From positions 249,459,827 through 249,523,826 of the forward strand of contig CP136064.1 in NCBI GenBank assembly GCA_032622095.1: a stretch of 64,000 nucleotides of DNA, read 5' to 3'. Shown piece by piece: positions 1 through 64,000 of this stretch; position 1 is the stretch's first letter; each line of letters opens with the position of its first letter. The notes below the pieces were generated by a model. It was not told the origin of the DNA. It saw only the letters and a program-made list of their open reading frames with translations, and searched no databases. Position numbers and translations under genes: made by a program. The DNA comes from Siphonodentalium dalli (Eukaryota > Mollusca > Scaphopoda > Gadilida > Siphonodentaliidae).

Positions 1-920
1 AATAATACATCATACGAAGAAAAAAAATCCACCATTATAGTCTGACAACACATACGAATTGTCAATATGCTATAGTTACGCTAATGTCCTTCCTGTTATC
101 AATGACCAATTGCGGCGTGTATTTCATAAATTGCACCTATATTTTACTATCAGAACGTTAGCTTTTAGTTATCCTGTGCCTGGTCGAATACTATATTGTG
201 TTCTTGGTCATATTTTGTATGTGTGAGTCCTTCCTGTTACTACCAGTCCCTCCTGTTACCAAATGATGGCCTAAAATGCATCAGACTCTCGGTTAATTCA
301 TTTTGTTTCCAGTTGTGGTACGCATTTTGTCCAGTTGGATCTCGTTCACGTATAGAAAGTTACATTTTGTTTTATTGTTATAATAATGTTTCCACAAGTA
401 TGTGCATAATAAAACTGCCCCTTCTGTTACTTCAAGTGTCTCTCTTGTTACTGGCTTGCCACACCTGTTACTGTGGATCTTTTCTGTCGTATCGAGATTA
501 ATTTGAATTAGATTCCCTCATCCCGATAGAATTGTGGAGTATTTACCTTACCCTTCGGAAAAATATATGGCCATAATAAAATAGAAATGCACATCTTTCC
601 AGGCCGAGAACAATCGATCCCTGGATATCGGAAATTTATGCATATCACGTATACATTATCATAACTCGTTATGCGCATCATGTTTTTTGTGTTTATTTTT
701 GCAAATTCTGATGACCACACAATGCACACGTTGCGCATTAATTTTGTTCCACCTCTATATCACACAAAATCATATTTATATTGAAAAAATTAACGGTAAC
801 AGTAGGGACATGTGCACTAGGTGTGGGTGCATCGTCATTGGACCTGATCCGGACAGGAGATAGGGGTGATTAAGGTTGCACTTTACTTTCCTCAACCAGG
901 AAAACAGGTAAGATACGTTT
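1..920. other. Intergenic, AT-rich, weak motif cluster
   Basis: No gene is recognised here. Between about 85 and 480 the motif 'cctgttac' and near variants recur at irregular spacing (near 89, 231, 255, 424, 447 and 467), which looks like a degenerate short repeat rather than a binding-site array. Short open frames here have no recognisable domain and no codon-like character. The stretch ends at the left terminus of the 5-kb foldback. Confidence 0.5.
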
Positions 921-1049
921 AGTCCAGGAGATATTGGTAGACCTCTGCACCCCCCCCCCAGGACTCAACTTCACCCCACTCATTTTCTTCCTTAAGGTCT
1001 CCTCTAATTTTATTCACTTGTTAACAAGAACAAAAAGTGGCCGCAGAGA

Positions 1050-2135
1050 CTCCAGACAAGATGGCGTCCATCATGGCGGCCATTTTTTGTATATGCACCA
1101 GATCTCTTTGATCGCCGTTATAGTAAAGATGATGTCACATGCGGTCTTTTTTCCGTTCGATTCGTTATGGTAATATACAACCCTTACAAATTAGCCAAAA
1201 ATCCGACACAAAAATCCAATATGGCGGCCAAGATGGCCGCCGAAATGTGAAAAATTGCTATTTTTCGGACATTTCACCACCTTTCGTTTGTCTCTGTGGG
1301 AAAATATTGGCACCTTGACGCGATTTTATACATTTATCGTCTAGAAGAGTCATTGGCGAACACACGGGGACCATAATATACATTCCTTGACGGATATTTT
1401 TGTCCGATATCACGTTTTCCCAAATGCCGGTATAATCCGGTCAAAGCCAAAACGACGCTAATAACGCAATGTCTGTTTCGAATCAATGAGTGTTATTGCT
1501 ATTATTACTCCAGCCATGATTATATATGTGCAGGAGATACTCGGTCTAGGATTCCTCTTATACCTGAGTTGAAGAATATTCACCCAAATCCAAGATGGCG
1601 GCCAAAATGGCCACCAGAAATAGAAAAATCGCCGAAAATCGCTGATTTTAACATCAGTGAAAGTTATTGTCACGACAACTCCACACCTGCTTACTATTGT
1701 GAGTTGGGAACACTTAGTCGAATAACTGTCCTTATATTGCATTCAAATAAAAGTCCCCCAAATCCAAAATGGCGCCCACAATGGCGGACAAATTTTGAAA
1801 AATCACCGAAATTCCCTCATGTTCACATCATTGGGCATTATTGTCGACAAAACTCCACACATGCTGACAGTTAAGTTGTAAATACTGAGATGATGTAATT
1901 ACCTTGCATCTGATGAAGGAAATTGTTTTCCAAATCGAAGATGGCGGCCAAAATGGCGTCCGAACTTTGAAAACAAGCTTACATTCATTTACTTTCTTAC
2001 TATGGGCGTTATTGTTACGCGAATTCTACCCATATGGAACATTGATATAAAGTATTCATATGGAACATTGATATGAAGTATTCATTTGAGTTTGGCCAAC
2101 TCTCACAGTCAAGATGACTGCCAAGCTGGCGGCCA
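1050..2135 (+). repeat. Foldback left arm: diverged tandem units with ATGGCGGCC core
   Basis: The core 'aagatggcggccaaaatggc' or a close variant recurs at about 1058, 1213, 1590, 1767, 1938 and 2110; the last four are spaced about 171-177 bp. Sequence between cores is also related: several units carry a 'ttattgtc.cgacaactccacac.tgct' segment downstream of the core. This is a degraded tandem array of about 170-bp units. The core matches the consensus of the zinc-finger factor YY1 (AAGATGGCGGC) in units such as those at 1590 and 1938; functional binding is an inference. Confidence 0.7.
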
Positions 2136-3419
2136 GAAATCGAAAAGAAGTCGAAATTGTCACATACTAATTTCAACTTTTTGTCATAATATCAATATGT
2201 ATGGATTGGTCGAAACGGTACATAAGCCATCTGTTAGTTCCAACATAGGTCGTCGCCTTCTGGGAGGATGAAAACCCACAATAATCGCGATGTGGCATTT
2301 CGAAATCCATTCTCCACTAAGCGCCCATAATGGCCGTAACCGTATATGGGTGTGCCGAATAGTCATATTATGACTTCCAATAACCAAAACAACAGTACCT
2401 GAGCTTATTCTGATTTGCCACATTCAGCATTATCTGGATCAGCATCCGTCTCGTCACATTAATCTATCTCGCTCACACCAACACAGTGTTCTACACTCCC
2501 TGGTAGAAGGGTCCCACTAATCGGAATGTTTCAAACAACACATATGCCGGTGTCAAGCTCATGTGTTTGTCTCGAAAGCTGGGAATTCTTATCCTTATTC
2601 TTGGCGAGCTTCATTCGTGGTAGCTTATGGTATAATTCAGATGCTGCATATGGGATCTGAGCGTCATCTTGCGTGATAAACTACAAAGGTATGCGGTCGA
2701 TACGTATACTAGCTTTCAGAAGGACCTCTCTATCTGCGTATTTTTCAGATTTGGTTATCTAATGTGGATAACAAACTGTACATCTGGTGATCTTCCCATC
2801 CAGCCACTTCTCAAGATATGGTTCACCAATTCACATATTCACGTACTGACGTAGCCGGACAACTTCTGTATATGGCTTCGAATGTTGAAAGCCTAACATT
2901 TGACAGATGCCTTTCTGCTAAGGCGTAGAAGACCATAATGCATAATATACCCACACGTCTTGACCATGATCATAAGAACAGTCCTGGTGGCGGCCATCAA
3001 TCGTCTCACCATACAGATCCAATCAGATAATAACAATACATGCGGTGCTAGTTTGTGGGCATGTGTCATGATAGTGGAAATGAAATTGGACCATGGCTGC
3101 CCCACCCCTTCTTTGGGTATGTTTTAGATTCAGACATGATCTCATGTGGCTTTGCTTTCCTTGTATGCTAAGATTGCATCTTTCAATCCGCTTGGGTGCC
3201 GTTCTTAATCAACGAACCAGACGTGTACCATTGGCTACTACTATATAAGCCCCACCAGACTGGGATGTAGTCTTCAGGACGATGCATTTGATAGTTACCG
3301 AGAATATGTCATACTCACGCTTGGTGGTGGTCGGTATTGTTCAAGAAAATACAATGCCATCATAACACAAGGGTGAAATGTTCAACGCGAAGAACATCGA
3401 GAGGAATGTTACTTTGATG

Positions 3420-3590
3420 AGATCTTGCATTCAGTTTAACATACGTTGGGTACAACAAGTGATTTATTGGTAACACCACCATTCAAAACCATTGTCCTGC
3501 ATGAGACATCTTAACTACTATATTCTAAAGTTATATAATATAAAGCTATATGATCATAAAGGTCACGTTCACCAACGTCCTCATCCATTG
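3420..3590. other. Centre of the 5-kb foldback
   Basis: Arm matching fades here. The last alignable pair is roughly 3361-3420 with 3560-3640. The remaining 150 bp or so is AT-rich spacer with no open frame or known motif, so the palindrome has almost no unique loop that could once have held a transposase. Confidence 0.5.
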
Positions 3591-4783
3591 CCATCGAGAC
3601 TATAAATTGTTTTTTAAACACACAGTGAAATAAATGCACCACAGTTCCTGACATTTTCTTGAATAATACCGCCCACATACTGACACTAACCCTGAGAGAT
3701 CATAACAACAATGCATACCTTCATTCCATAAAGACATTATCCTTTAGCCCATCCGACTGGCTAGGATAGTATTATCCAGACAAAAGTATACGTCTGGTCA
3801 TGTTGATACAGAACGGCCTTGAAACGGATGTGGAAATACAATCTTACCACACCAAAAAGACCAACACGCATGACATTCTATATTGAAACATGCACCTGGT
3901 GTAGGGTTGTATACCGTGGCCCATTTAATTATTATTGCGCATGTCCACAAACTAGCACCGCGAGTATTGTTCTTCTCTGCTGGGAGCTATTCGACGAGAC
4001 GACTGCGGGACGTCACAGTTTGCTTAGGATCATGGTCAAGAAGTGTGGGTAGTCGGTACATTATGGTATTCTCCTTAGCAGATAGGCATCTGTCCAAGGG
4101 AATGAGACAGCTAGCTACCTCCGAAACACTGCCGAAGTTGTCCACGTATGCCAATACGTTCGCTATGTTTGTGAGTTGAACCATCTATTGAGAAGTGACT
4201 AGTTAACTGGGAAGTTCGCCAGGTATACATGTCATTATCCCCACGGGGTATGAGAAAGACATACATAGAGATGACCTTCTGTAAGCTTGTATACTTATCG
4301 ACCATATGCCTTTCTAGTTCAAGATAACGAACAAATCCCATATTTAGCAAGCATCTAAAATCTTAAGCCAGACACCGGGAAATTAATTGTTTGAAAGGTT
4401 ATGATTAAAGGGACCCTTCTCACAGGAAGTGTTGAATACTTTGTCGGTGTGAGCGACCTAGATTTATCAGGCAAAGAAATGGAAACTGGTCCAGATCATT
4501 AAGGACGTGGCAAATCAGAATCTTTTACCAGGTAATTGTTCTAATATGGCTATTCGGCGCACCTACGGTTACGGCCATTATCGGCGCAAAGTGTAAAATG
4601 GATTTCGAAATGACACATCGCTATATTAAGTGTGGGTTTTCGTACTTCCAGAAGGACACGATCAATGTTATGCGTTTTGATACGTTTTAAGTTGAACTAA
4701 TATATGGTTTCGTCCATACATATCGATACTATGACAAAAAGTTGAAAATTGTATGTGAATATATCGATTTCTTTTCAATTTCT

Positions 4784-5840
4784 GGCCTCCAGTTTAGCTG
4801 CCATCTTGACCTTGAGTATCAATTGCCAAACTCAAATGAATACTTCATACCAATATTCCATATCAACATGTGATGGTGGGTAGAATTCGCGAAACAATAA
4901 CGCCCATCGTAAGAAAGTAAAGGAATGTAGGCGTGTTTTCAAATATCGGTCGCCATTTTGGCCGCCATCTTATATTTGGAAAACCATTTATTGCATGGGA
5001 TGAAAGGTAATTACTTCATCTCAGTATTTACAACTCAACTGTCAGCATGTGTGGAGTTTTCTCGACAATAATGCCCAATGATGTGAACATGAGGGAATTT
5101 CGGTGATTTTTCAAAAATTGTCCGCCATTGTGGGCGCCATTTTGGATTTGGGAAACTTTATTTGGATGCAACATAAGGACAGTTATTCGACTAAGTGTTC
5201 CCAACTCACAATAGTAAGCAGGTGTGGAGTTGTCGTGACAATAACTCTCACTGATGTTAAAAATTTTCTATTTCTGGTGGCCATTTTGGCCGCCATCTTG
5301 GATTTGGGTGAATATTCCTCAACTCAGGTATAAGAGGAATCATAGCCCGAGTATCTCCTGCACATATATAATCATGGCTGGAGTAATAATAGCAATAACA
5401 CTCATTGATTCGAAACAGACATTGCGTTATTAGCGTCGTTTTGGCTTTGACCGGATTATACCGGCAATTGGGAAAACGTGATATCGGACACAAATATCCG
5501 CCAAGGAATGAATATTATGGTCCCTCTGTGTTCGTCAATGACTCTTCTAAACGATAAATGTATAAAATCGCGTCAAGGTGCCAATATTTTCCCACAGAGA
5601 CAAACGAAAGGTGGTGAAATGTCCGAAAAATAGCAAATTTTCACATTTCGGCGGCCATCTTGGCCGCCATATTGGATTTGTGTGTCGGATTTTTGGCTAA
5701 TTTGTAAGGGGTGTATATTACCATAACGAATCGAACGGAAAACAAGACCGCATGTGACATCATCTTTACTATAACGGCGATCAAAGAGACCTGGTGCATA
5801 TACAAAAAATGGCCGCCATGATGGACGCCATCTTGTCTGG
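4784..5840 (-). repeat. Foldback right arm: mirror array of ATGGCGGCC units
   Basis: Reverse-complement counterparts of the left-arm cores lie at about 4795, 4955, 5125, 5280, 5650 and 5812 (seen on + as 'gccattttggccgccatctt'). Spacing mirrors the left arm, so the tandem array existed before, or is copied together with, the inversion. Confidence 0.7.
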
Positions 5841-5966
5841 AGTCTCTGCGGCCACTTTTTTTTCTTGTTAACAAGTGAATAAAATTAGAGGAGACCTTAA
5901 GGAAGAAAATTAGTGGGGTGAAGTTGAGTCCTGGGGGTGCAGAGGTTTACCAATATCTCCTGGACT

Positions 5967-6371
5967 ATATGTATACATTTTAGAAATGTAACTTGTTGAG
6001 AATGTACAACAAACGCATGACTCTTCCCTGAACTGATATAAACTGTACATCATGTAACATCACACTGTTTCACTCTCAATATTTAGTTTAACTTGTAAAT
6101 ATATCTATAGATATCACTTGCGATTGAGATGGTATACCGTATAAATTAGCCTTTCTAAATCTTACTTCATTTAAACATGCACACCACAAGTATATTGATG
6201 AGAGCTGCTGAACGAAAACAAACTGATGCCTTTAATTTTTTGCCTGGGCGATGATGGGAAGACGGCCATAAGGTCACATTACCGCCCGGATTCTGTGTGT
6301 ACACTGAATTTGTATTTCTATTGTTTACCTTGTATTTTATATGTACATGCTTTATCCAATAAATTATTCAT
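5967..6371. other. Intergenic, possible 3' tail of an old repeat
   Basis: No gene is recognised. The segment ending near 6365 contains 'ccaataaattattcattcattc', a polyadenylation-like signal followed by a short simple tail. This resembles the 3' end of a retroposon or transcript running on +, but no reverse-transcriptase remnant is visible upstream. Confidence 0.3.
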
Positions 6372-6439
6372 TCATTCTTATATATGCGAGGCGACCTATG
6401 GTCGACTCGCATATATAAGAGAATGCATTGGCACAGGGT
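6372..6439. repeat. 68-bp palindromic hairpin (family H)
   Basis: A nearly perfect palindrome built on 'ttatatatgcgag...ctcgcatatataag', followed by 'gcattggcacaggg'. The same hairpin occurs at 19447-19520, 39091-39165 and 39248-39319, partially at 19741-19785 and in diverged form at 36715-36895. The flank 6440-6485 (through 'gatttgatatggcgggtcac') is also shared, inverted, with 19386-19446, so this copy is the remnant of a longer element. Confidence 0.75.
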
Positions 6440-6821
6440 AAAAAAAATCCCGACTTCCGACTGGATTTGATATGGCGGGTCACATGTTTTCTATCGACTA
6501 ACTGAAAACCGGTTTGTTATATCGATAGTAACACTATCCAAAGAGTCACAACAAGCTGGTTGTTTTAGTCGAATAATTAATGGATTATATTAATGGATAA
6601 TTAATTACTGGTGAGTTTATTCAATGGGATATACCCGTTTATCTTTATGTTCACAGAAGATCCTCCCCAATGTGAGAGCAGAGATTTCTTGTAAGCCTAT
6701 AATCTTCTGACAATCAACAATTGGGCACGTGCGTGTATTTAAAGTTGTATATAGTTGGGTTGACATAATTGTAACTAACTTAATTATAATTAATTATACT
6801 GATAATGACCACGCTGGTAGT

Positions 6822-7259
6822 CAAGTCTGAGTTGAGTGTGCCTGCCATTTGCAGAATGAGGTGACCAGAGGCTGAATTTAGTGACGCTATCCCGCATAAC
6901 TAATTCACCCTCTGGGTACCTCATTCTGCTTAGGTTTCATCTTCTCTGGTAAGTTTCTTTATCATCAAATTTCTATAGAAACCTCTTCACAGTGCTTCTA
7001 TTTTGTTATAGTTGAGATTCTCTATATCCCCAAATTGGCAGACGACATAATCAAGGTTCCCAATGAGTGAACATCACAATATTCTCCATTTGGGAACTTC
7101 AATCTGAGACTATGTCTCCCATAGCAGATGAGGCCGTGTGTAATGACGTCCACAGAGAGTGAATTTGGTGATGCTAGCCCGCTATGCGGGATAGCGTCAC
7201 TAAAATCACTCTCTGTGGACCTCATTCTGCAAATGACAGGCACACTAAACTCAGGCTTG
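6822..7259. mobile_element. MITE family A, copy 1
   Basis: A 438-bp element with inverted termini 'caagtctgagttgagtgtg' and the complement of 'cacactaaactcaggcttg'. Just inside each end is a palindromic block with the core 'cagaatgaggt...gtgaatttagtgacgctatcccgc...tcaccctctg..acctcattctg', so each terminus can also fold on itself. There is no coding capacity. A second copy lies at 21811-22257 and a decayed one at 31386-31580. The superfamily cannot be assigned because no clear target duplication is visible. Confidence 0.75.
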
Positions 7260-7547
7260 TGGCAGTCTAGGGTTTTGGTTAGGAGACGTGCGTTTTTTCG
7301 TGTATACCTTCAGGTTGGAATATGTGTGTATACGTTTTACAAGTATAAAGGCAACATCTAACATTTTACCATGATTAATTGCTTTACATGTAAATAATAA
7401 TGTCGGGCTAGCTTGGCCGCCCGCATGTGAATATAATGTCTCTTCAGTCCTATCTTCCGTAATGCATGCACTCATTAACATAACCCTCTTATTTTCCCTT
7501 TGGAACTTTGGTATAAAATCAGGAGACTATTTTTCTCTCATTTAAAG

Positions 7548-8680
7548 ATGCATATTAATTTGCCCGTGCGACGTGACCTTGGCCTTGAAATCGGGTCATT
7601 TCAAGGTCAAACGCCCGAATATCACGGGATTTCGTTGAAACTTGGTATGTGGGGGTACTTTCGTATGGGGAGTCTCATAAGCATATTCATTTGCCCGTGC
7701 GACGTGACCTTGACTTTGAAATCGGGTCAATTCAAGGTCAAATCGCCAATTTTGATGGTATTTCGACGAAATTTTATACATAGGGTTACTTTTGTCCACT
7801 GGGTGTTTTGGACGGGTCAAATCGTGACCCCGACCTGACCTTGACCTTCAAAATGATCAATTCAAGGTCAAATTGGGTAAAACCGGATGGATTTCGACGG
7901 GTACTTATGTCGGGTACTTTTGTTCGGGCAGTGTTTTGGACGGGTCAAATCGTGACCCCACTTGACATTGGCCTTCAAAATAGACAATTCAAGGTCAAAG
8001 CCCGGACGAAGTCGGGTCACCTTCTAGTATATATATATATATCTATTATATATTTTGGAAGATATGTGTGTCTGTGTGTGTGTCTGTCTGTAATCGATGG
8101 ACTCAAAAACGGCCGAGCCGATTTCGATGAAACTTGGTATATGGGGGTATTTACGGCCGCGGAGTGACATGGGCCTATTAATTTGCCCGTGCGACGTAAC
8201 CTTGACCTTTAAATCGGGTAATTTCAAGGTCAAACGCCCGAATATCACGGGATTTCGATGAAATTTGGTATGTGGGGGTACCTTCGGCCGGGGAGTGGCA
8301 TAAACATATTAATTTGCCCGTGCGACGTGACCTTGAAATCGGGTCAATTCAAGGTCAAATCGCGAATTTTGATGGGATTTCGACGAAATTTGATACGTGG
8401 GGTTACTTTTGTCCACTGAGTGTTTTGGACGGGTCGAGTCGTGACCCCGACCTGACCTTGACCTTTAAAATGATCAATTCAAGGTCAAATCGGGTAAACC
8501 CGGATGGATTTCGACGGGTACTTTTGTCCGGGCAGTGTTTTGGACTGGTCAAATCGTGACCCCACTTGACCTTGACCTTCAAAATGGACAATTCAAGGTC
8601 AAAGCCCGGACGAAGTCGGGTCACCTTCTAGTATATATATATATATATATATATATATCTCATATATATTGGCACAGGTT
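7548..8680 (+). repeat. 'caaggtcaaa' tandem block, duplicated about 635 bp apart
   Basis: Units contain 'tttgcccgtgcgacgtgacc', 'ttcaaggtcaaa', 'gatttcg.cgaaattt.gta' and 'ttttggacgggtcaaatcgt'. The segment 7550-8030 is repeated with few changes at 8185-8640; each half ends in 'gaagtcgggtcaccttctagtatatat' followed by a TA microsatellite. An 'aacggccgagccgatttcgatgaaact' segment lies between the halves at 8100-8135. This type of repeat with a CTAG-type end near a TA run recalls the non-coding body of Helitron-like elements, but no Rep/helicase or diagnostic hairpin was identified, so the class is open. The open frames across it come from this repetition. Confidence 0.65.
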
Positions 8681-9262
8681 CCAACCCCGACATGGACGAA
8701 AATCTGGACATCTCAATGTGTCATTCCGACCGATACGTGGCAATGTCGACAATAAATGAGAAATTGTCTAAGTTCATTGATTTAAGCACATTTGAAACAA
8801 CGAATACTCATACTGAGTCCGTGCCTCCATAAATCTTATATATCTTGAAGTTGGCCACACTGTTTGTGTCCATTTTGCCAGCCCCTTCCCCTGGCTCCAA
8901 CATTTCTGAAAAATACTTCTTTCGGAACTCTTTATACCACATCAAGAGATTACTCGCGTATACATGTATATGAATATCAGAATAGCTGAGAACAAACTGT
9001 TCTATCAATGCCTCTCCCCGATACACATTTCGAATCAAGAACAACACAGACACTTGTAATTATTGTTAGTGGCCTCGTTTTGTGGGCATGCACCGGCAAA
9101 GAGGTAGATGCCGTTATCATAAATCGTCGTTGATTGTTGTCAGCCAGCCACGGAGCACGAGCTAGTTGGCAGCCTGCAAAGATTCCAGCGAACAAAACGG
9201 CCATCGGGTATGTCATTTTTGCAGTTTGCATTGCAATTTTGCCAGCGTATGAACGTACCCTA
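8681..9262 (-). other. Unrecognised region; weak coding-like segments and a solo MITE end
   Basis: On the minus strand two adjoining open segments (about 9231-9060 and 9053-8808) have a more protein-like composition than the surrounding repeats. The first begins with a hydrophobic stretch (MTYPMAVLFAGIFAGCQLA); the second is rich in aromatic residues and ends at a TGA at 8808-8810. No family is recognised, and joining them would need an intron or a frameshift. At 9236-9257 lies a lone copy of the Harbinger-type MITE terminus (gccagcgtatgaacgtaccc). Probably non-coding; a decayed short gene is the alternative. Confidence 0.25.
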
Positions 9263-10195
9263 ATTAACTATACAATCATGTAACCATATATTACAGGGGT
9301 GGCAGGAAGACGGCCTGTCTTGCCCATGCCATATATATCTATATACTTCTCCGAGACATGCCGAGCGTTACCCTTTGAACATGTCTGGGACTATATAACA
9401 CACAAGGCCCCGATTTTTAGAAGTTATTATATTATTATGGTATTTTTTTAGAAGTTACTGTATTATTATTGTTTTTTTTTTAGAAGTTATTATTTCGGCC
9501 AATTTGGCCGGTTACTTCATGTGACTTTTTCATCTGACGTGTGTGTCGGATAATTGATCTGGAGGATTTATGTAAATGTTAGCCCAAACTACATTTCCAA
9601 GTAACGATGGTTTTGTTGTTTATTTTGAGGAATAATACCGCGTCAGATGAATTCAGCCCAAATATGTTAACAGTTGTCGTGTCAAACATTCGGCAGTAGG
9701 TTAGCGTTATTTAGTATTTGTTGATGTCCTTTAACATGGGGAAAATAGACTACTGCGCTTGAACGAGCATGTGAATTTGTCGTTTTTAATGTACAGCAAC
9801 TTGATAATCAATAACAGAGGCATTCTCTGTCAAATATGGTCGCTCTATTTACGGTATTAATTGCGGAACTTTCTAAAGTAAACTACGCGTAAACGGATAC
9901 ATACGGTAAATTCTAGAATGTGCCGGAATCGGCCTAATCGCCCCAGGGCCAACTCGCCCAGTCGACGTGTGTCAATTCGGTACCTACTATAACATGTACC
10001 GAGTCCGATACGGAATAAAAGATGTATACGGGTGTTATATAGCGTTTGGTCCGTTGTTGCTCAATGAATATTATTGAAATTTGGTGTATATGTCCGGGCT
10101 GGGACATGGAATACAACAACGTTTGAATTGTTTTTAAATTTACAAATTTGTTGATTTTATTCAATTTGTTTTCGTTCTGAAAACACACTATAAAG
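9263..10195. other. Intergenic; small AT-rich triplication
   Basis: No gene seen. At 9417-9497 a 30-bp unit (poly-T then 'agaagttatta' and an 'attattat' run) is present three times in tandem. Nothing else stands out. Confidence 0.5.
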
Positions 10196-10507
10196 TGTAT
10201 ATAATATAATAACGAACACGAGACATACATAATTTATAAACTGTTAACAAAAGATATCAAATTCAATACATGACAAAGATGACTCAGTGGAGTTTATAAA
10301 GTGAACATAAAAACATTGAGGTAAGCATCTTTTTAAGGAATGCAACTTTATTTAATGATAATAAACACATAAATTAAAATAACAAACATGAGACATACAT
10401 GATTTATAAACTGTTAACAAAAGATATCAAACTCAATACATGACAAAGATGACTCGGTGAAGTTTATAAAGTGAACATAAAAATATTAAGGTAAGAATCT
10501 TTTTAAG
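10196..10507 (+). repeat. Direct duplication, about 172 bp apart
   Basis: 10203-10335 is repeated at 10375-10507, both including 'tttataaactgttaacaaaa' and 'catgacaaagatgactc', with a few substitutions. The copies are separated by a short AT-rich spacer. No coding potential. Confidence 0.75.
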
Positions 10508-11950
10508 CATTACTAAACCGTTTAGCACAGACCACAGTCCACTTCACTCATCCGATCATCACCAAACTTCATATTTATCTTGATATTGATCTATCAGATG
10601 AGAGCTATCAAATATTTTTTTAATTTCATAGGAAAAAATGGTCGCCAGCGGCCATATTGCATTTACGTTATATTTTATCGCGTCATGTCGATATCTAGTA
10701 TTACTTAGAAATTTCACCTTTCCAGATTCATAATTGCTCCATTGACTGTAACAGATGAAATTATTCCCCTCTTCGGATAGAGTGTCACTGAAACTTTATT
10801 TTGTTAGACTGTCTGTATAATCACTGATTATATATGGCAATAATCTGTAATAAGATCTAGCACTATTTTATTTTATATTTACATGCAGTGCTGTTTTTAT
10901 ACATCAATTCTAATCCCCCTAGATCATCATGTGATCGATCATACATCGCGCGAGGACCTGGTTGAATTAAGGGGGGTTTTATGGATCACTTCTGTCCTCA
11001 AGCTAGATTATACTTATGACATTTAATGGCATTTACTAACGTGGAGGGTTAGATATGCTTGAGAAACCACCACTCTTTAATTCACACCAAGTTCTCAGCT
11101 GTCATGTTCGGATATTAGAACCCATAGCCATGATATATGGTTTATTTTGTGTATACTAGTAATATAGTTATTTTCAGTACCTTTATATACCAGTACTGTG
11201 TATAAAAATGCATATAAATTAATCCATGTATACATGTATATTGATTCAACGGATTCAGTGGTTTTGTCCATCAGTCTATCAAATTTGCGGGGAAAACATG
11301 GCCACAAGCAGTACACCCTGCTAAATTTCGAATTTGAATCAATTGGCGCACCCTGCAGCCAGCTTTTATTGGAGAACTTTTTCTTATGTGGATATTTTGG
11401 GTCACCGCTAGATGTGAGCCATATTTTGTTCTCAAACTGTCCTTGTGAAGACATCACTGCCAGCGGTGATCTTCAATTTTACTATTTTTATGGCTAAATA
11501 ATTTGGTTGATCCTACAGACGACACCCCTTGTCCGATCGTCATCAGATTCCACAATTATCTTCTGGATAACCAGGGTGAGAGTAATCTAATTTTCCCGAA
11601 TTTCGTTAAAAAACATTACCACAGGCAGCAATTTGGTATCTTACTCTTTGATCCTCTTTTGCATGACTGAATTGTTTAGCAACTGTACAGACATATCCCT
11701 CATCTGGTTTTTATATACATGTATATCTCTTCATGCGGATAGCCAGTATTACGTAGGTACTCCAACTTTCTGCATTCCTGTCATCATTTGAAATATAAAT
11801 ATTTACCTGATACATGCACCCTTCAAAATTTGTTTCGTCGTATCTATTTTAATGACCCGTATGGTAATATTGATACAGATATATTTGTCAAACATTTCTT
11901 TGTACAATATACAGGTATTTAGTTTGTAACTAAATCTAGAAATATATAAT
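10508..11950. other. Intergenic with faint dispersed duplication
   Basis: No gene recognised. The stretches near 10510-10780 and 11510-11800 share a loose order of phrases ('ccgatc.tca.ca', 'ccagtattacgtaggt' against 'ctagtattacttagaa'), suggesting a very old duplication. The 99-120 residue open frames on opposite strands at 11095-11497 overlap each other and show no domain. Confidence 0.35.
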
Positions 11951-12434
11951 AGTAGCTCGTGGACCCCACTTCGTCCGGGATGTTCCCCTCTGATTTTCGG
12001 AGAAATGCGCGATTTAACCTTGAATTGACTATTTTAAAGGTGAAGGTCATGTCGGGGTCACGATTTGACCCGTCCAAAACACTCCCCGGACAAAAGTCAC
12101 GACAAAAGTACCCGTCGAAATCCGCCCGGCTTTATACCCGATTTGACCTTGAATTGACAATTTTGAATGTCAAGATCAGGTCATGGTCATGATTTGACCC
12201 ACCCGAAACACTCCTGGGACAAAAGTTGAAATACTTCCGTTTTACCAGATTTGACCTTGAATTGATCTTTTTGAATGTCAAAGTCAGGTCGGGATCAAGA
12301 TTTGACCCGTCCAAAATACTCCCTGGAAATAATTACCCCTAGGTATCAAATTTCGTCAAATCTGTCCGGCAGTTTTCCCGGCCATAGCTAACAGACAAAC
12401 AGACAGACAAATGTCCAAAATATATATTAAACTA
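11951..12434 (-). repeat. 'caaggtcaaa' repeat block, inverted copy
   Basis: Reverse-complement relative of the 7548-8680 block. It starts with 'agctcgtggaccccacttcg', contains three units with 'gatttgaccttgaattgac' and 'gacccgtccaaaacactcc', and ends with a 'cagacaaacagacagacaaa' tail and 'aaactagctgatg'. The 'ctagctgatgtactcgacttcgt'-type junction at 12431-12460 begins another repeat of the same general class. Substitutions relative to the first block are more numerous, so this insertion is older or from a different subfamily. Confidence 0.65.
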
Positions 12435-12800
12435 GCTGATGTACTCGACTTCGTTCGGGCTAGTTAGGGATTTTTTTTGTGATCGCCTCCATCTGGACAG
12501 TACCCAGTATATACAGCGTCTGGCCAAACTATTGTTCAATTGGTCCAGAAACATGCCTATATCAGCACGTTCGAGAACATGGTCCCACGTGAAATTGGAC
12601 CCGTCCATATTGCTCCCGGGATCGAAGTAGTCCTACACACAAATTTTTAGTCGGATCGGTCAAGGTCCAGAAACATGCCTATGAGCGAGGTCAAGTTGAC
12701 ACGTTAAATACCAAATTCGAGCAGTGTTAGAGTCTATAACACATACACACATGCATTCACGCATACACACATACATACATACATACAGACAGGTGTTTCA
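12435..12800. repeat. Second 'tagctgatgtac' repeat and CA/CATA microsatellite
   Basis: Two overlapping phrases ('tggtccagaaacatgcctat' near 12540 and 'ggtccagaaacatgcctatg' near 12664) repeat within the segment. A (catacata)n microsatellite follows at 12739-12790. No coding capacity. Confidence 0.5.
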
Positions 12801-12944
12801 AAATGTATAATCGATAGCTACAACAATTCTATGGTAGATAGTTCACGGCCGACCTGATGCATGCATCTTAGTTTTCTTGTATTATTATGGTATAGATAGA
12901 ATTGCGCACTATACGCGATACAATGGTTAGTAAAGAATGAGTTA

Positions 12945-13377
12945 GGGTACGTTCATACACTGGCAAGTTTTCACAGTATGGTTTGCGGGCATTTCGTCGT
13001 AGAAAACGATATGGTGCCAGAATATGAATGGAAACAAGCATATAAAATGCATCTGTACCACACCTATAACTACATGCGAAGTAAAAATCCCCGTAGTTCC
13101 ACCTGCAGCCATGCTACCGGAATTTGCCTGTAAATAGTGTGCAATTATTTCGCAATTATTTCGCAAGAATCAATCTTACAGGTATTTGAAGGCAAATGTC
13201 AGTAGCGCCGTTACAAGTGGAACAACAGAACTTTTACTTCTCATGTGGTTCGCTTTTGGTAAAGATGCATATTATATGCACGTTTATTTTCAACTTATGG
13301 CACCATGTGGATTTCTATGATGAACTGCCTTGCAGAACATATATACCGTGCAAACTTGCCAGCGTATGAACGTACCC
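12945..13377. mobile_element. PIF/Harbinger-type MITE, copy 1
   Basis: A 433-bp element whose ends are GGGTACGTTCATAC and the exact complement GTATGAACGTACCC, flanked on both sides by TTA (12942-12944 and 13378-13380). A 3-bp TTA/TWA duplication with G-rich inverted ends is typical of PIF/Harbinger MITEs. The arms pair well beyond the termini: 'atggtgccagaatatgaatg' on the left is answered by 'atggcaccatgtgg' on the right. Copy 2 is at 33761-34181, a decayed relative at about 38370-38900, and solo ends at 9236-9257 and 15275-15312. Confidence 0.85.
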
Positions 13378-13380
13378 TTA

Positions 13381-14045
13381 AACCGCTTGATAATGGCAAC
13401 GGGAATATTTCCAAGTAAACGAGGTCGTGATAATTGCTGAGAGGGGAATGAGATGAGAGGCCGGTTGGAGGTCTACTGTTGGGGACTACAGTTATTATTG
13501 TACGTAATCACTAAGGCGCAATTTCGAATAGGACAATATTGATTGCGTTCGTATATTATACACCAAAGCAAAGCTGTGGAGGCTTGTTCTGTAACAATGG
13601 TCGTGTTCCGTGTTTGTTCTGCCGAGCCTCACATATTGTACGTATTACTTTGTGGAGGACCAACACGCGGTTAGAAACATTCGTATAAATCCCATGTCAT
13701 GGGGGAATTGGGATATATTCAACTGAAGTGGGATCTATATAGCTTTATCTAGTATGGATGCACAGCTAGTCAATGTAAGAGGAAACAGAATATAAGGTAT
13801 AGAAATCTTAACTATAAACGAGAAAAACACATTACATGTCAAAGAAATATAAGAAACACAAAACACCGCCACGACGGACCAATATGGGAATTATTTATGC
13901 ATATTAATGGTGAGTAATGAGCGTTGGAATACGTATTCATGGAAAGGGCAATTAGAGGAGCGGTCTTGACCAGATTTTTTTTTATTAATTTTTTTCTTTA
14001 CACACGGAAAAATGATATATCATATGAAAGTAGAAGATGCAGGCT
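13381..14045. other. Intergenic, nothing recognised
   Basis: No gene, repeat family or structure was identified by eye. Composition resembles the rest of the window. Confidence 0.5.
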
Positions 14046-14049
14046 TCAT

Positions 14050-15230
14050 GTTCCGCCCTGCTGTAAAATGTAAAAGTGGTGCCGTTACCATGGAAACAGA
14101 ATGTAAACAATGTAGACATAGTTTGATATTAAACCATTTCCGCAAATGGTCAAAACTAATTTAAGCCCATTCTAGGACAGGAACAAACGTTGAAGATCAT
14201 TTATTGATGATTTGTCCACTATAACTTTGTTCCAACGATTCCAGTATTAAATAGGATGCACATATAGGTTATACGGGTCTTTATTGCCATTTTGGGGTGA
14301 ACAATGGTGATTTTTGCAAAAAGTGCGATAATTTTGGAATTGGAACATTTATTGAATACTACATTGGTTACAGTAATAATTTATGCATTATTAAGATGGC
14401 ATCATACGTGTACTTAAAATTAATTTGGATAAAACTGCCGAAAAGGCCCAATACCCAGAGAAATACCTGTTACCATGGAAACGATATTTAAAAATACAAA
14501 AAATGCCGTTATTGGAAAGAAATGAAGACCTATAACCCTTGCGACACAATATAACTTTTTGAAATTTGTTTTCTATGACATGCACTTTTAATCCGGACTT
14601 CTGTGTTGGGTAATTGTTGCGGTTTATTCAGCTGTTGTCATGGAAACGGACCAAATTTCGCCAAATAATGATGTTTTTTCCCATAGAGCTGACATTTAAA
14701 GCATGTAATTTTTGGAAGCAAAGCTTATTATGACAACCCGTTATAGATGTCTCAAAACTTTTTTTAACGATTACTATTTTCCAATTATCCCAGTAGTAAC
14801 TAGGATGCACATATAGGATATGAAGGTTTTAGTGCCAGTTTGGAGTAAAAACTGTTAGTTTTTGCAAAAAATGCGATAATTTTGGAATTGAAACATTTAT
14901 TAGATACTACATTGGTTACAGTAATAATTTATACATATTATGATGGCTTCTTACGTGTGCTTCAATCTAGTTTTGATAAAACTGCAGAAAAAGCCCAATA
15001 CCCTGAGAAATACCTGTCACCATGGAAACGATATTTAAAAAAATACAAAAAAAATCATTTTTGGAAAGAAATGAAGTTTTATAACCATTGCGTCACAAAT
15101 TAACTTTTTGAATAATGAATAATGATGTTTTCCCCTATAAACCAGACATTTAAATTGTGAATTTTATAAAGCAAAACATATTATAACAACATGTTATAGA
15201 TGTCTCAAAATCTTCAACTCATATATGTAT
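14050..15230 (+). repeat. About 545-bp tandem repeat with X-box-like palindromes
   Basis: 14270-14800 is repeated at 14815-15230, sharing among others 'tttttgcaaaaa.tgcgataa' and 'tactacattggttacagtaa', with a partial earlier unit from about 14050. Each unit carries 'gttaccatggaaac' or a close variant: 14091 (gttaccatggaaac), 14470 (gttaccatggaaac), 14635 (gttgtcatggaaac), 15017 (gtcaccatggaaac). This matches the palindromic X-box bound by RFX factors (GTTGCCATGGAAAC). Whether it functions is unknown. Open frames are short and differ between units. Confidence 0.7.
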
Positions 15231-15510
15231 AATACAATATAGGGGATAAGAGCACCCCTAAGACGGCATTCCTGCAGGTTTGCCAGACAAATTTACCATT
15301 AAGTGAACGCACCCTGACATATAATACTCATGCGACTCAGAGTCCACGTGTTTTGATCATTTTATTCCCAATTTTCTCAGCTGTTTCTGTGGATCTAGAC
15401 TAAAAATGTGTAAATAGTGATGTGTTTGGCACAATTTTTTATAATTGGAAATTGTGTGAAAAATTACGGGTATGTTTAAAAACCAATACCACGTATCTGG
15501 AAAATGCCAT
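15231..15510. other. Intergenic with a solo MITE end
   Basis: Contains a diverged lone Harbinger-type terminus at about 15275-15312 ('tttgccagacaaat...gtgaacgcaccctga'). Otherwise nothing recognised. Confidence 0.4.
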
Positions 15511-15812
15511 GATAGGATTTTAAAAGATTCGCTGTCTGGGAATTATGAAACTGATTTGAAAGCAAATAGTTGATGATTATAAGCTACATCCCTAAATAGT
15601 AATTACCTGTACTTACTCAGAATAACGGCATAACAAGTTCCTGGAATATATCACATCCGAACCCCTTTGGGTCAAATGTGGACCTGCATGATTAAAATGG
15701 GTCAGTCAGTGTGATGATAGTGATGATTGCTATGCAAATGTGGTGATATGGTATACCATAGCTGCCTTATGTCAAGCTCAGGCAATATATCCGGTTAATA
15801 TATCAATATATG

Positions 15813-17092
15813 TGGTTAGTTAGTCAATAGACGCAGCCTCTTTGCAATTATATTTGGCTACTTTGTCAATATTGGAGGTTAGTTAGTCAATATATGCAGC
15901 TAATTTGTCAATATATGTGGTTAGTTAAGTCAATATATGCCGCTACGTTTCCAATATATGTGGTTAGTTGGTCAATACTTTGTCCATTAATTTGGTTAGT
16001 TAGTCAATATATGTAGCAAATTAGTCAATATATTCGGTTAGTTAGTCATTATATGCAGTTTCTTTGTCAATAAATGTGGTAAGTTAGTCAATATATACAT
16101 CTATTTTGCCAAAATGTGCAATTGCATTGACAATATATCCAGCTACTTTATCAATATATATAGATATGATTAGTTAGTCATTGTGTGCAACTGCTTAGTC
16201 AATATATGTGGTTAGTTAGTCATTATATGCAACTACTTAGTAAATATTTGTGGTCAGATAGTCATTATATGCATCTACATTGTCAATATCTGCGGTTAGT
16301 TAGTCATTATATGCAGCTACTTAGACAAAGTAGATGCATATATTGACTAACTAACCGCATTTATTGACTAAGTATCTACACATAATGACTAACTAACCAC
16401 ACCTATTGACTAAGTAGCTGCATATAATGACCAACTAACCATATATATTGATAAATTAGCTGCATATATTGTCAATGCAATTGCACATTTTGACAAAGTA
16501 GATGTATATATTGACTAACTGACCACATTTATTGACAAAGAAACTGCATATAATGACTAACTAGCCACATATATTGACTAATTATCTACACATAATGACT
16601 AACTAACCACATTTATTGACTAAGTAGCTGCATATAATGACTAAATAACTGCATATATTGACTAAGTAGCTGCATATAATGACTAACTAACCGCATATAT
16701 TGACTAAGTAGCTGCAAATAATGACTAACTGACCACATATATTGACTAAGTAGCTGCATATAATGACTAACTGACACATATATTGACTAAGTAACTGCAT
16801 ATAATGACTAACTAACCACATATATTGACTAACTAACCGCATACATGTATATTGACTAATTTGCTACATATATTGACTAACTAACCAAATTAATGGCCAA
16901 AATATTGACCAACTAACCACATGTATTGGAAACATAGCTGCATATATTTGCAAAGTAGCGGCATATATTGACTTAACTAACCACATATATTGACAAATTA
17001 TCTGCATATATGACTAACTAACCTCCAATATTGACAAAGTAGCCAAATATAATTGCAAAGAGGCTGCATCTATTGACTAACTAACCACATAT
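15813..17092. repeat. Palindromic array of 40-bp units (ggttagttagtcaatatatg)
   Basis: From 15813 to about 16322 the two alternating half-units 'ggttagttagtcaatatatg' and 'tagtcattatatgcagctac' repeat in one orientation. From 16322 to 17092 their reverse complements run the other way (ttgactaactaaccacatat, aatgactaactaaccgcata). The outermost units mirror each other in their private variants, so the array is one large palindrome and not two independent arrays. The right side is longer (about 770 against 510 bp), consistent with later gain of units. No coding potential. Confidence 0.85.
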
Positions 17093-17097
17093 TATAA

Positions 17098-17241
17098 GTT
17101 ATTGTGGTTGATTGACGGTAACATGGTGTGACATTGACGGCTTGGAGCCTATGTTCAACCGAGTCGCGCTAGCGACGAGGTTGAACATAGGCTCCAAGCC
17201 GTCAATGTCACACCATGTTACCGTCAATCAACCACAATAAC
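17098..17241. repeat. Perfect 63-bp inverted repeat hairpin
   Basis: Arms 17098-17160 and 17179-17241 are exact reverse complements, with an 18-base loop containing 'tcgcgctagcga'. The lack of mismatches makes it much younger, or better homogenised, than the surrounding array. It separates the tandem array from the recombinase relic. Confidence 0.9.
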
Positions 17242-17478
17242 GTATATGTTCCATTGACAGCCCTTTAATTTTGTGGTGACAGCTAGAATCAGTTTCATAC
17301 TGGAACCGATGCGTCATATTATAGCATTCTCATGTTTACGCTATAAACCCGTTGCGCCCCCCAGTGAATGACGTCACGAAAAAATCAATAATGTAGTTTT
17401 ATAAATAGAACAAGAAAATCACAGGAAGTTTTGAATGATCGTAGCACAATTTGTAAGTGGATTTCTCTTGATTTCTCA

Positions 17479-18150
17479 TCAATTATGTGGAGGACTGCTG
17501 AAGTGAATGTTGTGAATGGTACATCCACTAAACATTGGAGCTCCCATGTAATGTCCAGTGCTGTCGAGGGACATTTGGACGTTTTCAATGGATAGGCCTA
17601 CTTTGTCCAAAACACCACCGCCATTTCCTGCAAATTTTTCAATTTGTTGTGTTGTTGTTGAACATTTTTGCTGTATTTGCCGAGTTATTTGGGTTCCCGA
17701 CATTACTGGTCGAACTTGAGGAATGTTCATGTCATCATGAGGCGGACACGCAGATCTCGGATTTACGGGCGGATTGTATGGCACATGTGAGTCACGTGAA
17801 ACACTACCACCGATGGCCTCACCCATCGCCATTTTCTCCCTGTCAGAAACTCGTTGATACACAGAGAGGGACGAGACTGACTTATGCCCTGTTACAGCCA
17901 TAATTTGTGATGGGCTGAAATTTACCCTGCCCAGAATTGTAACTCCTGTAACACGGATACTGTGATTGGTGTAACGTTTGGATATGAGGATTTTTTCGCT
18001 CAGGTTTGGCATGAAAAGACGGAGTTTATCACGCCCTATACTGGCTTATTTTGGTACCATATTTCACCAGGATAATCCTCGAAACTGTCTTTAGGATACT
18101 GCCAGAGACGTATTTTGTTACTAAATGCAGACGACGTAATTTGTTTACAT
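17479..18150 (-). pseudogene. Tyrosine recombinase (Crypton/DIRS-like), C-terminal fragment
   Basis: The main open stretch covers 18039-17482, with stop at 17479-17481. Counted from its internal ATG at 18012, it has HSIR (His17, Arg20), the GHKS box (His43) and VYQR (Tyr52). This is the HxxR...H...Y order of the catalytic C-terminal domain of tyrosine recombinases and fits the eukaryotic Crypton/DIRS YR domain. The tail after about residue 60 is low-complexity, Ser/Gly/Pro-rich and not conserved in such proteins. Upstream, 'WYQNKPV' lies in another frame and the junction near 18040 needs one missing base, so there is a frameshift. Recognisable sequence fades near 18150, so the N-terminal half, including the first catalytic Arg, is absent. 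It lies within the 15511-18830 foldback. It is not expected to encode an active enzyme. Confidence 0.75.
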
Positions 18151-18830
18151 CACCTATACACAGGTGCGAATACTAACACCCCCCCCCCCAAGAGTGAGTA
18201 GAACCACCCAACTTGACAAACGATGAACACTACAATTTGGATTAATCCATTAAAGTTAGGGACCACTTAGTGTAAGAAAAGACGTTCATTTCTATAATCA
18301 ATGATTTTATAGTGAACCTATTACAGTCCACAGATCGATCGCCGTCAATTGTTATCTGAATTGTCAAACAAATTATTTGCAACACGGTCTTACACGTTTA
18401 CGTGCCGGTAACGTTATTCCCCCAGATGGAGCCTCTTGCTCTATGCAAATTAGATGACGTCACCCGCCAACATAAGAACCTTTGCACGCGCGAAAGCCGT
18501 AAACATGGGATATGTTGCGCGAGCGTTAACCAATTGAATGCCGAGGATTTAGCTGGAAATGGAACATATTGATATATTAACCGGATATAGTGCCTGAGCT
18601 TGACATAAGGCAGCTATGGCGTACCATATCACCGCATTTGCATAGCAATCCTCACTATTATCACACTGCCTGACCCATTTTAATCATGCAAGTCTACATT
18701 TTACCCAAAGGGGTTCGGATGTGATATATTCCAGGAACTTGTTATGCCGTTATTCTGAGTAAGTACATCAACTATTTGCTTTCAAATCAGTTTCATAATT
18801 CCCAGACAGCGAATCTTTTAAAATCATATT

Positions 18831-19385
18831 AGGACAATTAAAGATATATATAACACAGTCCATCCCAGGAGACGGTAGCGATTGCTCTTGCACTCGTACG
18901 CACTCGTAATTTTCAATTCACGGGTGCTAAAATTAGCACCAGTCCCTCTTTTCAAAATTTATGACTGTAATCGTTATATTGAATTATTTTAAGGTTATCC
19001 AAAACCCTTTCCCGTCTCAGTTCAATTATGGACATATGAAAGTGTAACTGAACATCTGTCTATCGCACAATAACATTTTGTTTGAGAAAAACCCAACGTA
19101 TACGATTATATTATGGGTGCAATATTACACCGTCTTCTGAATTGTGGGAGCGAATAAATTCTCTCGCTGTGTTTTCCTCGTGGGAAGGACTGATAACACC
19201 ACCAGGAGTCGGATGAGTAAAATGTGATGCGTGTACCAATGGGGTTCACCTGCTCCAAGCCCCCCTCCCCGCACACTTGAGCAATCGAGCTTAGCACTGA
19301 TGCTCGCGATGACGATTGCTCAAGTATATATGCGGGGTGATTTTGCTGAGCAATCGGACGCGCCAGCAATCGGACTCGCACATCA
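18831..19385. other. Intergenic with one small stem-loop
   Basis: No gene recognised. 'acttgagcaatcg' at about 19274 pairs with 'cgattgctcaagt' at about 19312, giving a 13-bp stem around a 26-base loop. This is too little to call a functional RNA. Confidence 0.4.
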
Positions 19386-19790
19386 AGGATGTTTGATATT
19401 TGTGACCCGCCATATCAAATCCAGTCGTAAGTCGGGATTTGTTTTACCCTGTGCCAATGCATTCTCTTATATATGCGAGTCGACCATAGGTCGCCTCGCA
19501 TATATAAGAGAATGCATTGGCCTAACAATTTTTTACAATTTTAATAATTTTTTCTTGTGTTCTTTAACAATTTTATAATTTCACCCATACAGAGCCCCAG
19601 ACAAACATGAGCAGACGACACTCTTATATATGCTTCTGTATATGTGTGGGGCTCCCTGCAGGGTAATGGATGTTTTTTATTTTATGTCCTAAAAATTGTA
19701 AGAAACATTTATTTAAAAAAAAAATGATACAAAATTGTTAGGCCAATGCATTCTCTTATATATGCGAGGCGACCTATTATGGGCAGCCAT
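19386..19790. mobile_element. Hairpin-spacer-hairpin element (family H)
   Basis: A complete hairpin at 19447-19520 starts with 'ccctgtgccaatgcattctc'. An AT-rich spacer rich in 'ttaacaattttataat' follows, then a second, truncated hairpin at 19741-19785. The same hairpin-spacer-hairpin design is complete at 39090-39320. The left flank 19386-19446 (gacccgccatatcaaatcca) matches 6440-6485 in inverted orientation, so both copies sit in, or belong to, a longer shared unit. The right end breaks off at 'gcgacctatt', where the hairpin loses its second arm. Confidence 0.65.
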
Positions 19791-19799
19791 TCGGTCGGA

Positions 19800-20450
19800 A
19801 ATTACACGAAATAAAAGTTAATGGTGGTTTGTAAAAACAACTACAATCTATTTCAAAACAATAGTCTCCATTTTCAAACCAATGGTCGTTCTTTGATTCA
19901 ATAAGAGACAATTACGTGTTAACATATATAGATTCACAATCAACGTTGACCGATGCAAAATTAATGTTCTATTTTAATTTAATAGTATTCATTGTTCAAC
20001 TAATATCTAATAACAAACAATTAATACAGCTTTGCTCATATTCAGTAAACGTACATTCCGTTTCAATAGCCATATTTCAAACCAATAGACGATTTCTCAC
20101 GATCAGTGATTATCGTTATCAAACTAATAGACCTTATTGTAAAACTTATAACTCATTGTAAAACTAATAAATAAAACCGTAATTAACTTATTGTAAAACT
20201 AATAACCTATTGTAAAATTAATAGACCTTATTGTAAAACTAATAACTTATAGTAAAACCTATATCTAAAACCGTCATTAACTTATTGTAAAACTAATAAC
20301 TTATTGTAAAATTAATAGACCTTATTGTAAAACTAATAATCAATAGACATATTTTAAACCAATATAATATTTCCCACGATCAATGATTATCGTTATCAAA
20401 CTAATATCTAATAGCGGAATCAACTATTTCAGGTCAAACCAATGAATGAG
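19800..20450. repeat. Degenerate 'ttattgtaaaactaata' array
   Basis: Phrases such as 'ttattgtaaaactaataac' and 'cttattgtaaaattaataga' recur in tandem between about 20130 and 20345, with looser relatives ('aaccaatagac', 'aactaatatcta') on both sides. It is AT-rich, non-coding and probably a decaying minisatellite. Confidence 0.6.
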
Positions 20451-20499
20451 CTCATTTGAAATTAATGATTAAAACACAAACCTATAAGCAATTCGTAAA

Positions 20500-21100
20500 T
20501 TAACGCTAGGGGCGCTGGCCACCAATTTTGTTCGCAAAATCCGTGACGTCAGAAATATAGAAATAAACATGGGAGTTCCCAATGTCATGTCGATGTGACG
20601 ATTTGGAATATGAGTTCACTCGGTGTAAATCAAACGACGATAAATATTCACTATAATATATAGGACATATAGTGGAGTAGATTAAAGGTACGGTTGGCCT
20701 TGGCGGTGGGTATCCTGTGAAAATATATCCACCCGTCAAAAACCGCTACAAACAGAAAGAACATCAAAATGTAGATAGACTTTGTCCGTATACAAATACG
20801 AATTATCGCATAAACAGTATGTTATTGTCATATGTTTGACCATTGTTATGTAAACAAAAGCATAAAAAGTTACTTTTCTGGCGTTTGTTTATATTATGAT
20901 GGTAAACATAAAGAGCGTTCTTTGTTGGTGAATTCCTGATATGGAGCGTTTATGCCATTTGTGTGTGATTAGCCAGTAGCATTGTGCTGTCTTCTGTAAC
21001 ACAATCAGGCTCTTGCTTAGGTAAAATATAGTAGGTCTTTATGATAACATGCTGTTTACGCGTGGTCATGGTATATATGAACGAAACTGTATGTGTTTTA
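20500..21100. repeat. Dispersed repeat related to 29195-29720
   Basis: 'gtttatattatgatggtaaa' through 'aaagagcgttcttt' and 'tgtgtgattagccagtagc' (20885-20985) has an inverted counterpart near 29395-29515 ('ttggttaatcacacacaaat', 'aaacgctctttatt', 'attatgtttaccat'). Both stretches also contain 'gtttacgtaac/gttatgtaaacaaaag' palindromic phrases. The boundaries are unclear and there is no gene. Confidence 0.45.
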
Positions 21101-21810
21101 ATGTTTTTCTGTTTACAGTGTTTGGATCAAATATGAATATTTTCGACAATTAAGGCCTCACGTGCCTTTAAGTCAAATTTTCAAGGCAGTTGTTCAAATT
21201 GTTACTAAAGCATGAAACTTTGCACATATGTACATCTTCTTTAATATTAGATATGGAGCCACGCTGAAATTTCACTTTAACCCCTCTTTTTAAGGGGTTT
21301 TCCAAATTTATAGAGCGTTTCGTGATTATATTATTTAATAAATGTCGCAATTAATCTCACCATGAAATATATGATTTAAAATTAGGCATATTCAGTTCGT
21401 ATGACTCTGAGAGATATAATGCCACATTTTAAGGGTAAAATTGGAACTCCCCGCCCAAGATGGTCGTTAAAATGACAGCTGAAAGAAGGAATTTGACGTT
21501 TTTTTCGCTAATATCTTCTAGATCAGGTTCTGCTGTATGGAACTGGTTCGGAAATGTGACTTCATTTTGTATTGCTCATGTTAAGAGATAATTGGAGCAA
21601 TGAATATATGTCATTTGTATGATCCAAGTCCCTCCCGCGATCCCTCAATAATTCGATTATACATAACTCGGTATGAAATTTAACCAAATATCACCGTTAT
21701 GAATCTAGTCATATTTTAACAAGAATTGGACAGAACTTTGCAAATTATGACATACAATTACTTATGAATTTTTGCAAATAGTTTACGTTTAATCACAAAT
21801 CATTTGCGCT
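21101..21810. other. Intergenic, one ATGGCG-like motif
   Basis: No gene recognised. 'gcccaagatggtcgttaaaatgac' at about 21451 resembles the core of the 921-5966 foldback units, but the rest of the unit is not conserved. A short inverted pair 'aacccctctttttaaggggtt' lies at about 21278. Confidence 0.4.
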
Positions 21811-22257
21811 TAAGCCTGCAAATAGCGTGTCTGTCATTTGCAGAATGAGGTCCACAGAGGGTGAATTTAGTGATGATACCCTGCATAGCGGGCTAGCATA
21901 ACTAAATTCATCCTCTGGGGACCTCATTCTGCTTAGGCCTCATTTTCTGGGAAGTAACTATGGTATCAAATTAACATTGTTTTTAGTTACGTTTTCCCAT
22001 CTGGGAAGTTTCTATATTCCCTAATTTGCAGAAGATAAAATCCATAATCGAGGCTCCAAATGGGTGAACATCACCAACTTCAACTGGGGAACTTCAATCT
22101 TATCCTTGGACTGCCATAGCAGTTGAGGGCCCTAAGCAGAATGAGGCCCCCAGAGGGTAAATATAGTGATGCTAGCCCACTATGCAGTGTAGCGTCACTA
22201 AATTCACCCTCTGGGGACCTCATTCTACAAATGACAGACACGCTATTTGCAGGCTTG
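21811..22257. mobile_element. MITE family A, copy 2
   Basis: Ends 'aagcctgcaaatagcgtgtc' and its complement enclose about 447 bp. Each terminus holds the foldable block 'cagaatgaggtc.acagagggtgaa...ttcaccctctggggacctcattct' seen at 6822-7259. The outermost 15 bp differ from copy 1, so the two belong to different subfamilies. No coding capacity. Confidence 0.75.
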
Positions 22258-22269
22258 CACTCAAGTCTA

Positions 22270-22645
22270 TATACCTGTAGGCCCATCATACAAGGGAAGC
22301 AATCCCCAGTGATCCCTAGATACCAGTACCTTTTATGACCATGGAAATGGTATATATCTGTACAGGATATGTCTCTTTTATAAAATGTAATAGATCTCTG
22401 GGATGGAGGCACAAATTCTTAAGGACAGGGATGCTGATAATATGAAAATATGTTTTCCCCCTATTTCTATTCAATAAGTACATGTACACCACGAGGGAAG
22501 CAAGCCACCAGTAACCCCTAATTCCCCTTCTATGACCATGGAAATTGTATATATTTGTGCAGGAGATGTCCCTTTAATAAAATATACTAGAGCTTTGGGA
22601 ATGAGGCACCAATTTTTGGGACACCAGAGACAGAGATGCTTTTGA
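22270..22645 (+). repeat. Two-copy tandem repeat, about 200-bp period
   Basis: 22287-22430 ('caagggaagcaatccccagt', 'tatgaccatggaaatggtat', 'ctctgggatggaggcac') is repeated at 22488-22625 ('cgagggaagcaagccaccag', 'tatgaccatggaaattgtat', 'ctttgggaatgaggcac'). Non-coding. Confidence 0.65.
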
Positions 22646-22754
22646 CTTTTCAACTTTCGAGTCTGTATGGGCTACTACCATGGGCCCATAATAATATACT
22701 ATGAGATGAACTCCATCATTCACAATCAGAGGGAAGTAAAGGAGTGTTAGGTAT

Positions 22755-22920
22755 TTGCGCTTAAGCGCAAATCATTTACACTTAAGTGCAAATGATTTTC
22801 ACTTAAGCGCAAACAAATTGATAGACACATATTTGTGCTCAAGCGCAAATGACATTCGCTTAAGCCTAAATTATTTATGTTTAAGCTTAATATTTGTGCT
22901 TGAGCGCAAATAAATAATAA
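22755..22920. repeat. CTTAAGCGCAAAT short tandem array
   Basis: About eight imperfect copies of a 20-25-bp unit based on 'gcttaagcgcaaat', each centred on the palindrome CTTAAG, with several units partly inverted ('tttgcgcttaag', 'cttgagcgcaaat'). One isolated copy sits at about 21805, next to the left end of MITE A copy 2. Confidence 0.65.
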
Positions 22921-23440
22921 ATGTGAAAAGGGCCTCCCATAAGTAAGAGGGGACTCTAAATTTCTTGAACATTGAAATTCCCTTTGTTTGAGAATTTGTA
23001 TATGTTTATATTGAATATTCTCAGTAAATAATTATTCTGTGTGTTTCAAAAGAAATCAGAATAAATTGTTATTGTTTTTAAGTATCGGTTATAGATAACA
23101 GTTAATTAGATTGACTCCCCTCTTCCAAGATGCATCCTTACTGTGGAAAACCGATCGCCCAAGCGATTCACCCAGGTCTGTTGGATGGCTCAAACGACTT
23201 TTCCTACTATGGCCAGTTTGTACCCTTGATTTGAATGACACATTTAATTGTTTCGTACCATGTTTTTTGTCATTTCACACCATATATTGGTATGTTTCAT
23301 TGATTCCCAAAAATGATGAATGGTCATTCGTACATGTGAAAAATTATATTAATCGTGTTAACTTAATGAGAGTGAACATGATCATGATTTAACGTTCGTG
23401 ATGATGACAACCCAACATTTACATGTTAACATATTTCCTT
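22921..23440. other. Intergenic
   Basis: No gene recognised. Contains two 'ttcgtaccat/ttcacaccat' phrases (23250-23290) that belong with the array at 24690-24840. Confidence 0.4.
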
Positions 23441-23459
23441 GGCTTCGGGTAAAACATAT

Positions 23460-23840
23460 GTGATTTGAGTTGAGGAACCCACCCATCAAAGCTGAGAATG
23501 ATCAGATATTGATTTATGAAATCTATTATTTTTTACCATCGATAATTTTTAGTGGCCCAATAAAAAGTCGAAAGAGGACGGATGAAGATGGATAACTCAA
23601 AAAGCAAGTGGCTTTTGTTGTGTCAGATATTTGACAAACCCGCAAAATTTCATTGAACAAAATATTGATAAATAACAGGTTTTGGGCAATTGTATACTAT
23701 ATTTGACTGGTTAGCATTATTTTTGGGGCATTAATCGATTCTGGTAAACGAAGTGGCATTTAAAAAAATGGTGTTGTTGTTGTTGTTGAAATATGATGAT
23801 ATGGGAACCATCAAATCGGACTGAGTACCTTTAATGTCAT
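23460..23840 (+). repeat. Dispersed repeat B, copy 1
   Basis: Shares order and wording with 34290-34627: 'gatcagatattgatttatga', 'ttttagtggcc.a/gtaaaaa', 'tgtcagatatttgacaaacc', 'tgactggttagcatta', 'gatgatatggg.accatc', ending in 'atcggactgagtaccttta'. About 370 bp with no coding capacity. The shared end also occurs twice around 29719-30205. Confidence 0.65.
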
Positions 23841-23859
23841 TTTTTTTAAAAATAATACC

Positions 23860-24660
23860 GGTATACTCAAAGGTGCGAATTGTCGAAATGATTATACAGG
23901 AACTGGTATGAAATGTCCAGAACCCTGGTGCGAAACATCTCCATGTCAAACTTCCATGGTATGAAATGCCAGCAACCTATTCATCCATTGCACATTATCA
24001 TTTATTTCCAATGGGCATGGATACGAGTCTCCCATTGGGGAGGGGGTCCACCTTGATACATGTATGTTCCGACAGCACCCCCTTGGAAGGAAGTTTCCTA
24101 CAGATGGCTACTAGTACAGGGTAAATGTATATCGGTCCAAAATTTGTTCGAAAATTATTAATTAGATATGACATTTTTGCACGATATGGCTTGTTATCAA
24201 ACTCCATTTGTTCTTAGCTGAATATCACTTCAATTTGCCCTAAATCGAGTAATATCATTTTACGACATCACTATTAAATTAAGAGTAATACATGTATGAT
24301 TTTATGACATCACGATCTGAGTAATACACGGTATGGCTTTGACATGGTGTAATTCTATTTCACTATTAGAATAGGCATAGATACCAATTTTTTGTGATGT
24401 CACTCATTAGAAAAAAGTTGTCAATATTACACTGTTACTAAGAGGCGAACTACCGTAATTAATAGATACATGTAGGGTATTACTTGGTTGGTTTGATATT
24501 ATAGGCCTGATTTCAGTCCTCAGTAGCCTCATATCAGCCTTCGTCGTCAGGCTGATTGTGATATGAGGTTACCCCAGGGTGATATAGGGCCTAATATCAA
24601 ACCAACGATGTTGGCGCTGCTAGTCTACAGGGTCACTGTCTCGTTGTTCCCCTTGCCGAG
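23860..24660. other. Intergenic with imperfect palindrome 24495-24599
   Basis: No gene recognised. 24495-24599 folds as an imperfect hairpin ('gatattataggcctga...tcatatcagcct' against 'aggctgattgtgatatga...tagggcctaatatc'). Confidence 0.5.
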
Positions 24661-24689
24661 GAGATATAAATGGGTACAGGACGTTTTGT

Positions 24690-24845
24690 ATCATCTTAAG
24701 TCATTTCGTACCATATTTTTGGTAGTTTCGTACCATATTTTTGGTAGTTTCATACCTTATTGTTTGGTCGTTTCGTACCATGTAGGAAATCAATTGGTCA
24801 TTTCGTACCATGTTACTACATGTATGTCACACCATATGGAAACAA
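24690..24845 (+). repeat. 'tttcgtaccat' tandem array
   Basis: Six to seven near-copies of 'gtcatttcgtaccatatttt' with a period of about 25-30 bp. Reverse-orientation relatives ('ggtatgaaatg') lie at 23885-23965. Non-coding. Confidence 0.65.
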
Positions 24846-26790
24846 ATAAATGATTTTCTACAAAGTACGAAATAAAAAAAGTAACCAAACAATCTACCCT
24901 ACCGTTATGTAAAACCAAAAATTATGGCATGGATTACTATGGAACGACCATGGTTATGGTATCAAATACTGAAATAATGAAGAAGTCACTGCAGTTGTAT
25001 ATATCATTTATGTGGTCACAATATATGCATGTATAATGCAACCTGTAAGTTGACATGACCTCTGTTCTAGTTGGCTTATGATTGAGTTCTGAAGTGCTCT
25101 TCGCACTGTCATGTTTACTTGATCAATACTCCAGCAATGTTCAGAATCCGATTCCACGACGCTCGTATGAAACGTCTAGAAAATAGAATCCATATTTAAT
25201 AAATCCTTCAGACATTCAATATTACCGATCGCCTGAATCAACATCTGACTGTTTGAAGCGGTTCCACTCAATGGTTGTTTTCAGAAGAAGTCGTCGCAAT
25301 GTACAGTGCTAGTACGCACTACACAGTAGATCGAACGATTATCTTACGGTGTTAGAGATGTTGTTGTTGATATTGTTGACATAATCATAGTCATACATGT
25401 ACTGCTGTTGTTAGTACTTGTCGAACACATCCTAAGTTCTCCACCTGATTTTGACAGACAATCCCTGCATCTGAATCTGGATGGTGTACGGCGTATGATC
25501 CTCGCGGATGTGTAGAACGCCGGGAGAGAGAATTATGTTCTTTGCGGGACTGTTGAGTTGTCCGCTGCTGTTCTATTTTTAATTTCGCATTCGTCCATCT
25601 CGTTTAGAGTGTTCCACTGAATAATTGTCCGTGTGAAGAATGAATTTGAGTATTTCCGCGGAAATAACGGTTAAATGTTTTATGTTCATCGAAAATATGT
25701 ACAGCCGAGTCAAATCCGTGGTTAAAATCAATGGGTATACACACATATACGTGTACTTCTGGTGTGTTGGACGGAGCACATATGTCTGCTTTCCTATTGA
25801 AACAAATGAAACGAAATTTTGTAATATTTTTCAGATTATTGTTCATTTTGGAACTTACTGCTAATATAACAAAAACGAAAATGATGGTACTTGGCTCTGG
25901 GCGCAAACCCAAAACTCGCCTCTGGTAACTCCATTGAGGCATGAATATGAATGAATATACGTATCTGGAAATACTTTAACGAAAGCGAACATTTTTAGTA
26001 AAGCTCGAAAACACATATACATGCTGAAGCAACTGGTGCCATGTATAGCTTGATTTATAAATCACGGGAAATGAATATCCCAATTGCACAATAGATTGAA
26101 CTTTTTGGGGAAGTTTTGTTAAAACTATTATTTATCACACAGGGTTAGAATGAAAGACAAACACTGGAATGCGCTTTTAGCTTCCTGTTTAGAAAAATAT
26201 AATATTTACAGGAATTATATTACTGTAGTTTATCTATTTTTCAATGTTCTTCATGGCGATGATTTTGCAAATGTACCCTTTGCAAAGGCCTATTCTTCCT
26301 GTAAAGTTACTCATAAGCCTCAAATATTGGTATATTGATTTGGGATCTCCCCCACATAGAATATCAATCAGCTGTCCCAACACTTGATTTCTGTCTGTTG
26401 TCCATTAGCAAGATGTCTTTAAAATTATTACACATTATATAAGTAGTACACTGATCTAAATATAGTAACTGAATATATATATATATATCTTCTCGATTAA
26501 TGTACTTTTTGAAGAAACAGTATACACACAAATGGATCTTTTTCTCTTAAACATATTTCTCAACTTAATCTGCCATGGACTATACAGCGCATGCGGAATA
26601 ATTTATTGAACGGACTAAGACCCGCGTTCAATCTATTATGGAATATTTACACTCACAGTTGCATTGGCGCTGTGGAACTGTGGAATTTGGCTCTGAAATG
26701 GCAATCAGTTGGAAAATTTCCAACCTTAGGTTGGTGTCAGAAAGTTGAACGTACCAATTGGAAAATTACAACCCAAGTGTGCAAAGGGAT
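24846..26790. other. Intergenic, no gene recognised
   Basis: About 1.9 kb without identifiable gene or repeat. Open frames of up to 112 residues on both strands at 25580-25940 overlap each other and show no domain. A short (ta)n run lies at 26474. Confidence 0.45.
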
Positions 26791-26794
26791 TGGT

Positions 26795-28110
26795 CTGGTT
26801 CAATGGGGTTCAGTTAGATGGTCTGGTTCAAGTTAATTGCGGGGGGGGGGGGGGTCGTTATGATGCAGTTGGATGGTCTGGTTCAAATTCATTGGTAGGG
26901 TGGCGTTACGATGCAGTTTGATGGTCTGGTTCAAATTCATTGGTGGGGGGGGGGGGGGGGGCGTTACGATGCAGTATCATGGTCTGGTTCAAATTCATTG
27001 GTGGTGGGGGGTGTTACGATGCAGTTTGATGGTCTGTTTCAAATTCATTGGTAGGGGTGGCGTTACGATGCAGTATCATGGTCTGGTTCAAATTCATTGG
27101 TGGTGGGGGGGGGCGTTACGATGCAGTTTGATGGTCTGGTTCAAATTCATTGGTGGGGGGGGGGGGTACGATGCAATTGGATGGTCTGTTCAAGTTCAAT
27201 GGGGGGGGGGGGCGTTACGAAGTAGTTGGATGGTCTGGTTCATTGGCGGGGGTGGGGGGGGGGGCGTTACGATGCAGTTGGATGGTCTGGTTCAAGTTCA
27301 TTGGTAGGGTGGCGTTACGATACAGTATCATGGTCTGGTTCAAATTCATTGGTGGGGGGAGGGGGTTACGATGCAGTTTGATGGTCTGGTTCAAATTCAT
27401 TGGTGGGGGGGGGGGGGGGTTACGATGCAATTGGATGGTCTGTTCAAGTTCAATGGGGGGGGGGCGTTACGATGCAGTTGGATGGTCTGGTTCATTGGCG
27501 GGGGGGGGGGCGTTACGATGCAGTTGGATGGTCTGGTTCAAATTCATTGGCGGGGGGAGGGGGGTTACGATGCAGTTGGATGGTCTGGTTCAAATTCATT
27601 GGCGGGGGGAGGGGGTTACGATGCAGTTTGATGGTCTGGTTCAAATTCATTGGTGGGGGGGGGGGGGCGTTACGATGCAGTTTGCAGTTGGATGGTCTGT
27701 TTCAAGTTCATTGGCGGGGGGGGGGGGGGTTACGATGCAGTTGGTTGGTCTGGTTCAAATTCATGGGGGGTGGCGTTACGAACGATGCAGTTGGGTGGTC
27801 TGGTTCAAATTCATTGGCGGGGGGGGGGGGGCGTTACGATGCAGTTGGATGGTCTGGTTCAAGATCAAAGGGAGCGTTACGATGCAGTTGGATGGTCGGG
27901 TTCAAATTCATTGGCGGGGGGGGGGGGTGTTACAATCCAGTTGGATGGTCTGGTTCATTGGTGGGAGGGCTCTACGATGCAGTTGGATGGTCTGGTTCAA
28001 GTTCATTGGCGGGGCGGGGGCGTTACGATGCAGTTGGATGGTCTGTTTCAAATTATTTGGCGGGGGGGGGGGGGCGTTACGATGCAGTTGGAAATTTCAA
28101 GGTATACACC
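26795..28110 (+). repeat. G-tract minisatellite, 50-55-bp unit, about 25 copies
   Basis: The unit is 'cgttacgatgcagttggatg', 'gtctggttcaa.ttcattgg' and a pure G tract of roughly 7 to 19 bases that varies from copy to copy. All G tracts are on the plus strand. Single-base length changes of the tract shift the reading frame, producing long overlapping open frames in all three plus frames (up to 360 residues) that are artefacts of repetition. Closely spaced G tracts can form G-quadruplexes. The repeat begins abruptly after 'ttcaagttaattgcgggg' and ends at 'gatgcagttggaaatttcaa'. Confidence 0.9.
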
Positions 28111-28530
28111 CTCCCAACGAGGACTCTCTAGTCACGTCCCTAACTCTACAATGGCCTGCCAAAGCTTCATTGTATACAGGTATAAATTGCCAATTAAAGG
28201 AGCACTCCAAAAGCGATACAAGATATTATTAATTCATCAAGCGGATTCAGTTATTACAGTATTGGGTATAATTATCCCACAGAAACCACAGACAGGGTGG
28301 CTCATGGATCAATATATAGGGTGTTGATACCCCCGGTCGCGCTAAACCGCTACTCTTGATTAACCGCCTTTAAGTTTGTCAACTGGACCGGTATCTAAAC
28401 CGGTAACTGACCACGCAGATGATTCCTATCAAAGAAGGAGCCAGCGGCAAGGTCCTCGTATGTGCCCATGTTGCCCCAGTGTCCAGAATACTCCCCGACG
28501 ACACAGGAAGGGTTTGTGTAAGTGATTTCC
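28111..28530. other. Intergenic
   Basis: No gene recognised; open frames entering from the minisatellite end here. Confidence 0.4.
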
Positions 28531-28534
28531 TGAC

Positions 28535-28880
28535 AAAATCACCATTATTGATTCAAGTTTATATGCGTCTGACAGGGACGTCGCTCACCTTGAAATTTCC
28601 AACTCAAGCATCTCTCGTTGAACCAGGCCAAACTCCCAGATTCGCAGAATTCCATTTGCACCCACCTTGGGATGGAAGTTTCCAACATTTGGAAATTTCC
28701 ACCATGACACCCCCGCTAAGGTAGGAACATTTTCACATAATTGCCATTTCAGACCAAAGGTAGAAAATATGCTACTGTTCCTGGTGTGACATTTCTGTGT
28801 GACTAATATTGTGTCAGGCATCAAATTTCCAACTTGAAAATGTTGACCAATGTTGGGGGGGGGGGGGCTCTACCCTCTGG
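28535..28880 (+). repeat. Dispersed repeat C ('accttgaaatttccaac'), copy 1
   Basis: 'caccttgaaatttccaactc', 'tgaaccaggccaaactccca', 'ttcgcagaattccatttgca', 'tgggatggaa' and 'atttccaccatgacaccccc' recur in the same order at 32560-32830. Related but more diverged wording is at 33100-33330, and a fragment at 52545-52640. Ends near a G14 run at 28856. Confidence 0.7.
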
Positions 28881-28979
28881 TTGTCGCGTCCCTGTGGTCT
28901 GAATGCATTAGACACTGGCTCAATATGGTTTCGTTTCTTCTTGTTCTGGGTGAACACAATCTAATTGGTTTGTCGAAAT

Positions 28980-29100
28980 GTCCATGTTGCGATCGGAATG
29001 GCACACTGAAATGTCCCACAAAATCGAGTTATTGTTGTTGTTCTCCTAAAGCCGATTCGTCGCTATCGCTTGTCGTTTCTGAAATATAACGCACACAATG
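28980..29100 (+). repeat. Dispersed repeat D, copy 1
   Basis: 'ttgttctcctaaagccgatt' through 'ctgaaatataacgcacacaa' has a close counterpart at 34220-34290. Short and non-coding. Confidence 0.5.
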
Positions 29101-29194
29101 AAACAAAGGAACTGTAGTTTAACATATAGGAATACCTTAGCATGAGGTGGGTAACAATGGTTTCAACATGCTAACCTTACCTGGGTTATGCTTG

Positions 29195-29720
29195 GTAGAG
29201 AGCATTTAAAGGCACGGGTGGCGTTCGTTGCAGAAATACTCATAATATTCAAATCGCCATTAACAGAAGGAATATTAAAATATATATAGTTTTGTTCATA
29301 TGCCAAACATAAGCAGCGCTTAAATAGTATACTGTCGTCAAGACGTATGATGGTGTACGTAAACAAGAGCCTGCTCGTGTTACAGAAGTTGTGCTTCTGT
29401 TTACATAACACAGCGCAATTATATTGGTTAATCACACACAAATGATATAAACGCTCTTTATTATTTCCATATCAGGAAAACAGTAACAAATAACGCTCAT
29501 TATGTTTACCATATCCGGATCTAAACAAAAGCCAGGTAACGTAACGTTTTTTGCTTTTGTTTACGTAACAAAGAGGGAAAAATTGACAATAACATACTGT
29601 TCATGCCATATTTCTGATTGGTATAGAACAAAGTATGTCTATAATTTACTATTCTTTCTGTTTATGGCGGTTTTTGACGAAGGTGAATATTTTAACAGAA
29701 TACCCACCGCCAACGCCGCC
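29195..29720. repeat. Palindromic dispersed repeat related to 20500-21100
   Basis: Contains inverted phrases 'gtttacataacac' and 'tttgtttacgtaacaaa', plus 'aaacgctctttatt', matching the 20.9-kb region in inverted orientation. No gene. Confidence 0.4.
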
Positions 29721-30205
29721 CGTATCTTTAAAGGTACTCAATCCGATCAGAGGGTCCTATATTACTATTTCTTTGGCTTGGGGGTAAAAAATAATTGATT
29801 CGAGTCGAGGAACCTACAAATCAACGCTCAGGGTGATCAGATGTCGATATTTGAAGTTTCGTTATTTCTAATCTTTCTGTCCCAGAACACAGTCAAAATT
29901 GCGTTATTATTACCACTTGATTTTAGAGTTATCCATCCTTGTCTGTTTGAATAGTGTTTTGGTGTACACATCTCGAGCATATTGCGAAGTTAAGGGCAAT
30001 TATTAGTACTCATCTCGAGAAAATAACAAATTTCAAAAATCAATATCTAATAACTCTGAGCTTTGTTTGATGGGTTCCTCGACTCGAATCAAATAAATTT
30101 TACCCCCAAAGCCAAAGAAATAGTAATATAGGACCCTCTGATCGGATTGTTGTTGTTGGAATCTGTTGAGATGGGGACCCTCTGATCGGATTGAGTACCT
30201 TTAAG
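29719..30205. repeat. Inverted repeat pair of repeat B ends
   Basis: 29719-29870 ('taaaggtactcaatccgatc', 'tttctttggcttgggggtaa', 'gattcgagtcgaggaaccta') is answered in reverse complement at 30030-30205 ('gggttcctcgactcgaatca', 'ttacccccaaagccaaagaa', 'gatcggattgagtaccttta'). The 160-bp middle is single copy. The termini equal the end of repeat B copies at 23840 and 34627, so this looks like a MITE-like foldback member of that family. Confidence 0.7.
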
Positions 30206-31385
30206 CACCCTTTGAATAATTATGATAATTCAACTCGTGCACTTGAGTAATTTTACTGTCACAATTCAATGGTTTACTTAACTCGCTGAGAAAAACATTA
30301 TTACACAAAGTTTTAATCAAACATATTATCTGCTTTCATCACGATTTCACCAGAATTATATAGCGTTAATTGCCGGTTTACTCAACAAATGAACAAAGGC
30401 GTGGTTTGTGATAAATCACTGGTTGGTAGCAGGACTAAAGTAGAGTTGCATTATATACATCGTTAAAATCCCCTTCAGCTGCAATGAGTTTCTGATGCTA
30501 TCAGTTCGCAAAATATCCACACTCCTTGTCCGAAAGCACGATATAAGGTGATCAACTTGTTCCAATATCTTACCTACTATAGTACCTAGTTTAGTACATA
30601 TTTATTTTCCGAGAAAAAAGAATTCTTATTTATCATCAGGATATTGTAGTTTACAGATTCGCACCGATCTTTGCGTTCCAAACAGGGGGGGGGGGTCATC
30701 CACTTTTTTTCCATACACTAGGCCGGGGTGGGTGGGTGGTTCAGCTGCGAAAAAGTCACTTTTTTCCTGAGTGGTCGCAATTTTTTCCTCTTACAACATT
30801 TCTTCAATATAAATGCCTCAAAGTGTTCAGCATCATTGTTAAGGTGTGTATGACACTTAGGGCAGTGCTTAGGGGGGGGGGGGGGGTAGTTAGTGTGGAT
30901 ATGGGCATGATGCTTCTCAGAAATCCAGATTACGAACCAACTCTCAGCAATTCGCCTTTTACATCCGATCACATTGCCATGTACCAATGCTACTGGTTCC
31001 AGATGAAAATGGACAGTTATGTAGCACATGAATAAACTTTAATATAAATAAAATGAAAAACGCTATTCATTTATCTCATTAATATTTACTCATTATACCT
31101 GGTCAGACCAGATGACTCAGTCAAAATTGTATCGGAACTTGGCATGGGACTGTAGACTGCAACAACGCATATCACTGAGATAATAATCTTGAGATGGTGG
31201 GACCCAGATAAAATATTGGGCGAGCATACATAGACCTTGAATGTGTAGATATGGAGAAGGCTGCTAAGTGGAATAAACAAAATCAGAACAGATGAGTGAA
31301 AAGAAGGGAAAGAAAATATAATATAACTTAATATAATATGCAAGTCTAAAAATAATGTGCTGGTCATCAGAAAAATGATCGAAGT
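30206..31385. other. Intergenic with G runs
   Basis: No gene recognised. G10 at about 30685 and G13 at about 30870. The two opposed open frames of about 100 residues at 30718-31035 are mutual shadows without domains. Confidence 0.4.
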
Positions 31386-31580
31386 CTGCAGAGGGCGAAT
31401 TTGGCGATACTACCCGGCATAGCATCAACAAATTCAACCTCTAACGACCTCAGTATATTTTGGTCTCGACCAACCATGGAGAACTAGCTACATATGAGGG
31501 TCACATATGGTGAATTTGGTAATGCTATAGCCCACTCTGCTGGGTAGCATCACAAAACTCACCCTCCTTGGAGCTTATTC
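31386..31580. mobile_element. MITE family A, decayed copy 3
   Basis: 'gcagagggcgaatttggcga', 'cccggcatagcatcaacaaa' and 'tggtgaatttggtaatgcta...gctgggtagcatcacaaaac' follow the family A order, with many substitutions. The outer termini are not recognisable. Confidence 0.55.
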
Positions 31581-32555
31581 TGCAGACTGCATATGACCGT
31601 CTTATTTTCAAGTTTCTATTTACACGCAGTACATGTATTTGTATGAATGCTTGACCTGGGTCTGGCCTTAGCACAGTACCTAGCCCAAGAACTCAGCTCA
31701 TGGAAATGAAAATTAGTTTTGTATACATAGTGGATTTCAGCTGAACACCTGTATTGTTGGAGAGTTAATTGCCAGGTGGTGTTGCCCTAATAATTTTTTC
31801 AAAAATCATAATTGACATAAATTCATGTGATATACTATGGGACACATCTAAAGTTACACTTTCTGTGATGAAAAGAAGGTACACTAATGCTTTTATATTT
31901 GTTTACATGTATAATGAGCATTATGAGCTACCTTAGACAATATTTGGGGAAGAATCAATCAATAATTTACTGATCAGCACATGTATTCTGTGTGTTATTT
32001 TGGGTTTTTTTCCAGGTATTTTTTTAGAACCTGTTTCGTGTTGTTACAAAAGTTGGAATGACTTAGAAGAACCAGAAATGGAAATAGGGTAACTGTAATA
32101 CTGACCATCAAGCTTAAATTGTGTGATATTACAGATTTGGAGGTAAAAAGGGGGTGGGTACCCCGCATGAAATTGGAAAACATATTTTTTCCTTCAAATA
32201 GGGGGGTGGTGGGTACCCAAGAGCCTAATGTCATGTCACTTTTTTCCGACCCCCCCCCCCTGTCCCAAACAGGAATTTAGCTCACAAATATGTACTGTCC
32301 ATAAATCCCGTTTAGTTTGACTACATAATGAGCTGAAAAGCTACTGATCACATTTCTAGTCGTGCAATATCTGCGTCTCAAAATATATTTTGGGAAAATA
32401 AACAGCTTACTATACTATCGTTACTACATATATGTATATATAGGCAAGAATTTATATATATTGCACGTAACATGCACATGGCTATAGCAGGTTGTCCTTT
32501 CATGTTTGGGCCTGTGGGGATTGTCCACATTCAAATTTATTACAAAGACACTCCT
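31581..32555. other. Intergenic; C10/G-rich repeat fragment at 31995-32270
   Basis: No gene recognised. 32145-32265 has 'gggtgggtaccccgcatg...ggtgggtacccaagagc' and 'cacttttttccgaccccccc', similar in style to the block at 57722-57920. Confidence 0.4.
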
Positions 32556-32559
32556 TCTT

Positions 32560-33500
32560 GACCAATACGGATATCACCATTGTTGATTCCAGTTTATATG
32601 ACAGTGACGTGGCTAGAGGGTTCCAGTTGGGGTGGGGGCGGGGGTGCCCACCTTGAAATTTCCAACTTCAGCCGCTCTCATTGAACCAGACCAAACTACC
32701 AAGTTCGCAGAATTTCATTTGCACCCACATTGGGATGGAACTATTCAACTTGTACCTCAAGATTTCTAACTGTTGGACATTTCCACCATGACACCCCCGC
32801 TAATGTTGGAAAACTTCCAAATGATTGCCTTATCAGACCAAAAGGTAGACAAATATGATACTGTTGATTTTAAAACATCAAATTCCCCAATAAAACATTG
32901 AAAACAATTTCAATTTATATGTGGTGTGACATTTCCAACTGATGCTGTTTCAGGCATGACATTTCCAACTGTTGAAAGTGTTGACTAATATGTCTAGGGT
33001 CGGGGTGGGGGTGTCGAAATGACCATGTTTCAATCGGAGTGGCACACTAAGATATCTCTCCACTCAGAACAAGCCTGACAATCTGTCCGGATTTTCGTCC
33101 ATTTTGGAGCTATAAACCACGGCCGCTCGTATATCCACTCCAACCCCTCCCCGTTGAACCAAAACAAACTACCATGTTGGCGAAATTTCATTTTCATGTC
33201 CTCCTCATTTGGTTGGAACTTACCAGCCTGTACCTCAACCTTTACAATTGTTAGAAATTCCCAACCTGATACCCCATAATGTTGGGAAATGTGCAGCTGA
33301 TTGCTATTTCAGAAATTGGAAATTCCCAACCTGACACCCCATAAGTTTGGGAAAATTGCAGCTGATTGTAATTTCAGACTAAAGGTAGAAATATATGCTA
33401 ATGTTGTTCTAAAAAGATAAATTCCCCATTAATTACTAGTTGGAAAATAAAACAATGAGAACACTTTAAATTTATATGTGGGGTCTAATTTCCAAATAAT
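32560..33500 (+). repeat. Dispersed repeat C, copies 2 and 3
   Basis: 32560-32830 follows copy 1 (28535-28880) closely. 33100-33330 is a more diverged relative ('ccgttgaaccaaaacaaact', 'aatttcattttcatgtcctc', 'ggttggaacttaccagc'). Phrases based on 'catttccaact' recur at 32930-32970. No coding potential. Confidence 0.65.
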
Positions 33501-33735
33501 CCCCCCCCCCCACCAACTGCCTGTCGCCACCTCCCTGGCGTTTGAATGTTCTATTCGCTCCTTTAAATCTATATTTTCTTGTACAAAGATGTTCACACAT
33601 ATATTTCAGCATGTATCCGGGGACATTTGGGTTTCAGTTAAATTATTGCCCTCTATATTTCAGAACTGGCCAGCGATAACGGCGCGTTGACTTCACGATG
33701 ACGATACCTCTGCAATATTCGAACTCTATGTCGAG

Positions 33736-34206
33736 TTATTGTTCTCCGAATGTCGAGTTAGGGTACGTTCATACGCTGGCAAGTTTGCACGGTATGTTTT
33801 GTGAGCATTTCGTCATAGAAAACCACATGGTGCCAGAATATGAACGGACACATGCACATAACATGCATCTTTACCAAAGTGAAAGACCTGAGAAGTAAAA
33901 TATCTGTAGTTCAACTTGTAACGGTGCTACTGTAATTTGCATTCAAATACCTGTATAATTTATTCTTGCGAGATAATTGCATGCTATTTACAGGCAAATT
34001 CCGGTACCATCGCTACAGGTGGAACTACCGTGCAAGAGATTTGACTTCGCACGTAATTAGCTGTGGTACAGATGCATCTTATATGCTATGTTTTCCGTTT
34101 ATATTCTGGAACCATATCGTTTACTACGACAAAATGCGTGCAAACCATACCGTGCAAAATTGCCAGTGTATGAACGCACCCTTATTGTTCTCCGAATGTC
34201 GAGTTA
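33736..34206. repeat. 25-bp direct repeats flanking the second Harbinger MITE
   Basis: The 25-bp segment ending at 33760, 'ttattgttctccgaatgtcg' plus 'agtta', occurs again at 34182-34206. Because the MITE's own duplication is only TTA, the simplest reading is that a roughly 22-bp tandem duplication existed first and the MITE entered its shared TTA. Confidence 0.7.
33761..34181. mobile_element. PIF/Harbinger-type MITE, copy 2
   Basis: A 421-bp element with ends GGGTACGTTCATAC and the near-complement GTATGAACGCACCC, flanked by TTA at 33758-33760 and 34182-34184. Internally it matches 12945-13377 over its whole length ('catttcgtcatagaaaacca', 'gcaaattccggtaccatcgc'). Confidence 0.85.
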
Positions 34207-34289
34207 TAGTTCAATAATACACAGTTTTTGTTCTCCGGAAGCCGACTCGTCTCTATCACTTGTCGGTTCTGAAATAAAACGCACACAAA

Positions 34290-34627
34290 GAAACAGAGTG
34301 ATCACATATTGATTTTTGAAATCAATTATTTTTCACCACCGGTACTTTTTAGTGGCCGGGTAAAAAGTCGACGAGAAGACGTTCTTGGACCAAATTGCGG
34401 ATAAAGATGGATCACTCTAAAATCAAGTGGATTTTGTGCGTCAGATATTTGACAAACCGGCCAAATTTTGTTAAACAAAATGTTGATAAATAACATGTTC
34501 TGGGAAATTTTATACTTTTGTTGACTGGTTAGCATTAGTTTTGGGCAATTAATCGATACTGATAACTGAAGCGGCATTTCAGAAAATGATGATATGGGGA
34601 CCATCGAATCGGATTGAGTAACTTTAA
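34290..34627 (+). repeat. Dispersed repeat B, copy 2
   Basis: Matches 23500-23840 in order and wording and ends in 'atcggattgagtaacttta'. A minus-strand open frame of 140 residues crosses it; this is non-coding, because the same sequence in the other copy is interrupted. Confidence 0.65.
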
Positions 34628-34836
34628 GTGGTATATATATATCACTACCTACATCACAAATTATGTCTCTAACCCGTCGCATCATGCAGCCGTTCAAGTA
34701 GCTTCTATCTGGAACCCATGCAGTGGATGAGCTCGATATCTGTTGCATGAGGTATTGTACTTTCGAATGAAAGGGATTACATGTATTTTACATCTATTAA
34801 ATGTTAAACATCAGACTGCTATAGAAATATAACATT

Positions 34837-34908
34837 GTTTATCTATTGCAGGACCCTTCAGTAATGATGACTTGCTGTGTCACATATAGACGTCGGTGAA
34901 TTGTGACA
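34837..34908 (+). promoter_or_regulatory. Candidate splice acceptor and 5' leader of the GT61 gene
   Basis: 'tttatctattgcag' ends at 34851 and resembles a 3' splice site with a short pyrimidine tract. It is followed by a 57-bp leader and then the start codon. If real, the coding sequence lies wholly in one exon with an upstream non-coding exon. No donor was identified. Confidence 0.4.
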
Positions 34909-36255
34909 ATGCTGTTCAAATTTCGTCAAGTGAAAAAGTTGCTAAAACGCGGAAAAATTCTGCTAATGATAGCCATCTTGATCGTTGTCACTGTGGTCAA
35001 GATATGGTCTAGTGACGACCAGCAGAATGAAATAAACGACACGATACGTATGACGGAAAGGGAAACACACGAATCACCAGAGCAGGGCACAACGCGTGTG
35101 TTACATCCTTCTTCACAAGAGTTCATCCATGTACCCGAAAGATCGGTTCAGAATTGTACCAGCGCTGTTCAGCAGTATGGTGCTAGTTTTAACGTAATAC
35201 TAAAATTCGCAGGCATATTTACCAGTCGTGTTCATGGTGTGCGACAAGGTGGCGAAAACCTCACAGCCGTCATGAAAAGGCCAGCACAGGAGGAATACTT
35301 CTCGTTTTCTAAAGGGTTTATTGAAGTTGAGTGTCAAGGTAAAATATCACCACAACATCCAGGAATGCAAAGGGATCATTTCAAAAGTTTGTTCTCTTCG
35401 GTCTCAAATTCTCCAAAAGTTAACTGTGATGGTTTCCATGGAAACGCGTTGTTGGTTCATAGAGTTGATTACGCTAACCTGTATTGGGCCATGATCGATC
35501 TCCACAATGCATATTGCGCAGCAGTGTCCAATAAACTTAATCTGCGGGATGTTAGTTTGATAATATTAGATGCACATCCGGCGTCTATGGTGGACCAGTT
35601 TTGGAAAATTATTTTTGGTTCCATGTACAGGATTCCACAACTTCCGACCAGCAACTGTTTCCGTCAAGTGATCTGGTCGGCTCCTGTGTGTTGTGGTCCT
35701 ATTACACGCAAGAAAGCAAACAAGGATTCCCTCACTAAATTCCGTGATGTTATATACAGCAATAGTGGTTTTCACTCCAGTCCTCTCGTTTGTGATTCAC
35801 TAAATATCACGATAATATTAAGACGAGACTATGTTGCACATCCAAGAAATCCAACTGGAAAAATCATGCGGAAAATATCTAACGAAAATTCGTTGATTTC
35901 TGATCTGAGAAAAGACTACCCTCATTATGCAATAAACGGTGTCCAAATGGATTCATTATCGGCCAGTGAACAGATTAAGTTGTTGGGTGAGACAGATATT
36001 CTCGTTGGCGTTCATGGTGCGGGGTTGGCCAGTGTTGTTTTGCTCAAGGACAACGCGACTTTGATTGAGTTGTTCCCAAATTCATACCGGCGGCATAAAA
36101 ATCAACACTTTGAGGAGTTAGCTAGGTATTGTGGAAGGAAATATAGGAGCTGGTACAGCGATGATAAGAATAAGACTGATGAGTATGTCCATGTTCCTCA
36201 CAAGATTCTTACGGGTCTCATCAAAGCTTCGGTGCTTCAGACATGCAAGTCTTGA
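34909..36255 (+). CDS. GT61-family glycosyltransferase, type II membrane protein
   Basis: A 448-residue open frame without introns. The start chosen is the first ATG; an in-frame TGA lies 12 bp upstream at 34897-34899. Residues 1-16 are basic (RQVKK, KRGK) and 17-33 are hydrophobic (ILLMIAILIVVTVVKIW), giving a type II signal anchor as in Golgi enzymes. A variable stem follows. The catalytic domain spans about residues 150-445 and carries two patches typical of GT61 (EOGT/POMGNT2/plant xylosyltransferase group): DYANLYWAMIDLHNAY from 187, and VGVHGAGLASVVL with His369, followed by ATLIELFP. N-glycosylation sequons are at Asn82, Asn117, Asn299 and Asn382. It is not EOGT itself, which has a cleaved signal peptide. 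A role in adding a sugar to a secreted glycoprotein or glycan is inferred from the family; donor and acceptor are unknown. It stands alone among repeats. Confidence 0.85.
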   Translation: MLFKFRQVKKLLKRGKILLMIAILIVVTVVKIWSSDDQQNEINDTIRMTERETHESPEQGTTRVLHPSSQEFIHVPERSVQNCTSAVQQYGASFNVILKFAGIFTSRVHGVRQGGENLTAVMKRPAQEEYFSFSKGFIEVECQGKISPQHPGMQRDHFKSLFSSVSNSPKVNCDGFHGNALLVHRVDYANLYWAMIDLHNAYCAAVSNKLNLRDVSLIILDAHPASMVDQFWKIIFGSMYRIPQLPTSNCFRQVIWSAPVCCGPITRKKANKDSLTKFRDVIYSNSGFHSSPLVCDSLNITIILRRDYVAHPRNPTGKIMRKISNENSLISDLRKDYPHYAINGVQMDSLSASEQIKLLGETDILVGVHGAGLASVVLLKDNATLIELFPNSYRRHKNQHFEELARYCGRKYRSWYSDDKNKTDEYVHVPHKILTGLIKASVLQTCKS

Positions 36256-36662
36256 TTTCATTTTAATATGATTTTAACACCTTTCATTTTAGTCTAATGT
36301 TTAGGTTATACATGCTCAATCTAATCGAAAATAGACAACATGACGAAATAGGCCCAATTATTCTTCCAAATTCAATATTTCTTCAAGAGCTTTCCGATGA
36401 ATGGCAACAAGCCATATTTCCGACTAAATCCTGAAAAATTACCCATAATTATACTGTGGTTAAGAAGTTGATTACTTAGAGCATTACTGTATGGTGCTAT
36501 ACATATTTGACTTAACCCTTCCCTGACGGGAGCTGTTCTCAGCTATACCTCATAAATTGATCGACCTATTTTTATCACGGAAACCTGACAAAAGTGAGAA
36601 TTTGCTTTAATTTGGTCTTTGTTATTATATTGTTTGTTGTTGCCCCCATCTAGTTGCATCGA
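36256..36662. other. 3' flank of the gene; fragment shared with 58248-58345
   Basis: 36396-36490 ('acaacaagccatatttccga', 'aaatcctgaaaaattaccca', 'gggcattactgtat'-like) matches the reverse complement of 58248-58345. No clear polyadenylation signal is seen within 400 bp of the stop codon. Confidence 0.55.
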
Positions 36663-36943
36663 TTAACCCTTCCATGCATGATTGGAGTTTCTTGAAGTTT
36701 TTTGAAAACCCTGTGCCAATTCATTCTCTTTTATATTCGAGTTTCCCATAGTGAGCATGCCTATATAAGAGAATACTTTGGCCTAACACGGGTCTAACAC
36801 TATTTGCCTTGACAGTGTGAGCCATTGCATTCTCTTATATATGCGAGTATCGAACCTATGGTAGACTCGCATTATTTAAGATAATGCACTGGCACGGGAT
36901 CTTTAATGCTACACCAGCGAAAATCCTACCACGAAGGGGTTAA
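36663..36943. mobile_element. TTAA-flanked element with two diverged family H hairpins
   Basis: TTAA at 36663-36666 followed by CCCTTCCATG, and CGAAGGGG followed by TTAA at 36940-36943, suggest a piggyBac-like MITE with weak 8-10-bp ends. Inside are two family H hairpins, 36715-36785 and 36825-36893, with mismatches that break the palindromes, so this is an older version of the composite at 39067-39466. Confidence 0.5.
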
Positions 36944-37182
36944 AGAGGTAAGTGCATGGGTAGGCCCGGAACGCTTGGCTAAACACATTTTTATTGCACT
37001 TTTAGTATGTAAACTTCTCCTTTTGATTAATATTGTTCCTCGGTTATCGCAGTTTGTCATACATTAGCTCGGTCGGGTACGACCATTGGACGATTGTCAT
37101 ATGCATGCTCAACGTTTCGTCACAATAACACCAGCTGCATATATGGCTATGTTCACAGTTGCCAAAAGTGCCAGACATTCTT
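36944..37182. other. Intergenic
   Basis: Short unrecognised stretch. Confidence 0.4.
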
Positions 37183-37385
37183 TTATATTTACATACACCT
37201 GATATCTCTTCCGATTTCCCCATAGCGTTACGGTAGACACGCCCCCTTATTCAATGCGTTCATAAACCTATGAACGTAACGTGACGTCACTTCCAATGTC
37301 GTTCATAGGTTTATGAACACATTGGTCCCGGAAATGACCGGGGATTGTCGGACATTGCCGACTGCTTGAGTATCTATAGAGTACG
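37183..37385. repeat. Repeat E1 with 'gttcataaacctatgaac' hairpin
   Basis: 'acacctgatatctcttccga', 'gcgttacggtagacacgccc', the inverted pair 'gttcataaacctatgaacg/cgttcataggtttatgaac' and 'ggggattgtcggacattgcc'. The whole unit recurs inverted at 60770-60960 with few changes. Confidence 0.8.
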
Positions 37386-37848
37386 TCCGAATTTGGCAAG
37401 AAATTTATTTTGGTCTATAATCAGTGTTGTTGCCCGGTTTTACTGAACGTTGATGTTCAAAAATCCCGTTACTTATCATTTTCCTTACCGCTACAAATAT
37501 TCCCCCAACCTCACAAATATATCATTATGGTAGAACGGCGGGTTGTCGATTTCTTATACACAACCGAAACTTAATTGTTAGTTTCAGTTATCGTTCTTGA
37601 AATCAACACGTCTACATTAGTTACTAGCTAAACAAGACAGTTTGTCATATGTGTATACTAAACTGTGAAATTGCGTTTTTTTTCCGTTCTTCAAGAACGT
37701 ATTCTCAAAATGTTTGGTTTTCCAAAAAACGAGGATTCGCACTTTCTGAACTGAACTCCATGCGTTCATTTAAATAGATGAATAAATAGTGGGAAAGACA
37801 GACAATCCTAGTTCATAATGAATTTAAGTATATAAATATAAATAATAA
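37386..37848. other. Intergenic between E1 and E2
   Basis: No gene recognised; not present between the corresponding units at 60.2-60.96 kb. Confidence 0.4.
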
Positions 37849-37990
37849 ACGGCGGATTCAACGTGGTCATGGGTTTTGACCGCGATAAAAAATCAGCAAA
37901 CTCCGCATGAACCCCTTCGGGGTTCATGCAGTTTGCTGATTTTTTCTCGCGGTCAAAATCCCATGACCACATTGAAACCGCCGTTTATTT
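37849..37990. repeat. Palindrome E2, copy 1 (about 142 bp)
   Basis: Folds from 'aaacggcggattcaacgtgg' to 'ccacattgaaaccgccgttt', through 'tcatgggttttgaccgcgat' and its partner, with the tip 'gcatgaaccccttcggggtt'. Only a few mismatches. Copies 2 and 3 are at 38219-38362 and 60217-60362. Confidence 0.85.
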
Positions 37991-38218
37991 CTTATATGAA
38001 ATACAACGAAAAAGCGAAATATGAAAATACAGCGAAATAGCAAAATAGTACGAAAAATCGAAATAGGAAAATACAGCGAAATATAGAGCGAAATATAGAA
38101 ATTGGAAATTATTTTTATAAACGAAATAACGGAGATATTTGAAAAAGTGTTTTTGAAGAAATAACGGACATATTTGGAGAAGTGTTTTAAAGAGTAAGTA
38201 AGTATATAAATATAAATA
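37991..38218. repeat. 'agcgaaata' degenerate tandem repeat
   Basis: Variants of 'aatacagcgaaata' repeat between the two E2 palindromes. The reverse complement of the same stretch follows E2 at 60363-60610 ('gctatttcgctgtattttcc'). Confidence 0.7.
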
Positions 38219-38362
38219 ATAAACGGCGGATTCAACGTGGTCATGGGTTTTGACCGCGATAAAAAATCAGCAAACTCCGCATGAACCCCTTCGGGGTTCA
38301 TGTAGTTTGCTGAATTTTTCTCGCGGTCAAAATCCCATGACCACATTGAAACCGCCGTTCAT
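38219..38362. repeat. Palindrome E2, copy 2
   Basis: Nearly identical to 37849-37990 and in the same orientation, so the 'agcgaaata' segment is bounded by direct copies of a palindrome. The preceding 'gtatataaatataaataata' is also duplicated. Confidence 0.85.
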
Positions 38363-38369
38363 TTCTTAT

Positions 38370-38900
38370 GTATCCATTTCGGTATGGAAAGCTACAATGT
38401 GTCAGAAATATAAAATAATGCTTATAAAATGCATCTCTATCACGGCCAACTACATGAGAAGTAATGCATATGTAGTTCCACTAGTATAGCCTGTTTTAAC
38501 ATATTTTTGCGGGTCAGGTTACTGTAACTCATGCATGCAGTATTTATGTCTTTGTTACTTGTTTTCTCACCCATACACTTGTTCAATGTAATATTTTGGT
38601 TTTACCTTTCAGTTATTAATAAATAATAATAATAAAAAAGTTAATAATAAATAATTAATAATATATAAATAGCATGCAAATATCTCGCAAGAATCAATCA
38701 TACAGGCATTATATGGCAATGTGTTGGTATCGCCGTTACATATATGGAACGACCGAATTATTACTTCTCATGTCGTTAGCTTTGGTAAATATTCATGTAT
38801 ATATTCATATATCCACGTTGCCCCTCGTGTTTGGGCACCATATGGTTTTCTATGAGAAAATGCTTTCAAAACGTATAGGCTACGTACACAGCGTGATACA
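38370..38900. mobile_element. Decayed Harbinger-type MITE relative
   Basis: Internal phrases of the 12.9-kb MITE recur in order: 'cttataaaatgcatctctat', 'atctcgcaagaatcaatca', 'ttacttctcatgtcgttagc', 'ttgggcaccatatggttttc'. An AT-rich 'aataataat' insertion lies at 38615-38665, and the terminal GGGTACG motifs are lost. Confidence 0.6.
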
Positions 38901-39066
38901 TTTCCTGGCACAGTTCGTGGAATTCTCTATAGATGGTTATCTGGTGCACACTATTGAGTGATCAATTGTGGAATTCCAGAATATGTGCATTTATTATGTG
39001 CTTGCCTATAAAATAGCGGCAAATTACCGAAACCCAGTCGTCGTATGTATCTATTAGAAGCCACAG

Positions 39067-39466
39067 TTAACCCTTTACCCAACAGAACGGCCCTGTGCCA
39101 ATGCATTCTCTTATATATGCGAGTCGACCATAGGTCGCCTCGCATATATAAGAGAATGCATTGGCTTAACACATTAAAAATTATAAAATTGTTAAAGAAT
39201 GTAAGAAAAAATGGTAAAAAGTGTTAAAAAAAGATTTTTTTTAGGCCAATGCATTCTCTTATATATGCGAGGCGACCTATGGTCGACTCGCATATATAAG
39301 AGAATGCATTGGCACAGGGCATAACTGTAACCATCACAATGTGGTCAATGAGCCGGTTCCAATGAAACCCATATTTGTATGGTTATATTGAGACAGACCG
39401 AAGATAATTTAGGCTGTTGCAGCTTTATTTGGCCGGTTTTGGCCGGTTTGTTGGGTAAAGGGTTAA
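39067..39466. mobile_element. piggyBac-like MITE with TTAA duplication and nested element
   Basis: TTAACCCTTTACCCAACA at 39067-39084 is the exact reverse complement of TGTTGGGTAAAGGGTTAA at 39449-39466. An element starting CCC next to a TTAA duplication is the signature of piggyBac-type transposons; at 392 bp it has no room for a transposase. A second element of family H (39090-39320) sits inside it. Confidence 0.85.
39090..39320. mobile_element. Complete hairpin-spacer-hairpin element (family H)
   Basis: Ends 'gccctgtgccaatgcattct' and its complement. Two almost perfect 68-72-bp palindromes (39091-39165 and 39243-39319) flank an AT-rich spacer of about 77 bp. The two hairpins are inverted relative to each other, so the whole element can fold at two levels. 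The autonomous partner is unknown. Confidence 0.8.
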
Positions 39467-39536
39467 ATACGATTTCGTTTTTTCACTGTAACTTTCGTTA
39501 TTTCACTGTAGCTTGCTGGTGTTTTACGCGACCGCG

Positions 39537-39620
39537 AATTAATACGTCCAGTACATACCGGACTCTTTCTTACCGGATTAATACGCCCAGTCCATACCGG
39601 ACTCTTTTTTTCGGACTGTA
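39537..39620 (+). repeat. 44-bp tandem duplication
   Basis: 'attaatacg.ccagt.cataccggactcttt' is present twice in a row, ending near 39617. Confidence 0.7.
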
Positions 39621-39720
39621 TTGTTCAATTTGTTATATTATTAAAAGTGAAAATGCCGCATAATTTAGCAATTTTGAGCATTAATAAGGTGCATATAATA
39701 AATAGAGGATCTTAAATGAG

Positions 39721-39855
39721 TTTCTATTTTATACGGAATTTATCAACCGAGTTCACTAAATTCGATTTGAGCCGAGGTTTACCGAGGCTCAAATAGAATT
39801 TAGTGGACGAGGTTGATAAATTACGTATAAAATAGAACGAGTTTGAGATATTTTT
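39721..39855. repeat. Palindrome F, copy 1
   Basis: 'ttctattttatacggaattt' pairs with 'aaattacgtataaaatagaa', and 'tttatcaaccgagttcacta' with 'tagtggacgaggttgataaa'. The tip is 'gagccgaggtttaccgaggctc'. Copy 2 at 52126-52250 has the same arms around a different tip. Confidence 0.8.
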
Positions 39856-40016
39856 TATCACATGATCATATAATCGCTAAAATTTTATCGAAAAGAACAA
39901 CAATTAACTGGATCCAGCGTGACGTCATTGCACGCGACGATATTACACGTGTCTATTACGCTCGAATATTACATCGGAAAATAGTGCTAATCATGTGATA
40001 AAAAGGAATGCCTACA

Positions 40017-40130
40017 TTTTGTTTGTTTGAATACCTGAAACATCTCATTCGTGTCTGGAAAGAATATAGAAATCGATGTTTCTTTCAGACACTCATGCAT
40101 GAGATATTTCTGTATTCAAACAAATACTGA
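40017..40130. repeat. Imperfect palindrome near 40.07 kb
   Basis: 'ttgtttgtttgaatacctga...gtgtctggaaaga' on the left pairs with 'tctttcagacactc...tgtattcaaacaaa' on the right, with a short loop near 40070. Possibly a solo MITE. Confidence 0.65.
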
Positions 40131-40960
40131 AGATATTCTCTATATCTTCGATTGTTTTACCGTATATTATTACATTAGACTGTAGTAAATGATGGGGAAT
40201 GTGCATTGTGTACATAGAGTGTCTCTCATATCATATAGCATAATAGAGTCCCCCCTTCCCACAACAACAAAAAATGCAAATTTCTATTTTAAAAATATAA
40301 TCGACAAATCATTTATTTCGCGAATGTCGGAAAGATGGTCTATTTCTTCCTATAATAAGTTTGCTATAGTTTTCTGGGTTTTAAATCATAAAAATGAATC
40401 GAAGACCCCTGTTCGGAAACGCTTCTATCAATTAACGTTTATTTTATTTCGAATTTCTGGCATAAAATACAGTCAATTTGGGACATTTTACGGCTCGCGT
40501 TCGTTAGGAGCATGCGGGATAACTGTATCTGAAAATTCTAAAAATAGTAACGAAAAATGATCCCAATTGATTACCCCATTATATAAGATTGAAGTGTTTC
40601 CGGACAGGTGTCATCGACTCATATTTATTATTTTATACCCCGGAAACTATATAAAACGTATTTAGGAAGAGATAGACAATCTTTAAACAGTCGCCAATGT
40701 GAATCCGATAGGTGACTTGCGGACACTCTGAATCTATGCATATACGTGTATATATGCAATATGTGATACATCTTAACATTGTCATTTTGTTCTGTTTTAA
40801 TTTGTTAAATTGGTCTTCTTCAAATGTCGTTTTATTGTTACTTGCCTTTGCCACAGGGGTATATATATCATTGAATTGTATACATGTGCTTATATGTAGT
40901 TGAGGCGATAATGGTGGTGGTGTTGAAAATTCAAATTGACCAAGAGCGCCTCCAGGTGTT
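40131..40960. other. Intergenic
   Basis: A 123-codon open frame at 40189-40560 shows no domain and has AT-driven composition; not called as a gene. Otherwise nothing recognised. Confidence 0.4.
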
Positions 40961-43900
40961 AGTATAGTCGTTGTGGTGATTTTGGAGGGTGAACGTAGAA
41001 AAAATTGTTATAAAGCCAGGTTTGGTGTCATTTTGACCGGGAATGTTTGGACAACAATATATCCAAAATCCGCTAAAATCCGCTTTGGGGAAATGTTTTT
41101 ACAGTCATTTGAATACAGGACGTTTCGTCATTATGCCACAAAATTACGTAATGCAGATAAATACAAACAGTTTACTTGTGTTAGCTCGCAAACCATTAAT
41201 GCGTGGCAAGTTCGCATGGATAATTGTCATATGATGATACGACAACATGACCCACCACAGTGTAAGCCATATTTGCCCCCACTAATAAAGAGCGTTCAGT
41301 AAAATACCATACATAAAGAGCGTTTTGTGAGCGTTGGAGGAAAACACCACAATAAGCCATGTGTGCGCTCCAGTGATAAAGCACGTTATCATAGAACGAC
41401 ATAACGCACTTCACTGCAGTTGTGCAAACCACAAGTCGCATTGTTCAGTTGTTTCTAATATATCACTTCGATTTGTATCTCTAATTGTGAAAGTTGTAAA
41501 AGTAGCTTTTATAGGAGTCGGACACATGTTTCCTGTTGAAACCTAACGGTGACAACGTACGCAGGAGATTTGTTTTGGTTAATTTGATTGCTTCATTCGT
41601 TGTTCTCGTGTTCTGTTTTATTATTGCATATTTATTCTCGCTCTATTTCATTTCTCATTGTTGATAATGGCCGACAATCGTACCGTCGGCGATGAGCTTA
41701 ACCCAGCTGAAGACCTCTGTGTCATATGTGGTTTTGGTTTTGTTAATGATCCACCGGTAAAGGTGGGGGCAAAAGGTATTGTGACTCTCATAAGCTGTTG
41801 TGGACAACGGGGCCGACCTAATTTGAAACAATACCTCACCGCGCGCAGCCAGGTGACGCCTGTCGACAAAGTGCTGGTGCATGCAGGTTGCCGGAGAGAT
41901 TTTACCGACACAAAAAGAAAGACACAAGATAATTTGGTGGTTTCAGAAGCGAAAAGACTACGATCTGATGCAACGCCAATCAATATAGCAGAAGACTGCT
42001 TAATATGTGGAGTTCATACAAGCACTGATGTTAGACACCCAGATAGGTCCACACCAATGAGCCAAGTAGAGACCATCCCTATCAGGGACAAGCTCTTACA
42101 ATGCTGTGCGCATAGACAGGATGCTTTAGCATATGACGTGGAGAAGCGCATTCAAGGGCGCATTGACTTGGTAGCAGCATAGGCCGTTTACCACCACGGA
42201 TATCTGACTCGATTCTTGCAAGGCAAGGATGTGAGTCAACCCGAGACAGGAAAAGCAGGTCGAAGATCAGATCAGGGTATGAAACATTGGTTCGAAACGA
42301 TTTGTAATTGGTTCGAGACAGAAGCTGGCGCTGAATTAACACTGTTAGTGAGTTACATTCCAGAATGGTTGAATTCGCAGGCGAGTCAGAGGTTTATACT
42401 ATTAAAAGTTTGAAAGGTAACTTAGAGGAATACTATGCAGAATTCATTTTCTTCGCCGAGGTTAAGGGACGGAAGGATGTCGTTTGTTTTCGAAATATGG
42501 CCAAATTCATTATAAATGAAAAGTGGTACACTGATAAAAACAGGATTTAGATGAGGAGGCAGACAGGATTGTCTTGACTGCAGCAAGAATAATAAAAGCA
42601 CAAATAAGGGAGGCCGATTACAGTCGCGAATCTTATCCACCCAGTGACGCTATATCTATTATTAGTCAGGGGCGAAATTCGATCCCGAATCACCTGCAAA
42701 GCCTACTAAAGATTTTAATTCCGTCCGATGTCAAGCAGAATAGCATCGGTCATTCCATTGTACATGGTGCTCGTCCACATTCGGTTATAACACCAACGCT
42801 GTTTGGACTGGGTGTAGAAATGGACGATGTGTTTGGTTCCAAATGGCTAGTGAACGAGTTATCCCGGTTGGGATTCTCTGTTACCCACGATGAAGTTGAG
42901 AGGTACAAGCAATCCGTCATTCAGACCGAAACGCCCAGTCAAATACTAACTGACTATGCCTTCGTTCAGTGGGTGGCAGATAATGTCGACCACAACATAG
43001 CAACTCTAGATGGCAAGGGGACCTTCCATGGAATGGGGATAGTTGCAATATCTGCACCCATGAATCAATCAGCACTGAACATGAAATCGCGTGTAATCAT
43101 GAGACAAAAGCGGTTGAGGGTTGATGAGCTCGTGAAAAACAAAGGAGTGTCCATCTCCCAATATGTTGATGTTATTGGCAAAGGAATTTCCAATATCAAA
43201 CTGAAATCTATTCTTCATTTTGCCACACCATATACCCTCCCATCTGACCTCAGCACAGATCTGCTGTGGCACTCAGCATGCTTTTTCAGTAAGAGTGAAA
43301 AACCTAGCGCGAACTGGTCAGGTTTCATGCAAAGTGCTTACTCGCAGGACGACACTCTGACCGCTGAGAAATCAGATGTTCTGTTCCTTCCCATCATCGA
43401 TCTGAATCCGTCAGATGACGATTGCATTTATTCTACACTCATTTATGTTGAGGAACAGGCACGTAGATTGAACATCCACACGCCATGTATCACTTTCGAC
43501 CAGCCGTTGTGGCTCAAGGCTGTAAACATAATAAGTTCTAAGTCGATGAACATTGTGTGTAGGCTGGGCGGATTTCACACTGTAGTGAGCTTCATGGGGA
43601 GTATCGGTTCGATGATGAAGGGGTCGGGGTTAGAAGAAGCTTTGGAGAAAGTGTACGGTCAGAACACAGTGACCCATATGATATCTGGAAAGGCAGTGTC
43701 GAGGGCATTGCGTGGTTACTACCTAGTTGAGGCTGCGCTTTTCAAAAAGTTGATAGCTGAAGTTGTCCCAGTTGAAAAGGACGGCAGTTCTGCGGACATC
43801 GAATCGGCAATGGAACAAGATGACATAGAAGCCTCACACATGCAACATGGTGATGTACACGTTGTTGGTGAAAACACGATGGGCAAAATGCACCAGAGTG

Positions 43901-45015
43901 AAATGGGCAGAATACAAAACTGCGTGAAGAGATTGAAATTGGTGTTGTTCCTATATCCGCGGCTGCGGACTCAACTGAACTGTTGAAGGTCGAGCAATGT
44001 ATCAATTGTTATAAATCACTGCTTGTCAAAGAATCCCTCACAGCAAAATTGTGGGTGCAGTATATGGATTATGTGCAAACCCTAAAGAACTTCATCCGTG
44101 CTGAGCGAACAGGGGATTGGAATCTGCATATTGTAACATTAGGGAAGATGCTGAACCTCTTCGCAGCCACTAGTCATATAAATTACGCAAAGAGCTGCAG
44201 ACTATATCTCCAAATGATGCTAGAATTACCAGTGAAGCATCATTGTGTACATCAGTGTTTGAGGAACATGGCTTCCATGTAGCCCGTAGAAGTAGCAGAT
44301 TCTGGGCGGGGTTATCAACCGATCTTATACACTGAATAATGACGTATTGAATGCTGAGGGGTGGGGTTGGGAACGACGTGGTGAGGATCTTTCCCCAGTC
44401 ACGACTGACCAGAATGCAGCCCAAGACGAATTGCTCAAGTTTGTACGGTGCAAGTGTAAGATGTCACAAAAAAACCATGTGACACCAATGTGTGTACATG
44501 TCGCAAACATGGTCTGAAATGTGTTATCGCTTGTGGAGATTGTCGTGGAGAGGGCTGCGTGAATTCAGAAGAGGTTCTGATAGATGACGAGGGTGAGGTC
44601 TGAGTATAAATGATATATTTGACACACAAGTGTCGAAATCATGAAGTATTTCTCATTCTGGTCATCACTGGCTGATTTCGATCAACAAAATAAACGAAAG
44701 AAATAATTGTCATTTTAGCGGCCATTTTGGTTGCCATCTTTAGACTCTGTGACTGATAGTTGGTCATTGTGACTCCCGTGAAATCCTTTGTCAAACTCAT
44801 TACCCCTACCTCACAATGGACTAATGCTGATTGGGGAATATTTATAATCGTTAGCCGCCATATTGGACGCCATCTTGAATCCTGAATTTTCCCCAAGGCG
44901 GATTTTAGCGGATTTTGGATATGTTATTCCTGATACTTTTGCGCGCAAAATGAGACCAAAACCAGCTTTATAACAATTTTTTCCAGGTTCAACCTCCCGA
45001 CGACCACACTATGTG
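40961..45015. mobile_element. 4-kb TIR-bounded DNA transposon carrying a decayed orphan gene
   Basis: The left end (40961-41096) and right end (44885-45015) are inverted repeats of about 130 bp. Shared phrases include 'aaaaaattgttataaagc', 'atatccaaaatccgctaaaa' and 'tccgc.ttgggga'. The reading frame at 41667-44603 fills the interior on the plus strand. This is the layout of an autonomous cut-and-paste transposon, with the enclosed protein as the candidate transposase. The exact termini and a target duplication could not be fixed by eye. Subterminal repeats on the right (44700-44880) contain 'ggccattttggttgccatct' and 'gccgccatattggacgccat', which echo the cores of the 921-5966 foldback. Confidence 0.7.
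41667..44603 (+). pseudogene. Decayed transposon-borne protein with HGMG motif and cysteine-rich C terminus
   Basis: The start is the ATG at 41667 (ataATGGCC). Homologous frames chain along the strand: 41667-42364, 42365-42548, 42549-43982, 43983-44332 and 44360-44603. Joins require frame changes near 42364, 42548, 43982 and 44335-44475, and there is an in-frame TAG at 42180-42182, so the gene is dead. In order it has Cys pairs at the N terminus (LCVICGFGF, then CLICG), a central block WVADNVDHNIATLDGKGTFH-GMG at 42970-43040, the segment LIPSDVKQNSIGHSIVHGAR near 42720, a conserved tail block (FIRAERTGDWNLHIVTLGKM, near 44090), and a Cys-rich end (RCKCK, then CTCRKHGLKC, CGDCRGEGC) at 44449-44570 resembling CXC-type DNA-binding folds. 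I recall large invertebrate families of this type but cannot name the superfamily or its catalytic residues. Confidence 0.7.
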
Positions 45016-45084
45016 GCATAATACGCCTTTTACCTGTTACAAAGTGAATTTCAGAAGGATAACTTGAGTGACAACCGATGTAAC

Positions 45085-45425
45085 TTTTATTTTTATGAAC
45101 TTGTTCGGGTGCATGAAATTGATTAAGTTAGTACTCAGGAATTGTGCTAACATCGCCAACAATTTCAAAGAAATCGATCATACAACTCCATAGAAAACAT
45201 CGTCTGAATTGCTTTACATCTAGATTCGGGACTAAATATCGGCGATAAACTAATACAAATGATTTCGCCACCGAGAGTCATTGCATTTAAGTAATATATA
45301 AGAATGACGGTGTGTGTTGTCAATTTATTCATAATCGATAAAATATAACTACTTTTAGCAAGATTATTCTCAATTTCTATTTGAACACCCTACCGGTGCG
45401 TTTCATATCACTTTAAAAAAGGCTT
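45085..45425 (+). repeat. Dispersed repeat G, copy 1
   Basis: Parallels 55628-56012: 'tagaaaacatcgtctgaa', 'aatgatttcgcca', 'gacggtgtg', 'ataactacttttagcaaga', 'ttctatttgaacaccctac'. It starts about 70 bp beyond the right end of the transposon, so it is not part of it. Confidence 0.7.
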
Positions 45426-46710
45426 AGACGAAATTATCATTGGACAATCCCGGATTCAAACACATTTCGTGTGTTGAGATAATTTAGACACACGCCGAGC
45501 TGGTGATGATCCTAACACTAACTTGAATTATGACACGGATAACAAGAAAACCCGAATTTCAAAGTATTTTCCGCTACAAGACGATTAACTAAATCACCGG
45601 AAACGAAAATTGAGCCCGAATTAAAACAAAATGGCCGTAATGCTGATAAAGATGAGCCGTGACACCTCAAAATCGAATTATGACCTGTATGTTGTGACAG
45701 TGAACCCACATACCGAATTACATTCCATTCAGTTCAGTGGAACTAAAGTCACCATCCGGAAACGAGATATGAACGGACAGACAGATGGCGATACGGACGG
45801 ACAGACCAAAACAATACGTCCCGTTTTTAAAACGTCGCTCAAAATTTGTTTGCTGAAAATTTTAATTTCATAACAATCTCAAATTGTTGGTATACAATCT
45901 GGGGTTTTACTCTTTCTTTACTGAATGGATTCTCCCACCAGTTATGAATGCATACTAGTATAGTATATTGGAATGGTCTATTCTTAATTGAAGGTGTGTT
46001 CAGGAAATATAAGCAGACGACAGATAGACAAACATATAATACAAGTGCTAAATTTCTAAATTCAACAGTTTGTTGAACTTATTATCTGAATATTTCCTAA
46101 AGGAATTACGCGCCATTGATTATTTAGTAAGTGTTTATTTTAGATAAAATTTGAAATTGTCCTCCATCAACATGCAGAGCGATAACGTCCAGCGTCAAAG
46201 ACACGATTTAACCATGTCACCGTGTCACGCTTCCGTGATTGGCCAAATACACATACAATGTGGGGAATCACGTGGTATTGATGTTGGTTAGTACCACGCA
46301 TTCAACATGTGCAAACGCACAAACACATAGTATATGAGGAACTGACACAAAACATAGCATTTTGACTGTTTCGGGGGTTTCGTAAAATACACAAGTTCAT
46401 ACATGTACACCTAGGAGAATCCTTCGACTGCATGACAACTTTGGTCAGAAAGTTACAGCAAACGACTGTGAGTTTGGAGGTATCAGCTTGTTCGAAAAGT
46501 ATAGTATAGCATTTGCTCGTAGCTGCCAAGATACTGTCTAATATATCATCCTATAGTTTATTACCTTTCCTTCGTTTCTTGTCGCGACTGCGATCGCCTC
46601 GGCAATTTTGAATGCGTGATACTCATCAACTCGAAACCAAGTGATTCCCCACCTTGACACAGCAACAACTTATGTATTACTATGTTTCCACACATATTCA
46701 TTATAAGTCG
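45426..46710. other. Intergenic; 'gacggacagac' repeat tail at 45620-45835
   Basis: 45770-45805 has 'gaacggacagacagatggcg' and 'acggacggacagac', a simple-repeat tail often seen at the end of invertebrate non-autonomous repeats. No gene recognised elsewhere. Confidence 0.4.
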
Positions 46711-47600
46711 GATTCCTTATGTCGAAAAAAGTGGTCGCGCGTTTTCGGAATGTTAAAAGCGATATGAGAACGGTTTCTATACCACCAGTGTGTCTATTTT
46801 CAGAATCTACTTGTTTCCAGCTTGATATTTTAGTGGAAACAGGTTTGTGTGGGGCTTTTGTTTGTGTACCCCTCTATTTTGTTCGCGTCCACCTGGTAAT
46901 AAAAACATGCTATTACGCATAGCAAGTTCGGTAAGTGGCTTTCTTTGTTCCCGGAAATCGAAAAACATGGAGAGATCTTGACACAAATTGCATAATTACA
47001 TATCTTAATGTGAAATTTCATCATAAAATCATCAGATGAATTGTATTTATGACTGCATTTTCAATTTTCTTTCCCAAATATTAAGGTATTGTATATTCTT
47101 AAAATATCAGCTACATCACATATAGACGAAAATGAACAATCTACAAGGATATCTTGATCATATGTCACAAACAAAACTTCGATACATCAATTTTTGATAA
47201 AGATATTACAGAAAAGCTAACCCTACCCCCACCCTCGCTGATTTCACAAATCAGATTCCTTTGGGTGAAAAAATCGGTCGCGCAATTTCGGAATGTCAAA
47301 GACGACATATGAACGGTTTATTTATCAATAGCGTGTCTACTTTCAGAGTTTGCCTGTGTCCAATTGAAATTTTATTGGAAAAAGTGTTTTTGGACTGTTT
47401 TAAGAATTTAAAGAGCGTTTACTTATTATGCAGATATTAATCCTCATAACTAACCTTCGGTGGACTGTGCGAGTTTAAATTAACAAAGTTATCAAATATG
47501 GTGGTCTACTTTCAGAGTTTACTTATTTCCAGTCTGACATTTTAGTGGAAACAAATTGTTTGGACGGTTTTAAGAATTTAAAGAGCGTTCCCTGATTATA
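46711..47600 (+). repeat. Three subterminal direct units of the 46.7-kb element
   Basis: Units at 46711, 47245 and about 47505 share 'ggtcgcgc.ttttcggaatgt', 'gtgtctactttcagagttt', 'tttccag.ttgatattttagtgg' and, in units 2 and 3, 'ttttaagaatttaaagagcg'. The first unit is also the left TIR. Confidence 0.7.
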
Positions 47601-49139
47601 CACATATTAATCCTGATTATACACACATTAACTAACATGATTAGTCTTATCATGAAGACTCTGAAATGTATTTTTGAGAATATTGGTGCCGTCAGATAAA
47701 TCTCCGCGGGTACAGTACTACAGTTGCGATCAAAAGTTAACGTTAAACCCTATAGAGAGTTTGAGAATTTACTCAAATGTTTACAGTGATGGAACTTAAT
47801 GGCTATCATATATGCATGGCTCTTACATGTAATCTACTGTAACTACATGTGATTTTACAAAAGAAACTTGCAATACAGTCAGGCAACCATATACAGTAGT
47901 TGATACAAATATTGGTTCACATCAATCATATACAACCACGTGCTTCGGTGATAATGTCCACTATTCTATAAATGTAATGTTTATCAAGACTAAAGTTTCA
48001 GGATGTCGTTGTAAATTGATTGATGGTGTTTTTCATCAATTGACAAAATTAATGTTTATTGCCAGGATGAAGTACCGCAAAATACGGAGTTGTGTGCTAA
48101 CACATCTGTGAGTCATATTTATGTAAGTGTCAACCACTGATTGTTAAAATTGTTCGGTCATGTATAGGTTTTTTTTTTATATTTTCATGCCAAGCTATGG
48201 TGTTTATGGATCATTCTGTTTTAGTATTAAATTTGGAGAAAAACGACCAACATCAATGTAACAACTACAACAACTCATCTATGCCAATGATATGTTTAGC
48301 TATGCATGTGAATAGGCTGGTATTGTTTCAAATTTTCATATGTATTGCTAAATATTGCTGGGCATAGATGGTTGTTCTATAACTCCTGATCGGGTTTATC
48401 CAAATTGGGAGTTTAAATTATGTTCATCTGATGATAAAGAAGACACTTTCTCCGTCCACTCGATACATCCCCCGGATACATGTTTCACATACTAAATTAA
48501 CATCTTAGTCAACATAACAATTCACGCCTCAAATCCTTTGCCACAAGAATAAAAATAAATTGTCAGTATAAATAGCAAGAAATCTCTGGACACTTTCTAA
48601 AAGAGAATGTATTTATAAGAAGACATATATGTGCATTATGTAGTAGGCCTTATATATTGTACAACACATTAATACGCACGTGACACAGTGCGGGGACAAT
48701 AATGTGTCGAAGAGCATAGTTGATGGGACCCTTCCATCATCCTTCATAATGTATCATGACTCCATCTGTTGTGAACAAACCATCGACTTAGGCATAATGG
48801 GTCGTTCTGCCCCATATGATAAACTTGGCTTTGAACCGATCACCACTGGGCCGTGGTATTTCCCCAGTAAATTAGATAGTGTTTATAGTCGAATGGTATT
48901 GGTTATGTTCAAATGGTGACACAGATATGAAACTGTACATGTTTGTGCCCTATGGGCCATTGATCATCATAAGATCGAGAAACTTAGTCTAGGCGACTAC
49001 CGGGAACTCACTGGAAATTGCAATTATAGCTTATATATAGGGTCGTAATTCAATGCCAGTTCTTACGTTTTTGATGAAGATAATACCAAAATGTGAAATT
49101 TGAGATATACCTGGCCGTCATAGTGAACCAAATGTCTTA
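47601..49139. other. Interior of the 46.7-kb element, no gene recognised
   Basis: The longest plus-strand frame (79 codons at 48680) shows no domain. AT-rich with no repeated structure visible. Confidence 0.4.
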
Positions 49140-49175
49140 ATTGAGGTGAGCAACGGTTGCTAATCAAATACCACA

Positions 49176-49356
49176 ATGATGTACTAATCATTCATTGGTA
49201 TTGCCTTAATTTAGCCAGTGTCTAATCACATGGTGCTGGTTTTGTTCAAAGTTGGGCACATGTATGTTAGACATACATGTGCCCAACTTTGAACAAAATC
49301 AGCACCATGTGATTAGACACTGGCTAAATTAAGGCAATACCAATGAATGATTAGTA
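49176..49356. repeat. Near-perfect 181-bp palindrome
   Basis: Arms of about 85 bp: 'gtactaatcattcattggta' through 'cacatgtatg' pair with 'catacatgtg' through 'taccaatgaatgattagtac', with a loop of only a few bases near 49267 and only one or two mismatches. A looser extension ('gcaacggttgctaatca' at 49149 against 'tagtaacggttactaagc' at 49358) suggests the original element was longer. Confidence 0.9.
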
Positions 49357-49569
49357 CATAGTAACGGTTACTAAGCACCTACTCGGAATTTTCAGGAAAA
49401 TGCAACTATAGTTGATATATATTTACTCATTAAGATCTACTTTAGTTGAAATTCGAATTGACTTGATTTTCACAGCTATACACGAAGCGTGGAGATTAAT
49501 TGTGGTTAGAATATTGATGGTGAATGTTGGGTTTCAGTCGCTTTCTGAAGTTCGCCAAATGTAACCGGC

Positions 49570-49590
49570 GTGGGGGGGGGGGGGGCTGAA
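49570..49590. repeat. G12 run
   Basis: A pure G tract in otherwise AT-rich sequence, as in the other homopolymer tracts of this window. Confidence 0.6.
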
Positions 49591-50109
49591 AGCAACGTAC
49601 GCCTATACCGCTACAGTAAAGATCTCAGCTGCACCGATATGTCCATTTATCAGTAGCACAAATCCTGTGAAAACACAGATTTTCCCAGTGTATGTGGGAC
49701 AGACTCCGATTACAACGATTGAGTTAATGACAATGAACAACTACCATATATACCTATGTATTTGTGACACTACATCCCGTTATGATCAACGATGTGGCGT
49801 CAAAAACTAGTCAGTGGACAACAAGACAGACAAGTATCAAATAAAACAATAACTTAATATGTAATCACATCGTGAAACTTCAGTCTTGTTGTGAATATTT
49901 TCGTTTGATTCAATAGACTGATATTATCGAAATTACAAAACCATTCTACGCTTACTTTTGCCAATTACTGTATCTTGAGGCATAACTATATCATATATTG
50001 CATCCATTAAATCACGGATAGTTATAGTGGGTCAAACACGAGTGTTAATCTTCATATATAGTTGCGCACGATTGCCAATAAGTGATATCACAATCAACGT
50101 TTGAGCATA

Positions 50110-50460
50110 ACACGAAATTCTCCATTGGGTTCAGTGTTAAATTTTGATCTCAACTGTAGCCAGCAAGAATCATCTGATCACATCCATTCTTTTTTAAACT
50201 ACGTCTATGTTGCATACATAGTATTTTTTAAAGGAATACCAGTACGCGCATATCATCATACGCAAAATGGCGCCATTTATTCAAAGTACTAAAATCTCCA
50301 TAGGGTTCAGTGTTAAATTTTGATCACAACTGTAGCCAACAATAATGAACCGATCACATCAAAATTTTCAAAAATATATAAATGGGTCATATATGGTAGT
50401 TTGGATAAGTTTCAAGTCGCACCGATCACCATACGCCAGGTGGCACCGTCTATCATTTTC
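50110..50460 (+). repeat. 173-bp tandem duplication
   Basis: 50116-50230 ('gggttcagtgttaaattttg', 'caactgtagccagcaa', 'atgatcacatcca'-like) recurs at 50289-50400, and downstream phrases ('catcatacgcaaaatggcgc' against 'caccatacgccaggtggcac') follow in the same order. Lies just inside the right TIR. Confidence 0.65.
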
Positions 50461-50632
50461 TGTAAATACGAAACGCTCTCTAAATTATGTTGACCCCGAT
50501 TTAGGACGACCCGCCAAAATTCAAGAATGGAAACAAGTCAATCCTGAAAACACACCAACTAGGCATACAGAATCCGTTTTCAGATCGCTTTTAACAAACC
50601 AAAAATGCAAAATGACATAAGGAATCCGACTA

Positions 50633-52125
50633 GTGGGAGGAGCTTACGGTTGCTGGATACAATGCGCCTATAGCAATAGTTTTATTAGTTCCAGAGCGCT
50701 ACCGATTTGCGCGAACTCATTACGCAATCTAATTGTGTTATCTGTTATCGTGTTCTGGCGATGTCAGCGCAGACATGGAGGTTCTACTTATAGAAATGGT
50801 GATTATTGGGACACACTAAAAGTTGTAGTCCGACCCCGAGACCGAGTCCGGTAAAAGGGGCAGTTGGGAATTTCAATTTCGTTTATTGTCATTTACATAA
50901 TTATGTCAATAATGTTGATTTTTGGTTTGTGATAAGCTATGCCATTTACAAATAAAAGAAATGGAAAAGATAATCTGTAAGTGTTATATTTTAACTTTTA
51001 TCAACATTTTTCGTTCCGCAGCCCACTAAATGTTGTAGTCGGAACCAGCCGAGTCAGCCGCCTGTTTGTTAATTAGGTCCTAATTGTTATTGTTCGGATT
51101 ATGTTGGCGGCTCAAATCAATGGGTGTTTTAGTTCCGACGTGAGCATATGAAACAGTTAGTGAATTATACTCAAAGTACTGTTTATACAGTTGTTTTACA
51201 AGTGAAATTATATCATGCACATGATTGTGTTCTGTTAGAGATGTCGCAGCTGATTAAAGCTCCACTATATTTTATACATGCGTAATCATATGATCTAGAT
51301 GGCGTTACCATTTCTGACTATGGTTTTCTTGTAGCTTATGTATGTCCTCAACTGTGAAATATTCGACGACTATCATGCAACAATGAAAACTGTTATAATC
51401 GTTGATGAATTTCCAACATAATTAACAAATCGACATTTCAATACATTATGATCTGACAACAAAAATGGTGTTTGAAAATAGGCAATCTAATAATGAAAGC
51501 ATGCGTGGATATACATATTAGGGTGAACAAAGAATTAGTAAAGCAGCAAGAGACCGGCCCAGTCGCTGATTGGTGGAAAATATATAATAATTATTTGATT
51601 GAACGGTCGAAAGGTCCATTTGTGAGGCAGAACAAATAAATTGATCCAGTATCGACCATAATGCAAAATGAAGCGTGGATTGACAAACAAAACCGTTTCT
51701 TTAGCGCCGATGATATTTGCGACGCATTTTGAACATTATTTTTATTTTAAGCAAATACTTCCCAGAACAAAACAAGACATAATAATGGCATAATTTGCTT
51801 TATCACATACTTAGGCCCTAAACCCGGCACGCGCAGTGGCGTAAGAGCTTAACGCAATGATGTCGATGTCAATGCCGGAACTTTATTATTATTATAATTA
51901 TAATATAATTATAATCTTCGATTTGTGTTGGGTTATTTAATGTTGACTGTGAGATAAACATTGGTGATAAGGGTGGTTGAACAATTTGTCAACATGAAAA
52001 ACACATTTAAAATTAGACCTATATTTTTTCTTGAAGTTGTCTTTATTTCCCTTTGGTTATAAAGAAATCATTATTGTTTTTCCTTGCTAAAATGTGATTA
52101 TGTGATATAATGGATCTCAAATTCG
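50633..52125. other. Intergenic, no gene recognised
   Basis: About 1.5 kb. An (attata)-rich run lies at 51885-51915. Nothing else supported. Confidence 0.45.
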
Positions 52126-52250
52126 TCACAACTCTATACAAAATTTATCAACCTCGTCCACTAAATTCTATTCGAGCATCGCTAAAGCTCGGCTCGAGTC
52201 GAATTTAGTGGACGAGGTTGATAAATTTTGTATAGAATTGCGACTCATTA
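52126..52250. repeat. Palindrome F, copy 2
   Basis: 'caactctatacaaaatttat' pairs with 'ataaattttgtatagaattg', and 'caacctcgtccactaaattc' with 'gaatttagtggacgaggttg'. The tip is 'gagcatcgctaaagctcggctc'. The arms equal those of 39721-39855, but the tip and outer flank differ. Confidence 0.85.
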
Positions 52251-52544
52251 GATATCCTCGATAAAACAATTATAATAGAGTTTCTTTGATGTCCATGCAT
52301 GCATGTCATTTCACATGATCCTCTACAAACATTCATCCAACATGTACACGTCGAAACTATTCCAGCCACATCTGTCCAGAAAATCAGTCTAAATTTGAGG
52401 TTCTCACATATATCTTATCTTGTATCGCAGTGTAGCTGTCAGCAAAGCGAATCCCAATCCAGAAGTGTGCGATGAACACCCGCCTGTAATTAAAACAATT
52501 AGAAGCTTTAAAATGTCACCTCAAAACGCATAAGCCAGGGACGT

Positions 52545-52640
52545 GGCTAAAGGATCTTCGTTGGGGTGGGACCACCTTGGAATAACTGCACCCCTCCCTT
52601 GCACCAAATGCAGGGAATTATATTAGGACCCCGCCCCCTT
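52545..52640 (+). repeat. Fragment of dispersed repeat C
   Basis: 'gggacgtggctaaaggat', 'gttggggtgggaccaccttg' parallels 32597-32660. Confidence 0.45.
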
Positions 52641-52654
52641 TAATTGGGTTGGAA

Positions 52655-52892
52655 TTTACCAAATGCAGAGAGAGAGAGAGAGAGATATATATATATATAT
52701 ATATGTGTGTAGAGAGAGAGAGATATATATATATATGTGTGTAGAGAGAGAGATATATATATGTGTGTAGAGAGAGATATATATATATGTGTGTGTAGAG
52801 AGAGAGAGAGATATATATATGTGTGTGTAGAGATATATATATATATATGTGTGTAGAGAGAGAGAGATATATATATATGTGTGTAGAGAGAG

Positions 52893-52924
<32 letters not shown>

Positions 52925-53088
52925 AGAGAGAGAGAGATATATATGTGTGTAGAGAGAGAGAGAGATATATATATGTGTGTAGAGAGAGATATATATGTGT
53001 GTAGAGAGAGATATATATATATATATATGTGTGTAGAGAGAGATATATATATGTGTGTAGAGAGAGAGAGATATATATGTGTGTAGAG

Positions 53089-53138
<50 letters not shown>

Positions 53139-53258
53139 AGAGAGAGAGATATATATATATATATGTGTGTGTGTAGAGAGAGAGATATATGTGTGTAGAG
53201 ATATATATATATATGTGTGTAGAGAGAGATATATATATATGTGTAGAGATATATGTTC
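52655..53258. repeat. (GA)n(TA)nGTGTGTA compound microsatellite
   Basis: About 600 bp of 'gtgtgtagagagag' alternating with (at)n runs of variable length. Stop-free frames of 200+ residues on the minus strand, and shorter ones on plus, consist of a short repeated pattern and are not genes. Confidence 0.95.
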
Positions 53259-53560
53259 GCGGAAGCCACATTAGGGAGACATTTGTGTGTAAATAACCCA
53301 CATTAGGGCGACTTTTACATTAGGGCGACTTTTTGTGTGTCCCCCTAATGTTTAGCGTGTTTTTTAAGTGAATTTAACATGCGAATTTATATATTTTTCG
53401 TGTCATGTGTGATCTCTGTGACACTATTATTCACCAACTGTCGATAGTTTTTGCGCGGAATGAATATTTTAATAGATATATGCAATTAAATTATCGGTAG
53501 TGTATATCTGACAGTGTTACAGACCGACATTAGGGGGACCTGGTTTTATTGTGATAAATA
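53259..53560. repeat. 'acattaggg.gac' repeated motif
   Basis: The phrase occurs at about 53269, 53301, 53316 and 53529, with one inverted copy at 53341 ('gtccccctaatgt'). Short and non-coding. Confidence 0.5.
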
Positions 53561-53899
53561 CTGTTAATTTGGGAATATGTTTGCATGACGAAGACTGATT
53601 ATGGGTTATATCTTATAATTAAAACCGCTTACTCAATATCAACTTTTAAAATTCAAAATCCTGAGATATATTTCGATTTACGTATTTTGCGGTGATATTT
53701 TCTACGACACAGGAGATATAGAATTACATCTGAATAAACCATGCATTAAGTAGACAACCACATTGGTCAGTTACTAATGAGGTTTGATATATGGGTAATT
53801 TGGCCCGGAAAATATTATCAGATAGGTCCCATTGACATTAGATGTCCTAAAGGGACAATAACAACGCATTTAACTAACTAATTGATTATAGACCAAAAA

Positions 53900-54935
53900 T
53901 GGTTGCAATCTGGTCGGTGTAAGTTTAAACACTGGGATGACCCATATAGTGCGGTATAGATGCCGTTGACCTCAGACGCCTTTAAGGGTCAAATTTGAGC
54001 AATAAAGAGCGTTCTTTATAAGTTTAAAGTATTTGTAGGAAAATTGGTACAAATGAACCACCCAACTTGATGAATGTCACGCGATAGGCATCTTCGACCC
54101 AAGATGACTTACATGGGTATATAATCAATAAAGAGCGTTTATCATCATTCCAGAAGATATGTGAGAAAATTGGTGACAAAAGTCGAATGACGCAGGGCAT
54201 GTCAAGGGAATGGGTTTGTTGACCTCAAATTATTTAAAGATGCACTAATAATAAGAAATTAAAAGATAAATGTAACTTTATCCGGATGCCGCTGATCTCA
54301 GACGATTTTAATGGACAAATGTGAGCAATAAAGAGCGTTAGTTATAGGCTCAAAGTATAATTTGGGATAACTGGTACAGATGAATCACCCGACCAGGTGG
54401 TTGTCACGCGATAGGCGTCTTTGACCTCAGATGACTTACATGGTCATATAATCAATAAAGAGCGTTTATTTTCATTCCTGAAGATGAGTGGGGGAAATTT
54501 GTGACACAACTGGAATGACGCAGGGCGTGTCAAAGGATTGGGTGTGTTGACCTCACACGATTTAAAGATGCACTAATAATTAGCAATTAAAAGAAAAAAA
54601 TTAACTCTATCCGGATGCCGTTGATCTCAGACGACTTTAATGGGCAAATGCGAGCAATGAAGGCATTCGCTATAGGCTCAAAGTATATGAAGAAAAATTG
54701 GTACAGATGAATCACCCGACCAGGTGATTTCACGTGATAGGCGTCTTTGACCTCAGATGATTTCATTGATATACAATCATTAAAGAGCGTTTATTATTAT
54801 TTCATGGAGATATGTGGAGAAATTGATGCAAAAAAGTGACATGACGCAGGGAATGTCACGGGATTGGTTTTGTTTACCTATAATGGTTTTGAAGAGGCAC
54901 TAATAATCAGCAATTAAGAGATAGTTTAACTTTGG
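53900..54935 (+). repeat. About 325-bp tandem array, three units
   Basis: 'cacgcgataggc.tctt.gacc' at 54083, 54406 and (cacgtgataggc) 54733 marks the period. Each unit has an 'aataaagagcgtt' segment twice, 'gacgcaggg..tgtca' and 'ttaaagatgcactaataat'. Partial units occur at both ends. No open frame is conserved between units. Confidence 0.75.
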
Positions 54936-55627
54936 CTTCGAACAGCTGGGTTCTGTTAAATTACAAGTACCGGGGAGGGCTAAATTTGCATTCGTTATGG
55001 TGATTGATACATGACGGCACACATGCGTGGTGGGCTACATACTGTGAGCGTATCCATCAAAGCAGTCATGAATGGGGTCGACCGATGACACGTCATAGAC
55101 GGTTACGCATTCCAAAAAACGCTTAGCCTACATTTCGGCTAGATTAGTTAAAACTTCAATGACTGTTCACTATAGCAAATCAACATGATTGGGAGAGGGG
55201 TATTGTTAGAATGGATGCGCCACGGTATATTCTAGAAGTCAAGATGTGTCAACCACAGTATACAAGGCCCGTGGTGTTTTCAAAACCACGCGTGGCCAAC
55301 ATTTTAACACGGAAAAAACACGGAAAAATCGCACGTGGTCTTAGCGTCAATGAATACAGAATTGTCAGATAAAATCTTTTATAATAAAAAACAATTTCAT
55401 ATATTGAATTATATATATATATCATATTTGTTTATCTGTGTCTATGGCCTTTATATCCATGTCATGTTTTGTTGTCGCATTTTATTTTAGTTGGCATTAC
55501 TATTTTCTTGTGTTTGTTCATATTACATGTACGATAATGGTTTCGGTAGTTTGTGCGGCGATATCGTGTTCTAACAAATGGCTGAAAAATTGGATATAAC
55601 ATTACAAAGATTCATAAGTTAAAGACA
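54936..55627. other. Intergenic, no gene recognised
   Basis: Nothing identified except an AT microsatellite near 55410. Confidence 0.4.
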
Positions 55628-56012
55628 TATTATGCACTTGTTCGGACGCGTGAAACTGATTAGTTAGTATGCATGCGCTATGCCATGAGGGGATGTATGA
55701 ATTCTACTAACATTGCCGAAAATCTCAAACAAATCGACCGTACCACTTCATAGAAAACATCGTCTGAACTACTATATTATACGCTCAATTGTAAATATTT
55801 ACTTCCCGATTCGGGACGCATCTATCGGCGGTAAATTAACACAAATGATTTCGCCATCGGGGGGTCACTGTATTTAATGCATATATATAAGAATTACGGT
55901 GTGTTCTGTCAATTTGGATATAATATTTGTAAAAATAACTACTTTCAGCAAGATATTCTCCATTTCTATTTCATCACCCTACTGGAGTGTTTCAGATCAC
56001 TTTAAAATATCG
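55628..56012 (+). repeat. Dispersed repeat G, copy 2
   Basis: Same order of phrases as 45085-45425, with a roughly 40-bp longer middle ('tatattatacgctcaattgt'). Confidence 0.7.
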
Positions 56013-57180
56013 AATTTAATGTCCAAAACGTAACTAAAGTTTTAAATTTAAATTAATTTGTTTTGAAAACTGGGATCAAAATTTATATAAATAAAATTTA
56101 GTTTTTCCAAATTTAATTTAAAATGCTCATTTTCAACAATTAATAAAAATTTCAAGAATTGTTAGTATCAAAGTAATTTCATATATATGCACATATGCAT
56201 ATTTTATAGCACACACAATATAACATATTTTTATGAGCAATCGCGGTATATTGGTATCTTTACTTTCTTTGGGCCAATTTTTACAATCGACGGGTTGAAT
56301 TTCGATAAAATTTCCGTTAAATAAAATGATGCTGCCAATCGCACAAAGGAATCACCACGAGAATACCACGCAGCCAAGAACGATTATCGACGATTAACAC
56401 GCATTAAGTAAAGTAATTGCCATGAAAATATAGCAGATAGACTGGGATCGACTACAGAATGGTAACTGTAGCAGTCGTGGCCAGTCCAAAATATGTAAGT
56501 AGAATGACTGCTATCTTCTGAGAAGAACCCATCGTACATGTATATCCCTGGAATTTTCTTCCTAATGTATGGACAAATTAATGCCATATCCGGTATCGGT
56601 ATCTCTTTGATTTCACCTCATCACGCAAGAGGTAATAAATCAGCCAGTGCACAGATGCCACGAACTTGTCGATGCGGCCTCGTTTGTTGTAACTCGATAT
56701 AAGGTTATCAATTAGCCTGATAGAAATTTATCCTGTGTGTGTTCCAATATTGATGTCCAGCTTTATATGTATGAATAGTTTCGTAAATTCCAATCTAAAA
56801 TGCAATTGTACTTGAATTGTGCCAATAGAGACCGATGGTGCTTGTATTTAAACAATTATTGTGTAGTTTTGTGTACGGAAGTACACCAGAGCCGGTAGTA
56901 AGATTATATATATGATTGTACTGATTTGTGTAACCAGTCAGATTTGGCTCCCATTACTCCCAAGTGTCAGAAGCTGTTAATGAATAAAATTATCTTGGAA
57001 TTCAGTTTAGTACTACTGGTAAATTCATACATGGTTCACAGCATGAGACGTTTCCGTTGCGCGCGAAGCCACCTCGCGCGATTTAAATGGGACGGACTGG
57101 CCTCATTTCGGTTTAGGGAAGAGTTTAACACACCAGATGGTCTGGGCAATTTGCGAAAAATACTTGAAGATTAAGAAAGC
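56013..57180. other. Intergenic, no gene recognised
   Basis: Open frames at 56384-56587 (-) and 56926-57174 (+) have no domain. The latter runs straight into the palindrome at 57182 without a defined end of its own. Confidence 0.4.
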
Positions 57181-57181
57181 T

Positions 57182-59606
57182 CCTCAAAAGTGCAGGTCCG
57201 TGAAGTTGGATCGAAGTTCGAAGTTCGAAATTCGGTGGAGATTCGCGTGAAGTTAGATTGAAGTTCGAAATTCGGTGGAGATTCGACCCCCACTTTTATT
57301 TGCCTCAAATGCATTGTTGTGTTCCAATTCGTGTTACTCTGCTCGAATTTTGGGTCAAAAGTTATTTTTTTCACTTTTTCTGAGATATTGCTGGACTTGG
57401 AAAATTTAGCCACGGCGCTGGACTTAGAAAATTTCGCCTTCAATATCAAGGCGCCGAAGGGAAGTGGCATTGTTTATGGCTGGATTGAGCTGAAATTTGG
57501 TATGTTTGATACTTTCCATAAGAGAATCAAGCAAACTAACGCTCAGCTTCGAGAAATTACTCGATCTATAGGTTTGAATTTCAATCCGGGCGAATTTCGA
57601 TCTGGATTGAAGTTCGAAATTCAGATTGAAATTCGACCCCCACTTTTGTTTGCCTTAAATGCATTGTTGTGTTCCAATTCGTGCTCCCCTGCTCGAATTT
57701 TGGGTCTGAGATACTGATGGACTCAGGGGGGGGGGGGGGGGTCGGAAATTTTTTCAGGCACGTATGATCATTTTAATTTTTTCCGGCCTCGGGGGACCCA
57801 CCCACCCAATTTCTTCCGTTTCCGGCCTTTTTTTCCAGGCAATTTTGGACACCCACCCTTTTTTTTCCGTTTCAGGAATTTTTTTCCGGTCAGTTTTGGA
57901 TACCCACCCCCCTAAATTTGAGAAAATTATCAACTGAGCAACCAAATAGCTGATTATCCTGCATTATCATAATTTATTGCGCGATATTTGAATAGAACAG
58001 TGCATAATGAGATAACGATACTATTTGAATTTATCATATAAGTGTCATTAATCAAGAAATGTGTCAACATAATCACTTTTCTAGGGATATATAGGCAGAG
58101 TGCCAAAGTTTTTATTAACATTCATTTTCATAATATATAGTCACATGATCTAGTCACATAATCACATTTGAGTATTCTACAGAATACATGGCACCGGTAC
58201 AACAAATTTCAGATTATTTGATATTTTGATATTTGCTATGTGATATACAGTAATGCCCTAATTAATTGACTCCATAACCACAGCAAAATAATGGGTAATT
58301 TTTCAGGATTTAGTTGGAAATATGGCTTGTTGTCATTCACTTATGCCGAAGGGAAGTGGCATTGTTTATGGCTGGATTGAGCTGAAATTTGGTATGTTTG
58401 ATACTTTCCATAAGAGAATCAAGCAAACTAACGCTCAGCTTCGAGAAATTACTCGATCTATAGGTTTGAATTTCAATCTGAATTTCAATCTGGGCGAATT
58501 TCGATCTGGATTGAAGTTCGAAATTCAGATTGAAATTCGACCCCCACTTTTTTTTGTCTCAAATGCATTGTTGTGTTCCAATTCGTGCTCCCCTGCTCGA
58601 ATTTTGTGTCAAAAGTGATTTTTTTCACTTTTTCTGAGATACTGCTGGACTTGGAAAATTTAGCCACGACGCTGGACATAGAAAATTTGGCCTTCAATAT
58701 TAAGGTGCCGAAGGGAAGTGGAATTGTTTATGGCTGGATTGAGCTGAAATTTGGCATGTTTGATACTTTCCATAAGAGAATCAAGCAAACTAACGCTCAG
58801 CTTCGAGAAACTACTCGATCTATAGGTTTGAATTTCAATCTGAATTTCGAACTTCAATCCAGATCGAAATTCGCCCAGATTAAAATTCAGATTGAAATTC
58901 AAACCTATAGATCGAGTAATTTCTCGAAGCTGAGCGTTAGTTTGCTTGATTCTCTTATGGAAAGAATCAAACATACCAAATTTCAGCTCAATCCAGCCAT
59001 AAACAATGCCACTTCCCTCCGGCACCATAATATTGAAGGCCAAATTTTCCAAGTCCAGCGCCGTGGCTAAATTTTCCAAGTCCAGCAGTATCTCAGAAAA
59101 AGTGAAAAAAAATCACTTTTGACCCAAAATTCGAGCAGGGGAGCACGAATTGGAACACAACAATGCACTTGAGGCAAACAAAAGTGGGGGTCGAATTTCA
59201 ATCTGAATTTCGAACTTCAATCCAGATCGAAATTCGCCCAGATTGAAATTCAAACCTATAGATCGAGTAATTTCTCGAAGCTGAGCGTTAGTTTGCTTGA
59301 TTCTCTTATGGAAAGTATCAAACATACCAAATTTCAGCTCAATCCAGCCATAAATAATGCCACTTCCCTTCGGCACCTTAATATTGAAGGCCAAATTTTC
59401 TAAGTCCAGCGCCGTGGCTAAATTTTCCAAGTCCAGCAGTATCTCAGAAAAAGTGAAAAAAAATCACTTTTGACCCAAAATTCGAGCAGGGGAGCACGAA
59501 TTGGAACACAACAATGCATTTGAGGCAAACAAAAGTGGGGGTCGAATCTCCACCGAATTTCGAACTTCGAACTTCGATCCAACTTCACGGACCCCAAAAG
59601 TGCTCG
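57182..59606. repeat. 2.4-kb palindrome of four units, two in each orientation
   Basis: Units on plus at 57182-57715 and 58345-58850, and on minus at 58852-59110 and 59113-59606. The outer ends mirror each other ('gtccgtgaagttggatcgaa' against 'ttcgatccaacttcacggac'), and the centre lies near 58852, where two units meet head to head. Each unit holds 'ggctggattgagctgaaatt' and 'gagaatcaagcaaactaacg' and ends in 'gaaattcgacccccact'. In every unit the same frame is open and would read YGWIELKFGMFDTFHKRIKQ after LENLA. The frame has no known domain and continues through repeat junctions, so coding is unproven. Confidence 0.75.
57716..58344. mobile_element. Insertion in the first half of the palindrome
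   Basis: Breaks the symmetry between units 1 and 2; the corresponding stretch is absent on the right side. It starts with a G16 run and blocks of 'cacccaccc' and 'tttttttccgtttc' (three units of about 55 bp, 57722-57920). It ends with 98 bp (58248-58345) that match 36396-36490 in inverted orientation. Probably one or two nested elements, with loss of some palindrome sequence. Confidence 0.55.
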
Positions 59607-60216
59607 TAACCAAGATCAATGCTACGATGCGTATTATTGCTGCTAGGTCCCTCAAGCGACAACCTAATGAAATTACATGTGGTATATTTGGTTGGGCCGC
59701 AAATGAAACCGACGTGTGCCGCCACATGTGTTGTTTATCTAGCTTAATTGGCTAATCGTAATTTTGTCATTAAATGAACCTGTCAGCACCATATAACACC
59801 AATAAAGACCCCGTTAATCTCGAGATTTGAACGGTAACTCCCAGCTGTAAATCCAAAAAAAAGATCTCGCGCACCCTCCCGGACCCTCCCCCAATTGAAA
59901 TTGATTACATTCAAACCATTGCATATTCCATTATAAATCATGATGTTACTACATGCGATCTTAGCTCATTCAGATTCATGGCACATATAGTGTGAAATTC
60001 TCACCCATAGTTACGTAGAACCACAGATAGGATGAAAGAATTTGAGCGTATTTCAGAAACATGTAATTGTTTTAAATGTAAACAGTGTGTGTATGCTATC
60101 CATATAATTTTATGGAATAAAATTTTACTCAGTGCCATCTGGCCTGGCATCTCGGTGTGGAATAAAACTTGTTTCTATGCATGAAATTTGGAATGGTGCA
60201 CTTTGTTTTATATAAG
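59607..60216. other. Intergenic, no gene recognised
   Basis: An 84-codon plus frame at 59501-59755 starts inside the palindrome and has no domain. Nothing else. Confidence 0.4.
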
Positions 60217-60610
60217 AAATGAACGGCGGTTTCAATGTGGTCATGGGATTTTGACCGCGAGAAAAATTCAGCAAACTGCATAAACCCCAAAGGGGTTCAT
60301 GCGGAGTTTGCTGATTTTTTATCGCAGTCAAAACCCATGACCACGTTGAGTCCGCCGTTTATTATTCATATTTATATACTTACGCTCTTTAAAACACTTC
60401 TCCAAATATGTCCGTTATTAAGTCAAAAACACTTTTTTCAAATATGTCCGTTATTTCGTTTATAAAAATAATTTCCTATTTCTATATTTTGCTCTATATT
60501 TTGCCCTATTTCGCTATTTCGCTGTATTTTCCTATTTCGATTTTTCGTGCTATTTCGCTGTATTTTCATATTTCGCTTTTTCGTTGTATTTCATATTTCG
60601 ATAATTCGCT
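60217..60610. repeat. Palindrome E2 copy 3 with 'gctatttcg' repeat, inverted
   Basis: 60217-60362 is the E2 palindrome, and 60363-60610 is the reverse complement of the 37991-38218 tandem stretch. Confidence 0.8.
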
Positions 60611-60769
60611 ATATTTGACATATTATGGAATTATATGATAACCAACATTCTGATAGTCAACCGAACATCTTGTGCCACCCGTGCTCGCGATCAGATGCCA
60701 CAAGCCATCCAATCGTGAACCTCGATTACATATTGTTTGCTATCAAATCCTTGGCGTATTGGCTGACTA

Positions 60770-60960
60770 GATACTCAAGCAGTCGGTAATGTCCGACAAT
60801 CCCCGGTGATTTCCGGGAACAATGTGTTCATAAACCTATGAACGACATTGAACGTGACGTTACGTTCATAGATTTATGAACGCATTGAATAAGGGGGCGT
60901 GTCTACCGTAACGCTATGGGGAAATCGGAAGAGATATCAGGTGTATGTAAATATATAAAT
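60770..60960. repeat. Repeat E1, inverted copy
   Basis: Reverse complement of 37183-37385, including the 'gttcataaacctatgaacg' hairpin and 'aagggggcgtgtctaccgta'. The 463 bp between E1 and E2 at the first locus is replaced here by an unrelated 160 bp. Confidence 0.8.
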
Positions 60961-61149
60961 ATAACAGTTATACGTCCTGTGATCTAGTCAGGGTTATCAG
61001 GCCTCATAAATGTTAACAATCAGATTGCATAATATGCTTTGGTTGTATTCTGTTTAGGTATAACATTTATAATTCGCAATCAAAATCACAAGGTCAGCAG
61101 TATTTCTTACCAAAGGAGGTGTACACACATAACGGGTGGACTTCGCCAT

Positions 61150-61810
61150 ATGCAAGAATATGGTTTGGGACCCGTTCACACGTACACATGGCCTAAAGGG
61201 CGTGGTCGCAATTTGGTTGGACCAACAGTGTGGTGGTCTGTCTTGTGGTTTAACCGTTGTCGATTATAAAATCCCTTTATCTGGCCTAATTGGGACATGT
61301 GGTGTGTAATCGTACAGTCATATTTGAGCTAATGCGATTACCAATACATTTTTTTTGCAAAATCGATCACATGATTGTTGTGGGAAGATCATTGAAAATT
61401 TACAACTTGTTTTAATTGAAGTGTTCATATCTTCTAAAATTGCAATATGCGACAAAATGATGCGTCAACATTTCACGTTCCGCGTCATTTAGAGTAATTT
61501 GCTACCTCTGACCTTTTCACTCGAAACATAATTGTTTGGAACCCGTTCACATGGCCAGATGACTTGGAGGTCGTAGTCGCAATTTTGTCTGTCTGAAGTT
61601 AAAGCTGATTTCACAGACCTGCGGCTGACGCATGCGTGCAGTGTCTGCGGCTATCGGTTTATGCGCAGTGCCAGTGGTCAGCCACAAACCCGATAGCGTT
61701 GGCCTTGTGCGTCCGCCGCAGGTCTGTGAAAGCAGCTTCAACTGTTCTCGAATATAAAATCCCATTAGCTGGCATAATTAGACACGTGCTATGTAAACAT
61801 GCATTCCTGT
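61150..61810 (+). repeat. Two-copy repeat, about 360 bp apart
   Basis: 61155-61330 ('gggacccgttcacacgtaca', 'ggtcgcaattttg/ttgg', 'gattataaaatccctttatc') recurs at 61530-61800 ('ggaacccgttcacatggcca', 'cgaatataaaatcccattag'). The second copy contains the insertion 61602-61738. Confidence 0.7.
61602..61738. mobile_element. 137-bp MITE with 24-bp TIRs
   Basis: 'aagctgatttcacagacctg' plus 'cggc' at the left, and the complement with one mismatch at the right (61715-61738). It is absent from the sister repeat at 61230-61250, which serves as a paralogous empty site. GC-richer than its surroundings. The superfamily is unassigned because no clear target duplication was found. Confidence 0.8.
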
Positions 61811-62404
61811 TTTCGCTACTAATACGATTTTTTTTAAAGATCGCGATCGCCATTTAATAGGTGAAAGGTCATCGATGACATGGTTGTTTTTGGTTATTTT
61901 TTTATAATAGGCGACCAAATTATGCGTCAACTTTCCAAATTCTAAATCGTTTAAAGATAGTCATGGGTGATCTCTTATCTTTTCAAAATGACATTCCGAC
62001 TTTGATAAAAGGCTTATATACCAGTATGTTACTGTGTGTGTGTGCCTAGTATTTTCATCGTTTTATTTTTTAAATCAGATAAATATAAATGTAGAATGAT
62101 AAAAAACTAACAAGTTACATGGATATTGTGCGCTCGCATTTTATTTGTAGAAACCGTGATGACGAAACACACAGTATGCATGATTTGATTTGGAACAGTA
62201 AACACGACAATAAAAAATACTCAACGCGGAAGTGAAACGTTTGCTAAATCTGTTGTACGCGCATCACAATTTCACCAGTTTATTTCGCAATAGGTAATTC
62301 GTTACGTCACAGAGTCCCAATATAACGTGGCATTGTACACTCGGGAGTCCAATATGACATTTGGGAGTACAATATGACTGTTCCCCCCGTACTATAACGT
62401 GGCG
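61811..62404. other. Intergenic, no gene recognised
   Basis: Nothing identified. Confidence 0.4.
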
Positions 62405-63350
62405 AGTTAATATAATAAATGATAACTGATAGGTAAAAAAAACTGTGATTAGGTAGACACGTACACGCTGGTTATATATGTCTCCCCAATAACTGTTTTC
62501 AACGCATTGCATATACACGTTAGGTTATTGTCCCTAATGATGACAACTCAAAGACTTATATTTGACTTTGTATGCCACCCAATTTGTTATTGTATAGGTA
62601 TAAATACGTGTCCATAGAAGCCACATAGTGGACACTGTGGGAATATTAACTTTCTCAAATTAACTGATATGTAATAAACCATGATTAGGGAGACACGTAC
62701 ATGCTGGTTATATGTGTCTCCCTATTGACGGATTTCAACGCATTGCATATGCATGTTAGGTTATTGTCCTTAAAGATTACAACTCAAAAGTGTTATATTT
62801 GTTTTGTATGCCACTCATTTGTTACTGTATTGATATACATACGTGTCTATAGAAGCCACTATATGGGTATTGTGGGAATATTAACTTTCTCAGATTAACT
62901 TATACGTAATAAACCGTTATTAAGGAGACAAAGATAACCAGCATGCATGTATGTTTCTGCAACGTATTGCATATGTACACGTTATGTTATTATCCCCAAT
63001 GATTGCGACTCAAAAGAGTAATATTTGGCTTTGTTTGCCACCAACTTATTTATTGTATATATATAAATACGTGTCCATATATATATATATAGAAGCCACA
63101 CGCGGGTATTGTGGGAATATTAACTTTCTCAAGTTAACTGATAGGTGATAAACCGTGATTATGGAGACACGTACGTGCTCGTTATATATGTCTCCCTAAT
63201 AACTGTTTTCAGCGCATTGCATATACAGGTTAGGCTATTGCCCCTAATGAGTACTACTCAAAAGAGTTATATTTGACTTTGTATGCCACCCATTTTTCAC
63301 TGTATAGGTATTCATACGTGTCAATATAAGCCACATAACTCGTTAGCTCT
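62405..63350 (+). repeat. About 238-bp tandem array, four units
   Basis: 'gagacacgtac.tgct.gtta' at 62451, 62690 and 63163 (third unit near 62924 partly altered), 'gtctccc.aataactgttttc', 'cgcattgcatatacacgtta', 'tttgactttgtatgccaccc' and 'gtgggaatattaactttctc' recur in each unit. Non-coding. Confidence 0.8.
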
Positions 63351-64000
63351 TCATACTTAGAGGTCAATAAACAATAATTATATAACACATTCATTGCGAA
63401 TGGTTTAATACACCTTCTGATATTGTTGTTGGCACCAATAAAATTATTCTGACTGGTGTCCATGCTATATATATGCAAAGAAATTCATTAATTGTTTAAG
63501 AAAGAATATGTTCATTACAACCAGTTCCACGAACCCACGCAAGACAAAGTTGCATGAAAAGAATCAGGTTCACAAACACTCATGACTTACTGGGTTATTT
63601 TATTATAGCACGAGTGTGGGCTACCTGTATTTTATTATAAAAGTAATATATAAATAAAATCACATAGCCAATTTTCTGTTCAAAACAACTAAACAGAGCT
63701 TGTATATTCAAACTCGATATACTGTATTTCACTATTGCAAATAGCAACTGACTGCTTCGACAATGAGTGTTTTTGTATGGCATTTTATTTACTATTATAT
63801 TAAAGTAACTTATACAATAGTATTTTCTCAACATCATTACAATTTAATACAGCATGAAATAAGCCACATACGTACTGAGGACACAATGCCCCTTTAAATA
63901 ATAAACATATCCCCTTTAAATTTGATTCATTTAGGGCATTGCCTTTCTAGAAAGTAGGACAGAATTTATAGACGATCCTGGACAAGCGATAAGGATCTTC
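63351..64000. other. Intergenic to the window end
   Basis: No gene or repeat family recognised; AT-rich open frames on the minus strand have no domain. Confidence 0.4.

Follow-up and report, generated by a model that had tools for sequence, protein, structure and literature searches.

Inverted repeats around a decayed gene

Does the decayed gene that lies between two inverted repeats at this locus encode the transposase of the element that the repeats bound, or have repeats and gene come together by separate routes? The question has a wider bearing, as the encoded protein, with an HGMG motif and Cys-rich parts, presumably belongs to a large, abundant and multicopy invertebrate or animal type that is usually left uncharacterised. 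Within the window, i.e. the whole 64-kb stretch of DNA analysed here, one decayed gene lies between two inverted repeats, each about 110-136 bp long (Table 1). We consider it moderately probable that the locus is a dead, TIR-bounded class II transposon of about 4.0 kb and, as we infer, that the gene product was its own transposase. In such an element, the Cys/His-containing N terminus and the Cys-rich tail of the protein would bind DNA, perhaps the tandem AAAATCCGCT decamers, and its centre would cut and join the ends by means of a DDE/D-type, RNase H-like active site. After insertion, the copy would have lost its function through one stop and several frameshifts.

Table 1. Features of the locus in order of position (coordinates are those of the window)
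Feature	Position	Strand	Remarks
Left inverted repeat	40961-41096	+	ungapped core 40984-41093
Tandem AAAATCCGCT decamer, left repeat	41065-41084	+	within the 25-base identical stretch ATATCCAAAATCCGCTAAAATCCGC
Decayed gene, candidate transposase	41667-44603	+	one in-frame stop; six frame changes by our reading
N-terminal piece	41667-42182	+	Cys/His clusters of the CxxC ... HxxC type, by eye; in-frame TAG at 42180-42182
Longest open piece	42538-43986	+	482 codons
VADNVD	42973-42990	+	in the longest open piece
TLDGKGTFHGMG	43003-43038	+	in the longest open piece
HGMG	43027-43038	+	in the longest open piece
TFDQPLW	43492-43512	+	in the longest open piece
LGGFHT	43564-43581	+	in the longest open piece
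Short piece VFEEHGFHVARRSSRFWAGLSTDLIH	44255-44332	+	frame 2; absent from the ORF list
Cys-rich tail	44478-44558	+	C-x4-C-x-C-x6-C-x3-C-x2-C-x4-C, CXC-like; seven Cys in one frame
Right inverted repeat	44885-45015	-	ungapped core 44888-44997
Matching tandem unit, right repeat	44898-44916	-	two GCGGATTTT units at a ten-base interval, read on the + strand

The inverted repeats of about 130 bp that a first-pass annotation of this DNA had placed around the gene are real. They share an ungapped core of 110 nt with 20 mismatches (82% identity) at an inter-arm distance of 3794 nt, and gapped alignment extends the similarity to approximately the outer limits listed in Table 1; a longer extent of the left arm (40927-41310), obtained with looser alignment scoring, was not trusted. 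Compared between two 600-bp flanks, the arms reach a local score of 122, whereas 1000 dinucleotide shuffles averaged 21.8 and never exceeded 39; the similarity of the arms is not one of chance. They agree completely over two stretches, ATATCCAAAATCCGCTAAAATCCGC (25 bases) and GAAAAAATTGTTATAAAGC (19 bases). The tandem decamers in the repeats are a possible binding site for a protein. A weak extra pairing joins the right arm with positions 43987-44015 inside the gene (29 nt, 72%).

Inverted pairs elsewhere in the window

The window is rich in repeats, many of them interspersed, and in such a setting an inverted pair alone is no proof of a transposon. The strongest rival explanation, which we nevertheless regard as unlikely, is that two repeats of the MITE or SINE type, each about 110-136 bp long and in opposite orientation, flank an unrelated decayed multicopy gene. 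The frequency of inverted pairs in the window works in its favour. Self-comparison yielded 23 inverted matches whose arms lie 1-8 kb from each other; we grouped these matches into ten places, this element included. Among 198 positions scanned at 4-kb spacing, seven scored at least 122 and fell in three places, two of the positions representing this element and the other five lying at 901-1201 and 7501-8101. Random sampling at the same spacing, from which the left flank of this element was excluded, gave 72 segment pairs out of 2941 that reached this score.

The arms themselves argue against two such dispersed repeats. Apart from the weak pairing noted above, the 64-kb window contains no other sequence that matches one of them over more than 15 bases (matches listed to E ≤ 10), and this lack of a third copy fits transposon ends rather than a high-copy short repeat. 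Furthermore, the arms enclose the coding region closely and, except for one 9-nt pair in the left arm, contain no inverted repeat of their own. As to other features of the window, searches with ARAGORN and with Rfam (at gathering scores) gave no matches. A glycosyltransferase 61 reading frame is also present and, together with the many interspersed repeats, suggests that the DNA is of animal origin.

Target site and age of the copy

All evidence presented here comes from one copy. At its ends, which have diverged, no target-site duplication of at least 5 bp was found in register, in a scan that covered boundaries at 40955-40995 combined with 44985-45025 and duplications of 5-11 bp if exact or 8-11 bp with one mismatch. 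The sole exact 5-mer flanking repeat, TGTGG, was rejected since its register does not match the aligned ends. That a target duplication was not found favours the explanation by two flanking repeats, as does the apparent age of the arms relative to the gene. The arms differ at 18% of their core positions, so that each would have changed by about 9% had they started out identical. When change was simulated on the 965 codons of the stop-free pieces, at most two stops arose in 2 of 300 runs with 8% change and in none of 300 with 10%, to be read with the qualification that the gene pieces were picked as stop-free and the observed stop count is thus biased low. These values hint that the arms are older than the gene, provided that the arms did not differ when the element inserted. 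The repeats may have been imperfect to begin with, selection may have acted on the gene for longer, or the two may have separate histories.

The decayed gene and its product

The decayed gene reported in the first-pass annotation was confirmed by its in-frame TAG, its six frame changes and its 482-codon open stretch (42538-43983), which exceeds the maximum of 229 codons found in 1000 dinucleotide shuffles of the gene region. Its pieces run through frames 0, 2, 1, 0, 2, 1 and 0, the six changes between them having been read without relatives to align. The Cys/His clusters of the N-terminal piece gave no match to a Pfam zinc-finger family.

At the other end of the protein, a C-terminal tail that looks like the CXC type had been noted; the spacing of the cysteines is CXC-like, and no CXC match was obtained for the tail in Pfam at E ≤ 10. 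The spacing is close to the consensus of the tesmin/TSO1-type CXC domain, and the tail continues with V-N where that consensus has C-x-N, whereas its last two spacings exceed those of the consensus. With a loosened CXC pattern, the tail was the sole match in all six frames of the window and no match occurred in 200 mononucleotide shuffles, which, for a pattern drawn up with the tail in view, shows only that the spacing is not due to chance. The only Cys-rich family among the Pfam matches of the tail was CSRNP_N, which fell well short of its cut-off (E 1.7 and 1.2). A comparison of the tail with PDB sequences gave a best E of 0.1, which was taken as chance.

Candidate catalytic residues and structure models

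Candidates for two of the three acidic residues of the presumed DDE/D-type active site lie in the longest open piece. Inspection by eye suggests the Asp of VADNVD or of TLDG as a candidate for the first and that of TFDQ as a candidate for the second; in the 482-aa piece, the two candidates (residues 148 and 321) are separated by about 170 residues.

AlphaFold2 models built without relatives were of very low confidence, with a mean pLDDT of 31.5 for 482 aa and 33.3 for 321 aa. In the 321-aa model, residues 181-243 are arranged as strand-helix-strand-helix-strand, the Asp of TFDQ, which is residue 221 in this model, lies just past the middle strand, and pLDDT reaches 49-53 for residues 191-240, compared with 39 and 35 in the adjoining blocks. 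This order of strands and helices would be compatible with the latter half of an RNase H-like core, a weak lead only. Foldseek returned 881 matches for the 321-aa model at E ≤ 10, none of which reached E ≤ 0.001. Among the best 50 of these 881, the first three are archaeal Pelota chains (E 0.097-0.16) and many are small-subunit ribosomal proteins; methyltransferases, dehalogenases, glycosyltransferases and polymerase subunits also occur among the same 50. The middle domain of Pelota and the ribosomal protein uS11 carry RNase H-like motifs. At query TM-scores of 0.10-0.16, these matches are not evidence for an RNase H-like fold.

The identity of the gene product as a transposase, which had been proposed as probable, is plausible. 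The order of its parts, with N-terminal Cys/His clusters, a candidate acidic centre and a Cys-rich tail, suits this role; a match to a known family, structure or relative was not obtained in the searches made.

Searches for relatives

The longest piece gave no match in Pfam at E ≤ 10, and the other gene pieces (searched at E ≤ 1 and E ≤ 10) gave below-cut-off matches only, with no transposase family among them. A match to NRDE-2 at 43902-44279 (E 0.011, with 15.2 bits where the cut-off is 34) was not adopted, nor were those to RRM_9 (E 0.035) and ADD_DNMT3 (E 0.29), likewise below their cut-offs. Of three pieces searched in NCBIfam, the long and the first had no match and the third had a chance match (E 0.074). 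The best PDB hit by sequence of the 481-aa piece (E 0.78) was also taken as chance.

These results bear on a second rival explanation, namely that the protein was an accessory factor and that this copy had lost its transposase or relied on one from another element, comparable to the extra proteins of Kolobok and Academ. Accessory proteins are described as usual in both (PMC9587614, PMC10045372), and the protein at this locus matches no DDE family in Pfam or NCBIfam. Against this, the ORF list gave no sign of a further coding region between the arms, and the protein is large and composed of several parts, like transposases. We regard an accessory role as distinctly unlikely. We regard as very improbable that a host gene or pseudogene was captured by, or lies inside, an unrelated or non-autonomous inverted-repeat element, as the coding pieces span about 2.9 kb without obvious intron gaps, like many transposon genes, even though the Pfam and NCBIfam searches assigned no function to the protein.

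The other collections scanned for relatives comprised viruses, plasmids and prokaryotes, so that their null result is nearly uninformative for an animal protein. In IMG/VR, a single-protein scan with the 481-aa piece found five stretches that fit a pattern, none of which was confirmed, three protein-motif patterns had 0 matches each, and 23 bases of arm DNA had no exact match. Of two patterns used on GTDB contigs, one had 0 matches. Two Flavobacterium contigs of GTDB that matched the other were dismissed as chance hits, with the matching frame broken by stops and no tblastn match of the gene pieces below E 0.15. The 481-aa piece had no tblastn match in plasmids and phages at E ≤ 1. Among the listed titles and abstract openings of the open-licence literature, searched with few terms, none connected proteins of this type with a transposon. 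For a possible distant relation to Pfam DUF6589, that literature yielded no paper and Pfam no match, and it was not used as evidence.

Relation to described transposon superfamilies

The reading of the locus as a transposon with its own transposase raises the further point of whether a superfamily of animal DNA transposons that has not yet been described as such has the HGMG/CXC-tail protein as its transposase. We hold this to be rather unlikely at present. Such a superfamily would be marked by TIRs of about 110-136 bp that contain a tandem decamer, by N-terminal Cys/His clusters and by a CXC-like tail, and its RNase H-like core would have a long insertion that separates the first two acidic residues. 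If this were true, many "uncharacterised" animal genes of the HGMG/CXC-tail type would be transposase genes. If copies in the host genome share the ends found here, a presumably abundant class of unnamed animal proteins could be refiled as transposases, with better repeat masking, a reduction of inflated gene counts and a new enzyme to test for DNA transposition as the gain; if they do not, the locus would be an ordinary pseudogene between two repeats.

Repbase is reported to distinguish 23 or 24 superfamilies of DNA transposons in eukaryotes, the majority of them with a DDD/E transposase (PMC10045372, PMC12730594), and the Repbase Update paper lists superfamilies without comparable sequence (PMC4455052). 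The locus is filed under none of Academ, Kolobok, hAT, P, MuDR and Dada. The first candidate for comparison is Academ, because these DDD/E animal DNA transposons are reported as amplified in bivalves (PMC10294476); the comparison made here is one of descriptions. AcademX is described with a nuclease and duplications of 3-4 bp, and AcademH with a helicase and duplications of 9-10 bp (PMC10045372). In contrast, the scanned pieces of the decayed gene contain no XPG-type nuclease or helicase domain of Pfam, and no duplication of 8-11 bp (at most one mismatch) was found at the diverged ends of this element. The Academ protein is large, with Cys-rich parts, a likeness to the protein at this locus.

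Kolobok elements are described as DNA transposons of animals that end in TIRs and have zinc-finger motifs and accessory proteins besides a DDD/E transposase (PMC9587614). The element at this locus is also TIR-bounded, but Kolobok duplicates TTAA, and TTAA is absent at both ends of this decayed copy (40940-41000 and 44985-45040). The Kolobok protein KolX was set aside by its description, according to which it resembles the C-terminal part of P2X7 (PMC9587614). The same source describes a C/DxxH signature, located between the second D and the last E, for the group of Kolobok, hAT, P, MuDR and Dada (PMC9587614); the candidate motif in the one decayed copy here is GGFH instead. Compared with hAT, P, MuDR and Dada, the protein further differs in the long distance between its candidate first and second Asp and in matching no family, whereas the succession of an Asp, a second Asp and, about 20 residues on, a His-containing motif is a likeness to these superfamilies that can be seen by eye.

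Additional repeats and reading frames

Between its inverted repeats (85% over 298 columns), the segment at 15512-18829 contains a tandem array and a tyrosine-recombinase fragment, the latter matching Pfam Phage_integrase below threshold (E 4e-4, 20.6 bits; cut-off 27.1). From its sequence, the segment may be a decayed tyrosine-recombinase element, which we take to be possibly Crypton- or DIRS-like. Also within it lies a perfect palindrome, whose two 63-base arms are identical after reverse-complementing one and are separated by 18 bases.

Positions of additional features in the window
Feature	Extent	Arms or copies	Strand
Inverted pair		913-2554 / 4371-5974
Nested inverted match		2642-3063 / 3940-4349
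Candidate tyrosine-recombinase element	15512-18829	15512-15809 / 18566-18829
Tandem array within it	15780-17092
Perfect palindrome	17098-17241	17098-17160 / 17179-17241
Tyrosine-recombinase fragment	17482-18045		minus
Second tandem array	26811-28092
366-codon open stretch	27132-28229		plus
Glycosyltransferase 61 match	34900-36252
MITE-like unit	40331-40684	40331-40429 / 40587-40684
Repeat cluster	57195-59593	57260-57706 / 59121-59568

Immediately left of the putative dead DNA transposon is a MITE-like unit (arms 82% alike over 99 columns), which does not resemble the repeats of that transposon. Near the left end of the window, an inverted pair (~1.65 kb, 86% alike) encloses another inverted match. 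The second tandem array, with many self-match offsets from 103 bases upward, overlaps a plus-strand open stretch of 366 codons, and a separate 451-codon open frame matches glycosyltransferase 61 (Pfam PF04577, E 1.4e-13). Direct and inverted repeats are clustered at 57195-59593, and since some of them, such as 57260-57706 and 59121-59568, are 97% alike, their sequences indicate a recent rearrangement or element.
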